Shown piece by piece: positions 1 through 47,091 of a DNA stretch of 47,091 nucleotides. The stretch is from the NCBI RefSeq assembly GCF_017471675.1, contig NZ_JAFUSK010000072.1, positions 1 to 47,091 of the forward strand, written 5' to 3'. The position numbers and the translations under genes are program-made. Within the stretch, counting starts at the first letter, position 1; the number at the start of each line of letters is the position of its first letter. The notes under the pieces were generated by a model. It searched no databases. It was not told where the DNA came from and worked only from the letters and a program-made list of their open reading frames with translations. This DNA is from Pseudobutyrivibrio sp. (GTDB lineage Bacteria > Bacillota > Clostridia > Lachnospirales > Lachnospiraceae).

Positions 1-3
1 ATA

Positions 4-205
4 TCTAACCCAAAATGCCGGGCCTATCAATTGACTCCTAGCTCCAGCTAGGTGGATCGCCGCAACTAATCTTTTGCCTTCCCCTGCGTGATGGAGGCCT
101 GACAGCCAACTAGAAATATAAGCATTCCATTTAAAGTAAATGTAGGTTCAAAAAGGATAAGTTAAATCGTACATCCCAGGTTAGAATGACTTCGGTATTT
201 ACTAC
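4..205 (-). ncRNA. ssrS: 6S RNA (RNA polymerase-binding regulatory RNA)
   Basis: Minus-strand RNA whose ends close in a fully paired 14-bp stem: bases 185-172 pair with 17-4, including G-U pairs. The sequence next to this stem (GGGATGTACG on the 5' side, CCGGCATTTTGGG on the 3' side) parallels the E. coli 6S RNA closing stem (GAGATGTTCG and GGCATCTCGGAG). The remainder is a long, irregular, interrupted helix of the right overall length, about 180-200 nt. A TATAAT box lies at 211-216 on the minus strand, so transcription should start near 205 and run through a short 5' hairpin. 6S RNA binds sigma-A holoenzyme by mimicking an open promoter. The 3' end may extend slightly past the window edge. 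Identification rests on architecture and remembered similarity, not a covariance-model search. Confidence 0.82.
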
Positions 206-210
206 CTGCA

Positions 211-216
211 ATTATA
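211..216 (-). promoter_or_regulatory. -10 box of 6S RNA promoter
   Basis: A perfect TATAAT on the minus strand, about 6 nt before the inferred 6S RNA start. TTTTGT-like sequence lies 16-17 bp upstream as a weak -35. Confidence 0.6.
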
Positions 217-294
217 GTACTACATAATTGTGACAAAATAAAGAACGAATTTTTCACAGAATGTCCTCATTTGTGTTATAAACAAATAAAAGCC

Positions 295-324
295 TGGCTT
301 GTTATTCTCTTTTATAACAAGCCA
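295..324 (-). terminator. Intrinsic terminator of pckA
   Basis: A perfect 11-bp stem, TGGCTTGTTAT paired with ATAACAAGCCA, around an 8-nt loop. On the minus strand it is followed by GGCTTTTATTT, placing a U-rich tract downstream of pckA. Confidence 0.8.
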
Positions 325-348
325 AACTTTATATCCTTTTTAATTTTC

Positions 349-404
349 CACCTCATCAGTCACCTTCGGTGACAGCTTCCCCTCAAGGGGAAGCCTAATA
401 GGTG
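349..404. repeat. Small palindromic dispersed repeat (MITE/REP-like)
   Basis: A 56-bp unit with inverted ends CACCT/AGGTG enclosing two perfect hairpins: GTCACC-TTC-GGTGAC (359-373) and GCTTCCCCT-CA-AGGGGAAGC (375-394). From memory, near-identical units (CTCATCAGTCACC..., GCTTCCCCT...AGGGGAAGC) recur between genes in many gut Clostridia. It sits directly between the pckA stop codon and its terminator, so it is probably transcribed in the pckA 3' UTR. It is more GC-rich than its surroundings. Confidence 0.7.
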
Positions 405-411
405 AATATTT

Positions 412-2025
412 TTATAACTGTGGACCTGCTGAAACAAGTGCCTTACCAGCATCGTTTGTAGTGTACTTAACAAAGTTCTTGTTGAATCTAGCAGCAAGAT
501 CCTTAGCCTTCTCTTCCCACTCAGAAGCGTTAGCGTATGTATCTCTAGGATCAAGAATCTTAGGATCAACACCTGGAAGCTCTGTAGGAACTTCGAAGTT
601 GAACATTGGGATTGTCTTTGTAGGAGCCTTCTTGATGTCACCTGAAAGGATTGCATCAATGATTCCTCTTGTATCCTTAATTGTGATACGCTTGCCTGTT
701 CCGTTCCAACCTGTATTTACAAGGTAAGCCTTTGCTCCAGACTTCTCCATCTTCTTAACAAGCTCCTCAGCGTACTTTGTAGGATGAAGCTCAAGGAATG
801 CCTGACCGAAGCAAGCAGAGAATGTAGGTGTAGGCTCTGTGATACCTCTTTCTGTACCAGCAAGCTTAGCTGTGAAACCAGAAAGGAAGTAGTACTTTGT
901 CTGCTCTGGTGTAAGGATTGATACTGGAGGAAGTACTCCAAATGCATCAGCTGAAAGGAAGATTACGTTTTCAGCGTCAGGACCAGCAGAAACCTTATTT
1001 ACCTCAGCTGCAATATTGTTGATGTGTTCGATTGGGTAAGATACACGAGTGTTCTCTGTAACGCTCTTATCATCAAAATCAATCTTTCCATCATCAGCTA
1101 CTGTTACGTTCTCAAGAAGAGCATCTCTCTTGATTGCGTTGTAGATATCTGGCTCAGATTCCTTATCAAGACCGATAACCTTTGCATAGCAACCACCTTC
1201 GAAGTTGAATACGCCGTTATCATCCCAGCCGTGCTCATCATCACCGATAAGACGACGCTTTGGATCTGTAGAAAGTGTAGTCTTACCTGTTCCAGAAAGA
1301 CCAAAGAAGATTGCTGTGTGCTTTCCATCCATATCGCAGTTAGCTGAGCAGTGCATTGAAGCCATACCCTTAAGTGGAAGGAAGTAGTTCATCATTGAGA
1401 ACATACCCTTCTTCATCTCTCCGCCGTACCATGTGTTAATGATAACCTGCTCGCGAGATGTGATATTGAAAGCTACACATGTCTCAGAGTTAAGACCGAG
1501 CTCCTTGTAGTTTTCAACCTTTGCCTTAGATGCATTGTAAACAACGAAATCTGGCTCGAAGTTTGCAAGCTCTTCTGCTGTAGGCTTAATAAACATATTT
1601 GATACAAAGTGAGCCTGCCAAGCAACCTCAACGATGAAACGAACTGCCATACGGCTGTCCTTGTTAGCGCCACAGAAAGCATCTACTACATAAAGGCCTT
1701 TGTTTGAAAGCTCTTTCTTAGCGATTTCCTTAACTACTGCCCATGTCTCTTCGCTCATTCTGTGGTTATCGTTTGGATACTCTTCAGATGTCCACCATAC
1801 AGTGTTCTCAGAGTTCTTATCCACAACGATAAACTTATCCTTAGGTGAACGACCTGTATAGATACCTGTCATAACATTAACAGCACCAAGCTCTGTCTCT
1901 TTACCTTTCTCATAACCCTCTAAAGAAGGATCTACCTCTGCCTTGTAGAGATCCTCGTAAGAAGGATTATGTACAATACTAGTTGTTCCTGTGATGCCAT
2001 ACTTAGTTAAATCAACATTAGCCAT
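412..2025 (-). CDS. pckA: Phosphoenolpyruvate carboxykinase (ATP)
   Basis: A 537-residue ATP-type PEPCK (EC 4.1.1.49), interconverting oxaloacetate + ATP and phosphoenolpyruvate + CO2 + ADP in the cytosol. Visible signatures are the substrate-binding [10 protein letters not shown] (residues 56-65), the P-loop GLSGTGKTT (242-250) and the kinase-2 LIGDDEHGW (259-267). Length is normal for the family. In rumen and gut anaerobes the enzyme often runs in the carboxylating direction. It is transcribed divergently from citrate synthase, from a TTGACT-17 bp-TAAAAT promoter (2111-2139), with a roughly 80-nt structured leader. A good ribosome site (GTGAGGT) precedes the ATG. It ends in a repeat and terminator at 295-404. 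Confidence 0.98.
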
Positions 2026-2057
2026 CTTGTCTTACCTCACTTTTCTATTTTTATTTA

Positions 2058-2107
2058 TTAGTTCACCCCAGAAATAATCTGGGAGCAAAAACTAATTTTC
2101 GCTAGTT
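2058..2107 (-). promoter_or_regulatory. Structured 5' leader of pckA with competing hairpins
   Basis: In the pckA leader RNA, AACTA at 2107-2103 can pair with TAGTT at 2094-2090. The overlapping TTAGTT (2095-2090) can pair instead with AACTAA (2063-2058), closing an outer helix around a perfect CCCAGA-TTATT-TCTGGG hairpin (2083-2067). The two helices share the same middle strand and exclude each other. Regulation is an inference; no U-tract is seen, so translational or stability control is more likely than termination. Confidence 0.4.
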
Positions 2108-2110
2108 ACC

Positions 2111-2139
2111 ATTTTAATTTTTCGTTAAATTAAAGTCAA
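2111..2139 (-). promoter_or_regulatory. pckA promoter
   Basis: On the minus strand, TTGACT (2139-2134), a 17-bp spacer, and TAAAAT (2116-2111): a strong sigma-A type match about 90 bp upstream of the pckA ATG. Confidence 0.75.
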
Positions 2140-2191
2140 TGTTTTCTATAAAAAATTGTTTTCAGATTTGTACAATTTTCAGTAATAAAAC

Positions 2192-2220
2192 TTGTGCAAT
2201 TACACCGTTTATGGTAACAT
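2192..2220 (+). promoter_or_regulatory. Citrate synthase promoter
   Basis: TTGTGC (2192-2197), a 17-bp spacer, and TAACAT (2215-2220). It drives the divergent citrate synthase gene from a start near 2227, giving a short leader to the AAAGGAGG ribosome site. Confidence 0.6.
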
Positions 2221-2255
2221 AGCTTAAATCACTTTAGCACGTTAAAGGAGGAATA

Positions 2256-3635
2256 ATGATAATGGCAATCGAAAACTTCAGTGAGATTACTCCTGAGCTA
2301 GAACAGCTGGCTGAGCTTTCTAAGAAGTCCTCATATATAGACCCGGAATTATATACAACCTACGATGTAAAACGTGGCTTGCGTGACTTAAATGGTAGAG
2401 GTGTTCTTGTTGGTATTACAGAAATATCAGAAGTAAATTCCAAAAAGTTTGTAGACGGAAAAGAAGTTCCTTGTGATGGTCAGTTATTCTATAGAGGCTA
2501 TAATGTACAGGAAATAGTAAAAACACTTCCTCAGGAACAGCATTTTGGCTTTGAGGAATGCACATATTTGCTACTTTTCGGTTCTCTTCCTACTGTAGAA
2601 CAACTTGAAGATTTTAAGAAGCTTCTGTCTGACTACCGCTCTCTTCCACAGAATTTCGTAAGAGATATTATTATGAAGAAGCCTTCAAAGGATATGATGA
2701 ATTCCCTGGCTCGTTCAGTACTTTCAATGTATTCATACGATGAATGTGCCGATGATACATCTGAGCCTAATGTTCTTCGTCAGTGTTTACAGCTTATAGC
2801 TAACTTTCCTTTGCTTTCTGTTTATGGATATGCAGCTTATGATTACTATTATAATGATGCATCATTTATCATACATCAGCCAAGGCCTGATTATTCTACA
2901 GCAGAAAACATTCTTCACTGTCTAAGACCAGATAGCAAGTTCACTCCACTTGAGGCTAAGCTTCTTGATGTAGCCCTTATTCTCCACATGGAGCACGGTG
3001 GTGGTAACAACTCTACCTTCACCACTCACTTGGTATCTTCTTCTGGAACAGATACATATTCTGCTATTGCTGCTGCTCTTGGTTCTCTGAAGGGACCTAA
3101 GCACGGTGGTGCCAACATCAAGGTCGTAAAGATGTTTGAGGATATGAAAGCCCATCTTAAGAACTGGGATGATGAAGAAGAGGTAGGTAATTATCTTAGA
3201 GCCTTGCTACACGGTGAAGCATTTGATAATGCAGGACTTATTTATGGTATGGGACACGCTGTTTATTCTGTATCAGATCCTCGTGCCATTACCTTCCACT
3301 CTTTTGTAGAAAAGCTTGCGGTTGAAAAGGGTATGGAAAAGGAATACAACCTTTATGAATTGGTAGCAAAGCTTGCTCCAAAGATTATCGCTGAGGAACG
3401 CAAGATTTATAAGGGTGTTTCACCTAACGTGGATTTCTATTCAGGATTTGTTTATCAGATGCTTGGCATTCCAGGAGAGCTATTTACTCCAATATTTGCC
3501 ATTGCTCGTATTGCGGGATGGAGTGCTCATAGAATGGAAGAAGTTTGCCACAAGGGCAAGATTATGAGACCAGCCTATATGACTGTATGTCCTCATAAGA
3601 AATATGTACCAATCGAAGATAGAATTGTAGATTAA
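2256..3635 (+). CDS. gltA: Citrate synthase
   Basis: A 459-residue citrate/2-methylcitrate synthase family protein (EC 2.3.3.1) condensing acetyl-CoA and oxaloacetate to citrate. The catalytic residues are visible: His in PKHGGAN (about 283), His in GMGHAVYSVSDPRA (about 334) and Asp in NVDFYSG near residue 403. MEHGGGNNSTF (about 245-255) is also conserved. An ideal AAAGGAGG precedes two in-frame starts, ATG at 2256 and at 2262 (MAIENF); 2262 may be the true start. A strong terminator follows at 3646-3682. With gdhA downstream, its likely role is the oxidative branch to 2-oxoglutarate for glutamate synthesis in an anaerobe. That pathway role is inferred; aconitase and isocitrate dehydrogenase genes are not in the window. 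Confidence 0.96.
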   Translation: MIMAIENFSEITPELEQLAELSKKSSYIDPELYTTYDVKRGLRDLNGRGVLVGITEISEVNSKKFVDGKEVPCDGQLFYRGYNVQEIVKTLPQEQHFGFEECTYLLLFGSLPTVEQLEDFKKLLSDYRSLPQNFVRDIIMKKPSKDMMNSLARSVLSMYSYDECADDTSEPNVLRQCLQLIANFPLLSVYGYAAYDYYYNDASFIIHQPRPDYSTAENILHCLRPDSKFTPLEAKLLDVALILHMEHGGGNNSTFTTHLVSSSGTDTYSAIAAALGSLKGPKHGGANIKVVKMFEDMKAHLKNWDDEEEVGNYLRALLHGEAFDNAGLIYGMGHAVYSVSDPRAITFHSFVEKLAVEKGMEKEYNLYELVAKLAPKIIAEERKIYKGVSPNVDFYSGFVYQMLGIPGELFTPIFAIARIAGWSAHRMEEVCHKGKIMRPAYMTVCPHKKYVPIEDRIVD

Positions 3636-3645
3636 ACCGTAAAGC

Positions 3646-3682
3646 AAAGAGCTAGCTATGATTTTTCATAGCTAGCTCTTTT
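3646..3682 (+). terminator. Intrinsic terminator of citrate synthase gene
   Basis: AAAGAGCTAGCTATG pairs with CATAGCTAGCTCTTT around a short loop, followed by TTTT. Eleven bases after the stop codon. Confidence 0.9.
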
Positions 3683-3714
3683 AATAAACAAGGACAGTCG
3701 CAGCTATTGGAAAT

Positions 3715-3777
3715 TTGCCTTCGGCAAAAGCTGCTCCAGTATAACTGAAATCAAAATCAAGTTTTGATTTCAGTTAT
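3715..3777 (-). terminator. Two 3' hairpins after gdhA
   Basis: A perfect 17-bp AT-rich stem (3739-3755 with 3761-3777, TATAACTGAAATCAAAA and its complement) abuts the gdhA stop codon. Beyond it lies TTTGCC-TTC-GGCAAA (3715-3729), itself flanked by GCAGCT/AGCTGC. There is no good U-tract on the minus strand, so this may be an mRNA-stabilising or dispersed palindromic element as much as a terminator. Confidence 0.55.
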
Positions 3778-3780
3778 AAT

Positions 3781-5172
<1,392 letters not shown>

Positions 5173-5192
5173 TCAGATAAAATCTAGAACAA

Positions 5193-5221
5193 ATTTTACA
5201 TCATTCACCACTTTAATGCAA
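5193..5221 (-). promoter_or_regulatory. gdhA promoter
   Basis: Minus-strand TTGCAT (5221-5216), a 17-bp spacer and TAAAAT (5198-5193), about 50 bp upstream of the gdhA ATG. Confidence 0.7.
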
Positions 5222-5248
5222 TAAAGTTTTTCTAAAAATATTATCACA

Positions 5249-5749
5249 TTATTTTATATCAAAAAGTCTGTCAACCCTTACGGTTATCAAGCCTGATATA
5301 ACGCCAATAACTATACCTGAAATTGTACCAATTACAATAAGAAATGGCAGATAATATAAAAGACTTGCTGTTTCAAGAACAAACATTGCCACTATTATCT
5401 GACCCACATTATGAAAAACGCCACCTAGCACACTGACTCCTGTAATTGAAAAGAGCTTTGTTCTTTTGGCGATTAACATAACAACAAATGATAGCAAAGC
5501 ACCTGCCATAGAGTATAGCATCATAGCAAGATTACCAAAGGTAAATCCAACCAGCACAACCCTTACAACAGAAAGTAAAGCTGCATCCTTTTTTCCTAAG
5601 GTATAAAGGGCTACCATTACAACTAAATTGGCAAGACCTACCTTAGCTCCAGGGATTCCAATATTAAGTGGAAGTAAATATTCCACATAGGATAATACAA
5701 ATGCCAAGGCTATAAACAGGCCTAAGCACGCAATTCTTTTTGTTTTCAT
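5249..5749 (-). CDS. Gx transporter / heptaprenyl diphosphate synthase component I-like membrane protein
   Basis: A 166-residue integral membrane protein with about five hydrophobic segments. It fits the Hpre_diP_synt_I family, now often called Gx transporter family (energy-coupling-factor S-component-like fold). Recognisable features are the N-terminal KTKRIACLGLFIALAFVLSYVE and the motif IPGAKVGLANLVVM. No catalytic prenyl-transferase component is adjacent, so the old name is probably misleading. It is the last gene of a tight three-gene set (ApbE, NusG-II domain protein, this gene; 15-bp gap upstream). Such trios are common in Clostridia and suggest a role tied to flavin or redox membrane complexes. 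Substrate unknown. Confidence 0.8.
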   Translation of the reverse strand: MKTKRIACLGLFIALAFVLSYVEYLLPLNIGIPGAKVGLANLVVMVALYTLGKKDAALLSVVRVVLVGFTFGNLAMMLYSMAGALLSFVVMLIAKRTKLFSITGVSVLGGVFHNVGQIIVAMFVLETASLLYYLPFLIVIGTISGIVIGVISGLITVRVDRLFDIK

Positions 5750-5764
5750 ATATTCTCCAATATG

Positions 5765-6142
5765 CTAATGAGTTGCCCCATCTATATCATCTTCATCACT
5801 GTTTACTATTGTAACAACCAGCTTGTTGGGAAGGCATACAATGGTCTGACCATCATACTGAACATTCATATGATGCACACAGATTTGATCCCTACAGCTT
5901 GCCTCTTTAATCTCGCAAATGCCATCATGGATTGATATTACATTGTAGACACCATCTGATAATTCAATTCGTTCAGTTACATCTTTATCTAATGGGAATC
6001 TTCCGTATTCCTTGCCATCTATTGTTACCACAGCAACTGCTGCACTACCTGAATTATTACGGAGGATTAAATTTGAGGCAAGCACTACAATTCCTGTTAA
6101 TAATAAAATACCTATAATCAAATAATAATCATTTTTCTTCAT
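5765..6142 (-). CDS. NusG domain II-containing membrane-anchored protein
   Basis: A 125-residue protein with one N-terminal membrane anchor (about residues 6-27), then a small extracytoplasmic domain of the NusG_II family (VVTIDGKEYGRFPLDKD). It contains the typical ASCRDQICVHHM segment, whose two cysteines could form a disulphide or bind metal. It is not a transcription factor despite the family name. It starts 4 bp after the apbE stop and is followed by the Gx-type membrane gene, so the three are very likely co-transcribed. Exact function is unknown for the family. Confidence 0.85.
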   Translation of the reverse strand: MKKNDYYLIIGILLLTGIVVLASNLILRNNSGSAAVAVVTIDGKEYGRFPLDKDVTERIELSDGVYNVISIHDGICEIKEASCRDQICVHHMNVQYDGQTIVCLPNKLVVTIVNSDEDDIDGATH

Positions 6143-6146
6143 AATA

Positions 6147-7235
6147 TTATTCTATAATGCTATCCTTAAAATTCTTAGAATATTCCTTTGTTCCATCATG
6201 GTATACCCACATAGCCTCAACATTATCAAGCTTTTCAACAAATGCCTGCCCCTCTTCTATTGTCATGTTAAAAAGTGCTGTGGATAAGGCATCCGCCTTT
6301 GCAGAATCGTCGGTAATGACAGAAACTCCTGCAAAGCTTTCTGCAGGAAACAGAGTGTCAGGATTGATGATATGGCAATACCTCTTGCCATCTACCTCAT
6401 AAAAACGCTGATAATCACCAGATGAAACCACACACTGACCATCTGCAATTTCAACCTTTTCTATGTATGGATTTGCACTCTCAAGGTCAGGATTTTGGAT
6501 TGCTATTTTAAAATTCTCTCCATCTGCCCTAGTACCAAGCCCTGCTATATTACCACCAACACTAAATAGAATATTATCCATTCCTTTTGTCTTGCAGTAT
6601 TCTAGCACCCTTTGCACTGCATACCCCTTTGCAATACTTCCCACATCAAGAGACATATCTGCATCGTCTAAATAAACTGTGCCATTTTCTTTATCGATTA
6701 TAAGCTTATTAATATCACAATGCTTAGCTGCCTCCTGCAAATCTGAAAGCGGTGGCACACTGGCAGCTTCTGGATTATTAAGGCCTTCCTCCCGATATTC
6801 GTGCCATATCTTTAGAACAGAGCCCATTGCAATATTAACCTTGCCATCAGTAAGCGTATACATTTCCTTACCAAACTGTAGCATATCTATAATATCAGAA
6901 TTAACCTTAACAGGCTCATTGCCTGCATTGTCATTAATAGTTTTGATATTATCGATTCCATCATAATCATTATATATATCATAAAGATTATTGTAATAGG
7001 TAAGCTGTTCTTTAATCACTGATGCTTCCTTATCAAATTCCTCTTGTGATGTGGTAAAGCCTGTAATATCAGTGCTGGTATCAAATACATCCAAGAAGTT
7101 GACTGTGTATTTGTTAAGGACTGCATCGCTATCATCCTTTATGCCAGCCTTGCTTCTACCGCCATACTGTACACCTATGATAATGGCTATTAATGCTAAA
7201 ATAATAATTACTGAGATTAATTTAAAATGTTTCAT
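6147..7235 (-). CDS. apbE: FAD:protein FMN transferase (ApbE)
   Basis: A 362-residue ApbE family protein. ApbE transfers FMN from FAD to a Thr/Ser of exported or membrane flavoproteins such as RnfG/RnfD or NqrC/B. An N-terminal hydrophobic segment (about residues 5-24) acts as signal or anchor, with no lipobox cysteine. Family signatures seen: DVGSIAKGYAVQRV (flavin and magnesium site), SVGGNIAGLG, and the metal-binding ADALSTALFNM. It is first in the ApbE/NusG-II/Gx operon. Its flavoprotein target is not in the window; an Rnf-type complex elsewhere is a reasonable guess only. The chemoreceptor gene upstream is separated by a terminator hairpin. Confidence 0.93.
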   Translation of the reverse strand: MKHFKLISVIIILALIAIIIGVQYGGRSKAGIKDDSDAVLNKYTVNFLDVFDTSTDITGFTTSQEEFDKEASVIKEQLTYYNNLYDIYNDYDGIDNIKTINDNAGNEPVKVNSDIIDMLQFGKEMYTLTDGKVNIAMGSVLKIWHEYREEGLNNPEAASVPPLSDLQEAAKHCDINKLIIDKENGTVYLDDADMSLDVGSIAKGYAVQRVLEYCKTKGMDNILFSVGGNIAGLGTRADGENFKIAIQNPDLESANPYIEKVEIADGQCVVSSGDYQRFYEVDGKRYCHIINPDTLFPAESFAGVSVITDDSAKADALSTALFNMTIEEGQAFVEKLDNVEAMWVYHDGTKEYSKNFKDSIIE

Positions 7236-7258
7236 TTTCCTACCTGCTCAAAATATTA

Positions 7259-7281
7259 GGGAGTGTACAATGTACACTCCC
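7259..7281 (-). terminator. Hairpin terminator after the chemoreceptor gene
   Basis: GGGAGTGTACA and TGTACACTCCC are perfectly complementary around a single base, giving a stem of about 10 bp. On the minus strand TAATATTTT follows. It separates the chemoreceptor gene from apbE. Confidence 0.65.
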
Positions 7282-7345
7282 CACTGCCTTATCCATTTTA
7301 AATTAGTTTCGTCTAACAGGCAACAGTTTTTATAAATTAGTTACG

Positions 7346-9109
7346 TCAGTCTTCTGTATTATTTCCGACCTCAAATCTACTAACTTCTTCCTGAAGTCTT
7401 TCCGAAATTTCCCTATTACTTTCTGAATCATCATGAATAACTGTAATAGATTCAAGAATTCCTGTGGTAGATTCAGTTGCATCTGAAACACCTTGTGTAC
7501 AATCATTAATAACACTGGAAATATGGTTGATTTCAGAAGTCATTTCATTAATAGTAGTATTGAGAAGGATAGTATTATCATTTACATTATCAAGAACTTT
7601 ATTAATATCCTCCGCATCTTGATAGTACTGCTTTGCAACATTTTCGAAATCATCATAATCCTGAAGCACCGTCTCGCTAACGTAAGATAACATTTCATTA
7701 GAATTATCTGCCAATGCTTCAACAGCTGATATAACCTGATTACTGATTTCCTGAATAGAATTGGCAGTGTCCTTACTATGTTCTGCAAGCTGTCTTATTT
7801 CATCAGCTACTACGGCAAATCCCTTACCTGCCTCCCCGGCTCTTGCAGCTTCAATAGATGCATTTAATGCAAGCAGATTAGTTTGTGCTGCAATAGAAAG
7901 AATATCCTCTGTAAGTGTTTGAATCTGTTCAACATTCTTGCTTTCTTCAATAGAGTTCTCTAATGTATCTCTAATTGAAGAAACCATTTCATTTGTAGAT
8001 TCCTTTTTCTTTTCAGTCTTTTCACGAATAACAGTTGCATGATCTTTTATTGTTCCAACATGCTTTGTACCCTCACTAACCTGAGTTGAAACCTGGCCAA
8101 CAGCATTGTTTACATTTGTTGCTTCATCGTTTAATGAAATCAATGTATTGTTTGCTGTTTCCATACTAGCTGTAAGCTCTTGCATAACAGCTGATACATT
8201 ACTTACGTCATCCTTTGATGCATTTACTATTCCAACTGTATTTTCTACTGATGTGTAAATATTTCCAGACTCATCTTTGATAGTAATAATTATATTTTCA
8301 AGGGTTTCAAGGAAATTATTAATTCCTTTTACTAATACTCCAACCTCATCATTTGATTTATTAAGAATTCTTTTGGATAAATCGGCATTTCCTGCATTCA
8401 TATCTTCAAGTATATCGTCTAACTCTTTTGCTGCACTCATAAGTGGAGCTACTGATTTGATAACCATAATAATTGCTCCAACTGAAGATATAATCAGTAA
8501 TATAAGACCTATTAATATAGCCTTTTGTACTTCTCTTTCAGCTTTATATAGCCTTACATCATTTGCTTCAACTAGCTTTTCAAGCTTTTCTGACATTAGC
8601 TTAACATTATCTTCATAGCCTAATATAAGCTCATGGGCTGATGCAAAATATAATCCAGAGGCGTCTGCAATTTTACCTGCATAAAACAATTCTTCCATCT
8701 GCTTATATAAATCAGCAAATCCTAGTCCTGAAGAGCTTAATATAGCATATTCCTCAGAAAACTCTTTATCATCCACCTTTTTTACCTGTTCGCCTAAGTC
8801 ATTAATTGCTTCGACCATAGCTTCATACTCAGCTTTACCTGGGTCAATCATGGTTGCTGCTGTATCAGGGTCTGCCATAGCGCCCATGTTATCCATGGTA
8901 CAAACCAGGAAAAATCTTTTGACAAGGTTTTGAAGATTAGTATTTGCATTTCCAAAATCTCTTTCGATTTGTAGATAAGTTTCAGACATGGTATTCGCCG
9001 CATCTACCGCAGTTCTAAAATTGAATCCAATAATAGATACACCTATTATCATTACCAAATCTAAAATCACGATACATGCCAAAATTTTTGTTTTTAAACT
9101 CTTCATCAT
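7346..9109 (-). CDS. Methyl-accepting chemotaxis protein
   Basis: A 587-residue transmembrane chemoreceptor. Order: TM1 (about 8-30), an extracytoplasmic helical sensor domain (about 31-190, four-helix-bundle type by appearance), TM2 (about 195-218), HAMP (about 218-270, including [15 protein letters not shown]), then a long cytoplasmic coiled coil. The hairpin tip [28 protein letters not shown] is the CheA/CheW-binding signature. The ligand cannot be read from sequence. The RBS AAGGAG precedes two ATG codons. The upstream -10 element GCCGATAG resembles SigD/FliA promoters, consistent with co-regulation with motility. There are no che genes nearby, so it is an orphan receptor. Confidence 0.95.
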
Positions 9110-9161
9110 AATAATTACTCCTTAAAACCCATTCACAGTAACAATCTGACAATTCCCTGTT

Positions 9162-9169
9162 CTATCGGC
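9162..9169 (-). promoter_or_regulatory. SigD (sigma-28)-like -10 element of the chemoreceptor gene
   Basis: Minus-strand GCCGATAG matches the sigma-28 -10 consensus GCCGATAA at 7 of 8 positions, about 52 bp upstream of the chemoreceptor start. The upstream TAAA-like -35 is poor (TGTAATAT), so this is a candidate only. Confidence 0.5.
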
Positions 9170-9214
9170 GAAAAGTCCAAATATTACAATCAATTAAATT
9201 TTAACATCAAAAAA

Positions 9215-9237
9215 ACGCCACAGCAATGCCGTGGCGT
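9215..9237 (-). terminator. Intrinsic terminator of purB
   Basis: On the minus strand ACGCCAC pairs with GTGGCGT around a 9-nt loop, followed immediately by seven T residues. It lies 40 bp after the purB stop. Confidence 0.85.
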
Positions 9238-9276
9238 GTAGTAATTTTGAATATTCTGTGTTAAAAATATGTATTT

Positions 9277-10728
9277 TTACACATTAATTTCTGCCTTAAC
9301 TCCAAGTATATCTTTATTAGCCTCAAGAATAGGGTTAATTACATCGCGAAGATAAACTTCTACCTGACGAGGACTGCGTCCTACATATCTGGCTGGCTCC
9401 ATTGTAGCTTCAAGCTCCTCAAGACCCATAGGGAACTCATCATCAGCTGCGATAAGCTCTAAAAGATTATTTTCCTTACCTTCTACCTTAACATTCTTAC
9501 CTGCCTCCATAGAAAGTGTTCTAATCTTTTCATGAAGCTCCTGTCTGTTGCCACCAAGCTTAACAGCATCCATCATGATGTTTTCTGTAGCCATGAATGG
9601 AAGTTCTGACATAAGACGCTTTGTAATAACCTTATCGTAAACAACAAGACCATCTACTACATTTAAGCAAAGATCAAGGACGCCATCTGTAGCAAGGAAG
9701 CCCTCTGCAATAGAAAGGCGCTTGTTAGCAGAATCGTCAAGAGTACGCTCGAACCACTGAGTAGCTGATGTGATAGCTGGGTTAAGTGCATCAATCATTA
9801 CGTATCTTGATAATGACGCGATTCGCTCTGATCTCATAGGGTTGCGCTTATAAGCCATAGCTGATGAGCCAATCTGGCTCTTCTCAAATGGCTCCTCAAC
9901 TTCCTTAAGGTGCTGAAGTAATCTGATATCGTTTGACATCTTGTGAGCAGATGCTGCAATACCTGCAAGGATGTTGCAAACTCTAGTATCAACCTTTCTA
10001 GAATATGTCTGTCCACTAACTGGATAGCAAGCCTTAAATCCCATCTTTTCAGCTATCATTGGGTCAATCTTGTCGATTGTGTCGTTGTCCCCATTGAAAA
10101 GCTCTAGGAAGCTAGCCTGAGTACCTGTTGTACCCTTAGAACCAAGAAGCTTAAGTGTAGAAAGTACATAATCAAGGTCCTCAAGGTCCATTACAAACTC
10201 ATTAAGCCAAAGTGTAGCACGCTTACCCACTGTAGTAGGCTGTGCTGGCTGAAAATGTGTAAATGCAAGTGTTGGCTGATTCTTATACTTATCTGCAAAG
10301 CCTGCAAGCTCTGCAATAACATTTACAAGCTTCTTTCTGATAAGAAGAAGTGCATCACGCATGATAATAATATCTGTGTTATCACCAACATAGCAGCTAG
10401 TGGCACCAAGGTGAATAATACCAGCAGCCTTAGGACACTGCTTACCATACGCATACACATGGCTCATTACATCATGTCTTACTTCCTTCTCGCGAGCTAC
10501 AGCAACATCATAATTAATGTCCTCAATATGCTCCTTCATCTCATCAATCATATCCTGAGTGATGACAGGCTTTCCATCCTGTGAAAGACCTAACTCCATC
10601 TCTGTTTCTGCAAGGGCAATCCAAAGTCTACGCCATGTAGAAAACTTCTTATCCTGGGAGAAGATGTACTGCATCTCCTTGCTTGCATATCTCTCTGAAA
10701 GTGGGCTTGTGTATCTATCTGTACTCAT
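9277..10728 (-). CDS. purB: Adenylosuccinate lyase
   Basis: A 483-residue adenylosuccinate lyase (EC 4.3.2.2), cleaving SAICAR to AICAR and adenylosuccinate to AMP plus fumarate. The fumarase/aspartase superfamily loop is present as GSSAMAYKRNPMRSERIASLSR (catalytic serine, about residues 290-311). THFQPAQPTTVGKR carries the conserved His near residue 157. The protein is in the longer subgroup (about 475-485 residues, like the animal-type enzyme), compared with about 430 in B. subtilis. RBS AAAAGGAG and start ATG are clear. purF and purC lie upstream in the same direction, but a 280-bp structured intergenic element separates purF from purB. Confidence 0.96.
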   Translation of the reverse strand: MSTDRYTSPLSERYASKEMQYIFSQDKKFSTWRRLWIALAETEMELGLSQDGKPVITQDMIDEMKEHIEDINYDVAVAREKEVRHDVMSHVYAYGKQCPKAAGIIHLGATSCYVGDNTDIIIMRDALLLIRKKLVNVIAELAGFADKYKNQPTLAFTHFQPAQPTTVGKRATLWLNEFVMDLEDLDYVLSTLKLLGSKGTTGTQASFLELFNGDNDTIDKIDPMIAEKMGFKACYPVSGQTYSRKVDTRVCNILAGIAASAHKMSNDIRLLQHLKEVEEPFEKSQIGSSAMAYKRNPMRSERIASLSRYVMIDALNPAITSATQWFERTLDDSANKRLSIAEGFLATDGVLDLCLNVVDGLVVYDKVITKRLMSELPFMATENIMMDAVKLGGNRQELHEKIRTLSMEAGKNVKVEGKENNLLELIAADDEFPMGLEELEATMEPARYVGRSPRQVEVYLRDVINPILEANKDILGVKAEINV

Positions 10729-10756
10729 ATTGTCTCCTTTTTATTACTCGCCATCC

Positions 10757-11006
10757 GTTACGCTTACAAGCACGCCACCGTAGGTTTTCATGCTCCCGTA
10801 GGGCACCCGCCATACCTTCGTCTGGGCACCCGCCCGCCGGCGTGGGTCCCTCCCAGACTCGGCATGGTGCCTCCCTACTCGCGCTTGCCAAGTGTATGTT
10901 GGCGTTTATGTGAGCTAATTTGTAGCAATCAAGCTCTGAAAAGTACTCAAGCGAGACGTGTTGTCGAGCGGAGTATTTTCAGGCTTGTAAGCGTAACAAA
11001 TTAGCG
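10757..11006. repeat. Large structured intergenic element (three-way-junction fold) between purF and purB, with GC-rich module
   Basis: Perfect outer 15-bp inverted repeat: GTTACGCTTACAAGC (10757-10771) with GCTTGTAAGCGTAAC (10983-10997). It encloses two domains. Domain 1 is closed by ACGCCA/TGGCGT (10772-10777 with 10900-10905) and contains a strikingly GC-rich nested palindrome (about 10782-10880; GTAGGG..CACC..GCCAT with ATGG..CCCTAC, TCTGGG with CCCAGA, ACCC with GGGT). Domain 2 is CTGAAAA.TACTC with GAGTATTTTCAG (10936-10982). An alternative helix, GCTAATTTGT (10913-10922) with ACAAATTAGC (10997-11006), competes with the outer stem. It ends 28 nt before the purB start. No ORF of note lies inside. 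Function unknown: MITE-like or structured RNA. Confidence 0.65.
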
Positions 11007-11008
11007 TA

Positions 11009-12454
11009 CTACTTCTCGTATTCGCCTCGGATGTCACCTTCGGGTGGGTCCATTGGATAGGCGCCGTCGAAGCAGCCGTGGCAGATTTCAAGGTCGTCAA
11101 CCATTTGTGGTAGACGATTTAAATCTAGATAAGCCAGCGAATCAGCTCCGATGATGTCACGAATTTCATCTACGGAATGATTGTAGGCAATAAGCTGTTC
11201 ACGGCAAGGTACATCTGTACCGAAATAGCATGGCCATAAAAATGGTGGCGATGATATACGCACGTGTACCTCGGTGGCACCTGCGTCACGTAGCATCTTT
11301 ACGATACGATCAGATGTGGTGCCACGAACGATGGAATCATCAATCATAATAATTCGCTTGCCCTTAACGACCTCACGTAATGCGTTAAGCTTTACCTGCA
11401 CCGATGATTGGCGGCTGGCCTGCTTTGGCTTAATGAAGGTACGACCTACATAGCTATTTTTAACGAATGCTGTTCCATAAGGAATGCCTGATTCTAAGGA
11501 ATATCCCTGGGCAGCAGCATTTCCTGATTCTGGTACGCCAACTACTAAATCAGCATCTACAGGGGAATCCTGAGCTAAGAAGCGACCTGCTCTAATGCGG
11601 GACTCATATACTGATTGACCATCTATGATACTGTCTGGTCTGGCAAAATATATGTACTCAAAGATACAGCGACCATGCTGGCTCTTATCTATACATCTGC
11701 TCTTGTCGGATTTAATACCAAACTCAGGAGATATTGTAATCATCTCCCCTGGCTCAACATCTCTGATGTATGTTGCACCAACAGTATCAAGAGCACAGGT
11801 TTCAGATGCAACCACATAAGCATTGTCACGTTTGCCAATGCAAAGTGGTCTGAAGCCCTGAGGGTCTCGAACTGCAATAAGCTTTCTTGGACTCATTACT
11901 ACAAGAGAATAAGCGCCCTTTATCTTATCGCAGGCTCTAACAACAGCTTCCTCCACAGTAGCACTGTTTAAGCGTTCTCTTGCAATAAGATATGCTATAG
12001 TCTCAGAATCTATAGTTGTTTGGAAAATAGCTCCTGTTCTGGAAAGTTCATCCCTAAGCTCCTCAGCATTGATAAGATTACCGTTGTGAGCCATTCCAAG
12101 GATTCCTTTTAAATAAGATATAACAAGAGGCTGAGCATTTTCTCTGCAGGATGAACCGGCTGTAGAATATCTGGTGTGACCTACACCGATATCTCCATGC
12201 ATTCCCTCAAGAATTTCTTCATCGAATACTTCGTTTACAAGACCCATTCCCTTATTTAAGGCATAATTTCTTTTTGGGCCGTTTGTGTCAGATACTGCAA
12301 TACCGCAGCTCTCCTGACCTCTATGCTGGAGAGCAAAAAGGCCATAATAAATAGAGGAGGCAACATCTCCACCGTCAAAATCATACATGGCAAAGACGCC
12401 GCACTCCTCATGCAAATCGTCCCATGGCATGTCCTTGTGTCTTAAATCTGTCAT
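11009..12454 (-). CDS. purF: Amidophosphoribosyltransferase
   Basis: A 481-residue glutamine PRPP amidotransferase (EC 2.4.2.14), the first step of de novo purine synthesis. The N-terminal Ntn glutaminase nucleophile is Cys18 in EECGVFAMYD, after a 17-residue propeptide. The PRPP-binding loop is IIMIDDSIVRGTTS. Four cysteines of the B. subtilis-type [4Fe-4S] cluster are seen in HGRCIFEY, LWPCYFGTD and EICHGCFDG, so this is the oxygen-sensitive Fe-S form. The gene follows purC with an 84-bp gap that contains a perfect 13-bp hairpin (12479-12512). Purine repression is likely but no PurR box or guanine riboswitch is evident. Confidence 0.97.
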   Translation of the reverse strand: MTDLRHKDMPWDDLHEECGVFAMYDFDGGDVASSIYYGLFALQHRGQESCGIAVSDTNGPKRNYALNKGMGLVNEVFDEEILEGMHGDIGVGHTRYSTAGSSCRENAQPLVISYLKGILGMAHNGNLINAEELRDELSRTGAIFQTTIDSETIAYLIARERLNSATVEEAVVRACDKIKGAYSLVVMSPRKLIAVRDPQGFRPLCIGKRDNAYVVASETCALDTVGATYIRDVEPGEMITISPEFGIKSDKSRCIDKSQHGRCIFEYIYFARPDSIIDGQSVYESRIRAGRFLAQDSPVDADLVVGVPESGNAAAQGYSLESGIPYGTAFVKNSYVGRTFIKPKQASRQSSVQVKLNALREVVKGKRIIMIDDSIVRGTTSDRIVKMLRDAGATEVHVRISSPPFLWPCYFGTDVPCREQLIAYNHSVDEIRDIIGADSLAYLDLNRLPQMVDDLEICHGCFDGAYPMDPPEGDIRGEYEK

Positions 12455-12478
12455 AAAATCTCCTAATACACTAGTCTA

Positions 12479-12512
12479 AGAACATGTGATTCTTTTGCAA
12501 ATCACATGTTCT
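12479..12512. repeat. Perfect 13-bp inverted repeat between purC and purF
   Basis: AGAACATGTGATT (12479-12491) and AATCACATGTTCT (12500-12512) around an 8-nt loop, 25 nt before the purF ATG. No U-tract follows on the minus strand, so it is not a standard terminator. It could be a processing hairpin or operator. Confidence 0.55.
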
Positions 12513-12538
12513 AAAGTTTTGCAGTCACTAAACTACCT

Positions 12539-13405
12539 TTATACCTCAAGCGCTTTACCAGTAAGTAGCTTGTAGGCTTCCAAATATTTATCGATAGTCT
12601 TATCGATAACATCCTGTGGAAGAAGGTAATCAGACTCAGGATTAGCCTTAAGCCAATCACGTACAAACTGCTTGTCAAAAGAAGGCTGACCATGACCTGC
12701 CTCATAACCCTCAAGTGGCCAGAAGCGTGAGCTGTCAGGTGTAAGCATCTCGTCTGCAAGAACAATATTACCATTCTCATCAAGACCAAATTCAAACTTT
12801 GTATCAGCTATAATGATACCCTTTGAAAGAGCATAGTCAGCACACTTTTTGTAAAGAGCGATTGTGTTATCGCGAAGAGCCTTAGCGTACTCTTCGCCGT
12901 GACCTGGAAATTCCTTTTCAAGAACTTCTATGGAACGTTCATAAGAGATGTTTTCATCATGATCACCAATTTCTGCTTTAGTAGAAGGAGTGTAAATAGG
13001 CTCAGGTAATTTATCAGATTCTAATAAACCTTCTGGAAGCTTAATGCCACAAACAGTACCATTCTCTTTGTAGCTAGCCCAGCCAGAGCCTGTGATGTAA
13101 CCTCTGACGATGCACTCAATTGGAAGCATTGTAAGCTTCTTGCACATCATTGATTTACCCTTGTATTCATCATTTCTGAAAAACTCAGGCATATCATTTA
13201 CATCAGTTGAAAGCATGTGATTTGGAACGATGTCTTTTGTCAGGTCAAACCAGAACTTAGACATCTGGGTAAGCACTGCACCCTTGTTTACAATCTTGTT
13301 CTTAAGAATAACATCGAATGCAGATATACGATCTGTTGCCACCATGATAATGCTATCTCCATTATCGTATACTTCTCTTACTTTTCCTTCTTTAATTGGT
13401 TTCAT
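12539..13405 (-). CDS. purC: Phosphoribosylaminoimidazole-succinocarboxamide synthase (SAICAR synthetase)
   Basis: A 288-residue SAICAR synthetase (EC 6.3.2.6), coupling CAIR and aspartate with ATP. Signatures: GKVREVY near the N-terminus (nucleotide site), VATDRISAFD, ECIVRGYITGSGW and DTKFEFGLDENG. It belongs to the longer type (about 290 residues, closer to yeast-like SAICAR synthetases) and not the roughly 235-residue B. subtilis type. The start is placed at ATG 13405 (MKPIKEGK), because AGAGAGGA lies 6-12 nt upstream; a TTG codon at 13411 is a less likely alternative. It lies between gpmI and purF in the same direction. Confidence 0.95.
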   Translation of the reverse strand: MKPIKEGKVREVYDNGDSIIMVATDRISAFDVILKNKIVNKGAVLTQMSKFWFDLTKDIVPNHMLSTDVNDMPEFFRNDEYKGKSMMCKKLTMLPIECIVRGYITGSGWASYKENGTVCGIKLPEGLLESDKLPEPIYTPSTKAEIGDHDENISYERSIEVLEKEFPGHGEEYAKALRDNTIALYKKCADYALSKGIIIADTKFEFGLDENGNIVLADEMLTPDSSRFWPLEGYEAGHGQPSFDKQFVRDWLKANPESDYLLPQDVIDKTIDKYLEAYKLLTGKALEV

Positions 13406-13454
13406 AATCAAATCCTCTCTCTTTTTATTTAGTTTATTTAAATAGCAATGCTAT

Positions 13455-14999
13455 TTATTTCTTAATTAATAATGACTTACCTGTCATCTCCTTTGGCTGC
13501 TCAAGACCCATAATCTCGATAAGTGTAGGAGCGATATCACAAAGAGCACCGCCCTCGCGGAGTGTGTAGTCACTATCGTAGTTAACTAAGATAAATGGAA
13601 CAGGATTTGTTGTGTGAGCTGTGTGTGGCTCTCCTGTCTCATAATCAATCATCTTCTCAGCATTACCGTGGTCAGCACAGATGAATAATGCTCCATCCTT
13701 TTCTTTGATTGCTTCTACGGCATCTCCTACAAGTGAGTCAACACGCTCTACAGCCTTAACAGCTGCCTCTATAACGCCGGTATGACCAACCATATCCGGG
13801 TTAGCAAAGTTGATAACGATAACATCGTACTTATCAGACTTGATAGCCTCTACAAGCTTTGCTCCAACCTCTGGTGCCGACATTTCCGGCTTAAGGTCAT
13901 ATGTAGCTACATCCTTTGGTGAATTAACAAGGATTCTTTCTTCATCCTTATTAGGCTCTTCAACACCACCGTTGAAGAAGAATGTAACGTGTGCGTATTT
14001 TTCAGTCTCAGCAAGTCTTAACTGCTTCTTACCATTGTTAGCTAAGAACTCACCGAATGTATTTGTAATGCTCTCCTTTTCGAAAGCGATGTGCTTGTTA
14101 GGAATTGTTTCATCATAATCCTTGAAGCAAGCATAATATAAATCAAGGAACTCTCTGTCAAAGCCTGTGAACTTGTCATCACAGAAAGCTCTAGTAATTT
14201 CACGAGCACGGTCTGGACGGAAATTGAAGAATACAACTGAATCACCATTCTTAACAAGCGAAAGTGGATTTCCTGCTGCATCTGTAATAACTGTTGGAAG
14301 AACGAACTCATCAGTTACACCTTCATCGTAGCTAGCCTGCATTGCATCAGGAACTGAAGTTGCAAGAACACCTTTGCCCTTAACAAGTGAATTGTAAGCC
14401 TTCTCAACACGATCCCAATTGTTATCACGGTCCATTGCGTAATAACGTCCAGAGATAGAAGCAATTGCACCAACGCCGATTTCATCCATCTTGGACTGAA
14501 GCTGTGCTAAGAAATCCTTACCAGATGCTGGTGGAGTATCACGACCATCAAGGAATGCATGTACATAAACATTTGTAAGGCCGTTCTTCTTGCACATCTC
14601 AAGCATTCCATAAAGATGCTCGATGTGGCTATGAACACCACCATCAGAAAGAAGACCCCAAAGATGAATATCTCCGCCAGTCTTTTTAGCATTTTCGATA
14701 GCTTCAAGTAAAACCTTGTTCTGGAAAAACTCACCATCGTTAATAGCCTTTGTTATACGTGTTAAATCCTGGTAGATGATGCGGCCTGCACCGATGTTCA
14801 TGTGACCTACCTCTGAGTTACCCATCTGTCCATCAGGGAGACCAACAAACATGCCTGAGGCCTGTCCTGCCACGCAAGGGCACTCAGCCATTAACTTATC
14901 CATAACAGGTGTGTTTGCCATTGCAATGGCGTTTCCCTTTGGATTGTCATTAAGACCATATCCATCAAGAACCATAAGTACTACAGGTTTCTTACTCAT
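13455..14999 (-). CDS. gpmI: 2,3-bisphosphoglycerate-independent phosphoglycerate mutase
   Basis: A 514-residue Mn-dependent phosphoglycerate mutase (EC 5.4.2.12), interconverting 3- and 2-phosphoglycerate. The alkaline-phosphatase superfamily metal site is visible: Asp12 in MVLDGYGLND, catalytic Ser62 in DGQMGNSEVGH, and the C-terminal CADHGNAEKM and GEPHTAHTTNPVPF. Full normal length. A GGAGGAA ribosome site precedes the ATG. TCTAGCA-C-TGCTAGA, a small palindrome, lies 20 nt upstream. It completes the gap-pgk-tpiA-gpmI glycolytic group, but two lipoprotein genes intervene between tpiA and gpmI. Confidence 0.97.
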   Translation of the reverse strand: MSKKPVVLMVLDGYGLNDNPKGNAIAMANTPVMDKLMAECPCVAGQASGMFVGLPDGQMGNSEVGHMNIGAGRIIYQDLTRITKAINDGEFFQNKVLLEAIENAKKTGGDIHLWGLLSDGGVHSHIEHLYGMLEMCKKNGLTNVYVHAFLDGRDTPPASGKDFLAQLQSKMDEIGVGAIASISGRYYAMDRDNNWDRVEKAYNSLVKGKGVLATSVPDAMQASYDEGVTDEFVLPTVITDAAGNPLSLVKNGDSVVFFNFRPDRAREITRAFCDDKFTGFDREFLDLYYACFKDYDETIPNKHIAFEKESITNTFGEFLANNGKKQLRLAETEKYAHVTFFFNGGVEEPNKDEERILVNSPKDVATYDLKPEMSAPEVGAKLVEAIKSDKYDVIVINFANPDMVGHTGVIEAAVKAVERVDSLVGDAVEAIKEKDGALFICADHGNAEKMIDYETGEPHTAHTTNPVPFILVNYDSDYTLREGGALCDIAPTLIEIMGLEQPKEMTGKSLLIKK

Positions 15000-15041
15000 A
15001 GAAATTCCTCCTTATTATCTAGCACTGCTAGAAAAAACTAT

Positions 15042-16421
15042 TTATTTTTTAGTAATATGTCCAGCCTTATCAATGTGGGCTGTTGAAGATAAGCCATTAA
15101 GGCTATCTATGATATTGCTATATGCTATATCTTCTGAATTAAGCTGTTTGGTAACACCAGCATTAAACTGACATGGAATGAAATATGGCTCAATCTTACC
15201 CTCTGGGGTAATGTGAATTTGAGCTAAGCCTGTATCATAATCCGCTGGCATATTGCCTGTTGTTGCGAACCAATAATTACCCAAGCTATAAAAAATTGGA
15301 ACATCATCCATGTATTCAACTGTCTGCAAGCAGTGAGTGTGACCTCCGATTATTGCATCAGCCCCTGCCTCCACAAAGGCTCTGGCTAAGGCTACCTGGT
15401 CAGCACCATAATTTGCATTTCCCTCTGTTCCCCAGTGTGGGAAAACTAACACATAATCAGCATTGGCCTTGGCCTCTCTGATTGTCTCACAAAAAGCCTC
15501 TGGATGTAAGCATTTCATAACACCTGGTGTAACGCCAGTAGCTTCTTTAGTGTAATTAAGGGTTCTTTCTATCTGTGTTGCAGCAACAATGGCAATCTTT
15601 CGACCGCCTATAATAAAGTAGGCCGGCTTCCTTGCCTCTGCCAAATTAACTCCTGCTCCTACATAAGGCAATCCTGCCTCAGATAGAGTATTAAGTGTAT
15701 CTAAAAGCCCTATTTCATCGTAATCATATACGTGATTGTTGGCTACACTAACAATATCTGCGCCTAAATCTGACATAAGTGAGACCCTGCTAGGATTGCC
15801 TCTAAATGTATAGGCTTTACCAGCCAAAGCAGTTCCTCTATCAGTGTATGCGAACTCATTGTTAATCATTAATATGTCTGCAGACTGCATTTCATCAAGT
15901 AACTCCTTTGAAAAGCAATCATACACGCCATTCATCTGATGATCCATATAATCTGTGGTGGCAACCCCTTCTGCAAAGGATACATCACCGGTGAAATCTA
16001 TTACTATATCACCATCTGTCTGTTTATCTAAAACATAAGTCTTGTCATAGGAATATTGCTGAATACCTGTCATATTGCAATATTCATACCAAAGCACATG
16101 TATACTTTTACCTGTAAGCTGATACCATATCTCTGGTGTATCAAAATTGGCATAACTGGCAATTTCTTCTATTGTATCATTGCCATAATCTGCCGTAACC
16201 ATTCCAAGGAATGATTCATCAACAGGATGCCCTCCTATAAATTCTCTTGTGCTGTTATTAAGTATTGTGTCCCAAGCATCTGTTAAATCAACTATTTCTA
16301 TCTTTTGCGGCTGAGTCTTGCCAAGATTAATCTTAGCAACCTCTGTAGTACTGCTGCCGCATCCAGTAAGTAAAGAGATGATTACGCAAGCGCCTATAAT
16401 GTGTTTGCTACATTTCTTCAT
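15042..16421 (-). CDS. CapA family lipoprotein (PGA_cap metallophosphatase fold)
   Basis: A 459-residue exported lipoprotein. The signal peptide ends in the lipobox SLLTGC (Cys21), and the body is a PGA_cap/CapA calcineurin-like domain. Visible metal-site motifs: DFTGDVSFAEG, LMINNEFAYT, VANNHVYDYD, VFPHWGTEGN and GGHTHCLQ, spread over about residues 140-390. The family includes CapA/PgsA of poly-gamma-glutamate synthesis, but no CapB/CapC genes are nearby, so an actual capsule role is not supported. The start overlaps the 3' end of the Sel1-repeat gene by 14 bp, indicating translational coupling. It may act in cell-envelope polymer or phosphate-ester metabolism. Confidence 0.9.
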   Translation of the reverse strand: MKKCSKHIIGACVIISLLTGCGSSTTEVAKINLGKTQPQKIEIVDLTDAWDTILNNSTREFIGGHPVDESFLGMVTADYGNDTIEEIASYANFDTPEIWYQLTGKSIHVLWYEYCNMTGIQQYSYDKTYVLDKQTDGDIVIDFTGDVSFAEGVATTDYMDHQMNGVYDCFSKELLDEMQSADILMINNEFAYTDRGTALAGKAYTFRGNPSRVSLMSDLGADIVSVANNHVYDYDEIGLLDTLNTLSEAGLPYVGAGVNLAEARKPAYFIIGGRKIAIVAATQIERTLNYTKEATGVTPGVMKCLHPEAFCETIREAKANADYVLVFPHWGTEGNANYGADQVALARAFVEAGADAIIGGHTHCLQTVEYMDDVPIFYSLGNYWFATTGNMPADYDTGLAQIHITPEGKIEPYFIPCQFNAGVTKQLNSEDIAYSNIIDSLNGLSSTAHIDKAGHITKK

Positions 16422-17661
16422 TTATTTGTGCCTTTACTCGGACAACAGCTTCCATGGCTCCCTCGTACCCTGAATCGGCTGCCATTTCGTAATAGGACAA
16501 AGCTGTTTCCAAATTCCTCTCAACCCCGTATCCGTTTTCATATAAAAAACCAAGATTAACTTGCGCAATTGCATAACCCTGCAACGCTGCAAGTTTTTGA
16601 TAATAAACAGCAGATGCGAAATCAACATCTACGCCATATCCATTGTAATACATGTAACCAATCTGATTTAAAGCAGGTGCATAATCCAAATCAGCAGCCA
16701 AAAGATAATACTCCATGGCCTTTTCATAATCCCTATCTACACCTACACCATTTTCATATATCTGACCTAAGTAATAGCTTCCCTTTGCATAGCCAGCTGT
16801 TGAGGCCGCTTCAAAAAATGAAATAGCCTGTTCGCTATCTTCCTCAACGCCATTGCCCTTAATATATAGAAGGCCTATTGCAACATTAGCCTTATTCTTA
16901 GCATATTGGTCAGCTAAATCAGTACTAGTGCTCTTAGCAGCCCTTGAATAATAATCAAAGGCCTTTTTATAATCAACAACTGTACCAATTCCATTCTCAT
17001 AAGCATATCCTAGATAATAAGAACCATCTACATCACCAGCTATCTGTGCTTTATAGAATAAATCATAAATAGCCTTATCCTCATCGGAAATAGTGTCTTT
17101 AGTGTCTTTATTATCTTCTTTATCATTCTTATCTTCTGAAGAATCTGTATCCTTTTTATCTGATGCTAAAGCCTCAGCTTCATTCTCTTCCTCTGCAGCG
17201 TCCCTCTGTGCCAAAAGCACTCTGGCCTTACCAACATAACCATTAACAGCGCCGCCTTCAATGGCTGCATCAAAAAGCTCTGTAGCCTTTTCTAAATTTT
17301 TATCAACCCCTGTACCTGTAAGATAAAAATATCCAAGAGCACAGGTTCCATCTATATTGCCTGAATCGGAAGCCATCTGGTACCATGATATTGCCTCAGT
17401 AAAGCTTTGTTTAACATCATCAGCACCATATTCAAGCATACGACCTAGCATAACCATAGCATCGGTGTCGCCCTCGTAGGCTAATACTTCCAGCTCGTTA
17501 TATTTAAGAACTGTATAGTCCTCTACCTCAACATCATCAAGGGCTACCTGTTCTGTAGTATCCACTGTATCTTCTGCCTCTTTTACCTCCTTCTTTGCAC
17601 AAGAAGTGAGTGCAAGAGAACACATACCTAAAATAAAAAACAAACGAATGTTACGTTTCAT
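16408..17661 (-). CDS. Sel1-repeat (TPR-like) lipoprotein
   Basis: A 417-residue exported lipoprotein. The signal peptide ends in the lipobox LALTSC, followed by an acidic linker. About eight Sel1-like repeats follow (typical units: AMVMLGRMLEYGADDVKQSF, GSYYLGYAYENGIGTVVDYK, ALNQIGYMYYNGYGVDVDFA). The repeats are split near residues 165-205 by a highly charged, Asp/Glu/Lys-rich low-complexity insert (KKDTDSSEDKNDKEDNKD). Sel1 repeats are protein-interaction scaffolds. The start is set at ATG 17661, directly after TTGGAGGA; the in-frame TTG at 17673 is part of the ribosome site. Co-transcribed with the CapA-like gene (14-bp overlap), so the two probably act together at the cell surface. Confidence 0.88.
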   Translation of the reverse strand: MKRNIRLFFILGMCSLALTSCAKKEVKEAEDTVDTTEQVALDDVEVEDYTVLKYNELEVLAYEGDTDAMVMLGRMLEYGADDVKQSFTEAISWYQMASDSGNIDGTCALGYFYLTGTGVDKNLEKATELFDAAIEGGAVNGYVGKARVLLAQRDAAEEENEAEALASDKKDTDSSEDKNDKEDNKDTKDTISDEDKAIYDLFYKAQIAGDVDGSYYLGYAYENGIGTVVDYKKAFDYYSRAAKSTSTDLADQYAKNKANVAIGLLYIKGNGVEEDSEQAISFFEAASTAGYAKGSYYLGQIYENGVGVDRDYEKAMEYYLLAADLDYAPALNQIGYMYYNGYGVDVDFASAVYYQKLAALQGYAIAQVNLGFLYENGYGVERNLETALSYYEMAADSGYEGAMEAVVRVKAQINEEM

Positions 17662-17698
17662 AAATTCCTCCAAGACATGTAAACGTCCATCAGCGCAA

Positions 17699-17727
17699 AT
17701 TATATCATAAAACCTGCTCTATTGAAA
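17699..17727 (-). promoter_or_regulatory. Promoter of the Sel1-CapA operon
   Basis: Minus-strand TTTCAA (17727-17722), a 17-bp spacer and TATAAT (17704-17699), about 38 bp upstream of the Sel1 gene start and just after the tpiA terminator. Confidence 0.7.
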
Positions 17728-17735
17728 TAAAAAAA

Positions 17736-17757
17736 ATGCATCAGAAACCTGATGCAT
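17736..17757 (-). terminator. Intrinsic terminator of tpiA
   Basis: ATGCATCAG-AAAC-CTGATGCAT, followed on the minus strand by TTTTTTTT. A second weak AAAACT/AGTTTT palindrome lies between it and the tpiA stop. Confidence 0.9.
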
Positions 17758-17790
17758 TTATAAAAACTTTAGGAGTTTTTTATAAGCCTA

Positions 17791-18537
17791 TTAGGCATTT
17801 ACAATCTTACCGAAATCTGGCTTAAGTGAAGCGCCACCAATAAGACCACCATCAATGTTTGGCTTGCTAAGAAGCTCAGCTGCATTTGAAGCGTTCATCG
17901 AACCGCCGTACTGAATACGAACAGCCTCTGCTGTAGCACCATCATAAAGCTTAGCGATAAGCTCACGGATGAATGCACAAACTTCTTCAGCCTGGTCAGC
18001 TGTAGCTGTCTCACCTGTACCGATAGCCCAGATTGGCTCATAAGCGATAACAAGGTTCTTTACCTGGTCAGCTGTTACGCCTGAAAGATCCCAAGTAATC
18101 TGACGCTCGATCCACTCCTTGTATGTGCCAGCCTTGCGAAGTGCAAGAGACTCACCACAGCAAAGGATTGGTGTAAGGCCAGCAGCAAATGCCTTCTTAA
18201 CCTTAGCATTAATAAGAATATCATTCTCACCAAAGATATCACGTCTCTCTGAGTGACCCATGATAACGTACTTAACACCAGCATCTACAAGCATAGGAGC
18301 TGAGATTTCGCCTGTGAAAGCACCCTTGTCCTCGATGTAGAAGTTCTCAGCACCAACATTTACGTTTGTACCCTTAACAGCCTCTACTACAGGAACAATA
18401 TCGATTGCAGGAACGCAGTAAACTACGTCTACATCATCATTCTTAACTAAATCCTTAAGCTCAGCAACAAGCTTTACAGCCTCAGAAGGTGTCATATTCA
18501 TCTTCCAGTTGCCGGCAATAATTCTTCTTCTTGCCAT
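17791..18537 (-). CDS. tpiA: Triosephosphate isomerase
   Basis: A 248-residue TIM-barrel enzyme (EC 5.3.1.1) of normal length. Seen are NWKMN (substrate lysine, residues 11-15), the electrophilic His region IMGHSERRD, and the signature [15 protein letters not shown] with the catalytic Glu and flexible loop 6. The C-terminal phosphate grip is IQYGGSMN and [10 protein letters not shown]. It follows pgk in the same direction across a 292-bp gap filled by two structured elements, and ends in a clean terminator. It is therefore the last gene of the gap-pgk-tpiA group. Confidence 0.98.
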
Positions 18538-18557
18538 AATTTACCTCTTCTCTATGA

Positions 18558-18701
18558 GACCTTCTCATACTTATATATGTTCTCCGTGACACGCTTTCGC
18601 TCTGCTTTTTCTCATTGCCCTACGTAAGATGCCACTTCGTGCCATCTAAGTAGGGATGGAAAAAGAAGGTCACTTGAGAAATATATAAGTATGTTCAGGT
18701 C
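18558..18701. repeat. Structured intergenic element, family R1, copy a (upstream of tpiA)
   Basis: A long nested hairpin: GACC..CATACTTATATAT (18558-18578) with ATATATAAGTATG..GGTC (18681-18701). Inside are CTC.GTGAC with GTCAC..GAG, TTTTTC with GAAAAA, CCCTAC with GTAGGG, and AGATG.CAC with GTG.CATCT. The internal loop carries GACACGCTTTCGCTCTGC on one side and AAGGTC on the other, shared with copy b at 27294-27438 although the stems differ. It ends 20 nt before the tpiA start codon. Confidence 0.7.
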
Positions 18702-18723
18702 ATATAATTTATTTAAATATTAA

Positions 18724-18837
18724 ACAAGAATTTTCTGATTTTGCTTTAGTGCAAGGCAGCAAATGCGAAGCTGTACAAAGGTACTGCGAGCCATTTGCTA
18801 ACGCAGCAATCAAGCTAAAGAAGGAAATTCTACTTGT
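18724..18837. repeat. Structured intergenic element, family R3, copy a (at the 3' end of pgk)
   Basis: Nested hairpin starting within the last pgk codons: ACAAG.AATTT with AAATTCT.CTTGT, CTTTAG with CTAAAG, AGCAAATG with CATTTGCT, and the apex GTAC-aaag-GTAC. It shares TGCAAGGCA, GCGAAGCTGTAC, GTACTGC-AGC and AACG-AGCA with copy b at 20229-20330. The helices differ but remain paired. Confidence 0.65.
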
Positions 18838-20053
18838 CGTCTGCTGCGTATACACCTGGAAGCTCCTTACCCTCAAGGAACTCTAACGATGCACCACCAC
18901 CTGTAGAGATGTGGCTCATCTTGTCAGCGAATCCCATCTGGTTAACAGCTGCTGCTGAATCACCACCACCGATGATTGTTGTAGCATCTGTCTCAGCAAG
19001 TGCCTGAGCAACTGCCTTTGTACCTACAGCAAGTGCTGGGTTCTCGAAAAGACCCATTGGTCCGTTCCAAAGAACTGTCTTAGCTGTCTTAACCTTGTTA
19101 GAGAAAAGCTCAACTGTCTTAGGTCCGATATCGCAGCCCTCTCTGTCAGCTGGCATATCCTCTGTATCATATGTAATGCACTCTACTGGAGCATCGATTG
19201 GATCTGGGAACTCCTTGATTGTAACAGCATCAAGTGGAAGAAGGATTTCCTTACCCATGCTCTTTGCCTTCTTAAGCATTTCCTTACAGTAATCAAGCTT
19301 TGTATCATCGCAAAGTGATGTACCAATTTCGTATCCAAGAGCCTTCTGGAATGTGTAAGACATACCACCACCGATGATAAGTGTGTCGCACTTCTCAAGA
19401 AGGTTGTTGATAACGTTAAGCTTATCAGCTACCTTAGCACCACCAAGAATTGCTACGAATGGACGTACTGGATTCTCAACAGCATTGCCAAGGAAGTCGA
19501 TTTCCTTCTGCATAAGGTATCCAACTACGTTAGAACCACCCTTAGCTGTGATGAACTTTGTAACACCAGCTACAGAAGCGTGTGCTCTGTGTGATGAACC
19601 GAAAGCGTCGCATACATAATCATCTGCAAGATCAGCAAGCTCCTTAGAGAATGCTTCACCGTTCTTTGTCTCTTCCTCACCTCTGAAACGAGTATTCTGA
19701 AGAAGAACAACATCTCCTTCCTTCATAGCCTCAACTGCCTTTGTAGCAGCTTCGCCTGTTACGTTGTAATCAGATACAAATGTAACTTCCTTACCAAGCT
19801 TCTCTGAAAGACGCTTTGCAACTGGAGCAAGTGACTCGCCCTCGTTAGGACCATTCTTTACCTTACCAAGGTGTGAGCAAAGGATAACCTTTCCACCATC
19901 AGCGATAAGCTTGTTGATTGTAGGAAGAGCAGCCTTGATACGTGTATCATCTGTAATCTCTCCTGCCTTAAGTGGTACGTTGAAATCGCAACGAACAAGA
20001 ACACGACGGCCCTTTACGTTGATGTCATCAACTGTCTTCTTATTTAATGCCAT
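18830..20053 (-). CDS. pgk: Phosphoglycerate kinase
   Basis: A 407-residue phosphoglycerate kinase (EC 2.7.2.3), forming ATP and 3-phosphoglycerate. Signatures: [12 protein letters not shown] near the N-terminus (substrate-binding arginine), the basic-patch region, and the ATP-site [15 protein letters not shown] and [18 protein letters not shown] at the C-terminus. The start is ATG 20053 (MALNKK), since AAGGAGG lies 9-15 nt upstream; an in-frame TTG at 20080 would include that ribosome site in the gene. It lies between gap and tpiA, flanked on both sides by structured repeat elements; the last codons form part of the R3 element stem. Confidence 0.98.
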
Positions 20054-20093
20054 TATTCTATTCCTCCTTAATAAATCCAAGTCCGCCAGTTAC

Positions 20094-20160
20094 GGTCACA
20101 AGCATCAGAATTTTTCATTCGGCTAGAATGCCTCATTCAAAAATCTGATAGCTTGTTACC
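20094..20160. repeat. Structured intergenic element, family R2, copy a (upstream of pgk)
   Basis: A hairpin: GGT.ACAAGC.TCAGA.TTTTT with AAAAA-TCTGA..GCTTGT.ACC. A symmetric loop CATTC/TCATTC surrounds an apical stem GGC-tagaat-GCC. Copy b (25255-25384) has the same CATTC/TCATTC loops but a different outer stem, and the apex GAC-ttat-GTC, i.e. a compensated G-C to A-T change. It ends 40 nt before the pgk start. Confidence 0.7.
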
Positions 20161-20190
20161 TACTAGCTCACTTAAATATCTAAAATAAAA

Positions 20191-20220
20191 AGGGGTTCGG
20201 TCCATAAGGACCGGACCCCT
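20191..20220 (-). terminator. Intrinsic terminator after gap
   Basis: AGGGGTTCGGTCC-ATAA-GGACCGGACCCCT, a 13-bp GC-rich stem with one G-T pair. On the minus strand TTTTTATTTT follows. It may attenuate gap mRNA before pgk. Confidence 0.88.
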
Positions 20221-20228
20221 AACAAATC

Positions 20229-20330
20229 CAAAAATTCGGATATTTGGCCATATGCAAGGCATGTAAGCGAAGCTGTACTAAGTACTGCAAGCGCAACATA
20301 ACGAAGCAGATGGACAAATAGACAATTTTT
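20229..20330. repeat. Structured intergenic element, family R3, copy b (at the 3' end of gap)
   Basis: Abuts the gap stop codon. Helices: AAAAATT with AATTTTT, ATTTG.CCAT.TGC with GCA.ATGG.CAAAT, ATGT with ACAT, and the apex GTACTAAGTAC. It shares loop sequences GCAAGGCA, GCGAAGCTGTAC, GTACTGC-AGC and AACG-AGCA with copy a (18724-18837). Confidence 0.65.
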
Positions 20331-21346
20331 TAAGCTAACTCTGAGAAGTACTTGATAGTACGTACCATCTGTGATGTGTAGCTGTTCTCGTTATCATACC
20401 AAGAAACAACCTGTACTTCGTACTGATCATCAGAAATCTTAGAAACCATTGTCTGTGTAGCATCGAAGAGAGAACCAAATCTCATACCTACGATATCTGA
20501 AGAAACGATTTCATCCTCGTTGTAACCAAATGACTCGTTAGCTGCTGCCTTCATAGCTGCGTTGATACCCTCAACAGTAACATCCTTCTTGTTTACAACT
20601 GCTGTAAGGATTGTTGTAGAACCTGTTGGTGTAGGAACACGCTGTGCAGAACCGATAAGCTTTCCGTTAAGCTCAGGGATAACAAGACCGATAGCCTTAG
20701 CTGCACCTGTTGAGTTAGGAACGATGTTAACTGCTGCTGCACGTGAACGACGAAGATCACCCTTTCTCTGTGGGCCATCAAGTGTCATCTGATCACCTGT
20801 GTAAGCGTGGATTGTTACCATGATACCAGACTGGATTGGAGCGTACTTGTTAAGTGCGTCAGCCATTGGTGCTAAGCAGTTTGTTGTACATGAAGCTGCT
20901 GAAATGATGTTATCAGAAGCCTTAAGTGTCTCATGGTTTGTATTGTAAACGATTGTAGGAAGATCGTTTCCTGCTGGTGCAGAGATAACAACCTTTCTAG
21001 CACCTGCATTGATATGAGCCTGTGCCTTTTCCTTTGATGTGTAGAAGCCTGAGCACTCAAGAACTACGTCAACCTTAAGGTCTCCCCATGGGCAATTGTT
21101 TGCATCTGGGAATGCATAAATCTTGATTTCCTTACCGCAAACGATGATTGAATCATCTGTGTAAGAAACCTCAGCTGCATGCTCGTACTTTCCCTGTGAT
21201 GAATCATACTTTAAAAGATGTGCTAACATCTTTGGGCTAGTTAAGTCGTTGATTGCTACTACTTCGTAACCTTCTGCGCCGAACATCTGACGGAATGCAA
21301 GACGTCCGATACGGCCAAAACCGTTGATTGCTACTCTTACTGCCAT
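20330..21346 (-). CDS. gap: Glyceraldehyde-3-phosphate dehydrogenase (type I)
   Basis: A 338-residue phosphorylating GAPDH (EC 1.2.1.12). Seen are the Rossmann start [15 protein letters not shown] (residues 8-22), [20 protein letters not shown], and the active site [15 protein letters not shown] with the catalytic cysteine near 155. HAYTGDQ supplies the catalytic His. The Asp in NDL after the second strand favours NAD over NADP (inference). It is first in the gap-pgk-tpiA set, with a strong promoter (21413-21441) and RBS AGGAGG. It is followed by an R3 element and a GC-rich terminator, suggesting that gap mRNA is made in excess over pgk. Confidence 0.98.
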
Positions 21347-21412
21347 TTTTAAATCCTCCTAAAGATTCTTTTAAAATTTTCTTAGGTCGCTCAAAGCGCC
21401 CTTATGCACTTC

Positions 21413-21441
21413 ATTTTATACAATGTCTAAATAGATTTCAA
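21413..21441 (-). promoter_or_regulatory. gap promoter
   Basis: Minus-strand TTGAAA (21441-21436), a 17-bp spacer, and TAAAAT (21418-21413), about 70 bp upstream of the gap ATG. Confidence 0.65.
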
Positions 21442-21566
21442 CCCCAAAATGAAATATTGTTAAATTTTTCTCAAACTTTACTATTTTATGAATCCAAAAC
21501 TAGTTTTAAATCAAGGCCTATGGTAGAATTATTTGAATATTATGAATATATTTTTGGGAGGCAGAT

Positions 21567-22373
21567 ATGCTTTGGGACAATCACATGCACAGTAATTTTT
21601 CAGGAGATTCTGACGCCGAACCTATTGATATGATAAAAGTTGCAAAGCTTAAGAGGTTGCGGGGCATTACTTTCACTGACCATCTGGATTTAGACTACCC
21701 TAAGGAATTTGGATTCTTTGATTTAGATTTGGAAAGCTACTATCCTACACAACATGAATTAGCACTGTCAGAATCCAACGAAAACTTCACAGTTCTTACA
21801 GGATTAGAGGTGGGAATACAGCCTCATATCGTAGATAAATGCAGGGAGGCCGTAAATGCATTCCCTTATGATTTTATTATTGGAAGTACCCATTTAGTTG
21901 ATAAATGGGATCCTTACTTTGAAAGCTTTTGGGAAAGAGATTCCGAGGATATACTATTAAAAAGATACTATGAGTGTATATTAGAAAATATTACTGCATT
22001 TACTGATTTTGATACTTTAGGTCACTTAGATTATGCATTCCGCTACGCACCATCTGAGCAAAAAAAGCATAATACCCACAAACCTTATGCAGATATAATT
22101 GATGCAATATTGGAAAGAATAGTCAAGTTGGACAAGTCTTTAGAGATAAATACTGCCGCTTTTAGAAAAGGGATGAATGCACCTAACCCTGCCCCTAGCA
22201 TAATAAAAAGATATCATGAGCTGGGAGGAAAGCTAATAACTATTGGCGCTGATGCTCACACACCTTCCGATGTTGCCGCAGATTTTAATCGTCTACCTGA
22301 TTTGCTCAAAGACTGTGGCTTCAGGGAATTTGTTGTCTATAAAAACAGAAAGCCTGAGTGTTATCCTATTTAG
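21567..22373 (+). CDS. PHP-domain phosphatase, histidinol-phosphatase (HisJ/HisK) family
   Basis: A 268-residue PHP-domain metallohydrolase. The N-terminal metal motif is DNHMHSNFSGDS (His4/His6 area), followed by FTDHLDLDYP, IIGSTHLVDKW, LGHLDYAFRY, EINTAAFRKG and the C-terminal GADAHTPSDV: all expected PHP metal ligands. The closest family is histidinol-phosphate phosphatase (L-histidinol phosphate to histidinol), but no other his genes are near, so the substrate is not certain. RBS GGGAGG. Transcribed divergently from gap. Its final codons form the 5' arm of a bidirectional terminator. Confidence 0.85.
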   Translation: MLWDNHMHSNFSGDSDAEPIDMIKVAKLKRLRGITFTDHLDLDYPKEFGFFDLDLESYYPTQHELALSESNENFTVLTGLEVGIQPHIVDKCREAVNAFPYDFIIGSTHLVDKWDPYFESFWERDSEDILLKRYYECILENITAFTDFDTLGHLDYAFRYAPSEQKKHNTHKPYADIIDAILERIVKLDKSLEINTAAFRKGMNAPNPAPSIIKRYHELGGKLITIGADAHTPSDVAADFNRLPDLLKDCGFREFVVYKNRKPECYPI

Positions 22374-22385
22374 ATAACACCAGGC
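22352..22385. terminator. Bidirectional terminator overlapping the PHP gene stop
   Basis: GCCTG.GTGTTATC pairs with GATAACAC.CAGGC around a loop that contains the stop codon of the PHP gene. TTTTA follows on plus, and TTTCTGTTTTT on minus, so it also serves aroK. Confidence 0.85.
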
Positions 22386-22395
22386 TTTTATCACA

Positions 22396-22908
22396 TTATT
22401 TAAGAGCGTCTATCAATTCTTCGCAAATCTTCTGCTTATCCTTGTTGTCAGTTTCTATTACAATGTCTGCTGCAGCCAGATACTTGTCCATTCGTTTAAG
22501 CATAAGCTCTTCTATATATCCAACACTTTTATTATTTTCAAGTAAAGGCCTGTCATGGTTATCCTTAACACGTTCAAATATAGTCTCAGGCTTTGCTGTA
22601 AGAAGAACAACCTTGCCATTTTTCTTCATTTCCTTAACATTTTCCTCTCTAAGGGGAGTTCCGCCACCACAAGAAATAACCACATTTTTTCTAGATTGCA
22701 ACTCCTTCAAAAGATTAGTTTCAGCATTTCTGAAGTACTCTTCTCCATAGGTCTCAAAAATCTTTGAAATAGACATTCCCTCTTTTTCGGCAATAACCTG
22801 ATCCATATCTACTGTTTCCATATCAAAGCATCTGCAAAGATGAGCCGATATTGTAGATTTACCAGTTCCCATAAATCCTATAAGAACAATGTTGTAATTA
22901 AGCTTCAT
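22396..22908 (-). CDS. aroK: Shikimate kinase
   Basis: A 170-residue shikimate kinase (EC 2.7.1.71), ATP-dependent phosphorylation of shikimate in the chorismate pathway. Walker A GFMGTGKST (residues 11-19), shikimate-binding DMDQVIAEKEGMSISKIFETYGEEYFRNAE, and the Walker B-like CGGGTPLRE. NHDRPLLENN holds the lid arginine. The start is ATG 22908 (MKLNYN) with GAGGAG upstream; an upstream in-frame ATG at 22968 would add an unrelated hydrophobic stretch. Divergent from aroD (190 bp), so two shikimate-pathway steps are adjacent. Confidence 0.95.
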   Translation of the reverse strand: MKLNYNIVLIGFMGTGKSTISAHLCRCFDMETVDMDQVIAEKEGMSISKIFETYGEEYFRNAETNLLKELQSRKNVVISCGGGTPLREENVKEMKKNGKVVLLTAKPETIFERVKDNHDRPLLENNKSVGYIEELMLKRMDKYLAAADIVIETDNKDKQKICEELIDALK

Positions 22909-23098
22909 AGCATTTCTCCTCGTCACTTTGAAAAATATAGTAACAAAAAAATATGGTGAATAAAACAAAAAATTAAGAAGAAGCTAAAATTATTTTTAAA
23001 TTAAACTTTTATAAGTTTTTATGTAGACCTTGGATTATTTATAAATCTTAGGTACACTAATGTAGCAAACTAATTGTTAAGCTTGAAAGGATTCCTGT

Positions 23099-23860
23099 AT
23101 GAGCACTGTAAAGGTAAGAAATGTAGTTATAGGTGAAGGCATGCCAAAGATTTGCGTCCCTATTGTTGGTAAAACAAAGGAAGATATTCTTAAGGCTGCT
23201 GCTGTAATTAAGGCTACTAGTCATGACATAGTAGAATGGCGTGTAGACTGGTTTGAGGATGCATTAGATTTTGATAAAGTTACTGAGGTGTTAAAGGAGC
23301 TAAGAGTTCTCCTTGAGGATACACCACTACTTTTTACTTTTCGCACAGCCAATGAAGGTGGCGAAAAGGCCTTAGATAAGAAGCATTACCTTAAATTAAA
23401 TTTAGATGTAATATCAACAAATCTTATTGACCTTGTTGATGTAGAGCTGTTTTCAGGTGATGATATAGTAAGTAAAATCGTTACAACGGCACATGCTAAT
23501 AATGTGAAAGTTATTGCGTCTAATCATGATTTTGACAAAACACCTGATAAGGATGAAATATTAGAACGCCTAATAAAAATGCAAAAGCTTGGGGCTGATA
23601 TTCCAAAGATTGCTGTCATGCCTACCTGTAAGAAGGATGTTATCACACTACTTGCAGCCACAGAAGAGATGGCTACAAATCATTGCGACACCCCAATAAT
23701 TACCATGTCCATGGGTAGCATGGGGCTAATCAGTAGATTGTGTGGGGAAGCCTTTGGCTCTGCACTTACCTTTGGCGCAATAGGCAAGACTTCTGCCCCA
23801 GGTCAAATGAATGTAGAAGACCTTAGTAAGATACTTAGTCTGATTCACGAATATATTTAG
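23099..23860 (+). CDS. aroD: 3-dehydroquinate dehydratase, type I
   Basis: A 253-residue type I dehydroquinase (EC 4.2.1.10), converting 3-dehydroquinate to 3-dehydroshikimate via a Schiff base. The catalytic Lys170 (IPKIAVMPTCKKD) and His143 (SNHDFDKTP) fall at the same numbers as in the Salmonella enzyme. EWRVDWFED (46-54) and FTFRTANEGGE (79-89) are the substrate-binding segments. RBS GAAAGGA. Divergent from aroK. It ends in a bidirectional hairpin shared with sigH. Confidence 0.97.
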   Translation: MSTVKVRNVVIGEGMPKICVPIVGKTKEDILKAAAVIKATSHDIVEWRVDWFEDALDFDKVTEVLKELRVLLEDTPLLFTFRTANEGGEKALDKKHYLKLNLDVISTNLIDLVDVELFSGDDIVSKIVTTAHANNVKVIASNHDFDKTPDKDEILERLIKMQKLGADIPKIAVMPTCKKDVITLLAATEEMATNHCDTPIITMSMGSMGLISRLCGEAFGSALTFGAIGKTSAPGQMNVEDLSKILSLIHEYI

Positions 23861-23873
23861 ATTTATTCAACCT

Positions 23874-23907
23874 AAAAGGTGGCAGCTTTTGTAAGCTACC
23901 ACCTTTT
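23874..23907. terminator. Bidirectional terminator between aroD and sigH
   Basis: AAAAGGTGG.AGCTT pairs with AAGCT.CCACCTTTT around TTGT. A/T runs on both sides let it act in both directions. It overlaps the sigH stop codon. Confidence 0.85.
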
Positions 23908-24484
23908 AAATATTCTTTGCTTTTGCTTTTATACGTGTAAGAGTATTATCAATAGATTTTTCAGGCTTACCTAACTTTGCAGCTATCTCCTTGTAATCAA
24001 GGTCTTGCATGTACAAATCAAACACCTGCTTCTCCATTGGAGAGAGAGCCTGCTTTAATCTATCAATTAAATCAAGATTCTCCTGAGCCTCTATTACCAA
24101 TTCCGCTGGATCATCAGCTAAGTATGCTGGTTCTTCCAGTTCTTCCCCCTCTTCATCATACAGCGATACATAGGCATTAAGAGGAGAATGCTTCTTTCTG
24201 TTGCTTGCCTCTATAGCCTTTATCATCTGCCTGTCAATACACATCTGGGCAAAATGAAAAAATGTAACCTCAGAGGTAATGTCATAATCTCCTATTGCAC
24301 TAAAAAGTCCTATCATCCCCTCCTGTATTAAATCCTCATTTTCTCCACCAACAAGAAAATATTTCTTGGAGTTTTTCAACACTAGAGGCTTATATTTTTC
24401 ACATATAAAATTCAGGACGGCCTGGTCGCCATCCTGATACATTTTAACAAGTTCTTCATCTGAATAATTAGAATAAGTTATCAT
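23906..24484 (-). CDS. sigH: RNA polymerase sigma factor, SigH (Spo0H)-like
   Basis: A 192-residue sigma-70 family factor lacking regions 1 and 3. Region 2 is seen as YKPLVLKNSKKYFLVGGENEDLIQEGMIGLFSAIGDYD (about 28-66). Region 4 helix-turn-helix is LSPMEKQVFDLYMQDLDYKEIAAKLGKPEKSIDNTLTRIKAKAK (about 146-190). The position directly after ispF-cysS-mrnC-rlmB matches the conserved sigH locus of Firmicutes, where SigH controls early-stationary and sporulation genes. Compared with B. subtilis, yacP between rlmB and sigH is missing. It begins 8 bp after the rlmB stop. Whether the organism sporulates cannot be judged here. Confidence 0.85.
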   Translation of the reverse strand: MITYSNYSDEELVKMYQDGDQAVLNFICEKYKPLVLKNSKKYFLVGGENEDLIQEGMIGLFSAIGDYDITSEVTFFHFAQMCIDRQMIKAIEASNRKKHSPLNAYVSLYDEEGEELEEPAYLADDPAELVIEAQENLDLIDRLKQALSPMEKQVFDLYMQDLDYKEIAAKLGKPEKSIDNTLTRIKAKAKNI

Positions 24485-24492
24485 CGAATCCT

Positions 24493-25242
24493 CTATTTAG
24501 TATTATTAATTCTCTGTCTAACTACTTCGTATGCAAGTACACCGCAAGCCACCGATGCATTAAGTGAATCGATATCACCGTACATCGGGATTGAAGCTAC
24601 CATGTCACAGTTCTTCTTTACTAAATCAGAAACACCGTGGCCTTCATTACCTATAACAAGGCCTATTGAACCTGTAAGGTTAAGGTCGTACATGGTGGTG
24701 CCACCCATATCGGCACATACAAACCACATACCCTGTTCTTTAAGCTCTTCCATAGTTTTAGAAATGTTTGTAACCTTTGCAACTGGAGTATAGTTGATAG
24801 CTCCTGCAGATGCCTTTGCTACTGTAGCTGTAAGACCAACAGCTCTGTGCTTTGGAATAACAACACCGTGCGCGCCAACCTGATTAGCTGTACGGATGAT
24901 TGCGCCTAAGTTATGAGGATCCTCGATGTTATCAAGGATGATAAGGAATGGAGCCTCGCCCTTTTCCTTGGCACGTGCCATGATTTCATCAAGCTCTACA
25001 TAATCGTAGCTTGCAGCATAAGCTAGAACGCCCTGATGCTTTCCTGTCTCTGAAAGCTGGTCTAAGCGCTCCTTCTTAACAAAGCTAATTACTGTATCTT
25101 TGCTTTTCTTAGCTTCTCTAAGAATCGTCTGAACTGGACCATCTTTGCAGCCTTCAAGAACAAACAGCTTGTCGATTGTCTTTCCACTTCTGAAGGCCTC
25201 TAATACTGCATTACGACCTTCTACAATTCTACTTTCTTCCAT
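24493..25242 (-). CDS. rlmB: 23S rRNA (guanosine-2'-O-)-methyltransferase RlmB
   Basis: A 249-residue SpoU/TrmH family (SPOUT) methyltransferase, expected to methylate G2251 of 23S rRNA. An N-terminal substrate-binding domain (VEGRNAVLEAFRSG..., about 5-78) is followed by the trefoil-knot domain. Its motifs are LDNIEDPHNLGAIIRTANQVGAHGVV (motif 1), GLVIGNEGHGVSDLV (motif 2) and IPMYGDIDSLNASVACGVLAYE (motif 3). The ribosome site (GTAGG) is weak and touches the R2 hairpin element at 25255-25384. Between mrnC and sigH, as in B. subtilis. Confidence 0.93.
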   Translation of the reverse strand: MEESRIVEGRNAVLEAFRSGKTIDKLFVLEGCKDGPVQTILREAKKSKDTVISFVKKERLDQLSETGKHQGVLAYAASYDYVELDEIMARAKEKGEAPFLIILDNIEDPHNLGAIIRTANQVGAHGVVIPKHRAVGLTATVAKASAGAINYTPVAKVTNISKTMEELKEQGMWFVCADMGGTTMYDLNLTGSIGLVIGNEGHGVSDLVKKNCDMVASIPMYGDIDSLNASVACGVLAYEVVRQRINNTK

Positions 25243-25254
25243 TCTAAAACCTAC

Positions 25255-25384
25255 GGCAGTTGTCCAAATATTTATACAGTATTCTACGCTAACAATAATT
25301 AGAATTCTTCATTCGACTTATGTCTCATTCAGAAATCTAATACATTGTTATCTGAATACTGTCCTATAATTTATTGAAACTGCC
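25255..25384. repeat. Structured intergenic element, family R2, copy b (upstream of rlmB)
   Basis: A 130-nt nested hairpin: GGCAGTT with AACTGCC at the base, ACAGTATTC with GAATACTGT, TAACAAT with ATTGTTA, and TTAGAATTCTT with the AGAAATCTAA side. Loops CATTC and TCATTC surround the apical GAC-ttat-GTC. The loop sequences match copy a (20094-20160) while the helices differ. It ends 12 nt before the rlmB ATG. Confidence 0.7.
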
Positions 25385-25415
25385 TTACTCTTTCTAAATA
25401 AACTTACTATAGTTA

Positions 25416-25856
25416 CTAATCCAAAATATCTAGACCTGTCAGTTCGATTCCACGATTAACTAATTCGCATATACGATCCATGTCGCCGGTTAGGTAGAGA
25501 TATCCCATTACGGCTTCGAAGCCTGTAGCCTCCAGATAATCCATTGTGCTAGCGTTTTTGGCTTTGGTATGAGGCTTGGAATTACGTCCTCTACGATACC
25601 AGTCGCGTTCCTCATCTGTCAGCTCATCCATAAGTGCGATAATCATGGCAGCCTGAGTGGTAGCCTTAACTATCTGGCTGGCACGTTGATGTAGCTTATT
25701 TACAGGAGTATTCCCCTTATTCACAAGTATAGAACGAATAACCACATCAAAAATTGCATCACCAATATAAGCTAGTGTCAGTGGGGAATATGTTCTGATA
25801 TCCTTTGGTTCAATATTAAACTTGTCATTTAAATATTCATTTAAACTAGATGCCAT
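25416..25856 (-). CDS. mrnC: Mini-ribonuclease III
   Basis: A 146-residue RNase III catalytic domain without the dsRNA-binding domain, the Mini-III family that matures 23S rRNA ends in B. subtilis. Signature segments: SPLTLAYIGDAIFDVVIR (catalytic acidic helix), QAAMIIALMDELTDEE and DYLEATGFEAVMGYLYLTGD. The start codon lies inside cysS (16-bp overlap), implying translational coupling. The overlap order cysS-mrnC is conserved in Firmicutes. Confidence 0.93.
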   Translation of the reverse strand: MASSLNEYLNDKFNIEPKDIRTYSPLTLAYIGDAIFDVVIRSILVNKGNTPVNKLHQRASQIVKATTQAAMIIALMDELTDEERDWYRRGRNSKPHTKAKNASTMDYLEATGFEAVMGYLYLTGDMDRICELVNRGIELTGLDILD

Positions 25857-27268
25857 ACTACACCTTCACGAGTATCCTTTATCTCAACACCCTTTGCTAA
25901 AAGCTCATCACGGATTGCGTCAGCTGTTGCAAAATCCTTTGCCTTCTTAGCTTCAGCACGGCGAGCGATAGCATCGTTAATATATGCTTCAAGCTCAGCA
26001 TCTACTGATGAACCAGCATCAGCGAGAGCCTTTGCATGTCCTATTAAATCAAGTGATAGCACCTTATCAAAGCTTTCTACTAAGGCAAGCTTTGTAGCAT
26101 CATTTGTATCTGCCTTAAGAGCGTCATATAAAACAGTGATAGCCATTGATGTGTTCAAATCATTTGAAACAGCATCTAAGAATTTACCTTCGTACTCTGC
26201 CTTTACTGCCTCATCAACAGCACCTTCAGCCTTAAGCTCTGATACTCTCTTAACCAGCTTATTGTATGCTGTAACTGTGTTATCAAGATTTTCCCAAGAG
26301 AACACAAGTGGCTTACGATAATGTGACTGCAAGCAGAAAAATCTATAAACTAGTGGGTCATAGCCCTTTTCCTGAAGAACAGAAACAGTAAGGATTGCCC
26401 CCTTTGACTTAGACATCTTACCTGACTGGTCATTAAGGTGATTGCTATGGAACCAGTAATTGCACCACTTATGACCAAGATAAGCCTCAGACTGTGCAAT
26501 CTCATTAGTGTGATGTGGGAAGATATTATCTACACCACCGCAGTGAATATCAATATATTCTCCTAAGTGCTTCATAGAAATGCATGAGCACTCAATATGC
26601 CATCCTGGGTAACCCACACCCCAAGGGCTTTCCCACTTAAGAGCCTGGTCTTCAAACTTAGACTTTGTAAACCAAAGAACAAAATCAGTCTTGTTCTTTT
26701 TGTTAACGTCCTCTTCTACATCATCACGAACGCCTACTTCAAGTGCTTCCTTTTCAACTGATGATGAAAATACATAATAATCATCAAGCTTGCTAGTATC
26801 AAAATATACATTGCCGCCAGCAACGTAAGCGTAGTCCTTTTCAAGAAGAACCTCTACCATGTGAATAAACTCTGGAATGCAGTTAGTTGCAGGCTCAACC
26901 ACATCTGGGCGCTTATTTCCAACTGCATCAAAATCCTTGAAGAATGCATCTGTATAAAACTTTGCAATCTCCATAACTGTCTTGTGCTCACGCTTTGCGC
27001 CAGCTACCATCTTATCCTCACCTGTATCTGCGTCACTTGAAAGATGACCAACATCAGTGATATTCATAACACGCTTAACATCATAGCCTGCATACTCAAG
27101 TGCCTTAATAAGCACATCCTGCATGATATATGTACGGATATTTCCGATATGAGCGAAGTGGTATACTGTAGGGCCGCAGGTGTAAATGCCTACCTTGCCC
27201 TCTTCTCTAGAGTGGAACTCCTCCACCTTTCTATCCAAAGTATTATAAAATGTAAATTTATTTGCCAT
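25841..27268 (-). CDS. cysS: Cysteinyl-tRNA synthetase
   Basis: A 475-residue class I aminoacyl-tRNA synthetase (EC 6.1.1.16). YTCGPTVYHFAHIGN (about 29-43) holds the zinc-ligand Cys and the HIGH-like HIGN motif. HIECSCISMKHLG and the HCGGVDNIFPHH block supply further zinc ligands, and GKMSKSKG is the KMSKS loop (about 282-289). The C-terminal helical anticodon-binding part is complete. It is preceded by a long R1 hairpin element after ispF. No T-box leader (AGGGTGGNACCGCG core) is evident in the 190-bp upstream region. Confidence 0.97.
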   Translation of the reverse strand: MANKFTFYNTLDRKVEEFHSREEGKVGIYTCGPTVYHFAHIGNIRTYIMQDVLIKALEYAGYDVKRVMNITDVGHLSSDADTGEDKMVAGAKREHKTVMEIAKFYTDAFFKDFDAVGNKRPDVVEPATNCIPEFIHMVEVLLEKDYAYVAGGNVYFDTSKLDDYYVFSSSVEKEALEVGVRDDVEEDVNKKNKTDFVLWFTKSKFEDQALKWESPWGVGYPGWHIECSCISMKHLGEYIDIHCGGVDNIFPHHTNEIAQSEAYLGHKWCNYWFHSNHLNDQSGKMSKSKGAILTVSVLQEKGYDPLVYRFFCLQSHYRKPLVFSWENLDNTVTAYNKLVKRVSELKAEGAVDEAVKAEYEGKFLDAVSNDLNTSMAITVLYDALKADTNDATKLALVESFDKVLSLDLIGHAKALADAGSSVDAELEAYINDAIARRAEAKKAKDFATADAIRDELLAKGVEIKDTREGVVWHLV

Positions 27269-27293
27269 TGTTATTCTCCAATCTATAGTCCGC

Positions 27294-27438
27294 AGATTAC
27301 AGAGTTTTAAATATATTATTCAACGACACGCTTGCGCTCTGCGAAAAACGTAGCAGTACTAAGCTCACATTACATGTTCGCTAAGTGCTGACGTTTTTCA
27401 AAGGTCTTTTGAATAACATATTTTAAACCCTGTAATCT
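27294..27438. repeat. Structured intergenic element, family R1, copy b (upstream of cysS)
   Basis: A 145-nt hairpin. A 30-bp outer arm, AGATTACAG.GTTT.AAATAT.TTATTCAA (27294-27322), pairs with 27409-27438. An internal GAC/GTC stem then gives way to the loop ACGCTTGCGCTCTGC opposite AAAG. The inner stem is GAAAAACGT with ACGTTTTTC. The loop sequences match copy a (18558-18701); the stems do not. It ends 25 nt before the cysS start. Confidence 0.7.
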
Positions 27439-27461
27439 ACTCACCTAATAATATACTGTAT

Positions 27462-28004
27462 TTATTTACGGGCGCAGCCTGCACAGCCTTCGCAGCTGCG
27501 GGCGCTATCAAATACTACGTTGCTGCCATCATAAAACTCGTAGAGCAAACAGACTGCCTGGGAGCTAATGCCCTCTTCACGCCCTGTAAAGCCTAGGTGT
27601 TCTTCTGTAGTAGCCTTGATATTAACCTGGCTAACATCGATACCAAGACACTTTGCTACGTTTTCTTCCATCTTATCAATGTAAGGACGAAGCTTTGGAG
27701 CCTGGGCGATAACTGTAGCATCCACATTACCAACTACATAACCCTCATCCATAACAAGCTCTCTAACCTGCTCTAAAAGCTTCATGGAATCTGCCCCTTT
27801 ATACTTAGGGTCAGTATCAGGGAAATGTGCCCCTATATCCTTTAATCCTGCTGCACCAAGCACAGCATCCGCTATTGCATGCAAAAGTACATCCGCATCA
27901 GAATGACCAAGTAACCCAAGTGTATGCTCAATCTTCACACCACCTATAATCAAATCTCGGCCTTCCACAAGCTTATGTACATCATAACCTGTACCTATTC
28001 TCAT
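27462..28004 (-). CDS. ispF: 2-C-methyl-D-erythritol 2,4-cyclodiphosphate synthase with Cys-rich tail
   Basis: A 180-residue IspF (EC 4.6.1.12), the cyclising step of the MEP isoprenoid pathway. Zinc ligands in GTGYDVHKL and [31 protein letters not shown], and the C-terminal signature [23 protein letters not shown]. The usual protein ends near residue 157-160; here about 22 extra residues follow, ending [14 protein letters not shown] with a CxxCxxC triad. The extension could bind metal or be redox-active; its role is unknown. It lies upstream of cysS in the same direction, matching the Firmicute ispDF-cysS neighbourhood (ispD is not in the window). Confidence 0.95.
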
Positions 28005-28103
28005 GCTGCCTCCTAATCTATATAAAACAAATTTATTACCTATTAAACTACAGTATTATATCAAAAAATCCTCAAGTTTAATAGGGGCATTTTAGTAAGA
28101 GAA

Positions 28104-28184
28104 ATGGTGCCCATTTATAGCATGACCGTGTCTGAACTACTTGATTTTCCAGAAATGAACGAAACTAAATTCGAAGACGAATAA
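28104..28184 (+). other. Possible 26-codon small ORF or gene remnant
   Basis: ATG to TAA encoding MVPIYSMTVSELLDFPEMNE followed by TKFEDE. There is no strong ribosome site, but a good terminator follows at once (28186-28219). It resembles nothing I can name with confidence. It may be the 3' end of a decayed gene, since the DNA from 28080 onward is unlike the flanking ispF region. Confidence 0.2.
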
Positions 28185-28185
28185 C

Positions 28186-28219
28186 AAAGTGAATCAATTT
28201 AATATTGAATTCGCTTTTT
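28186..28219 (+). terminator. Intrinsic terminator upstream of the nuclease gene
   Basis: AAAG.GAAT-CAAT pairs with ATTGAATTCGCTTT (one G-T pair, one bulge), followed by TTTTTT. No intact gene precedes it apart from the 26-codon ORF, which suggests a lost upstream gene. Confidence 0.7.
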
Positions 28220-28331
28220 TATTAAATCAATACAAAAATAGTGTATGCATTTTGTTCCATTCTCCGATGTTATATTTCACGCTTTTATAACATTTATAAA
28301 TATAATTTATAACATTAGGAGGTGCCAAGCT

Positions 28332-29228
28332 ATGCGAAATATAACAAAGATTAGAATATCACTTTCAATTATTGTATCTTTTTTATTTGTCTCATTCCTA
28401 CCAGAATTGTCATATCCCGTATTAGCTGAAGGAATTCCACAATATAGTGGACAGGCTTATTATGTAGTTAATAATAATACTCCAGCTTTTGCAGATTCAG
28501 ATAAAACGCGAACTGATGCATTTGAGACCTATTCTGAATTAGATGGACTCGGTCGTTGTGGAGTTGCTTATGCGAATATTAGTAAAGAAATTATGCCAAC
28601 AGAGGAACGCGGTGAAATAGGACAAATCCGTCCATCGGGTTGGCAAACTGTTAAATATAATGATTTGATCGATGGAAACTACTTGTATAATAGATGCCAT
28701 TTAATCGGTTATCAGCTTGCTGGCGAGAACGCAAATGAAAAGAATCTTATTACTGGAACACGCTATCTAAATGTAACAGGAATGTTGCCTTTCGAAAATG
28801 CAGTTGCCGATTACGTAACTAAAACAAATAATCATGTTTTATACCGAGTAACCCCTATCTTTGAAGGAAACAATCTTGTTGCAAGCTATGTGCAGATTGA
28901 AGCATGGTCCGTAGAAGATAATGGTGCTGGCATTAGATATAATGTTTTATGCTATAATGTTCAACCTGGTATCACTATAGATTATTCAAACGGAAATAGT
29001 GTTGCTTCCGCTCAACAAACTGTTGCTGTACCTACACCTAGCCAAACTAGTAGCAATACAGATTTACAGGCTCAAGCTTCTAGCGGTCAAACTGTATACT
29101 TATCTGCTACAGGAAGCTGCTATCACAGCATCAATAACTGCGGCCGTATGAACCCGGCAAAAGCTACTACTACAACAGAAGCAAACGCAGTTTCCCAAGG
29201 TTACAGTAAATGTTCAAAATGTTGGTAA
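28332..29228 (+). CDS. Secreted DNA/RNA non-specific endonuclease (EndA/streptococcal DNA-entry nuclease type)
   Basis: A 298-residue exported nuclease. The signal peptide covers residues 1-33 (basic start, hydrophobic core, cleavage near LAEG). The beta-beta-alpha-metal nuclease domain spans about 70-200, with the catalytic motif YNRCHLIGYQLAGE (His123; NRCH replaces the classic DRGH, as in many Gram-positive relatives). The metal-binding segment is NLITGTRYLNVTGM (Asn147). A Gln/Ser/Thr-rich linker (about 225-262) leads to a C-terminal domain with CYHSINNC and CSKCW, a Cys pattern seen at the end of many such proteins. The start is ATG 28332 with AGGAGGT upstream; an earlier in-frame ATG lacks a ribosome site. 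Likely role: nutrient scavenging or extracellular DNA degradation. AT-rich flanks and isolation suggest accessory origin. Confidence 0.9.
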   Translation: MRNITKIRISLSIIVSFLFVSFLPELSYPVLAEGIPQYSGQAYYVVNNNTPAFADSDKTRTDAFETYSELDGLGRCGVAYANISKEIMPTEERGEIGQIRPSGWQTVKYNDLIDGNYLYNRCHLIGYQLAGENANEKNLITGTRYLNVTGMLPFENAVADYVTKTNNHVLYRVTPIFEGNNLVASYVQIEAWSVEDNGAGIRYNVLCYNVQPGITIDYSNGNSVASAQQTVAVPTPSQTSSNTDLQAQASSGQTVYLSATGSCYHSINNCGRMNPAKATTTTEANAVSQGYSKCSKCW

Positions 29229-29235
29229 GTATATT

Positions 29236-29257
29236 GAGCAGGACTCGGGTCCTGCTC
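29236..29257 (+). terminator. Intrinsic terminator of the nuclease gene
   Basis: GAGCAGGAC-TCGG-GTCCTGCTC followed by TTTAATTT, 7 bases after the stop codon. Confidence 0.9.
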
Positions 29258-29263
29258 TTTAAT

Positions 29264-29870
29264 TTACCACTGTATAATAATATATTTTCTACCAGTGGTA
29301 ATTCAGGTCTCTTTTTACCACTGGTAGGATAGTGTTCACTTTTACAGTGGTAATAATGGCTTTACTTTACCACTGTATATAACATTTTATGCTTGACAGT
29401 GGTAATTTCAAAGATTTTTTACCACTGTATCTATGCCTATTCTCTCCACTGGGGTAATAAACCAGTTCAACTACTATCTCATACATAAAAATCAGGGTAG
29501 ATAGTAAGTATTTTCATCTCAACTACTATCCCCTGCAAAAAAATCATCACAGATAGTAAGTATTTTCAAATCTACTACTATCTCACAACAAAAATCTCCC
29601 TCAGATAGTAACCATTCCAAAATCTACTACTATCCCACTACAAAAATCTCCCTCAGATAGTAACCATTCCAAAATCTACTACTACCCCACTACAAAAATC
29701 TTCCTCAGATAGTAACCATTCCAAAATCTACTACTACCCCACTACAAATATCTCCCTCAGATAGTAACCATTCCAAAATCTACTACTACCCCACTACAAA
29801 TATCTCCCTCAGATAGTAACCATTCCAAAATCTACTACTACCCCACGGAAAAAATCCCCCTAAGATAGTA
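29264..29870. repeat. Tandem array of twelve ~52-bp inverted-repeat units in two families
   Basis: No ORF. Family A units start at 29264, 29315, 29367 and 29419, with arms TTACCACTG...CAGTGGTAA (9-11 bp) around loops of about 18-22 nt; the fourth is degenerate. Family B arms TACTATC...GATAGTA start at 29472, 29524, 29576, 29628, 29680, 29732, 29784 and 29836, exactly 52 bp apart and in phase with family A. Units B3-B7 are nearly identical over the full 52 bp, while A units diverge in loops and spacers. In B5-B8 the left arm is TACTACC, giving a C:A mismatch on the plus strand but a pairable G-U on the minus strand. The array lies between convergent genes (nuclease, hybrid kinase). Function unknown. 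Confidence 0.9.
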
Positions 29871-29871
29871 A

Positions 29872-29903
29872 CAGCGCCCAACCATCAACAAGGTTGGGCG
29901 CTG
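29872..29903 (-). terminator. GC-rich hairpin after the phosphorelay operon
   Basis: Perfect 12-bp stem CAGCGCCCAACC (29872-29883) with GGTTGGGCGCTG (29892-29903). No immediate U-tract on minus; GATTTTTTCC comes about 18 nt later. Probably the 3' end of the kinase operon mRNA, or a boundary of the dyad array. Confidence 0.6.
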
Positions 29904-29922
29904 CTTAACACTAATTATTAAA

Positions 29923-32900
29923 CTAGCCAAGTATTTCTTCCATCTTATCCCAATCAAAGCGCTTAAGGTACTTTTGCAGCTCCTTGAACTTAGCTGCATC
30001 GGCGTCGGGGAGCTTGTATGACATTACCTCATTAATTACCATTTCGGCGCCGTCGTAATCCATCTGTGATACAAGCTCTGTCAAGGCTTCGTAGGCGCTT
30101 GATAGTTCGTCAGCATCAATAGGTAACTTAGCCGCTGCATCAGTATCAGAAGCTTCCTCACCAGCCTTAACCCTTGAGAGGATTTCCTTAAAGCTTCTGT
30201 AGTCAGATAAAAGCTTAGGTGTATTGCTGTTGATGAAGGTTAAATCTTCCTTTTTGCCCGCTTCCTCTAGCTGCTCTGCTAGGGATGACAGCTCCATGGC
30301 ACCTACTATTCTTGCAGAAGATTTAAGGGCATGAACTTTTACAGTGTATAGCCTGATATCATTATCATTTAAAGCCTTTTCTATGGTGTCTGCATTTATA
30401 TCGATAGTATCGTAGAAATCAACTAAGCTATGCTCGTACACAGCAATTCCACCACTGTTTCTAATACCATCCTCCAGCACAATGGCATCTACTTCCTTAA
30501 CCCACTGTAAGTACTCTGGCAATTCCTGAGGTTCGTTTTGAACCTGCTCACTTGCTGGCTTTTTGATGATTTCATCCCCAATATGCTTCATGATAGTTGA
30601 CTCAAGGAATTTACTATCAATAGGCTTTGCTATATAACCTAAGAAGCCGTTTGTTTTATAGAACTGCTCAGCATCCGGCATAGCATTTGCAGTAAGGGCG
30701 TATACAGGAAGATTAGGATACAAGGCCTTTATCTTGCCCATTGTTTCAATACCGTCCATGCCAGGCATCAGGTGATCTAACAGCACTATATGGAACTTCT
30801 CTTTTTCAAGGATTGATAAGCATTCTTCACCACTTGCTGCTGTTGTAATATTAATCTGAGTAGGCTTTAGTAATCCTTTGATTACATTTAGATTCATTGG
30901 ATTGTCGTCTACTACAAGGATTCTTGCATTTGGCGCTATAAACTGAGGTACATAGAATCCCGGTGGAGCCTCCTCGATTCTCTCCTTAAATTTGCCAATA
31001 GGAGTAGGGTCAGTAATCTTTTGTTTAAAGGTAAATATAAACTCTGAACCCTCTCCATATACACTTTCGCACCATAGCTTTCCGCCCATGAGCTCAGCAA
31101 ATCTTCGGGAAATATCAAGTCCTAAGCCTGTGCCTTGAATTCCGCTGTTCTTCTTTTCATCTAAGCGCTCGTATGCGGTAAACAGCTTTTCCAAATCCTC
31201 TGTTCTAACACCTATACCTGTATCTTTAACTGATATTCTAACATCGCAGATATCATCAACAATACTTTCAACCAAAACTGTTAGTGTAAAGCCACCCTTT
31301 TCAGTATACTTAACCGCATTTGTTAAAAGATTTAATACTATCTGCTTAACCTTGCCTCCATCACCATATAGAACCTTTGGGATATTCTCATCAATGTTAA
31401 CATCAAAGCTTAAATCCTTCTGCTCGCTTCTTACTCTAATCATGGTAATGATTGCACGAAGCTGGGTCTCAGGCTCGTAGTCCTGCTCAACCAAATGCAT
31501 CTTGCCAGATTCAATCTTTGAAATATCAAGTATCTCATTTATAAGACTAAGAAGGGACTCAGTAGCCGTACGAATATCCATGGCGTTATTAATAACAGTC
31601 ATAAGATATGGCTTTGGAACCCCTTCTGGATTCTCCCTGAGAATCATTTCGTCCATACCCATAATAGTGTTGATAGGGGTACGAATCTCATGAGAAATAT
31701 TTGCAAGGAAACGGCTCTTAGCGCTATTTGCTCGCTCCGCCTCATCCTTTGCTGCCTGTATCTCATCATACTGACGACGAATAACAGTCCAGGTCATAAC
31801 ACGCCAAACAACAAAACCTGCAAATACTGCAAGAAGAATCAATAGTACAACTCTTACAAGGGTGCGTTCAAAAAACATTGGCTGCTTAACAAGCTTATAC
31901 GTATCATCAATAAGCACCTCAGATGTAGATTCATCAAGTATCTGAATATGTAAGGTGTAGTTACCATATCTCATTCCAGTAAATTCCAAGGTTGACATTG
32001 ACTCCCTGTGAATAGTAAATCCAGGGTCGGTACTATTTTCTAGAAATACTCTAACAAGTGGATTTGTCATAGAATAGTCCAAAACTGCAGGATTAATCTG
32101 GACACGTCCATTGGAAGCAGGAATGATGTATGTTCCATCTAATTCAGGTGCAAGGTTTACATCATCACAGCTTATCCTAGTAACACCCGTTTTGATTCTG
32201 ACATTGCCTGACTTGTAATCATTAATGTTTACTAAAGATACGCCAGTCATTCCTGCAATATAAAGATTTCCATCATCATCTATTGCACTGTATTCAGAAA
32301 GGATCGGCATACTTGTAAGACCATTGGCAAGTGTAAGCAGCCTATAATCCTGCACCTCATTATTTAACATCTCCTCTGCTTTTACCACGTAAATACCGTT
32401 GGATGCTAATACCCAAAGTCCATCATTGTTATCAAAGAAGATATTATCATTATTGTTATAAGGGAAGGTGCTTACATGAGTAATCACCCCATCCTTCATA
32501 TACTCAATACTATTAGATGTAACTATCCAATAAAGCTTACGCTTTTCATCCCATTTTATTCTATTAATTACATCACTTGTAAGTCCATCACTCTTACCCA
32601 GCTTTGTAATATAATCGCCTTTTACCACATAGATTCCATCTCCATCTGTGGCTATGTAAACCTCACCTTCCTGGCCAGTCTGCAAATCCAAAAATACGGT
32701 GTTCTTTATACCAGAGCTTTTGTCAATGCTTCCTACCACCTTAAAATCCTTAATCACGGCCATACCGCCATTGGTAGCAGCAACGATTGTGCCATCCTTA
32801 GCTTCATCTGTACACCTAACCTCATTGCTAGGCATACCATCTGCTTTTGTAAAATTAATGATAGTGCCATCTGCCTTTTGACAGACTACACCTAGACCAT

Positions 32901-34161
32901 TTGTAAAGGTAGAAATCCAAAGATTATTATTAGAATCTTTTGCCACATCTCTTACCTTGGCATTTCCCACGTATTCAGTCAACGCTGTTTCTTCTACAGT
33001 GGTCTTATCCTTGAGATAAATCAAACCTTCATTGGTGCCAATATACAAGGAATCATTATAAAGACATGTGGAATTAACCACCAAATCTTCAATTCCTGCC
33101 TCGGCCGTCACATTGGTGAAATTGTTAGAAACCAGCTTCATAACACCCTGGCGTGATGATGCAATCCAAATGTTTCCTTGATAATCAGCCGTCATCATTT
33201 CTATGCCACTATTTATAGGTGTATTATCTATTACATGAAAGCTTTCATCCTCATCCACATAACCAAATGCGCTTTCCGATGCAACCCAAATGCGATCACA
33301 GGCAGACATAATCCACTTGATTGTATTTAAAGGTGCAACGGAAATTTCCTTCATATCCTCAAGCTTATCGCCATAATTTCCGTAGTATAGCTTATCAGAC
33401 TTAGTGCCAATATAAACTTTCCCATCATTAGTGCTGTCAGCATAGATGTTTGAAATATCAATATCTCCTAATGAATCTCCTGCATAATATGAAGATAATT
33501 GACATGCATTAATAGAAAAGATAGCTCCGGTTTTGGTGTAGCCATAAATGGTACCGTCCTTGCCAGAATCCATCCTTAAGATTCGTTCGCTATTTATTCT
33601 GTCATCATCCAAGTGACAGAGATTTTCGTTGGTATCAACATAGGCAATACCCTCAGTAGTTCCTATGAAGACATTTCCAGCCTCATCCTCTGCAAATGTA
33701 CGTATAGATGAAGATGGAAGCCCTCCCTCAGTTGTTAAATGAACTGCTTCACGATAGGAGTTAAAATATACAACTCCGTTATCATTAGTTCCTACCCAGA
33801 TTCGTTTTTTTGAATCCTCAAAAAGACCTCGCCCACTGGTAAGCCCTTCAGTATTTGTAAATCTAAAAAAGCTGGAACCATCATATCTAATGATTCCACT
33901 GTATCCGCCAATCCAGATATAGCCATCTGAAGCGCCTATAATGAAATTAGCCTCAGATGTAGGAAGCCCATTTTTGGCATCATAAATTTGAGCATAGTAG
34001 CCCATATTATCAAGCTGCTTCGTTGCAGCATAACCTCCGCCAATATTTACTTTCCCCTCTATAGCTGTGGCTTCCTTAGCAAAGCTTGCATTAGCTTGCG
34101 AAACAGCAAATGCAAATATCAATGCAATAAGAGCACATACACTACCTGTCTTTTTTCTCAT
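29923..34161 (-). CDS. Giant hybrid sensor histidine kinase with two-component propeller, REC and HPt domains
   Basis: A 1412-residue one-piece phosphorelay. Signal peptide (1-29); about 14 blade-like Reg_prop repeats forming extracytoplasmic beta-propellers (about 50-690, e.g. [32 protein letters not shown]). A Y_Y_Y-like domain (about 700-760); one TM segment (about 765-785). HisKA with [15 protein letters not shown] (His near 825); HATPase_c ([33 protein letters not shown]). Receiver with [13 protein letters not shown] and [11 protein letters not shown] (Asp near 1125); C-terminal HPt with [12 protein letters not shown] (His near 1277). The layout resembles Bacteroides HTCS sensors of glycan breakdown products, but lacks the AraC output domain. 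Third gene of an operon with a receiver protein and a second hybrid kinase. Ligand unknown; a carbohydrate is a guess from propeller precedent. Confidence 0.93.
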
Positions 34162-34224
34162 ATTCGAATTATATAAAAGAAGAATCTACAAACTGTTAAC
34201 AAATTATTGTATGTTTGTGAAGTG

Positions 34225-34980
34225 TTACCCCATAAAGAAAACCTTAAGCTTATTTAACAGCTCATCCTTACCTATTGTCTTGAGGAAGTACCCCTGTGGA
34301 TTAAGAGCAAGGACTGCCATTACGCTTTCCTTATCATCCCTTCCTGTCAAAAACATTACAGGGATGTTCTTAGTGTCGTCATCAGCCCTAAGCATTTCAA
34401 GCACCTGTGGACCATCTGTAACAGGCATCTCATAATCAAGCAGAATCAAATCCACCTTGTTGTTGCTTCCTAGCCATTTAATTGCTCGTAGTCCCGATGT
34501 TGCCATAGATACCTTGTAAGAATCCTTAAGCCATTCCCTGACAAGACTCATATAGTTTGGGTCATCATCCACTATAAGGATGCTCCTTTTAAACTCATCT
34601 GCTGCAGCCTGCTTGGTATAGGCATTAACACAATCGATATAGGTATCATAATCAAGTGGTCTTGATAGAATCTTATAAATCAATTGTGAAGGAATACTCG
34701 ATGCAACCTCATTAGTATCTACAGGGTCCCCTATAAGGATAATTTGTTTATCATCATCCTCCATTTTATCTACCAGGAATGTACGAATGTCATCCTCTAG
34801 TCTATCATCCGGCTCCATGTAAAAGGTAACAAGAGCTGTTTCATCCCAAAGATCATGAATTAAATCAAGCTTAGTGGTAACAAATTTGGCATCAATATCT
34901 GCATCAGCCAGTTTCTTTAAAAGGACTCTAATTATGAATGATTCCTTTGAGCCTATTATAAGTATTTTGTTCTGTTCCAT
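34225..34980 (-). CDS. Response regulator with N-terminal pseudo-receiver and C-terminal receiver, no output domain
   Basis: A 251-residue protein. The C-terminal half is an intact CheY-like receiver: SILIVDDDPNYMSLVREW (acid pocket), LLDYEMPVTDG (phospho-acceptor Asp near 181), MFLTGRDD (Thr switch) and FLKTIGKDEL (Lys). The N-terminal half (about 1-118) starts KILIIGSKESFIIRVLLKKL and looks like a receiver fold that has lost its acid pocket. No DNA-binding, GGDEF or other output domain follows. It sits between two hybrid kinases (17-bp and 63-bp gaps) and could be a shared phosphate sink, a competitor, or a protein-interaction output. Confidence 0.88.
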   Translation of the reverse strand: MEQNKILIIGSKESFIIRVLLKKLADADIDAKFVTTKLDLIHDLWDETALVTFYMEPDDRLEDDIRTFLVDKMEDDDKQIILIGDPVDTNEVASSIPSQLIYKILSRPLDYDTYIDCVNAYTKQAAADEFKRSILIVDDDPNYMSLVREWLKDSYKVSMATSGLRAIKWLGSNNKVDLILLDYEMPVTDGPQVLEMLRADDDTKNIPVMFLTGRDDKESVMAVLALNPQGYFLKTIGKDELLNKLKVFFMG

Positions 34981-34997
34981 AATCCCCTCCGACGTCC

Positions 34998-37508
34998 TTA
35001 TTTATTTTTTAGTAAAGCTTCTATCTTATCCCAATTAAAAGTTTTAAGAGCTTTTTCCAAGTCTTTAAAAAGTTTGTAATCTTCTTCCTCAAGCTTGTAC
35101 TCATTTACCTCTGTGATAATCATATCTATTGAATCATAATCCATTTGAGGTGCCAATTCCTTAATGGCCTCAATAGCTCCAGATAACTCATCAAGAGGTA
35201 TTGGTTCCTTATCTAAATCTGTACTTGCCGAAGGATTTAATCCTTCAAGCTTATTTTGGTATTCAAGATATTCCTCTAGCATTGCAGGATAGTTCTCCTC
35301 AATGTATTTTATATCATTTTTCTTTCCTGCTTCCTCTAACCACTTGGCCTTCTCCGATAGTTCATGGGCGCCTATTATTCGTGCTGAGCTTTTCAGAGCA
35401 TGTACCTTTATAGTAAACAGCTTTATATCCTTGTCCTCAAAAGCCTTATTTATTACTTCACTATTTTCTTCTATTGTATCTAAAAACAGCTTTAATGAAA
35501 ATATAAAGCTTTCTGCCCCGCCACTATATTTTATACCATCATCAACCACTATTCCATCAACATCATACAGCCATTCATACCCCTCTGGGAGTCTAGAAAA
35601 TTCCGCCACAGCTGCTGCATCAGAATCCATAACCGCATCATCCGGCAAAAAGAGTCTGATAACATTTTCCAAGGTCTGCCCATCAACAGGCTTTGGAAGA
35701 TATCCATTAAAGCCCTTTGAGATGTAATACTCTTTTCCGTTTGCAATGTAGTTTGCTGTCAAGGCAATAATTGGAAGCTCTGGATATTTTTCACGTATTT
35801 TTGCAACAGTTTCAAGGCCATCCATTCCTGGCATCATATGGTCAAGTAAAACTAAGTTATAATCTCCCTCATCCAGCTTTACTAAACACTCTTCTCCTGA
35901 ATCCGCAGTAACTACATACATTTTGGTAGATGCAAGGAGGCCTCTGATTACTGCCAGATTCATAGGATTATCATCAACCACAAGAATGCTTATATCCGGA
36001 GCCACAAAGCTAGGAATATAAGGTCCCTTTGGTGCTTCTTCCACATGTTCCTCAAAAAAGCCTATTTCCGTAGGATCAATCACTATCTGAGTGATTGTAA
36101 ATGTAAAAGTAGAGCCCTTGCCATATTCGCTCTTACACTCAAGGGTTCCATGCATTAATTCAGCAAAGTGCCTTGATATATCAAGGCCTAAGCCAGTACC
36201 TTGAATGTTGCTGTTTTTAACCTCGTCCAAACGCTCAAAGGCATAGAAAAGTTTTTCCATATCTTCTTCTTTGATGCCTTGTCCTGTATCCGTTACTGAA
36301 AATTCTATTTTACAGCTTTTTTCATACTTCTCTAAAACCTTTACATTTAGCTCAAAGCCGCCTTCCTCGGTATATTTAAGAGCATTGGTAAGTAGATTTA
36401 ACACAATCTGCTTAACCTTTCCCATATCACCATATAATCTTTTGGGTAATTCCTGGTCTATCTTTATATCAAAGCGAAGCTCCTTTTTATCGCTTCGCCC
36501 TCTTATCATATTTATAAGTCCTCGAAGAAGTTCAGTTGTATCATATTCCTGCTCAACCAGTCGCATCTTTCCAGATTCAATCTGGGATATATCTAACACA
36601 TCGTTTATCAGTGAAAGTAAGGAATCTGATGCATACTCAATATCTGAGGCATACTTACTTATCTTCTTGTAATATTCAGTAGGGACATCTGTATGGTCTT
36701 CCCTGAGAATCATTTCATTCATTCCCATAATGGTATTTATGGGAGTTCTTATCTCATGGGAAATATTAGCAAGGAATCTTGACTTGGCAGTGTTTGCCTT
36801 TTCTGCTTTTATTTTGGCTGCCTGCAAATCATTCATGTTTAGGATTTCAGAGAAGTAAAGCTGCACAACCATTCCAACCATAGTGATGTTGGTCAATGAA
36901 AGCCCATAAACAAAAAACTGTACAATACATGCTACAAATGGAAATACCGTAAAGAACAAAAGAGGTATATAGGTACGTCTTCTTAGCTTTTTCTTATATT
37001 GAAAATTAACTGAAAACTGTAAAGCAATCATTGTTAAAGGGAAAAAATAGGACAGGTATATAAATTGACCTCTCTGGTAATTATTATTAGCATCAAATGT
37101 GTAATACATACCTGTAAATTGAGATACTATAAGCATCAGTAAGCCCATAGTAAATAAACCTTCGCTTATTGCAAAACGTTTAGGCAAAACTGTCATATGT
37201 GCTTCATTGCGATACAATTCCATTAGATATTGATTAAAGGCATGAGCCAAGGCTAAAGATAGTAAATACACTAAAAAATTGCATATTCTAACCATCCAGT
37301 AGCCAGTGGTGCTAACATCACCTCTATATATATAAGCAAATCTATCTGCTATCAACAACAGCATAGCTGAGATTTGCATATATAAAAGTGCACCTCTTCT
37401 TCTTCTAGACACAGTTCTAGTGTTCTTGGTGAGTATAATAAGTACTCCACAAGCTCCACTCAAGAAGAGCATTACACTTAATTGGAATTCTCGTAAAAAA
37501 TCCATCAT
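34998..37508 (-). CDS. Membrane hybrid sensor histidine kinase with REC and HPt domains
   Basis: An 836-residue kinase. The N-terminal region (about 1-225) has seven or eight hydrophobic helices forming a 7TM-type membrane sensor (e.g. [36 protein letters not shown]), a short coiled linker, then HisKA with [15 protein letters not shown] (His near 250). HATPase_c ([33 protein letters not shown]) is followed by a receiver with [11 protein letters not shown] (Asp near 553) and an HPt with [12 protein letters not shown] (His near 702). The kinase core, receiver and HPt closely parallel the giant propeller kinase two genes downstream, so the two probably arose by duplication with different sensors. 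First gene of the operon. Confidence 0.92.
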
Positions 37509-37544
37509 CTTAAAAATCTCCCAAGCCTTTGTGTCTCCGTTAAC

Positions 37545-37655
37545 CTATTCCTTATATTTTTCCATAACCTGCAATACCTCATCCTTAGCATCAATAAATT
37601 ATGCTCTCTTTGAAGACAGTGCATCAAATACATCCGCCACTGCAATATACCACAT
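37545..37655 (-). pseudogene. Decayed HD-GYP-domain fragment
   Basis: Minus-strand translation gives MWYIAVADVFDALSSKRA, a stop codon (37599-37601), then FIDAKDEVLQVMEKYKE. This matches the conserved C-terminal segment of HD-GYP cyclic-di-GMP phosphodiesterases (consensus like ILAVADVFDALTSKRPYK...EEVLxxME). Only about 36 codons remain, with an in-frame stop and no N-terminal metal site, so it is a relic. It lies between the kinase operon and the RsiV-like gene. Confidence 0.65.
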
Positions 37656-37668
37656 AATTATGAAAAAA

Positions 37669-37686
37669 GGGTGTTAGCAAACACCC
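37669..37686 (-). terminator. Intrinsic terminator of the RsiV-like lipoprotein gene
   Basis: GGGTGTT pairs with AACACCC around four bases, flanked by AAAAAA on the plus strand so that TTTTTT follows on minus. Confidence 0.85.
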
Positions 37687-37708
37687 TTTTCATTAGTTAT
37701 TCTATTAG

Positions 37709-38980
37709 TTATTCTATTCCTGATTTTGAAAATTTATGAACTTCACTTTCGCCCCAGCTTTCACCGTTTTCATCATAGCTTAGTTCAGCAAGGACTATCT
37801 CGCCAGTTTTAATTTCCTTAACGTTCTTATCTGTTTCTAGTGTACCAAGTTCTCTGATACCATTAGATACCTCAAACAAAACAACCTTTCCACTAGCAGT
37901 AATTATTACGTAGTTACCATCCTTTCCATGGACGTATGTACCTGATGCATATTCATATTCACCTAAGTCACGAGATACATTGGCATCCCCTACAATAAGC
38001 TGATATGAAGATGCCCCATCATCGGAAGTCTCATTAACTAAACATACTGTTGCAAGCTCACCATTGTTCTTTACATCAAATTTGTCATTAAAGCCTTGAA
38101 GCGAAAGCTCCTTAGTATATAACTCATCTCCTGGAATATATGCTTCATTAAAGTCTTCAAAGGCAGAATATGGAACAGTGAAGCTTACAATTCCTGCTGC
38201 ATAAGGTGCCAAATCATACTGTTGGAACATAAATGTAATTCCAGTATGATCAAGATAGTTTTCTGGCAAGGCATCACCTGTAAAATAATCCTCTATTACC
38301 TGCTTGTAAGATGTTACATCATCATCAAAGAGAGTTTCTTTAGCAGCCTCAGGAGATTCCTCTATAGTAGTAAGTATGAAATCCTTTGATGTGGCGGCAA
38401 TCTTACTTTCATCGCCATAATCCTTCACTGAAAGCTGTGCACCAGTGTTAACATCAAATGTATATCCACCATACATTGCACCACCATGGGCACCACCTGA
38501 GTAATAAGAAGATTCTATAACAAAGCTAAGAATATTCTCATCAGCTCTAACTACCTTAACATTTTCATATTCCTGATATTTAATTGGTTCGTAATCAAAG
38601 CCTTCTTCTTCAGCATACTGTTTTTGTTCTTCATTCTGCTGCTCGGCTTCTTTATTCTGGTCTTCCACGCCTTCATTAAAGTTTGATACGCGGCCATCGA
38701 AAAACTCATCTATAGCCGTAGCCAGTGCTTCATGCTTGTCGTCTGTTATCTGCAAGCATTCTATGCTTCCTTCAAAGTAATCATATCCTTCTGCTGAAAC
38801 AGATGTGATTGCATATTCAGGTTTTGAAGGCTCTGCCACCGCTTCTTCCTTATTGCTATTATCCTTCTGCTCCTGATTATTTGTAACAGCTGTATCTTTA
38901 GTATTTTCTGTTTTACCACATCCAACACAAGCTGTAACAGCAAGTGTCAAGGCAAGTACAAGTGCTAATCTTCTTTTCAT
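37709..38980 (-). CDS. RsiV-like (DUF3298/DUF4163) lipoprotein
   Basis: A 423-residue exported lipoprotein. The signal peptide ends in LAVTAC (lipid Cys18), followed by a low-complexity Lys/Glu/Asn linker. The DUF4163/DUF3298 region (about 60-290) shows ESSYYSGGAHGGAMYGGYTFDVNTGAQLSVKDY, the family hallmark near the PdaC/RsiV lysozyme-binding fold. A C-terminal roughly 130-residue part resembles a small beta-propeller-like or DUF4652-like domain (unassigned). The start is ATG 38980 with GGAGGTG upstream. No sigma-V type gene is adjacent, so a role as anti-sigma factor is not supported; lysozyme or glycan binding is only a possibility. Confidence 0.82.
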   Translation of the reverse strand: MKRRLALVLALTLAVTACVGCGKTENTKDTAVTNNQEQKDNSNKEEAVAEPSKPEYAITSVSAEGYDYFEGSIECLQITDDKHEALATAIDEFFDGRVSNFNEGVEDQNKEAEQQNEEQKQYAEEEGFDYEPIKYQEYENVKVVRADENILSFVIESSYYSGGAHGGAMYGGYTFDVNTGAQLSVKDYGDESKIAATSKDFILTTIEESPEAAKETLFDDDVTSYKQVIEDYFTGDALPENYLDHTGITFMFQQYDLAPYAAGIVSFTVPYSAFEDFNEAYIPGDELYTKELSLQGFNDKFDVKNNGELATVCLVNETSDDGASSYQLIVGDANVSRDLGEYEYASGTYVHGKDGNYVIITASGKVVLFEVSNGIRELGTLETDKNVKEIKTGEIVLAELSYDENGESWGESEVHKFSKSGIE

Positions 38981-39020
38981 TACACACCTCCAATGTTTAA
39001 ACAAATCCTAGTTAAGATTC

Positions 39021-39048
39021 AGTATACATAAAGTCCGTATTATTTCAA
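39021..39048 (-). promoter_or_regulatory. Promoter of the RsiV-like gene
   Basis: Minus-strand TTGAAA (39048-39043), a 16-bp spacer and TATACT (39026-39021), about 40 bp upstream of the start. Confidence 0.65.
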
Positions 39049-39125
39049 GTAGTACACTTAATATTTTAGAATTCTTTACATTTATTTAAGAAATACGGTT
39101 AGCTATTACATCACTCCAAAAAAAG

Positions 39126-39159
39126 ATCAGGATTCCCCGACCCCACGAGGAATCCTGAT
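39126..39159 (-). terminator. Intrinsic terminator of the PhoH-family gene
   Basis: ATCAGGATTCC pairs with GGAATCCTGAT around 12 bases. On the minus strand CTTTTTTT follows. Confidence 0.85.
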
Positions 39160-39195
39160 GAAAGGAGGATTTATTATAGAAAACTAGGAAATAAG

Positions 39196-40479
39196 CTATT
39201 TAATAACTAATCTCTTGGCTCCCTCGGCCGCTAATGGACTTCTAACTGTCTCACTTTCTTCAAAGGTAATCTGAGCGCAAAGTGTGGAGCCCTTCATTCT
39301 CTCTGCCGCAAAAGTAAGACCATTATTTTTTCTATCAAGCTTTGGTGAATCAATCTGATCTGGATCACCTAAAAGCACAACCTTTGAGCCCTTGCCTGCA
39401 CGTGTGATAATCTCTAATATCTGTCCTATTGTACAGTTTTGAGCTTCATCTACTATGATAAATGAATTAACCAGTGAACGACCTCTCATGTATGCCAATG
39501 AACAAATCTCAATTATGCCTGTCTCAAACATGTCCTCTATTTGCATTTTGATTTGTTCCTTCTCCTCGTTCTGACCCTTTAAAAGTACCTGTAGATTATC
39601 CATAAATGGAGCAATAAGAGGAGTCATCTTCTCTTCCAAATCACCTGGCAAAAATCCTAAATCATTATCTGAAAGGGTATTACTTCTAGTAATCATAATT
39701 CTATCAAAACCATTGTGATAATATCCCTGCAAACCTGCTGCCAGTGAAAGGAAGGTTTTGGCTGTACCAGCACTACCCTTTAGAATCACCAGTGGTAATT
39801 CATCGGGATTTGCCAAAAGTGCATAGAGGGCAAATCTTTGTCCAACATTTCTAGGCTGACAATATGGCGTGTAGTAATCTCTATCCTTTAGGATATGCCA
39901 GCCGTCTGTCTTAAATGTATAAAGTGCTGAATTACTGCCATCCTTACAAATACCAAATTCATTTTCAATAAACCCTTTGTTGAATGGGCTCTCCAAATCT
40001 TCTGGAGTTATATCTCTTCTACCAGTATAGTTTTCATTATCGAGAATCATTTCGTTGTGATAGCCCTGTACCACACAGCCACACATGGTAGCATTGATTC
40101 TCATGGAAATATCATTTGTTACCAGTATTGTTTCTAGCTCGGATTTCTTAGCAATACCAAGCACACAATTAATTATTCTATTGTCTGGTCTGTCTAATGT
40201 AAATTCTGCTGGAATCAGCTTTTCATATTCAGATTCTTTTTCAATAATAAAGGTTCCGCCGTTTGGCATCGTAACCCCATTAGCATAATCTCCTTCAACA
40301 GATTCAATGTTTCGAATGCTTTCACGTGCGCCGTAGCCCACCTCCGCATAGGCTGTTTTCTTTGAATCAAGCTCCTGCAGAGTAGTGGTTGTGATAATAA
40401 CATTATTATCATCGAAACCGAAAAGCGCTGTAGGGCAGTGAATCAAAATGTTGGTGTCTAATACGTAGTTTTTCTTCAT
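39196..40479 (-). CDS. PIN-PhoH family ATPase (PhoH2/YlaK-like)
   Basis: A 427-residue protein with an N-terminal PIN nuclease-like domain (about 1-140: NYVLDTNILIHCP, TTTTLQELDSKK, ILVTNDISMR, all with the expected acidic residues). A C-terminal PhoH P-loop ATPase follows (about 205-427: Walker A LKGSAGTAKTFLSL, Walker B FIIVDEAQNC). PIN-PhoH proteins are RNA helicase/RNase fusions. Single gene with its own promoter and terminator. The function in this organism cannot be read further. Confidence 0.92.
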   Translation of the reverse strand: MKKNYVLDTNILIHCPTALFGFDDNNVIITTTTLQELDSKKTAYAEVGYGARESIRNIESVEGDYANGVTMPNGGTFIIEKESEYEKLIPAEFTLDRPDNRIINCVLGIAKKSELETILVTNDISMRINATMCGCVVQGYHNEMILDNENYTGRRDITPEDLESPFNKGFIENEFGICKDGSNSALYTFKTDGWHILKDRDYYTPYCQPRNVGQRFALYALLANPDELPLVILKGSAGTAKTFLSLAAGLQGYYHNGFDRIMITRSNTLSDNDLGFLPGDLEEKMTPLIAPFMDNLQVLLKGQNEEKEQIKMQIEDMFETGIIEICSLAYMRGRSLVNSFIIVDEAQNCTIGQILEIITRAGKGSKVVLLGDPDQIDSPKLDRKNNGLTFAAERMKGSTLCAQITFEESETVRSPLAAEGAKRLVIK

Positions 40480-40515
40480 AGGGTCACGCTCCTTTATTAA
40501 CTTTGATAATATAAT

Positions 40516-40545
40516 TTTATACTAAGTAGCCTTTAAGTTCTACAA
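40516..40545 (-). promoter_or_regulatory. Promoter of the PIN-PhoH gene
   Basis: Minus-strand TTGTAG (40545-40540), an 18-bp spacer and TATAAA (40521-40516), about 37 bp upstream of the start. Confidence 0.5.
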
Positions 40546-40625
40546 TATTTTGTATATTTATATGTAATTTGTGTGAATTTTACACTTGATATTGTTATAT
40601 TGTCTAACTTTTGTTTTTGGCATAA

Positions 40626-40648
40626 AAAAAGAGCTTTACGCTCTTTTT
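40626..40648 (-). terminator. Intrinsic terminator of the ribokinase gene
   Basis: AAAAAGAGC pairs with GCTCTTTTT around TTTAC, with more T residues following on minus. Confidence 0.88.
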
Positions 40649-41534
40649 AATCTGTATTAAATAGCTCCACCTCTGACATAAAAGGTATAGAGCTTGCAGC
40701 ACCATGCTTAGTAACTGCCAGGGCTGCCGCCTTAGAAGAATTAATAAGCACTTCCCTCATAGGAAGCTTTTTAATAAGTCCGGCAACAAAATATCCAGTG
40801 AATGTATCACCGGCTGCTGTAGTGTCTACCGCATCTACCTTAAATGCCGGCTGGTACAATTCCTCATCCCCATGATGATAAATGCTACCGCCCTCTCCTA
40901 AGGTAAGAACTATCTTAGCATTTGAGTAGCTTGCAGCCATTGCAGATATAATGGTAGCCGGTGTAGTCATTCCTGTCATCTGCTGCCCCTCAGTTTCATT
41001 AAGGACAAATACCGAAACCTTGCCTAAATCACATTCTTCTAATCTTTCATCGTAAGGTGAAGGATTAAGAGCAATTGTCATTCCCTTGGCAAAGGCCTGG
41101 TCGATTAAGTATGGCAATTCGTTAATTTCGTTTTGAAGAATGATTACATCTCCTGTATCAAAATTATTAAGAACCTCATCTACATATTCCTTGGAATTCT
41201 TTTGATTGGCTCCGCCAAATAATACAATGGAATTCTGTCCATTTTCATCTACCTGGATTACAGTATGTCCGCATCTACCGGTAACTGTTTTTATGTAATC
41301 AGTCTTGATTCCAAAAGTCTCGCAGGCATCATAGAACTCTAATCCTTCCTCTCCTACAAGACCTGCATGAAAGCATACAAGCCCTGCCCTTGAAAGTGCA
41401 ACAGACTGATTAAAGCCCTTGCCGCCTAAGTTCATATTAACTTCCTTAGCAAGTATTGTCTCACCTGCCCTTACAATATGAGCTACCTGATAAGTATAGT
41501 CCAAGTTAAGAGACCCAAAATTAAGTACTTTCAT
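40647..41534 (-). CDS. rbsK: Ribokinase (PfkB family sugar kinase)
   Basis: A 295-residue PfkB-family kinase. N-terminal GSLNLDYTY, substrate-binding GGKGFNQSVALSRAG (the GG.G.N..A ribokinase signature) and C-terminal VDTTAAGDTFTGYF with the catalytic Asp. Ribokinase is the closest match (ribose to ribose-5-phosphate, EC 2.7.1.15). No rbs transport genes are adjacent, so the sugar could be another pentose or nucleoside. The start is ATG 41534 (MKVLNFGS), following GGGGGTG; a GTG at 41540 overlaps that ribosome site. It follows mgtE by about 30 bp in the same direction, so read-through from mgtE is possible. Confidence 0.85.
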   Translation of the reverse strand: MKVLNFGSLNLDYTYQVAHIVRAGETILAKEVNMNLGGKGFNQSVALSRAGLVCFHAGLVGEEGLEFYDACETFGIKTDYIKTVTGRCGHTVIQVDENGQNSIVLFGGANQKNSKEYVDEVLNNFDTGDVIILQNEINELPYLIDQAFAKGMTIALNPSPYDERLEECDLGKVSVFVLNETEGQQMTGMTTPATIISAMAASYSNAKIVLTLGEGGSIYHHGDEELYQPAFKVDAVDTTAAGDTFTGYFVAGLIKKLPMREVLINSSKAAALAVTKHGAASSIPFMSEVELFNTD

Positions 41535-41563
41535 AAACACCCCCGTATTACAAAAGCCAGTTC

Positions 41564-42952
41564 TTAAATGTGACCTACTAAAAGTAATCCTGCCAATCCA
41601 TAGTATGTAACAACTGCCACCAAATCGTTAACAGTAGTGATAAGTGGACCAGATGCAACTGCAGGATCTACCTTAATCTTATGGAAGAATATTGGAATAA
41701 TGGTTCCAATAAAGCTTGATACTATCATAGCAATAAAAAGTGAAAATCCTACGATTCCTGAAACCTTAAATGCTGCTGCCCAAACATAGCCCTTAAGTCC
41801 ATGCAAATATAATGCAACGAAAAACAGTGCCAGAACTCCTAAGATAAAGCCATTTGTTCCACCAACTCGCATTTCCTTTAGCACAAACTTAGCCTTTTCC
41901 AGACCTGAAATTTCCTCATCCATAAGCACACGAATTGTAACAGCAAGTGATTGTGTACCAACATTTCCTGCCATATCAAGAATAAGTGACTGGAACACTA
42001 CTACGATTGCTACTGAAGCAACTACCTTATCAAATATGCCTATTACCGAGCTTGTCACAAGGCCAAGGCCCAGTAACAATAACAGCCAAGGAATACGCTT
42101 TTTGATACTCTCTGGTAAGCTTTCGTTCAAATCCTCCTCGGCAGTCAAACCAGCCAACTTAGCATAGTCTTCACCCATCTCATCATCTACAGCTTCGATG
42201 ATATCCTGAGATGTGATAACACCAATAATCTCATCATTTGGATTAAGGACTGGAATCGAATCCTCAGCGTAATCCTTTAAATCTTCGATTGTCTCTGAAA
42301 TAAGGGCATCAGCCTTAACACTAGGATAGCTGTGACTGATAATATCATCAAGTGGTGTGTAATCCCTGGCAAGTATTAAATCCCTAAGCTCAATAGCACC
42401 ATAATATTTATTATCAGTATCCTCTACGTAAATAGTGTTAATATTATCGTTATCCTTTGACTGAGAAATCAAAGAACGCATTGCCTGCTTTACTGTGAAA
42501 TTCTGCTTGATAACAATGAAGTTAGTAGTCATCATGCTACCTACTTCATCCTCATCATAGGAATTGATAAGTCGTACATCTGCAGATGCTTCCTTATCCA
42601 TCAAAGAAATGAGTTGCTCTCTTTGAGCTTCATCTTCGATGTCCTCTAAGGCATCTACCGCATCATCGGCATCCATGTTCTCTAAGACATCAGCCGCCTG
42701 CTCCGGTGTAATTTCTGCTAAATATTCACCTACATCCTCAATATAAGGGAAAATTTCTGATAGACGTTCGGCACCAAGTACGCCGAATAATCTCCTACGG
42801 TCCTCTGTATCTAAGGCCTCGTATGCCTCGGCAATATCATTCTCATGATAATCGTCAAGAGCCTCCATTAAAGCCTCTGCACCTAAATTAGAGCGTAGCA
42901 AATCGATAATTTCTTGGATCTTGTTATCCTCTAAAATCTCTTTTGTTTCCAT
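41564..42952 (-). CDS. mgtE: Magnesium transporter MgtE
   Basis: A 462-residue MgtE-type Mg2+ channel. Cytoplasmic MgtE_N domain (about 1-130, superhelical repeats), a CBS pair (about 135-260, acidic: MMTTNFIVIKQNFTVKQAM, IPVLNPNDEIIGVITSQDI), the plug helix, then five TM helices (about 285-460) with the pore-lining region FQSLILDMAGNVGTQS and the ending DLVAVVTYYGLAGLLLVG. In Thermus MgtE the N and CBS domains gate the pore by binding Mg2+. Expression appears controlled by a leader with a small ORF and an intrinsic terminator ending 23 nt upstream (see 42976-43116). RBS AGAAAGA is weak, so translation may also be regulated. Confidence 0.96.
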   Translation of the reverse strand: METKEILEDNKIQEIIDLLRSNLGAEALMEALDDYHENDIAEAYEALDTEDRRRLFGVLGAERLSEIFPYIEDVGEYLAEITPEQAADVLENMDADDAVDALEDIEDEAQREQLISLMDKEASADVRLINSYDEDEVGSMMTTNFIVIKQNFTVKQAMRSLISQSKDNDNINTIYVEDTDNKYYGAIELRDLILARDYTPLDDIISHSYPSVKADALISETIEDLKDYAEDSIPVLNPNDEIIGVITSQDIIEAVDDEMGEDYAKLAGLTAEEDLNESLPESIKKRIPWLLLLLGLGLVTSSVIGIFDKVVASVAIVVVFQSLILDMAGNVGTQSLAVTIRVLMDEEISGLEKAKFVLKEMRVGGTNGFILGVLALFFVALYLHGLKGYVWAAAFKVSGIVGFSLFIAMIVSSFIGTIIPIFFHKIKVDPAVASGPLITTVNDLVAVVTYYGLAGLLLVGHI

Positions 42953-42975
42953 GTTCTTTCTCCGCTATAAAAAAA

Positions 42976-43002
42976 GAATGTCATGTTCAGACGATGACAT
43001 TC
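42976..43002 (-). terminator. Intrinsic terminator/attenuator in the mgtE leader
   Basis: On minus, GAATGTCAT-CGTCTGAAC-ATGACATTC (perfect 9-bp stem) followed by seven T residues. It lies between the leader ORF and the mgtE ribosome site, so termination here would silence mgtE. Confidence 0.85.
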
Positions 43003-43020
43003 CTTGCACATGAAAACTAA

Positions 43021-43116
43021 GCTCTTTTATTTAAAAGAACAGCTACTCATCTGTATCATGAATGTCTCGTCGCAGCATAATCGCCCATGACTGTCTGATT
43101 TGTCCATAGCTGTTCT
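43021..43116 (-). promoter_or_regulatory. Structured leader RNA of mgtE (candidate new Mg2+/metal attenuator)
   Basis: P1: AGAACAGCTA (43116-43107) pairs perfectly with TAGCTGTTCT (43045-43036), extended by G-U pairs. P2: TCATG with CATGA inside. An alternative hairpin, GTTCTTTT-AAAT-AAAAGAGC (43040-43021), uses the 3' strand of P1. GACATTC inside the leader ORF (43066-43060) can pair with the 5' arm of the terminator (GAATGTC), forming a 7-bp antiterminator. No M-box or yybP-ykoY core is recognisable. Confidence 0.6.
43027..43107 (-). CDS. 26-residue leader peptide upstream of mgtE
   Basis: A 27-codon ORF encoding MDKSDSHGRLCCDETFMIQM then SSCSFK, with an excellent AAAGGAG seven bases before the ATG. 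It is positioned between a promoter-like TACAAT and the mgtE attenuator. The peptide is not hydrophobic and has no anchor; notable are four cysteines in 26 residues and Asp/Glu residues at 2, 5, 13 and 14. Its ribosome site and start codon are paired with its own 3' end in the P1 helix. It is not a family I recognise; a role in cis, as a ribosome-occupancy sensor, is more likely than a role as free peptide. Confidence 0.5.
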   Translation of the reverse strand: MDKSDSHGRLCCDETFMIQMSSCSFK

Positions 43117-43151
43117 CCTTTCTTTTCTTGAATTAGAAATTAATTGTTTGA

Positions 43152-43157
43152 ATTGTA
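43152..43157 (-). promoter_or_regulatory. Candidate -10 of the mgtE leader promoter
   Basis: Minus-strand TACAAT about 45 bp upstream of the leader ORF, with TTTTTG 18 bp further upstream as a poor -35. Confidence 0.45.
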
Positions 43158-43220
43158 CACAAAAAACATAACATACAAAAAGGCTTTTTGTAAACCCTAT
43201 TTTGCAAATAAATAACTGTA

Positions 43221-44072
43221 TTACAAATATTTTTTCTGTTCTGTAAAGCCTCGACCCTTAACCTCTGATACACGGCTAACAATAATAAATGCTTCTGGGT
43301 CGATATCATGTACGAGCTTTTCTGTTCTAGCAAGCTCTCTTGTAGATACAATTGAAAGTGTGATTTCAGTATCCTTCCCAAGATATCCTGTTCTGCCATA
43401 AATTACAGTAACACCTCTATCAATATCCTGAAGGATTGCTCTTCTGATTTCTTCGCTCTTCTTGCTCACTACCTTAATCTGTGTCTTAGCCTTACCAAGA
43501 ATCAGCATTCTATCTAAAACATTAGTGTAAATAATAACCAGGATAATGCCGTAAAGCACTAATGATTTTTCTGTAAATATTGCCTGAAGAACTAAAATGC
43601 AGATATCAAAGGTCCACATCAATCCTGATATTGGAATTCCAAAATATTTGTTGAGAACAATTGGTGGGATATCCATTCCACCTGTAGATGCACCAGTACG
43701 AATAACAATTCCAAGGCTGGCTCCAATAATGATTCCGCCAAAAACAGTGCATAGCACTATATCATCAGTTAATGCATAATGAGAAGCAAGCATCTCGGAA
43801 ATATGTAATTCGATTGGAAAACAAAAACTTGAAAGTAATGTGTTGGCTGCAAATCTTCTGCCCATAATACGCCAGCCAACCAAAAACAGAATTGTATTTA
43901 TAACAAATGCAACGTGTGCCGTTTTAAAACCAAATAAATGGTGGAAAAACAAAGCAATACCTGTTCCGCCTCCTGTAATAAGCCCCGAAGGCTCAATCAA
44001 AAATGCAACAGCAAGGGCATAAGTAAAATTTCCTAAAATGACAATCAGTGCTGTTTTTATTATCTGCTTCAT
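43221..44072 (-). CDS. YitT family membrane protein (DUF161 + DUF2179)
   Basis: A 283-residue protein with five to six TM helices (about 8-190; PSGLITGGGTGIALFFHHLFG and SLGIVIRTGASTGGMDIPPIVLNKYFG are the two DUF161 repeats), then a cytoplasmic C-terminal DUF2179 domain (about 205-280) beginning TQIKVVSKKSEEIRRAI and including GVTVIYGRTGYLGKD. The function of YitT proteins is not established. It follows prfA by 18 bp in the same direction, so it may be the tail of the rpmE-prfA operon; mgtE downstream has its own leader promoter. Confidence 0.9.
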   Translation of the reverse strand: MKQIIKTALIVILGNFTYALAVAFLIEPSGLITGGGTGIALFFHHLFGFKTAHVAFVINTILFLVGWRIMGRRFAANTLLSSFCFPIELHISEMLASHYALTDDIVLCTVFGGIIIGASLGIVIRTGASTGGMDIPPIVLNKYFGIPISGLMWTFDICILVLQAIFTEKSLVLYGIILVIIYTNVLDRMLILGKAKTQIKVVSKKSEEIRRAILQDIDRGVTVIYGRTGYLGKDTEITLSIVSTRELARTEKLVHDIDPEAFIIVSRVSEVKGRGFTEQKKYL

Positions 44073-44090
44073 TATTCCACCTACTTTTAA

Positions 44091-45164
44091 TTATTTATCG
44101 TTCATCTTAGCAAGCTTAGCGGCCTGATCTGCAGCTATAAGTGCATCTAAGATTTCCTGGATATCGCCATCCATAATCTTATCAAGCTTATAAAGTGTAA
44201 GATTAATACGATGGTCTGTTACACGACCCTGAGGGAAGTTATATGTACGAATCTTCTCTGCTCTATCACCTGTACCAATCTGTGAACGACGCTCAGCCGC
44301 CTCAGCATCCTGCTGCTTCTGAAGCTCAAGATCATATAACTTAGCACGTAAGAGTGCGAAAGCCTTTTCCTTATTCTGAAGCTGTGACTTCTCTGTCTGG
44401 CTGTAGATAACGATACCTGTAGGATAGTGAGTAAGACGTACAGCCGAATCAGTTGTGTTGACACACTGACCACCGTTACCAGATGCACGCATTACATCGA
44501 TACGGATATCCTTTTCATCAATCTGAACATCTACCTCTTCTGCCTCAGGCATAACTGCTACAGAGCATGTAGATGTCTGGATACGACCCTGAGATTCTGT
44601 CTCAGGTACACGCTGTACACGGTGTACACCAGATTCGTACTTAAGGATAGAGTATGCACCTGTACCCTTAACCATGAACTCGATATTCTTCATACCGCCG
44701 ATACCTGTCTCATCAGCTTCAAGAAGTTCAACCTTCCATCCACGTGACTCAACATAGTGCACGTACATACGATAAATCTCAGCTGCAAAAAGAGCTGCCT
44801 CTTCACCACCGGCACCTGCACGGATTTCTACGATAACGTTCTTATCATCATTAGGGTCCTTGGGAAGAAGTAAAATCTTAAGCTCCTGCTCAAGTCTTTC
44901 AACCTCTGCCTTAGATTCGTTAAGCTCTTCCTTAGCAAGTTCCTTCATCTCCTCGTCTGTCTCTTCCTCTAAAAGAGCAAGTGAATCCTCGATGTTCTGC
45001 TTGTGAGCACTATACTGCTTGTATGCCTCTACGATTGGGGCAAGCTCAGCCTGTTCCTTCATAAGAGATCTAAATCTTGCATTATCATTAGCAACATCAG
45101 GCTCAGATAAAAGATTCATAACCTCTTCGTATCTCAAAACTAAATCTTCTAATCTATCAAACAT
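44091..45164 (-). CDS. prfA: Peptide chain release factor 1
   Basis: A 357-residue class I release factor reading UAA and UAG. The stop-codon recognition tripeptide is PET in [15 protein letters not shown] (the PxT motif of RF1), and the peptidyl-hydrolysis GGQ occurs in [20 protein letters not shown] (about 220-240). Length is normal. It directly follows prmC, which methylates the GGQ glutamine, a conserved pairing. Confidence 0.97.
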
Positions 45165-45177
45165 AATAACCTCCTGT

Positions 45178-46008
45178 TTATAGATGTCCTTTAACTACTC
45201 TATTGTTTCCGGCCAAATCCTTAACAACCTCAACATCCTTGAAGCCATTCTCTACAAAAAGAGCATATACATCTGGCCCTTGATCAAATCCTATTTCTAC
45301 CAATAGCCAGCCATCACTGGCAAGATATTCTGCCGCATGACCTACTATCTGTCTATAGAAAAACAAGCCGTCCTCTGCACCATCTAAAGCAATAAGTGGC
45401 TCATGATCTTTTACTTCTTCTGCTAATCCTTTAATATCCTCTGTAGGGATATATGGCGGATTAGAAACTATTGTGTTGTATTTACCAAGTACTGGATTCC
45501 ATAGATTTCCTTTTATAAAATCTATTCTGCCTGGAGCAAGCCTATTTCCGTTATCCCTTGCAACTGCAATGGCTTCATCAGAAATATCTATTCCTGTACC
45601 TGTAATCCCCTGTCCCAAAACAACAAGAGAAATAATAACACATCCACTGCCAGTACACAAATCCAAAACGTGACTGCCTGAAGGAGTTACCTTAAGTGCC
45701 TCCTCCACAAGAGTCTCAGTATCCTGACGTGGAATAAGAACGTGTTCATTTACCCAGAAATTAATTCCCATAAATTCCTGTTCACCGGTAATGTGCTGGA
45801 GAGGCACATGCTCCGCTCTTTTAAGCAAGGCTTCTTTGTATTTAAACAAAGTAAGCTCATCTATTTCTTCATTTTGAACAAGAAAATATTTGGCCTTAGT
45901 AAGCTGGCTAACATAAGAAAGCAAATACCAGGCATCTATTCTGGCATCTATAATTCGTTCAGCTTCTAAGATTTTGATTCCTTTTTCTAGAGCCTGCTTA
46001 TATGTCAT
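45178..46008 (-). CDS. prmC: Release factor glutamine methyltransferase
   Basis: A 276-residue SAM-dependent N5-glutamine methyltransferase for the GGQ of RF1/RF2. The N-terminal helical domain covers about 1-80. The Rossmann domain contains [15 protein letters not shown] (SAM motif I) and the catalytic NPPY in [16 protein letters not shown]. The start is ATG 46008 ([10 protein letters not shown]) with AAGGAG upstream, overlapping the DUF1385 gene by 11 bp; an earlier in-frame start at 46053 would add 15 basic residues not typical of the family. Translationally coupled between DUF1385 and prfA. Confidence 0.95.
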
Positions 46009-46936
46009 TTGAAAAACACTCCTTATTTTTTTCCTGGAAATCCTTCCAATCAAAAACAGCCTCTACAGAAGCGATTCCAACCTCTATCATATCATCATCC
46101 GGCTCCATAACAGTAAGCTTTTGAAGCCATAAACCAGGCTTCGAAAAAATGTTAACAAAGGCATTATCATATCTGCCTGCAAGCCTGATGAACTCATAAG
46201 AAATACCTGCAATAACTGGTATGAGCAACAGCCTGCATAAAAGCTTTGCCCACACATTATCAAAGGTAATGAACATAAAAACAAATACTGAAATTATAAA
46301 AACAATAAAAATGAAGCTTGTTCCACATCGCTTGTGAAAACGGGTGGATTTTCTAACATTATCCACAGTAAGTGGAAGTCCTGTCTCCACACAATTAATA
46401 CATTTGTGTTCAGCTCCGTGATACATAAAGGTGCGCTTAATATCTTCCATTCTTGAAATCAGCATTACATATCCAATAAAAATGCCTATGCGAATAATTC
46501 CCTCTACAAAAGCAATTGTAGCTGATGAAAAATCAAAGCGATTTAAGCCAAGAGATATAAAATATGGCAGTGCAAAAAATATTCCAAGTGCCAATACAAA
46601 TGACACAAAAAGTGTGCCTCCCATCTCGACCTTTTCCTTCTTTTCAAGCTTAGTAAGCTCCTCTTCTGATAGGGTGGATTTATCTACACTATCTTCATCT
46701 TCAAAAAAGCTAGCCGAATACATAAGTGTGCTAAGCCCTATTATAAGAGAATCAAAAAAGGAAACTACGCCTCTGACAATTGGAATCTTATGCCAAATAT
46801 CATTGATATCTCTGGTGTTTTTAACCTCTATGGCAATCTGTTTATCTGGCTTTCTGACTGCAACGGCATATTTATCACCGTTTCGCATCATTACGCCTTC
46901 CATAACAGCCTGGCCACCAATACCCGAATACTTCAT
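45998..46936 (-). CDS. DUF1385 integral membrane protein (YqhQ family)
   Basis: A 312-residue membrane protein. N-terminal GIGGQAVMEGVMMRNGDKYAVAVRKPD is the DUF1385 hallmark. Four TM helices lie at about 98-120, 130-155, 195-215 and 220-240. YHGAEHKCINCVETGLPLTVDNVRKSTRFHKRCGTSF carries conserved His/Cys residues that could bind metal. The start is ATG 46936, after TTGGAG; a TTG at 46948 overlaps the ribosome site. The family has no settled function. The rpmE-DUF1385-prmC-prfA order is conserved in Firmicutes. Confidence 0.93.
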   Translation of the reverse strand: MKYSGIGGQAVMEGVMMRNGDKYAVAVRKPDKQIAIEVKNTRDINDIWHKIPIVRGVVSFFDSLIIGLSTLMYSASFFEDEDSVDKSTLSEEELTKLEKKEKVEMGGTLFVSFVLALGIFFALPYFISLGLNRFDFSSATIAFVEGIIRIGIFIGYVMLISRMEDIKRTFMYHGAEHKCINCVETGLPLTVDNVRKSTRFHKRCGTSFIFIVFIISVFVFMFITFDNVWAKLLCRLLLIPVIAGISYEFIRLAGRYDNAFVNIFSKPGLWLQKLTVMEPDDDMIEVGIASVEAVFDWKDFQEKNKECFSNDI

Positions 46937-46959
46937 TTTATTCTCCAATTAACGTAATA

Positions 46960-46985
46960 AAGGGCTGAGACGAATCTCAACCCTT
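46960..46985 (-). terminator. Hairpin after rpmE
   Basis: AAGGG.TGAGA-CGAA-TCTCA.CCCTT, with TTTATTA following on minus. It may partly terminate rpmE mRNA before the DUF1385 gene. Confidence 0.65.
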
Positions 46986-47003
46986 AAGAGTCCAAATAAC
47001 AAA

Positions 47004-47091
47004 CTACTTTGCGTCAATGCCGTACTTCTTATTGAACTTGTCAATACGTCCACGAGCCTGTGTAGCTTTCTGCTGGCCTGTGTAGAATGGA
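47004..47091 (-). CDS. rpmE: 50S ribosomal protein L31, 3' end (partial)
   Basis: The last 29 codons, including the stop, of an L31 gene running off the window edge. Visible residues PFYTGQQKATQARGRIDKFNKKYGIDAK match the conserved L31 C-terminus (HPFYTGKQK...GRVDKFNKKYG). The zinc-ligand cysteines that would separate the two L31 types lie outside the window. Its position before DUF1385-prmC-prfA is the classical one. Confidence 0.93.
   Translation of the reverse strand, partial: PFYTGQQKATQARGRIDKFNKKYGIDAK

Follow-up and report, generated by a model that had tools for sequence, protein, structure and literature searches.

The array of dyad units described here belongs to a system whose copies are dispersed throughout the genus. 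It lies in the window – the whole stretch of Pseudobutyrivibrio sp. DNA that was analysed, 47,091 nucleotides – and its best reading from sequence is as a putative distal platform on which two cognate Vsr/PD-(D/E)XK-like nucleases would land. That such arrays are double-stranded DNA sites for cognate proteins is very probable; the full explanation, in which the array would consist of distal half-sites of two specificities for paralogous nucleases, we hold to be probable, with rather less assurance, and a role in recombination is a more tentative part of it.

The window array and its dispersed relatives

The array is non-random and present as an earlier note on the window had described it: twelve dyad units (A1–A4 and B1–B8, 29264–29871) whose starts, said to lie 51–53 bp apart, are separated by 52 bp in ten cases and by 51 bp in one. 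The step from A4 to B1, across the border between the two families, is 52 bp as claimed, and the 52-bp period emerged both from a repeat search and from Tandem Repeats Finder. The flanking genes, taken in the note for a nuclease and a phosphorelay kinase, are confirmed as such by Pfam domain matches. The features in their order along the window are as follows (dyad units and inverted repeat have no strand):

28245..29228, + strand: left neighbour, DNA/RNA non-specific endonuclease (Endonuclea_NS_2, Pfam 1e-24)
29236..29257, + strand: terminator-like hairpin, 3′ of the left gene and immediately ahead of the array
29264..29301: A1 dyad unit, arms TTACCACTG/CAGTGGTAA, loop 20
29315..29353: A2 dyad unit, loop 21
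29367..29405: A3 dyad unit, loop 21
29419..29457: A4 dyad unit, 3′ arm degenerate with 2 mismatches
29471..29507: B1 dyad unit, 52 bp past A4, in phase over the family border
29523..29559: B2 dyad unit
29575..29611: B3 dyad unit
29627..29663: B4 dyad unit
29679..29715: B5 dyad unit, 5′ arm CTACTACCC, uncompensated
29731..29767: B6 dyad unit, 5′ arm CTACTACCC, uncompensated
29783..29819: B7 dyad unit, 5′ arm CTACTACCC, uncompensated
29835..29871: B8 dyad unit, 5′ arm CTACTACCC, uncompensated
29872..29903: perfect inverted repeat of 12 bp (gap 8 nt), separating the array from the kinase stop codon
29893-29909, + strand: weak terminator-like site, overlapping the inverted repeat at 29872..29903
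29923..34161, − strand: right neighbour, hybrid histidine kinase (HATPase_c, Response_reg, Hpt)

The arms of family A are TTACCACTG/CAGTGGTAA; the pairing claimed for all four units extends over 9/9 positions in A1–A3, but two positions are unpaired in A4. The family B arm is TTACTATCT, and the arms of B1–B8 in the window are (C/T)TACTATCT/AGATAGTAA. Of the TACTATC/GATAGTA arms reported for the eight B units, the 3′ side stands, AGATAGTAA being perfect in 8/8, whereas TACTATC is exact in B1–B4 only: the 5′ arm carries one to three uncompensated changes, and in B5–B8 3/9 arm positions are unpaired. B3–B7 are indeed nearly identical (48–52/52 between units). The two families had also been said to share no arm sequence, the stem having been replaced in a compensated way. 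The first point does not hold, as the arms of both match the common pattern TTAC[CT]A[CT][CT][GT]; their difference is better explained as that between half-sites of two paralogous proteins.

The endonuclease and kinase genes are convergent, both ending towards the array, and two terminator-like sites occur in 29150–30000, where shuffles average 0.3. The left-hand endonuclease is not homologous to the cognate A and B proteins described below, and neither partner protein has a tblastn match in the window at E 1. At gathering scores Rfam recognises a single element in the window, a 6S RNA (RF00013, 73 bits) at 3–185 on the minus strand.

The genome that contains the window (G000; 3.10 Mb in 92 contigs) has more A and B arrays on other contigs. 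With up to two mismatches, the B dyad occurs in it at 61 places and the A dyad at 18, compared with 2 and 2 for a reversed-pattern control. A search of related genomes with the arm pairs, as the earlier note had proposed, found dispersed copies across the genus: among 61 genomes searched, 29 of them from the genus, the exact B pattern is present at least four times in nine and the exact A pattern at least five times in 15, all within the genus, and the 32 genomes outside it hold at most one exact B and at most two exact A dyads. Pseudobutyrivibrio sp. OR37 is a relative carrying B arrays. A third family, with TGCATCC arms, has five exact units at its own gene on contig C21 of G000 (control 0) and others away from the gene, two on C24 and five on C49. 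Unit number varies from locus to locus.

Such a distribution could also have arisen if the nuclease spread its own units as a selfish repeat, as has been proposed for REP sequences and their transposase. Among genomes with places listed, arrays lie remote from the gene in G000, G008, G012, G019 and G025; G008 has three four-unit arrays, 78–96% identical, two of whose three pairs have little common sequence outside the array; and the array at the cobI site is present or absent among close relatives, occurring in 4/23 genus loci examined (G000, G025, G015 and G006) but missing from G023 and G008 (cobI proteins 96–97% identical to that of G000). However, the arms of this dispersed cobI array are conserved above its loops and linkers, unlike neutral debris, and the A and B genes retain homologous flanks across species. 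We regard selfish spread as decidedly unlikely.

Some arrays have further sequences at their edges. Arrays of the A family stand at contig ends (L223, the start of C31; L228, the start of C36; L226, the end of C73), and C31 and C36 have in common an end of ~140 bases that adjoins the array and resembles the end of a repeated insertion sequence. A hairpin-rich repeat of 127 bp (L225:2068-2194), whose copies in G000 and G019 are 100% identical, sits no more than about 190 bp from several B arrays and is also found beside arrays in L222, L302 and L320 (94–100% identical) and in L301 (81–83%); it is perhaps a small mobile element with a preference for such edges.

The cognate proteins and the arrays at their genes

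Families A and B each have a gene for a nuclease-like protein of ~265 aa with its own array directly upstream. In G000 the A-type protein (P0002, 272 aa) is encoded on C15 and the B-type protein (P0001, 263 aa), 38% identical to it, on C7. The N-terminal region of both is predicted to comprise a helix, three strands and a long helix; the C-terminal domain is a Vsr/PD-(D/E)XK-like nuclease in which the conserved acidic active-site residues of that superfamily are retained. E171, D201, E216 and H217 occur in 104/104 homologs and K233 in 101/104, and these five would have a catalytic role. The family has no Pfam match above curated cut-offs and no NCBIfam match; at E<=0.1, 25 aligned homologs matched 18 Pfam families, each in one member, with no Y1 transposase and no ToxN-type toxin among them. 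The C-terminal nuclease domain is common to the PADLOC candidate defence proteins PDC-S68 (about 1e-23, the match covering only the end of models of about 1200 residues), PDC-S69 and HEAT_CxxC_PD-DEXK. Viral contigs (L454-L462) carry the same domain, the match there covering the C-terminal part only.

Protein and dyads occur together. An A-clade protein (46–100% identical to P0002, the next matches being at 40%) is found in 14/29 genus genomes, each with at least five exact A dyads; another 14, without the protein, have at most one A dyad, and G021 (L261) has orphan arrays, with 12 exact A dyads and no A-clade protein. This association (p 2e-7 over the 29 genomes) is partly built in, because the gene carries its upstream array, and dispersed arrays add to it: G012, for example, has A arrays at three places, one of them at the gene. 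Proteins at least 60% identical to P0001 occur in six genus genomes, all with at least four B dyads, a number found in 3/23 of the others (G006, G023 and G025; association p 2e-4). Homologs are present in 121/397 sampled genomes of the taxonomic family (108/334 genera). In a phylum sample 12/398 genomes matched, five at full length and all of these in the same taxonomic family, the other seven matches starting only at model position 75 or beyond.

At 100 homolog loci, with 98 distinct proteins, 800 nt upstream were scanned and an array was called where at least three dyads had a common arm. Arrays lie upstream at 73/98 distinct loci and downstream at 7/97, compared with 0/291 shuffles; by protein cluster (31 in all), at least one member has an upstream array in 20 and a downstream array in six. 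Arm sequence differs from homolog to homolog, and arm likeness tracks protein likeness (rho 0.22, p 0.001).

The chief rival to our reading is autoregulation or sequestration, in which the array upstream would retain the protein and the dispersed ones would titrate it, keeping a toxic nuclease inactive or its gene repressed; release – on phage attack or DNA damage, for example – would be the trigger. The arrays end no more than 60 nt from the predicted start in 35/73 cases and no more than 100 nt in 48/73; their phasing, described below, is like that of cooperative repressors; single genomes hold several paralogs with different arms; and the domain common to PDC-S68 also speaks for it. Sigma-A-like promoters, however, are not enriched in the last 140 nt (24/73 exceed their own shuffle mean), and dispersed arrays show no consistent position ahead of other genes, both neighbours in the window ending towards the array. 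Autoregulation is possible, if rather doubtful.

Helical phasing and selection on the arms

Unit spacings of up to 130 bp cluster at 50–54, 61–65, 70–75, 82–85, 93–97 and 100–108 bp, with single cases at 113, 126 and 128 bp. The periodogram of 113 spacings peaks at 10.5–10.6 bp with a phase near zero (R 0.79), and for the 65 spacings above 56 bp R is 0.74, where the null maximum in 2000 trials was 0.43. One count per class per protein cluster reduces the long spacings to 26, for which the Rayleigh p is about 8e-6 at 10.5 bp; their R of 0.67 barely exceeds the null maximum (0.66) with a free period. The family B linker is 15 bp in 144/150 instances, 5 bp in four and 14 bp in two. Four composite A/B arrays were seen, including that of the window, with a border spacing of 52 or 64 bp (50 bp in the L335 composite if read in the opposite direction); phase is therefore roughly kept between sites of different proteins. 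The multiples of ~10.5 bp across homologous arrays support two suggestions of the earlier note: a cooperative protein-binding array, and units on the same DNA face.

Whether paired arms covary, a check put forward in the same note, was examined in 59 upstream arrays of at least four units. The arms change independently: 192 changes at arm positions are one-sided and 19 two-sided, with 15.4 expected under independence, and of the 19 two-sided changes 11 are complementary (shuffle mean 7.6, equalled in 90/1000 shuffles). These figures bear on another option of the earlier note, a string of RNA hairpins acting as 3′-UTR elements, and on its variant in which they would be the RNA antitoxin of a type III toxin–antitoxin system. 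In such systems tandem repeats immediately precede a nuclease gene, a layout seen here at the 73/98 loci. Several observations speak against RNA hairpins: compensatory change does not rise above chance; the excess of G.T over A.C on the sense strand of 73 arrays (90 vs 66, p 0.065) is not significant; spacing is quantised at the DNA helical repeat; the window array has no Rfam match at gathering scores, comes after the left gene's terminator-like hairpin and, in B5–B8, has a third of its arm positions unpaired; and the protein belongs to a family other than the ToxN type. We consider an RNA element very improbable.

With the dispersed cobI array and two gene-linked ones taken together, identity between G000 and OR37 is 264/288 in arms, 186/304 in loops and 120/194 in linkers, the arms being conserved above loops and linkers with p 5e-19 and 2e-15. 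For the cobI array by itself the corresponding values are p 0.005 vs OR37 and p 0.0006 vs G025. Between G000 and G008 arms, loops and linkers are 96, 88 and 93% identical on C28 and 59, 54 and 58% on C11, the latter result being either an alignment failure or an exception; the OR37–G008 and G008 C2 comparisons show similarity too high throughout to separate arms from loops and linkers. The 'expanding minisatellite' of the earlier note fits B3–B7, and the varying unit number would also suit a neutral minisatellite without function. Elsewhere, however, units differ in loops and linkers, arms are conserved between species and the B arrays that accompany their gene comprise 7+7 units in three species, and for the family as a whole neutrality is contradicted by the co-divergence of arm and protein and by helical phasing; it is scarcely credible, although individual arrays may still be decaying. 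Independent arm change, arm conservation and phasing together argue for half-sites in double-stranded DNA on one face of the helix, rather than for RNA hairpins.

Rearrangement boundaries, a proposed mechanism and known systems

Some arrays also mark the boundaries of rearrangements. In G025 a stretch of 3.77 kb separates two copies of an array that is single in G000, and homology between the two genomes stops and resumes a few bases from the array edges. The two G025 copies are 85.8% identical, roughly as distant from one another as each is from that of G000, which fits a cassette arriving with its own array and not a fresh duplication. The insert (L331:2851-6622) carries small ORFs together with an immunity gene of the CdiI family (Pfam 5e-21), a layout that we take to resemble that of toxin–immunity cassettes. 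G008 has 2.26 kb enclosed by two arrays; within it, 1.4 kb matches at 99.7% identity a segment that in G025 lies on the far side of the neighbour gene of a single array. This segment (L306:3767-5180), with VanZ-like and CAAX-protease-like genes, is placed differently relative to the array in the two genomes, and its identity compares with 92–96% for the neighbourhood; on our reading it would be a recent transfer or transposition.

Units of A and B also take one another's place at a locus whose flanks are homologous: there are five A units and one degenerate B in G000, six A and one B in G025, and a single A followed by at least five B in G008. A second site shows, in G012, an A array no more than about 10 bp from a flank; in G025 and G008 this flank is 33–38 bp from a B array, and G019 has about 0.65 kb extra between flank and array.

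From these data we infer a mechanism in which A arms would bind the A-type protein and B arms its B-type paralog, one dimer per inverted arm pair. Units being whole helical turns apart, the complexes would all face one way, an arrangement that implies cooperative assembly or phased bending. The pair of protein and array has diversified into many forms in the clade, most genes examined having their own upstream array, and further copies of at least three families lie scattered through intergenic spaces. An array-bound nuclease would nick or break DNA, and arrays would become places where dispersed copies recombine and where cassettes carrying an array integrate. That arrays and nuclease take part in recombination is a tentative proposal, short of probable; ordinary homologous recombination without the nuclease could have made the array junctions. 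An unlikely extension is a DNA-exchange system, in which the nuclease would open phased arrays and circular or foreign cassettes with a matching array would integrate, leaving array–cassette–array; the G025 insert, as seen, would be an example. If this were true, arm families would be separate channels, and the two-family array of the window would serve two.

The system works most like the REPtron, a TnpA-REP transposase with cognate REP/BIME palindromes (PMC8266576). There too a gene lies beside cognate palindromic repeats, with many more intergenic copies in tandem order, enzyme and repeat co-evolve, and the gene behaves rather like a housekeeping gene (PMC8266576). Yet, as far as tested, two defining features differ. 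The REPtron enzyme is of the HuH (Y1) type, the present one Vsr/PD-(D/E)XK-like; and its repeats are single-strand hairpins, whereas the units here are separated dyads whose independently varying arms – a proxy, with no compensatory change beyond chance – and helical spacing point to double-stranded DNA. A GTAG tetranucleotide precedes the REPtron palindrome; here GTAA/TTAC is part of the arm, in 30/58 arm consensuses (shuffle maximum 16), and single genomes have several families. I-Bth0305I is an EDxHD (Vsr-like) homing endonuclease (PMC3943268); the present system differs in that the gene adjoins an array of 3–14 intact site pairs, with arrays dispersed over the chromosome. CRISPR arrays are near-identical direct repeats with cas genes, unlike the present units, which are inverted pairs joined by variable linkers. 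Helically phased sites beside the gene of the binding protein are likewise found in the iteron arrays that precede plasmid rep genes and in partition centromere arrays, but here the protein is nuclease-like, the sites are dyads rather than direct repeats and copies are dispersed. No description of the system was found in the open-licence literature of PubMed Central.

A protein family present in 121/397 sampled genomes of one bacterial family, mostly with what appears to be its own adjoining DNA recognition array, offers dozens of natural protein–site pairs, and a recognition code should therefore be readable from sequence and testable. Helical phasing recovered from genome sequence points towards higher-order nucleoprotein structure, and if arrays steer recombination, they would help to explain the movement of cassettes such as immunity genes.
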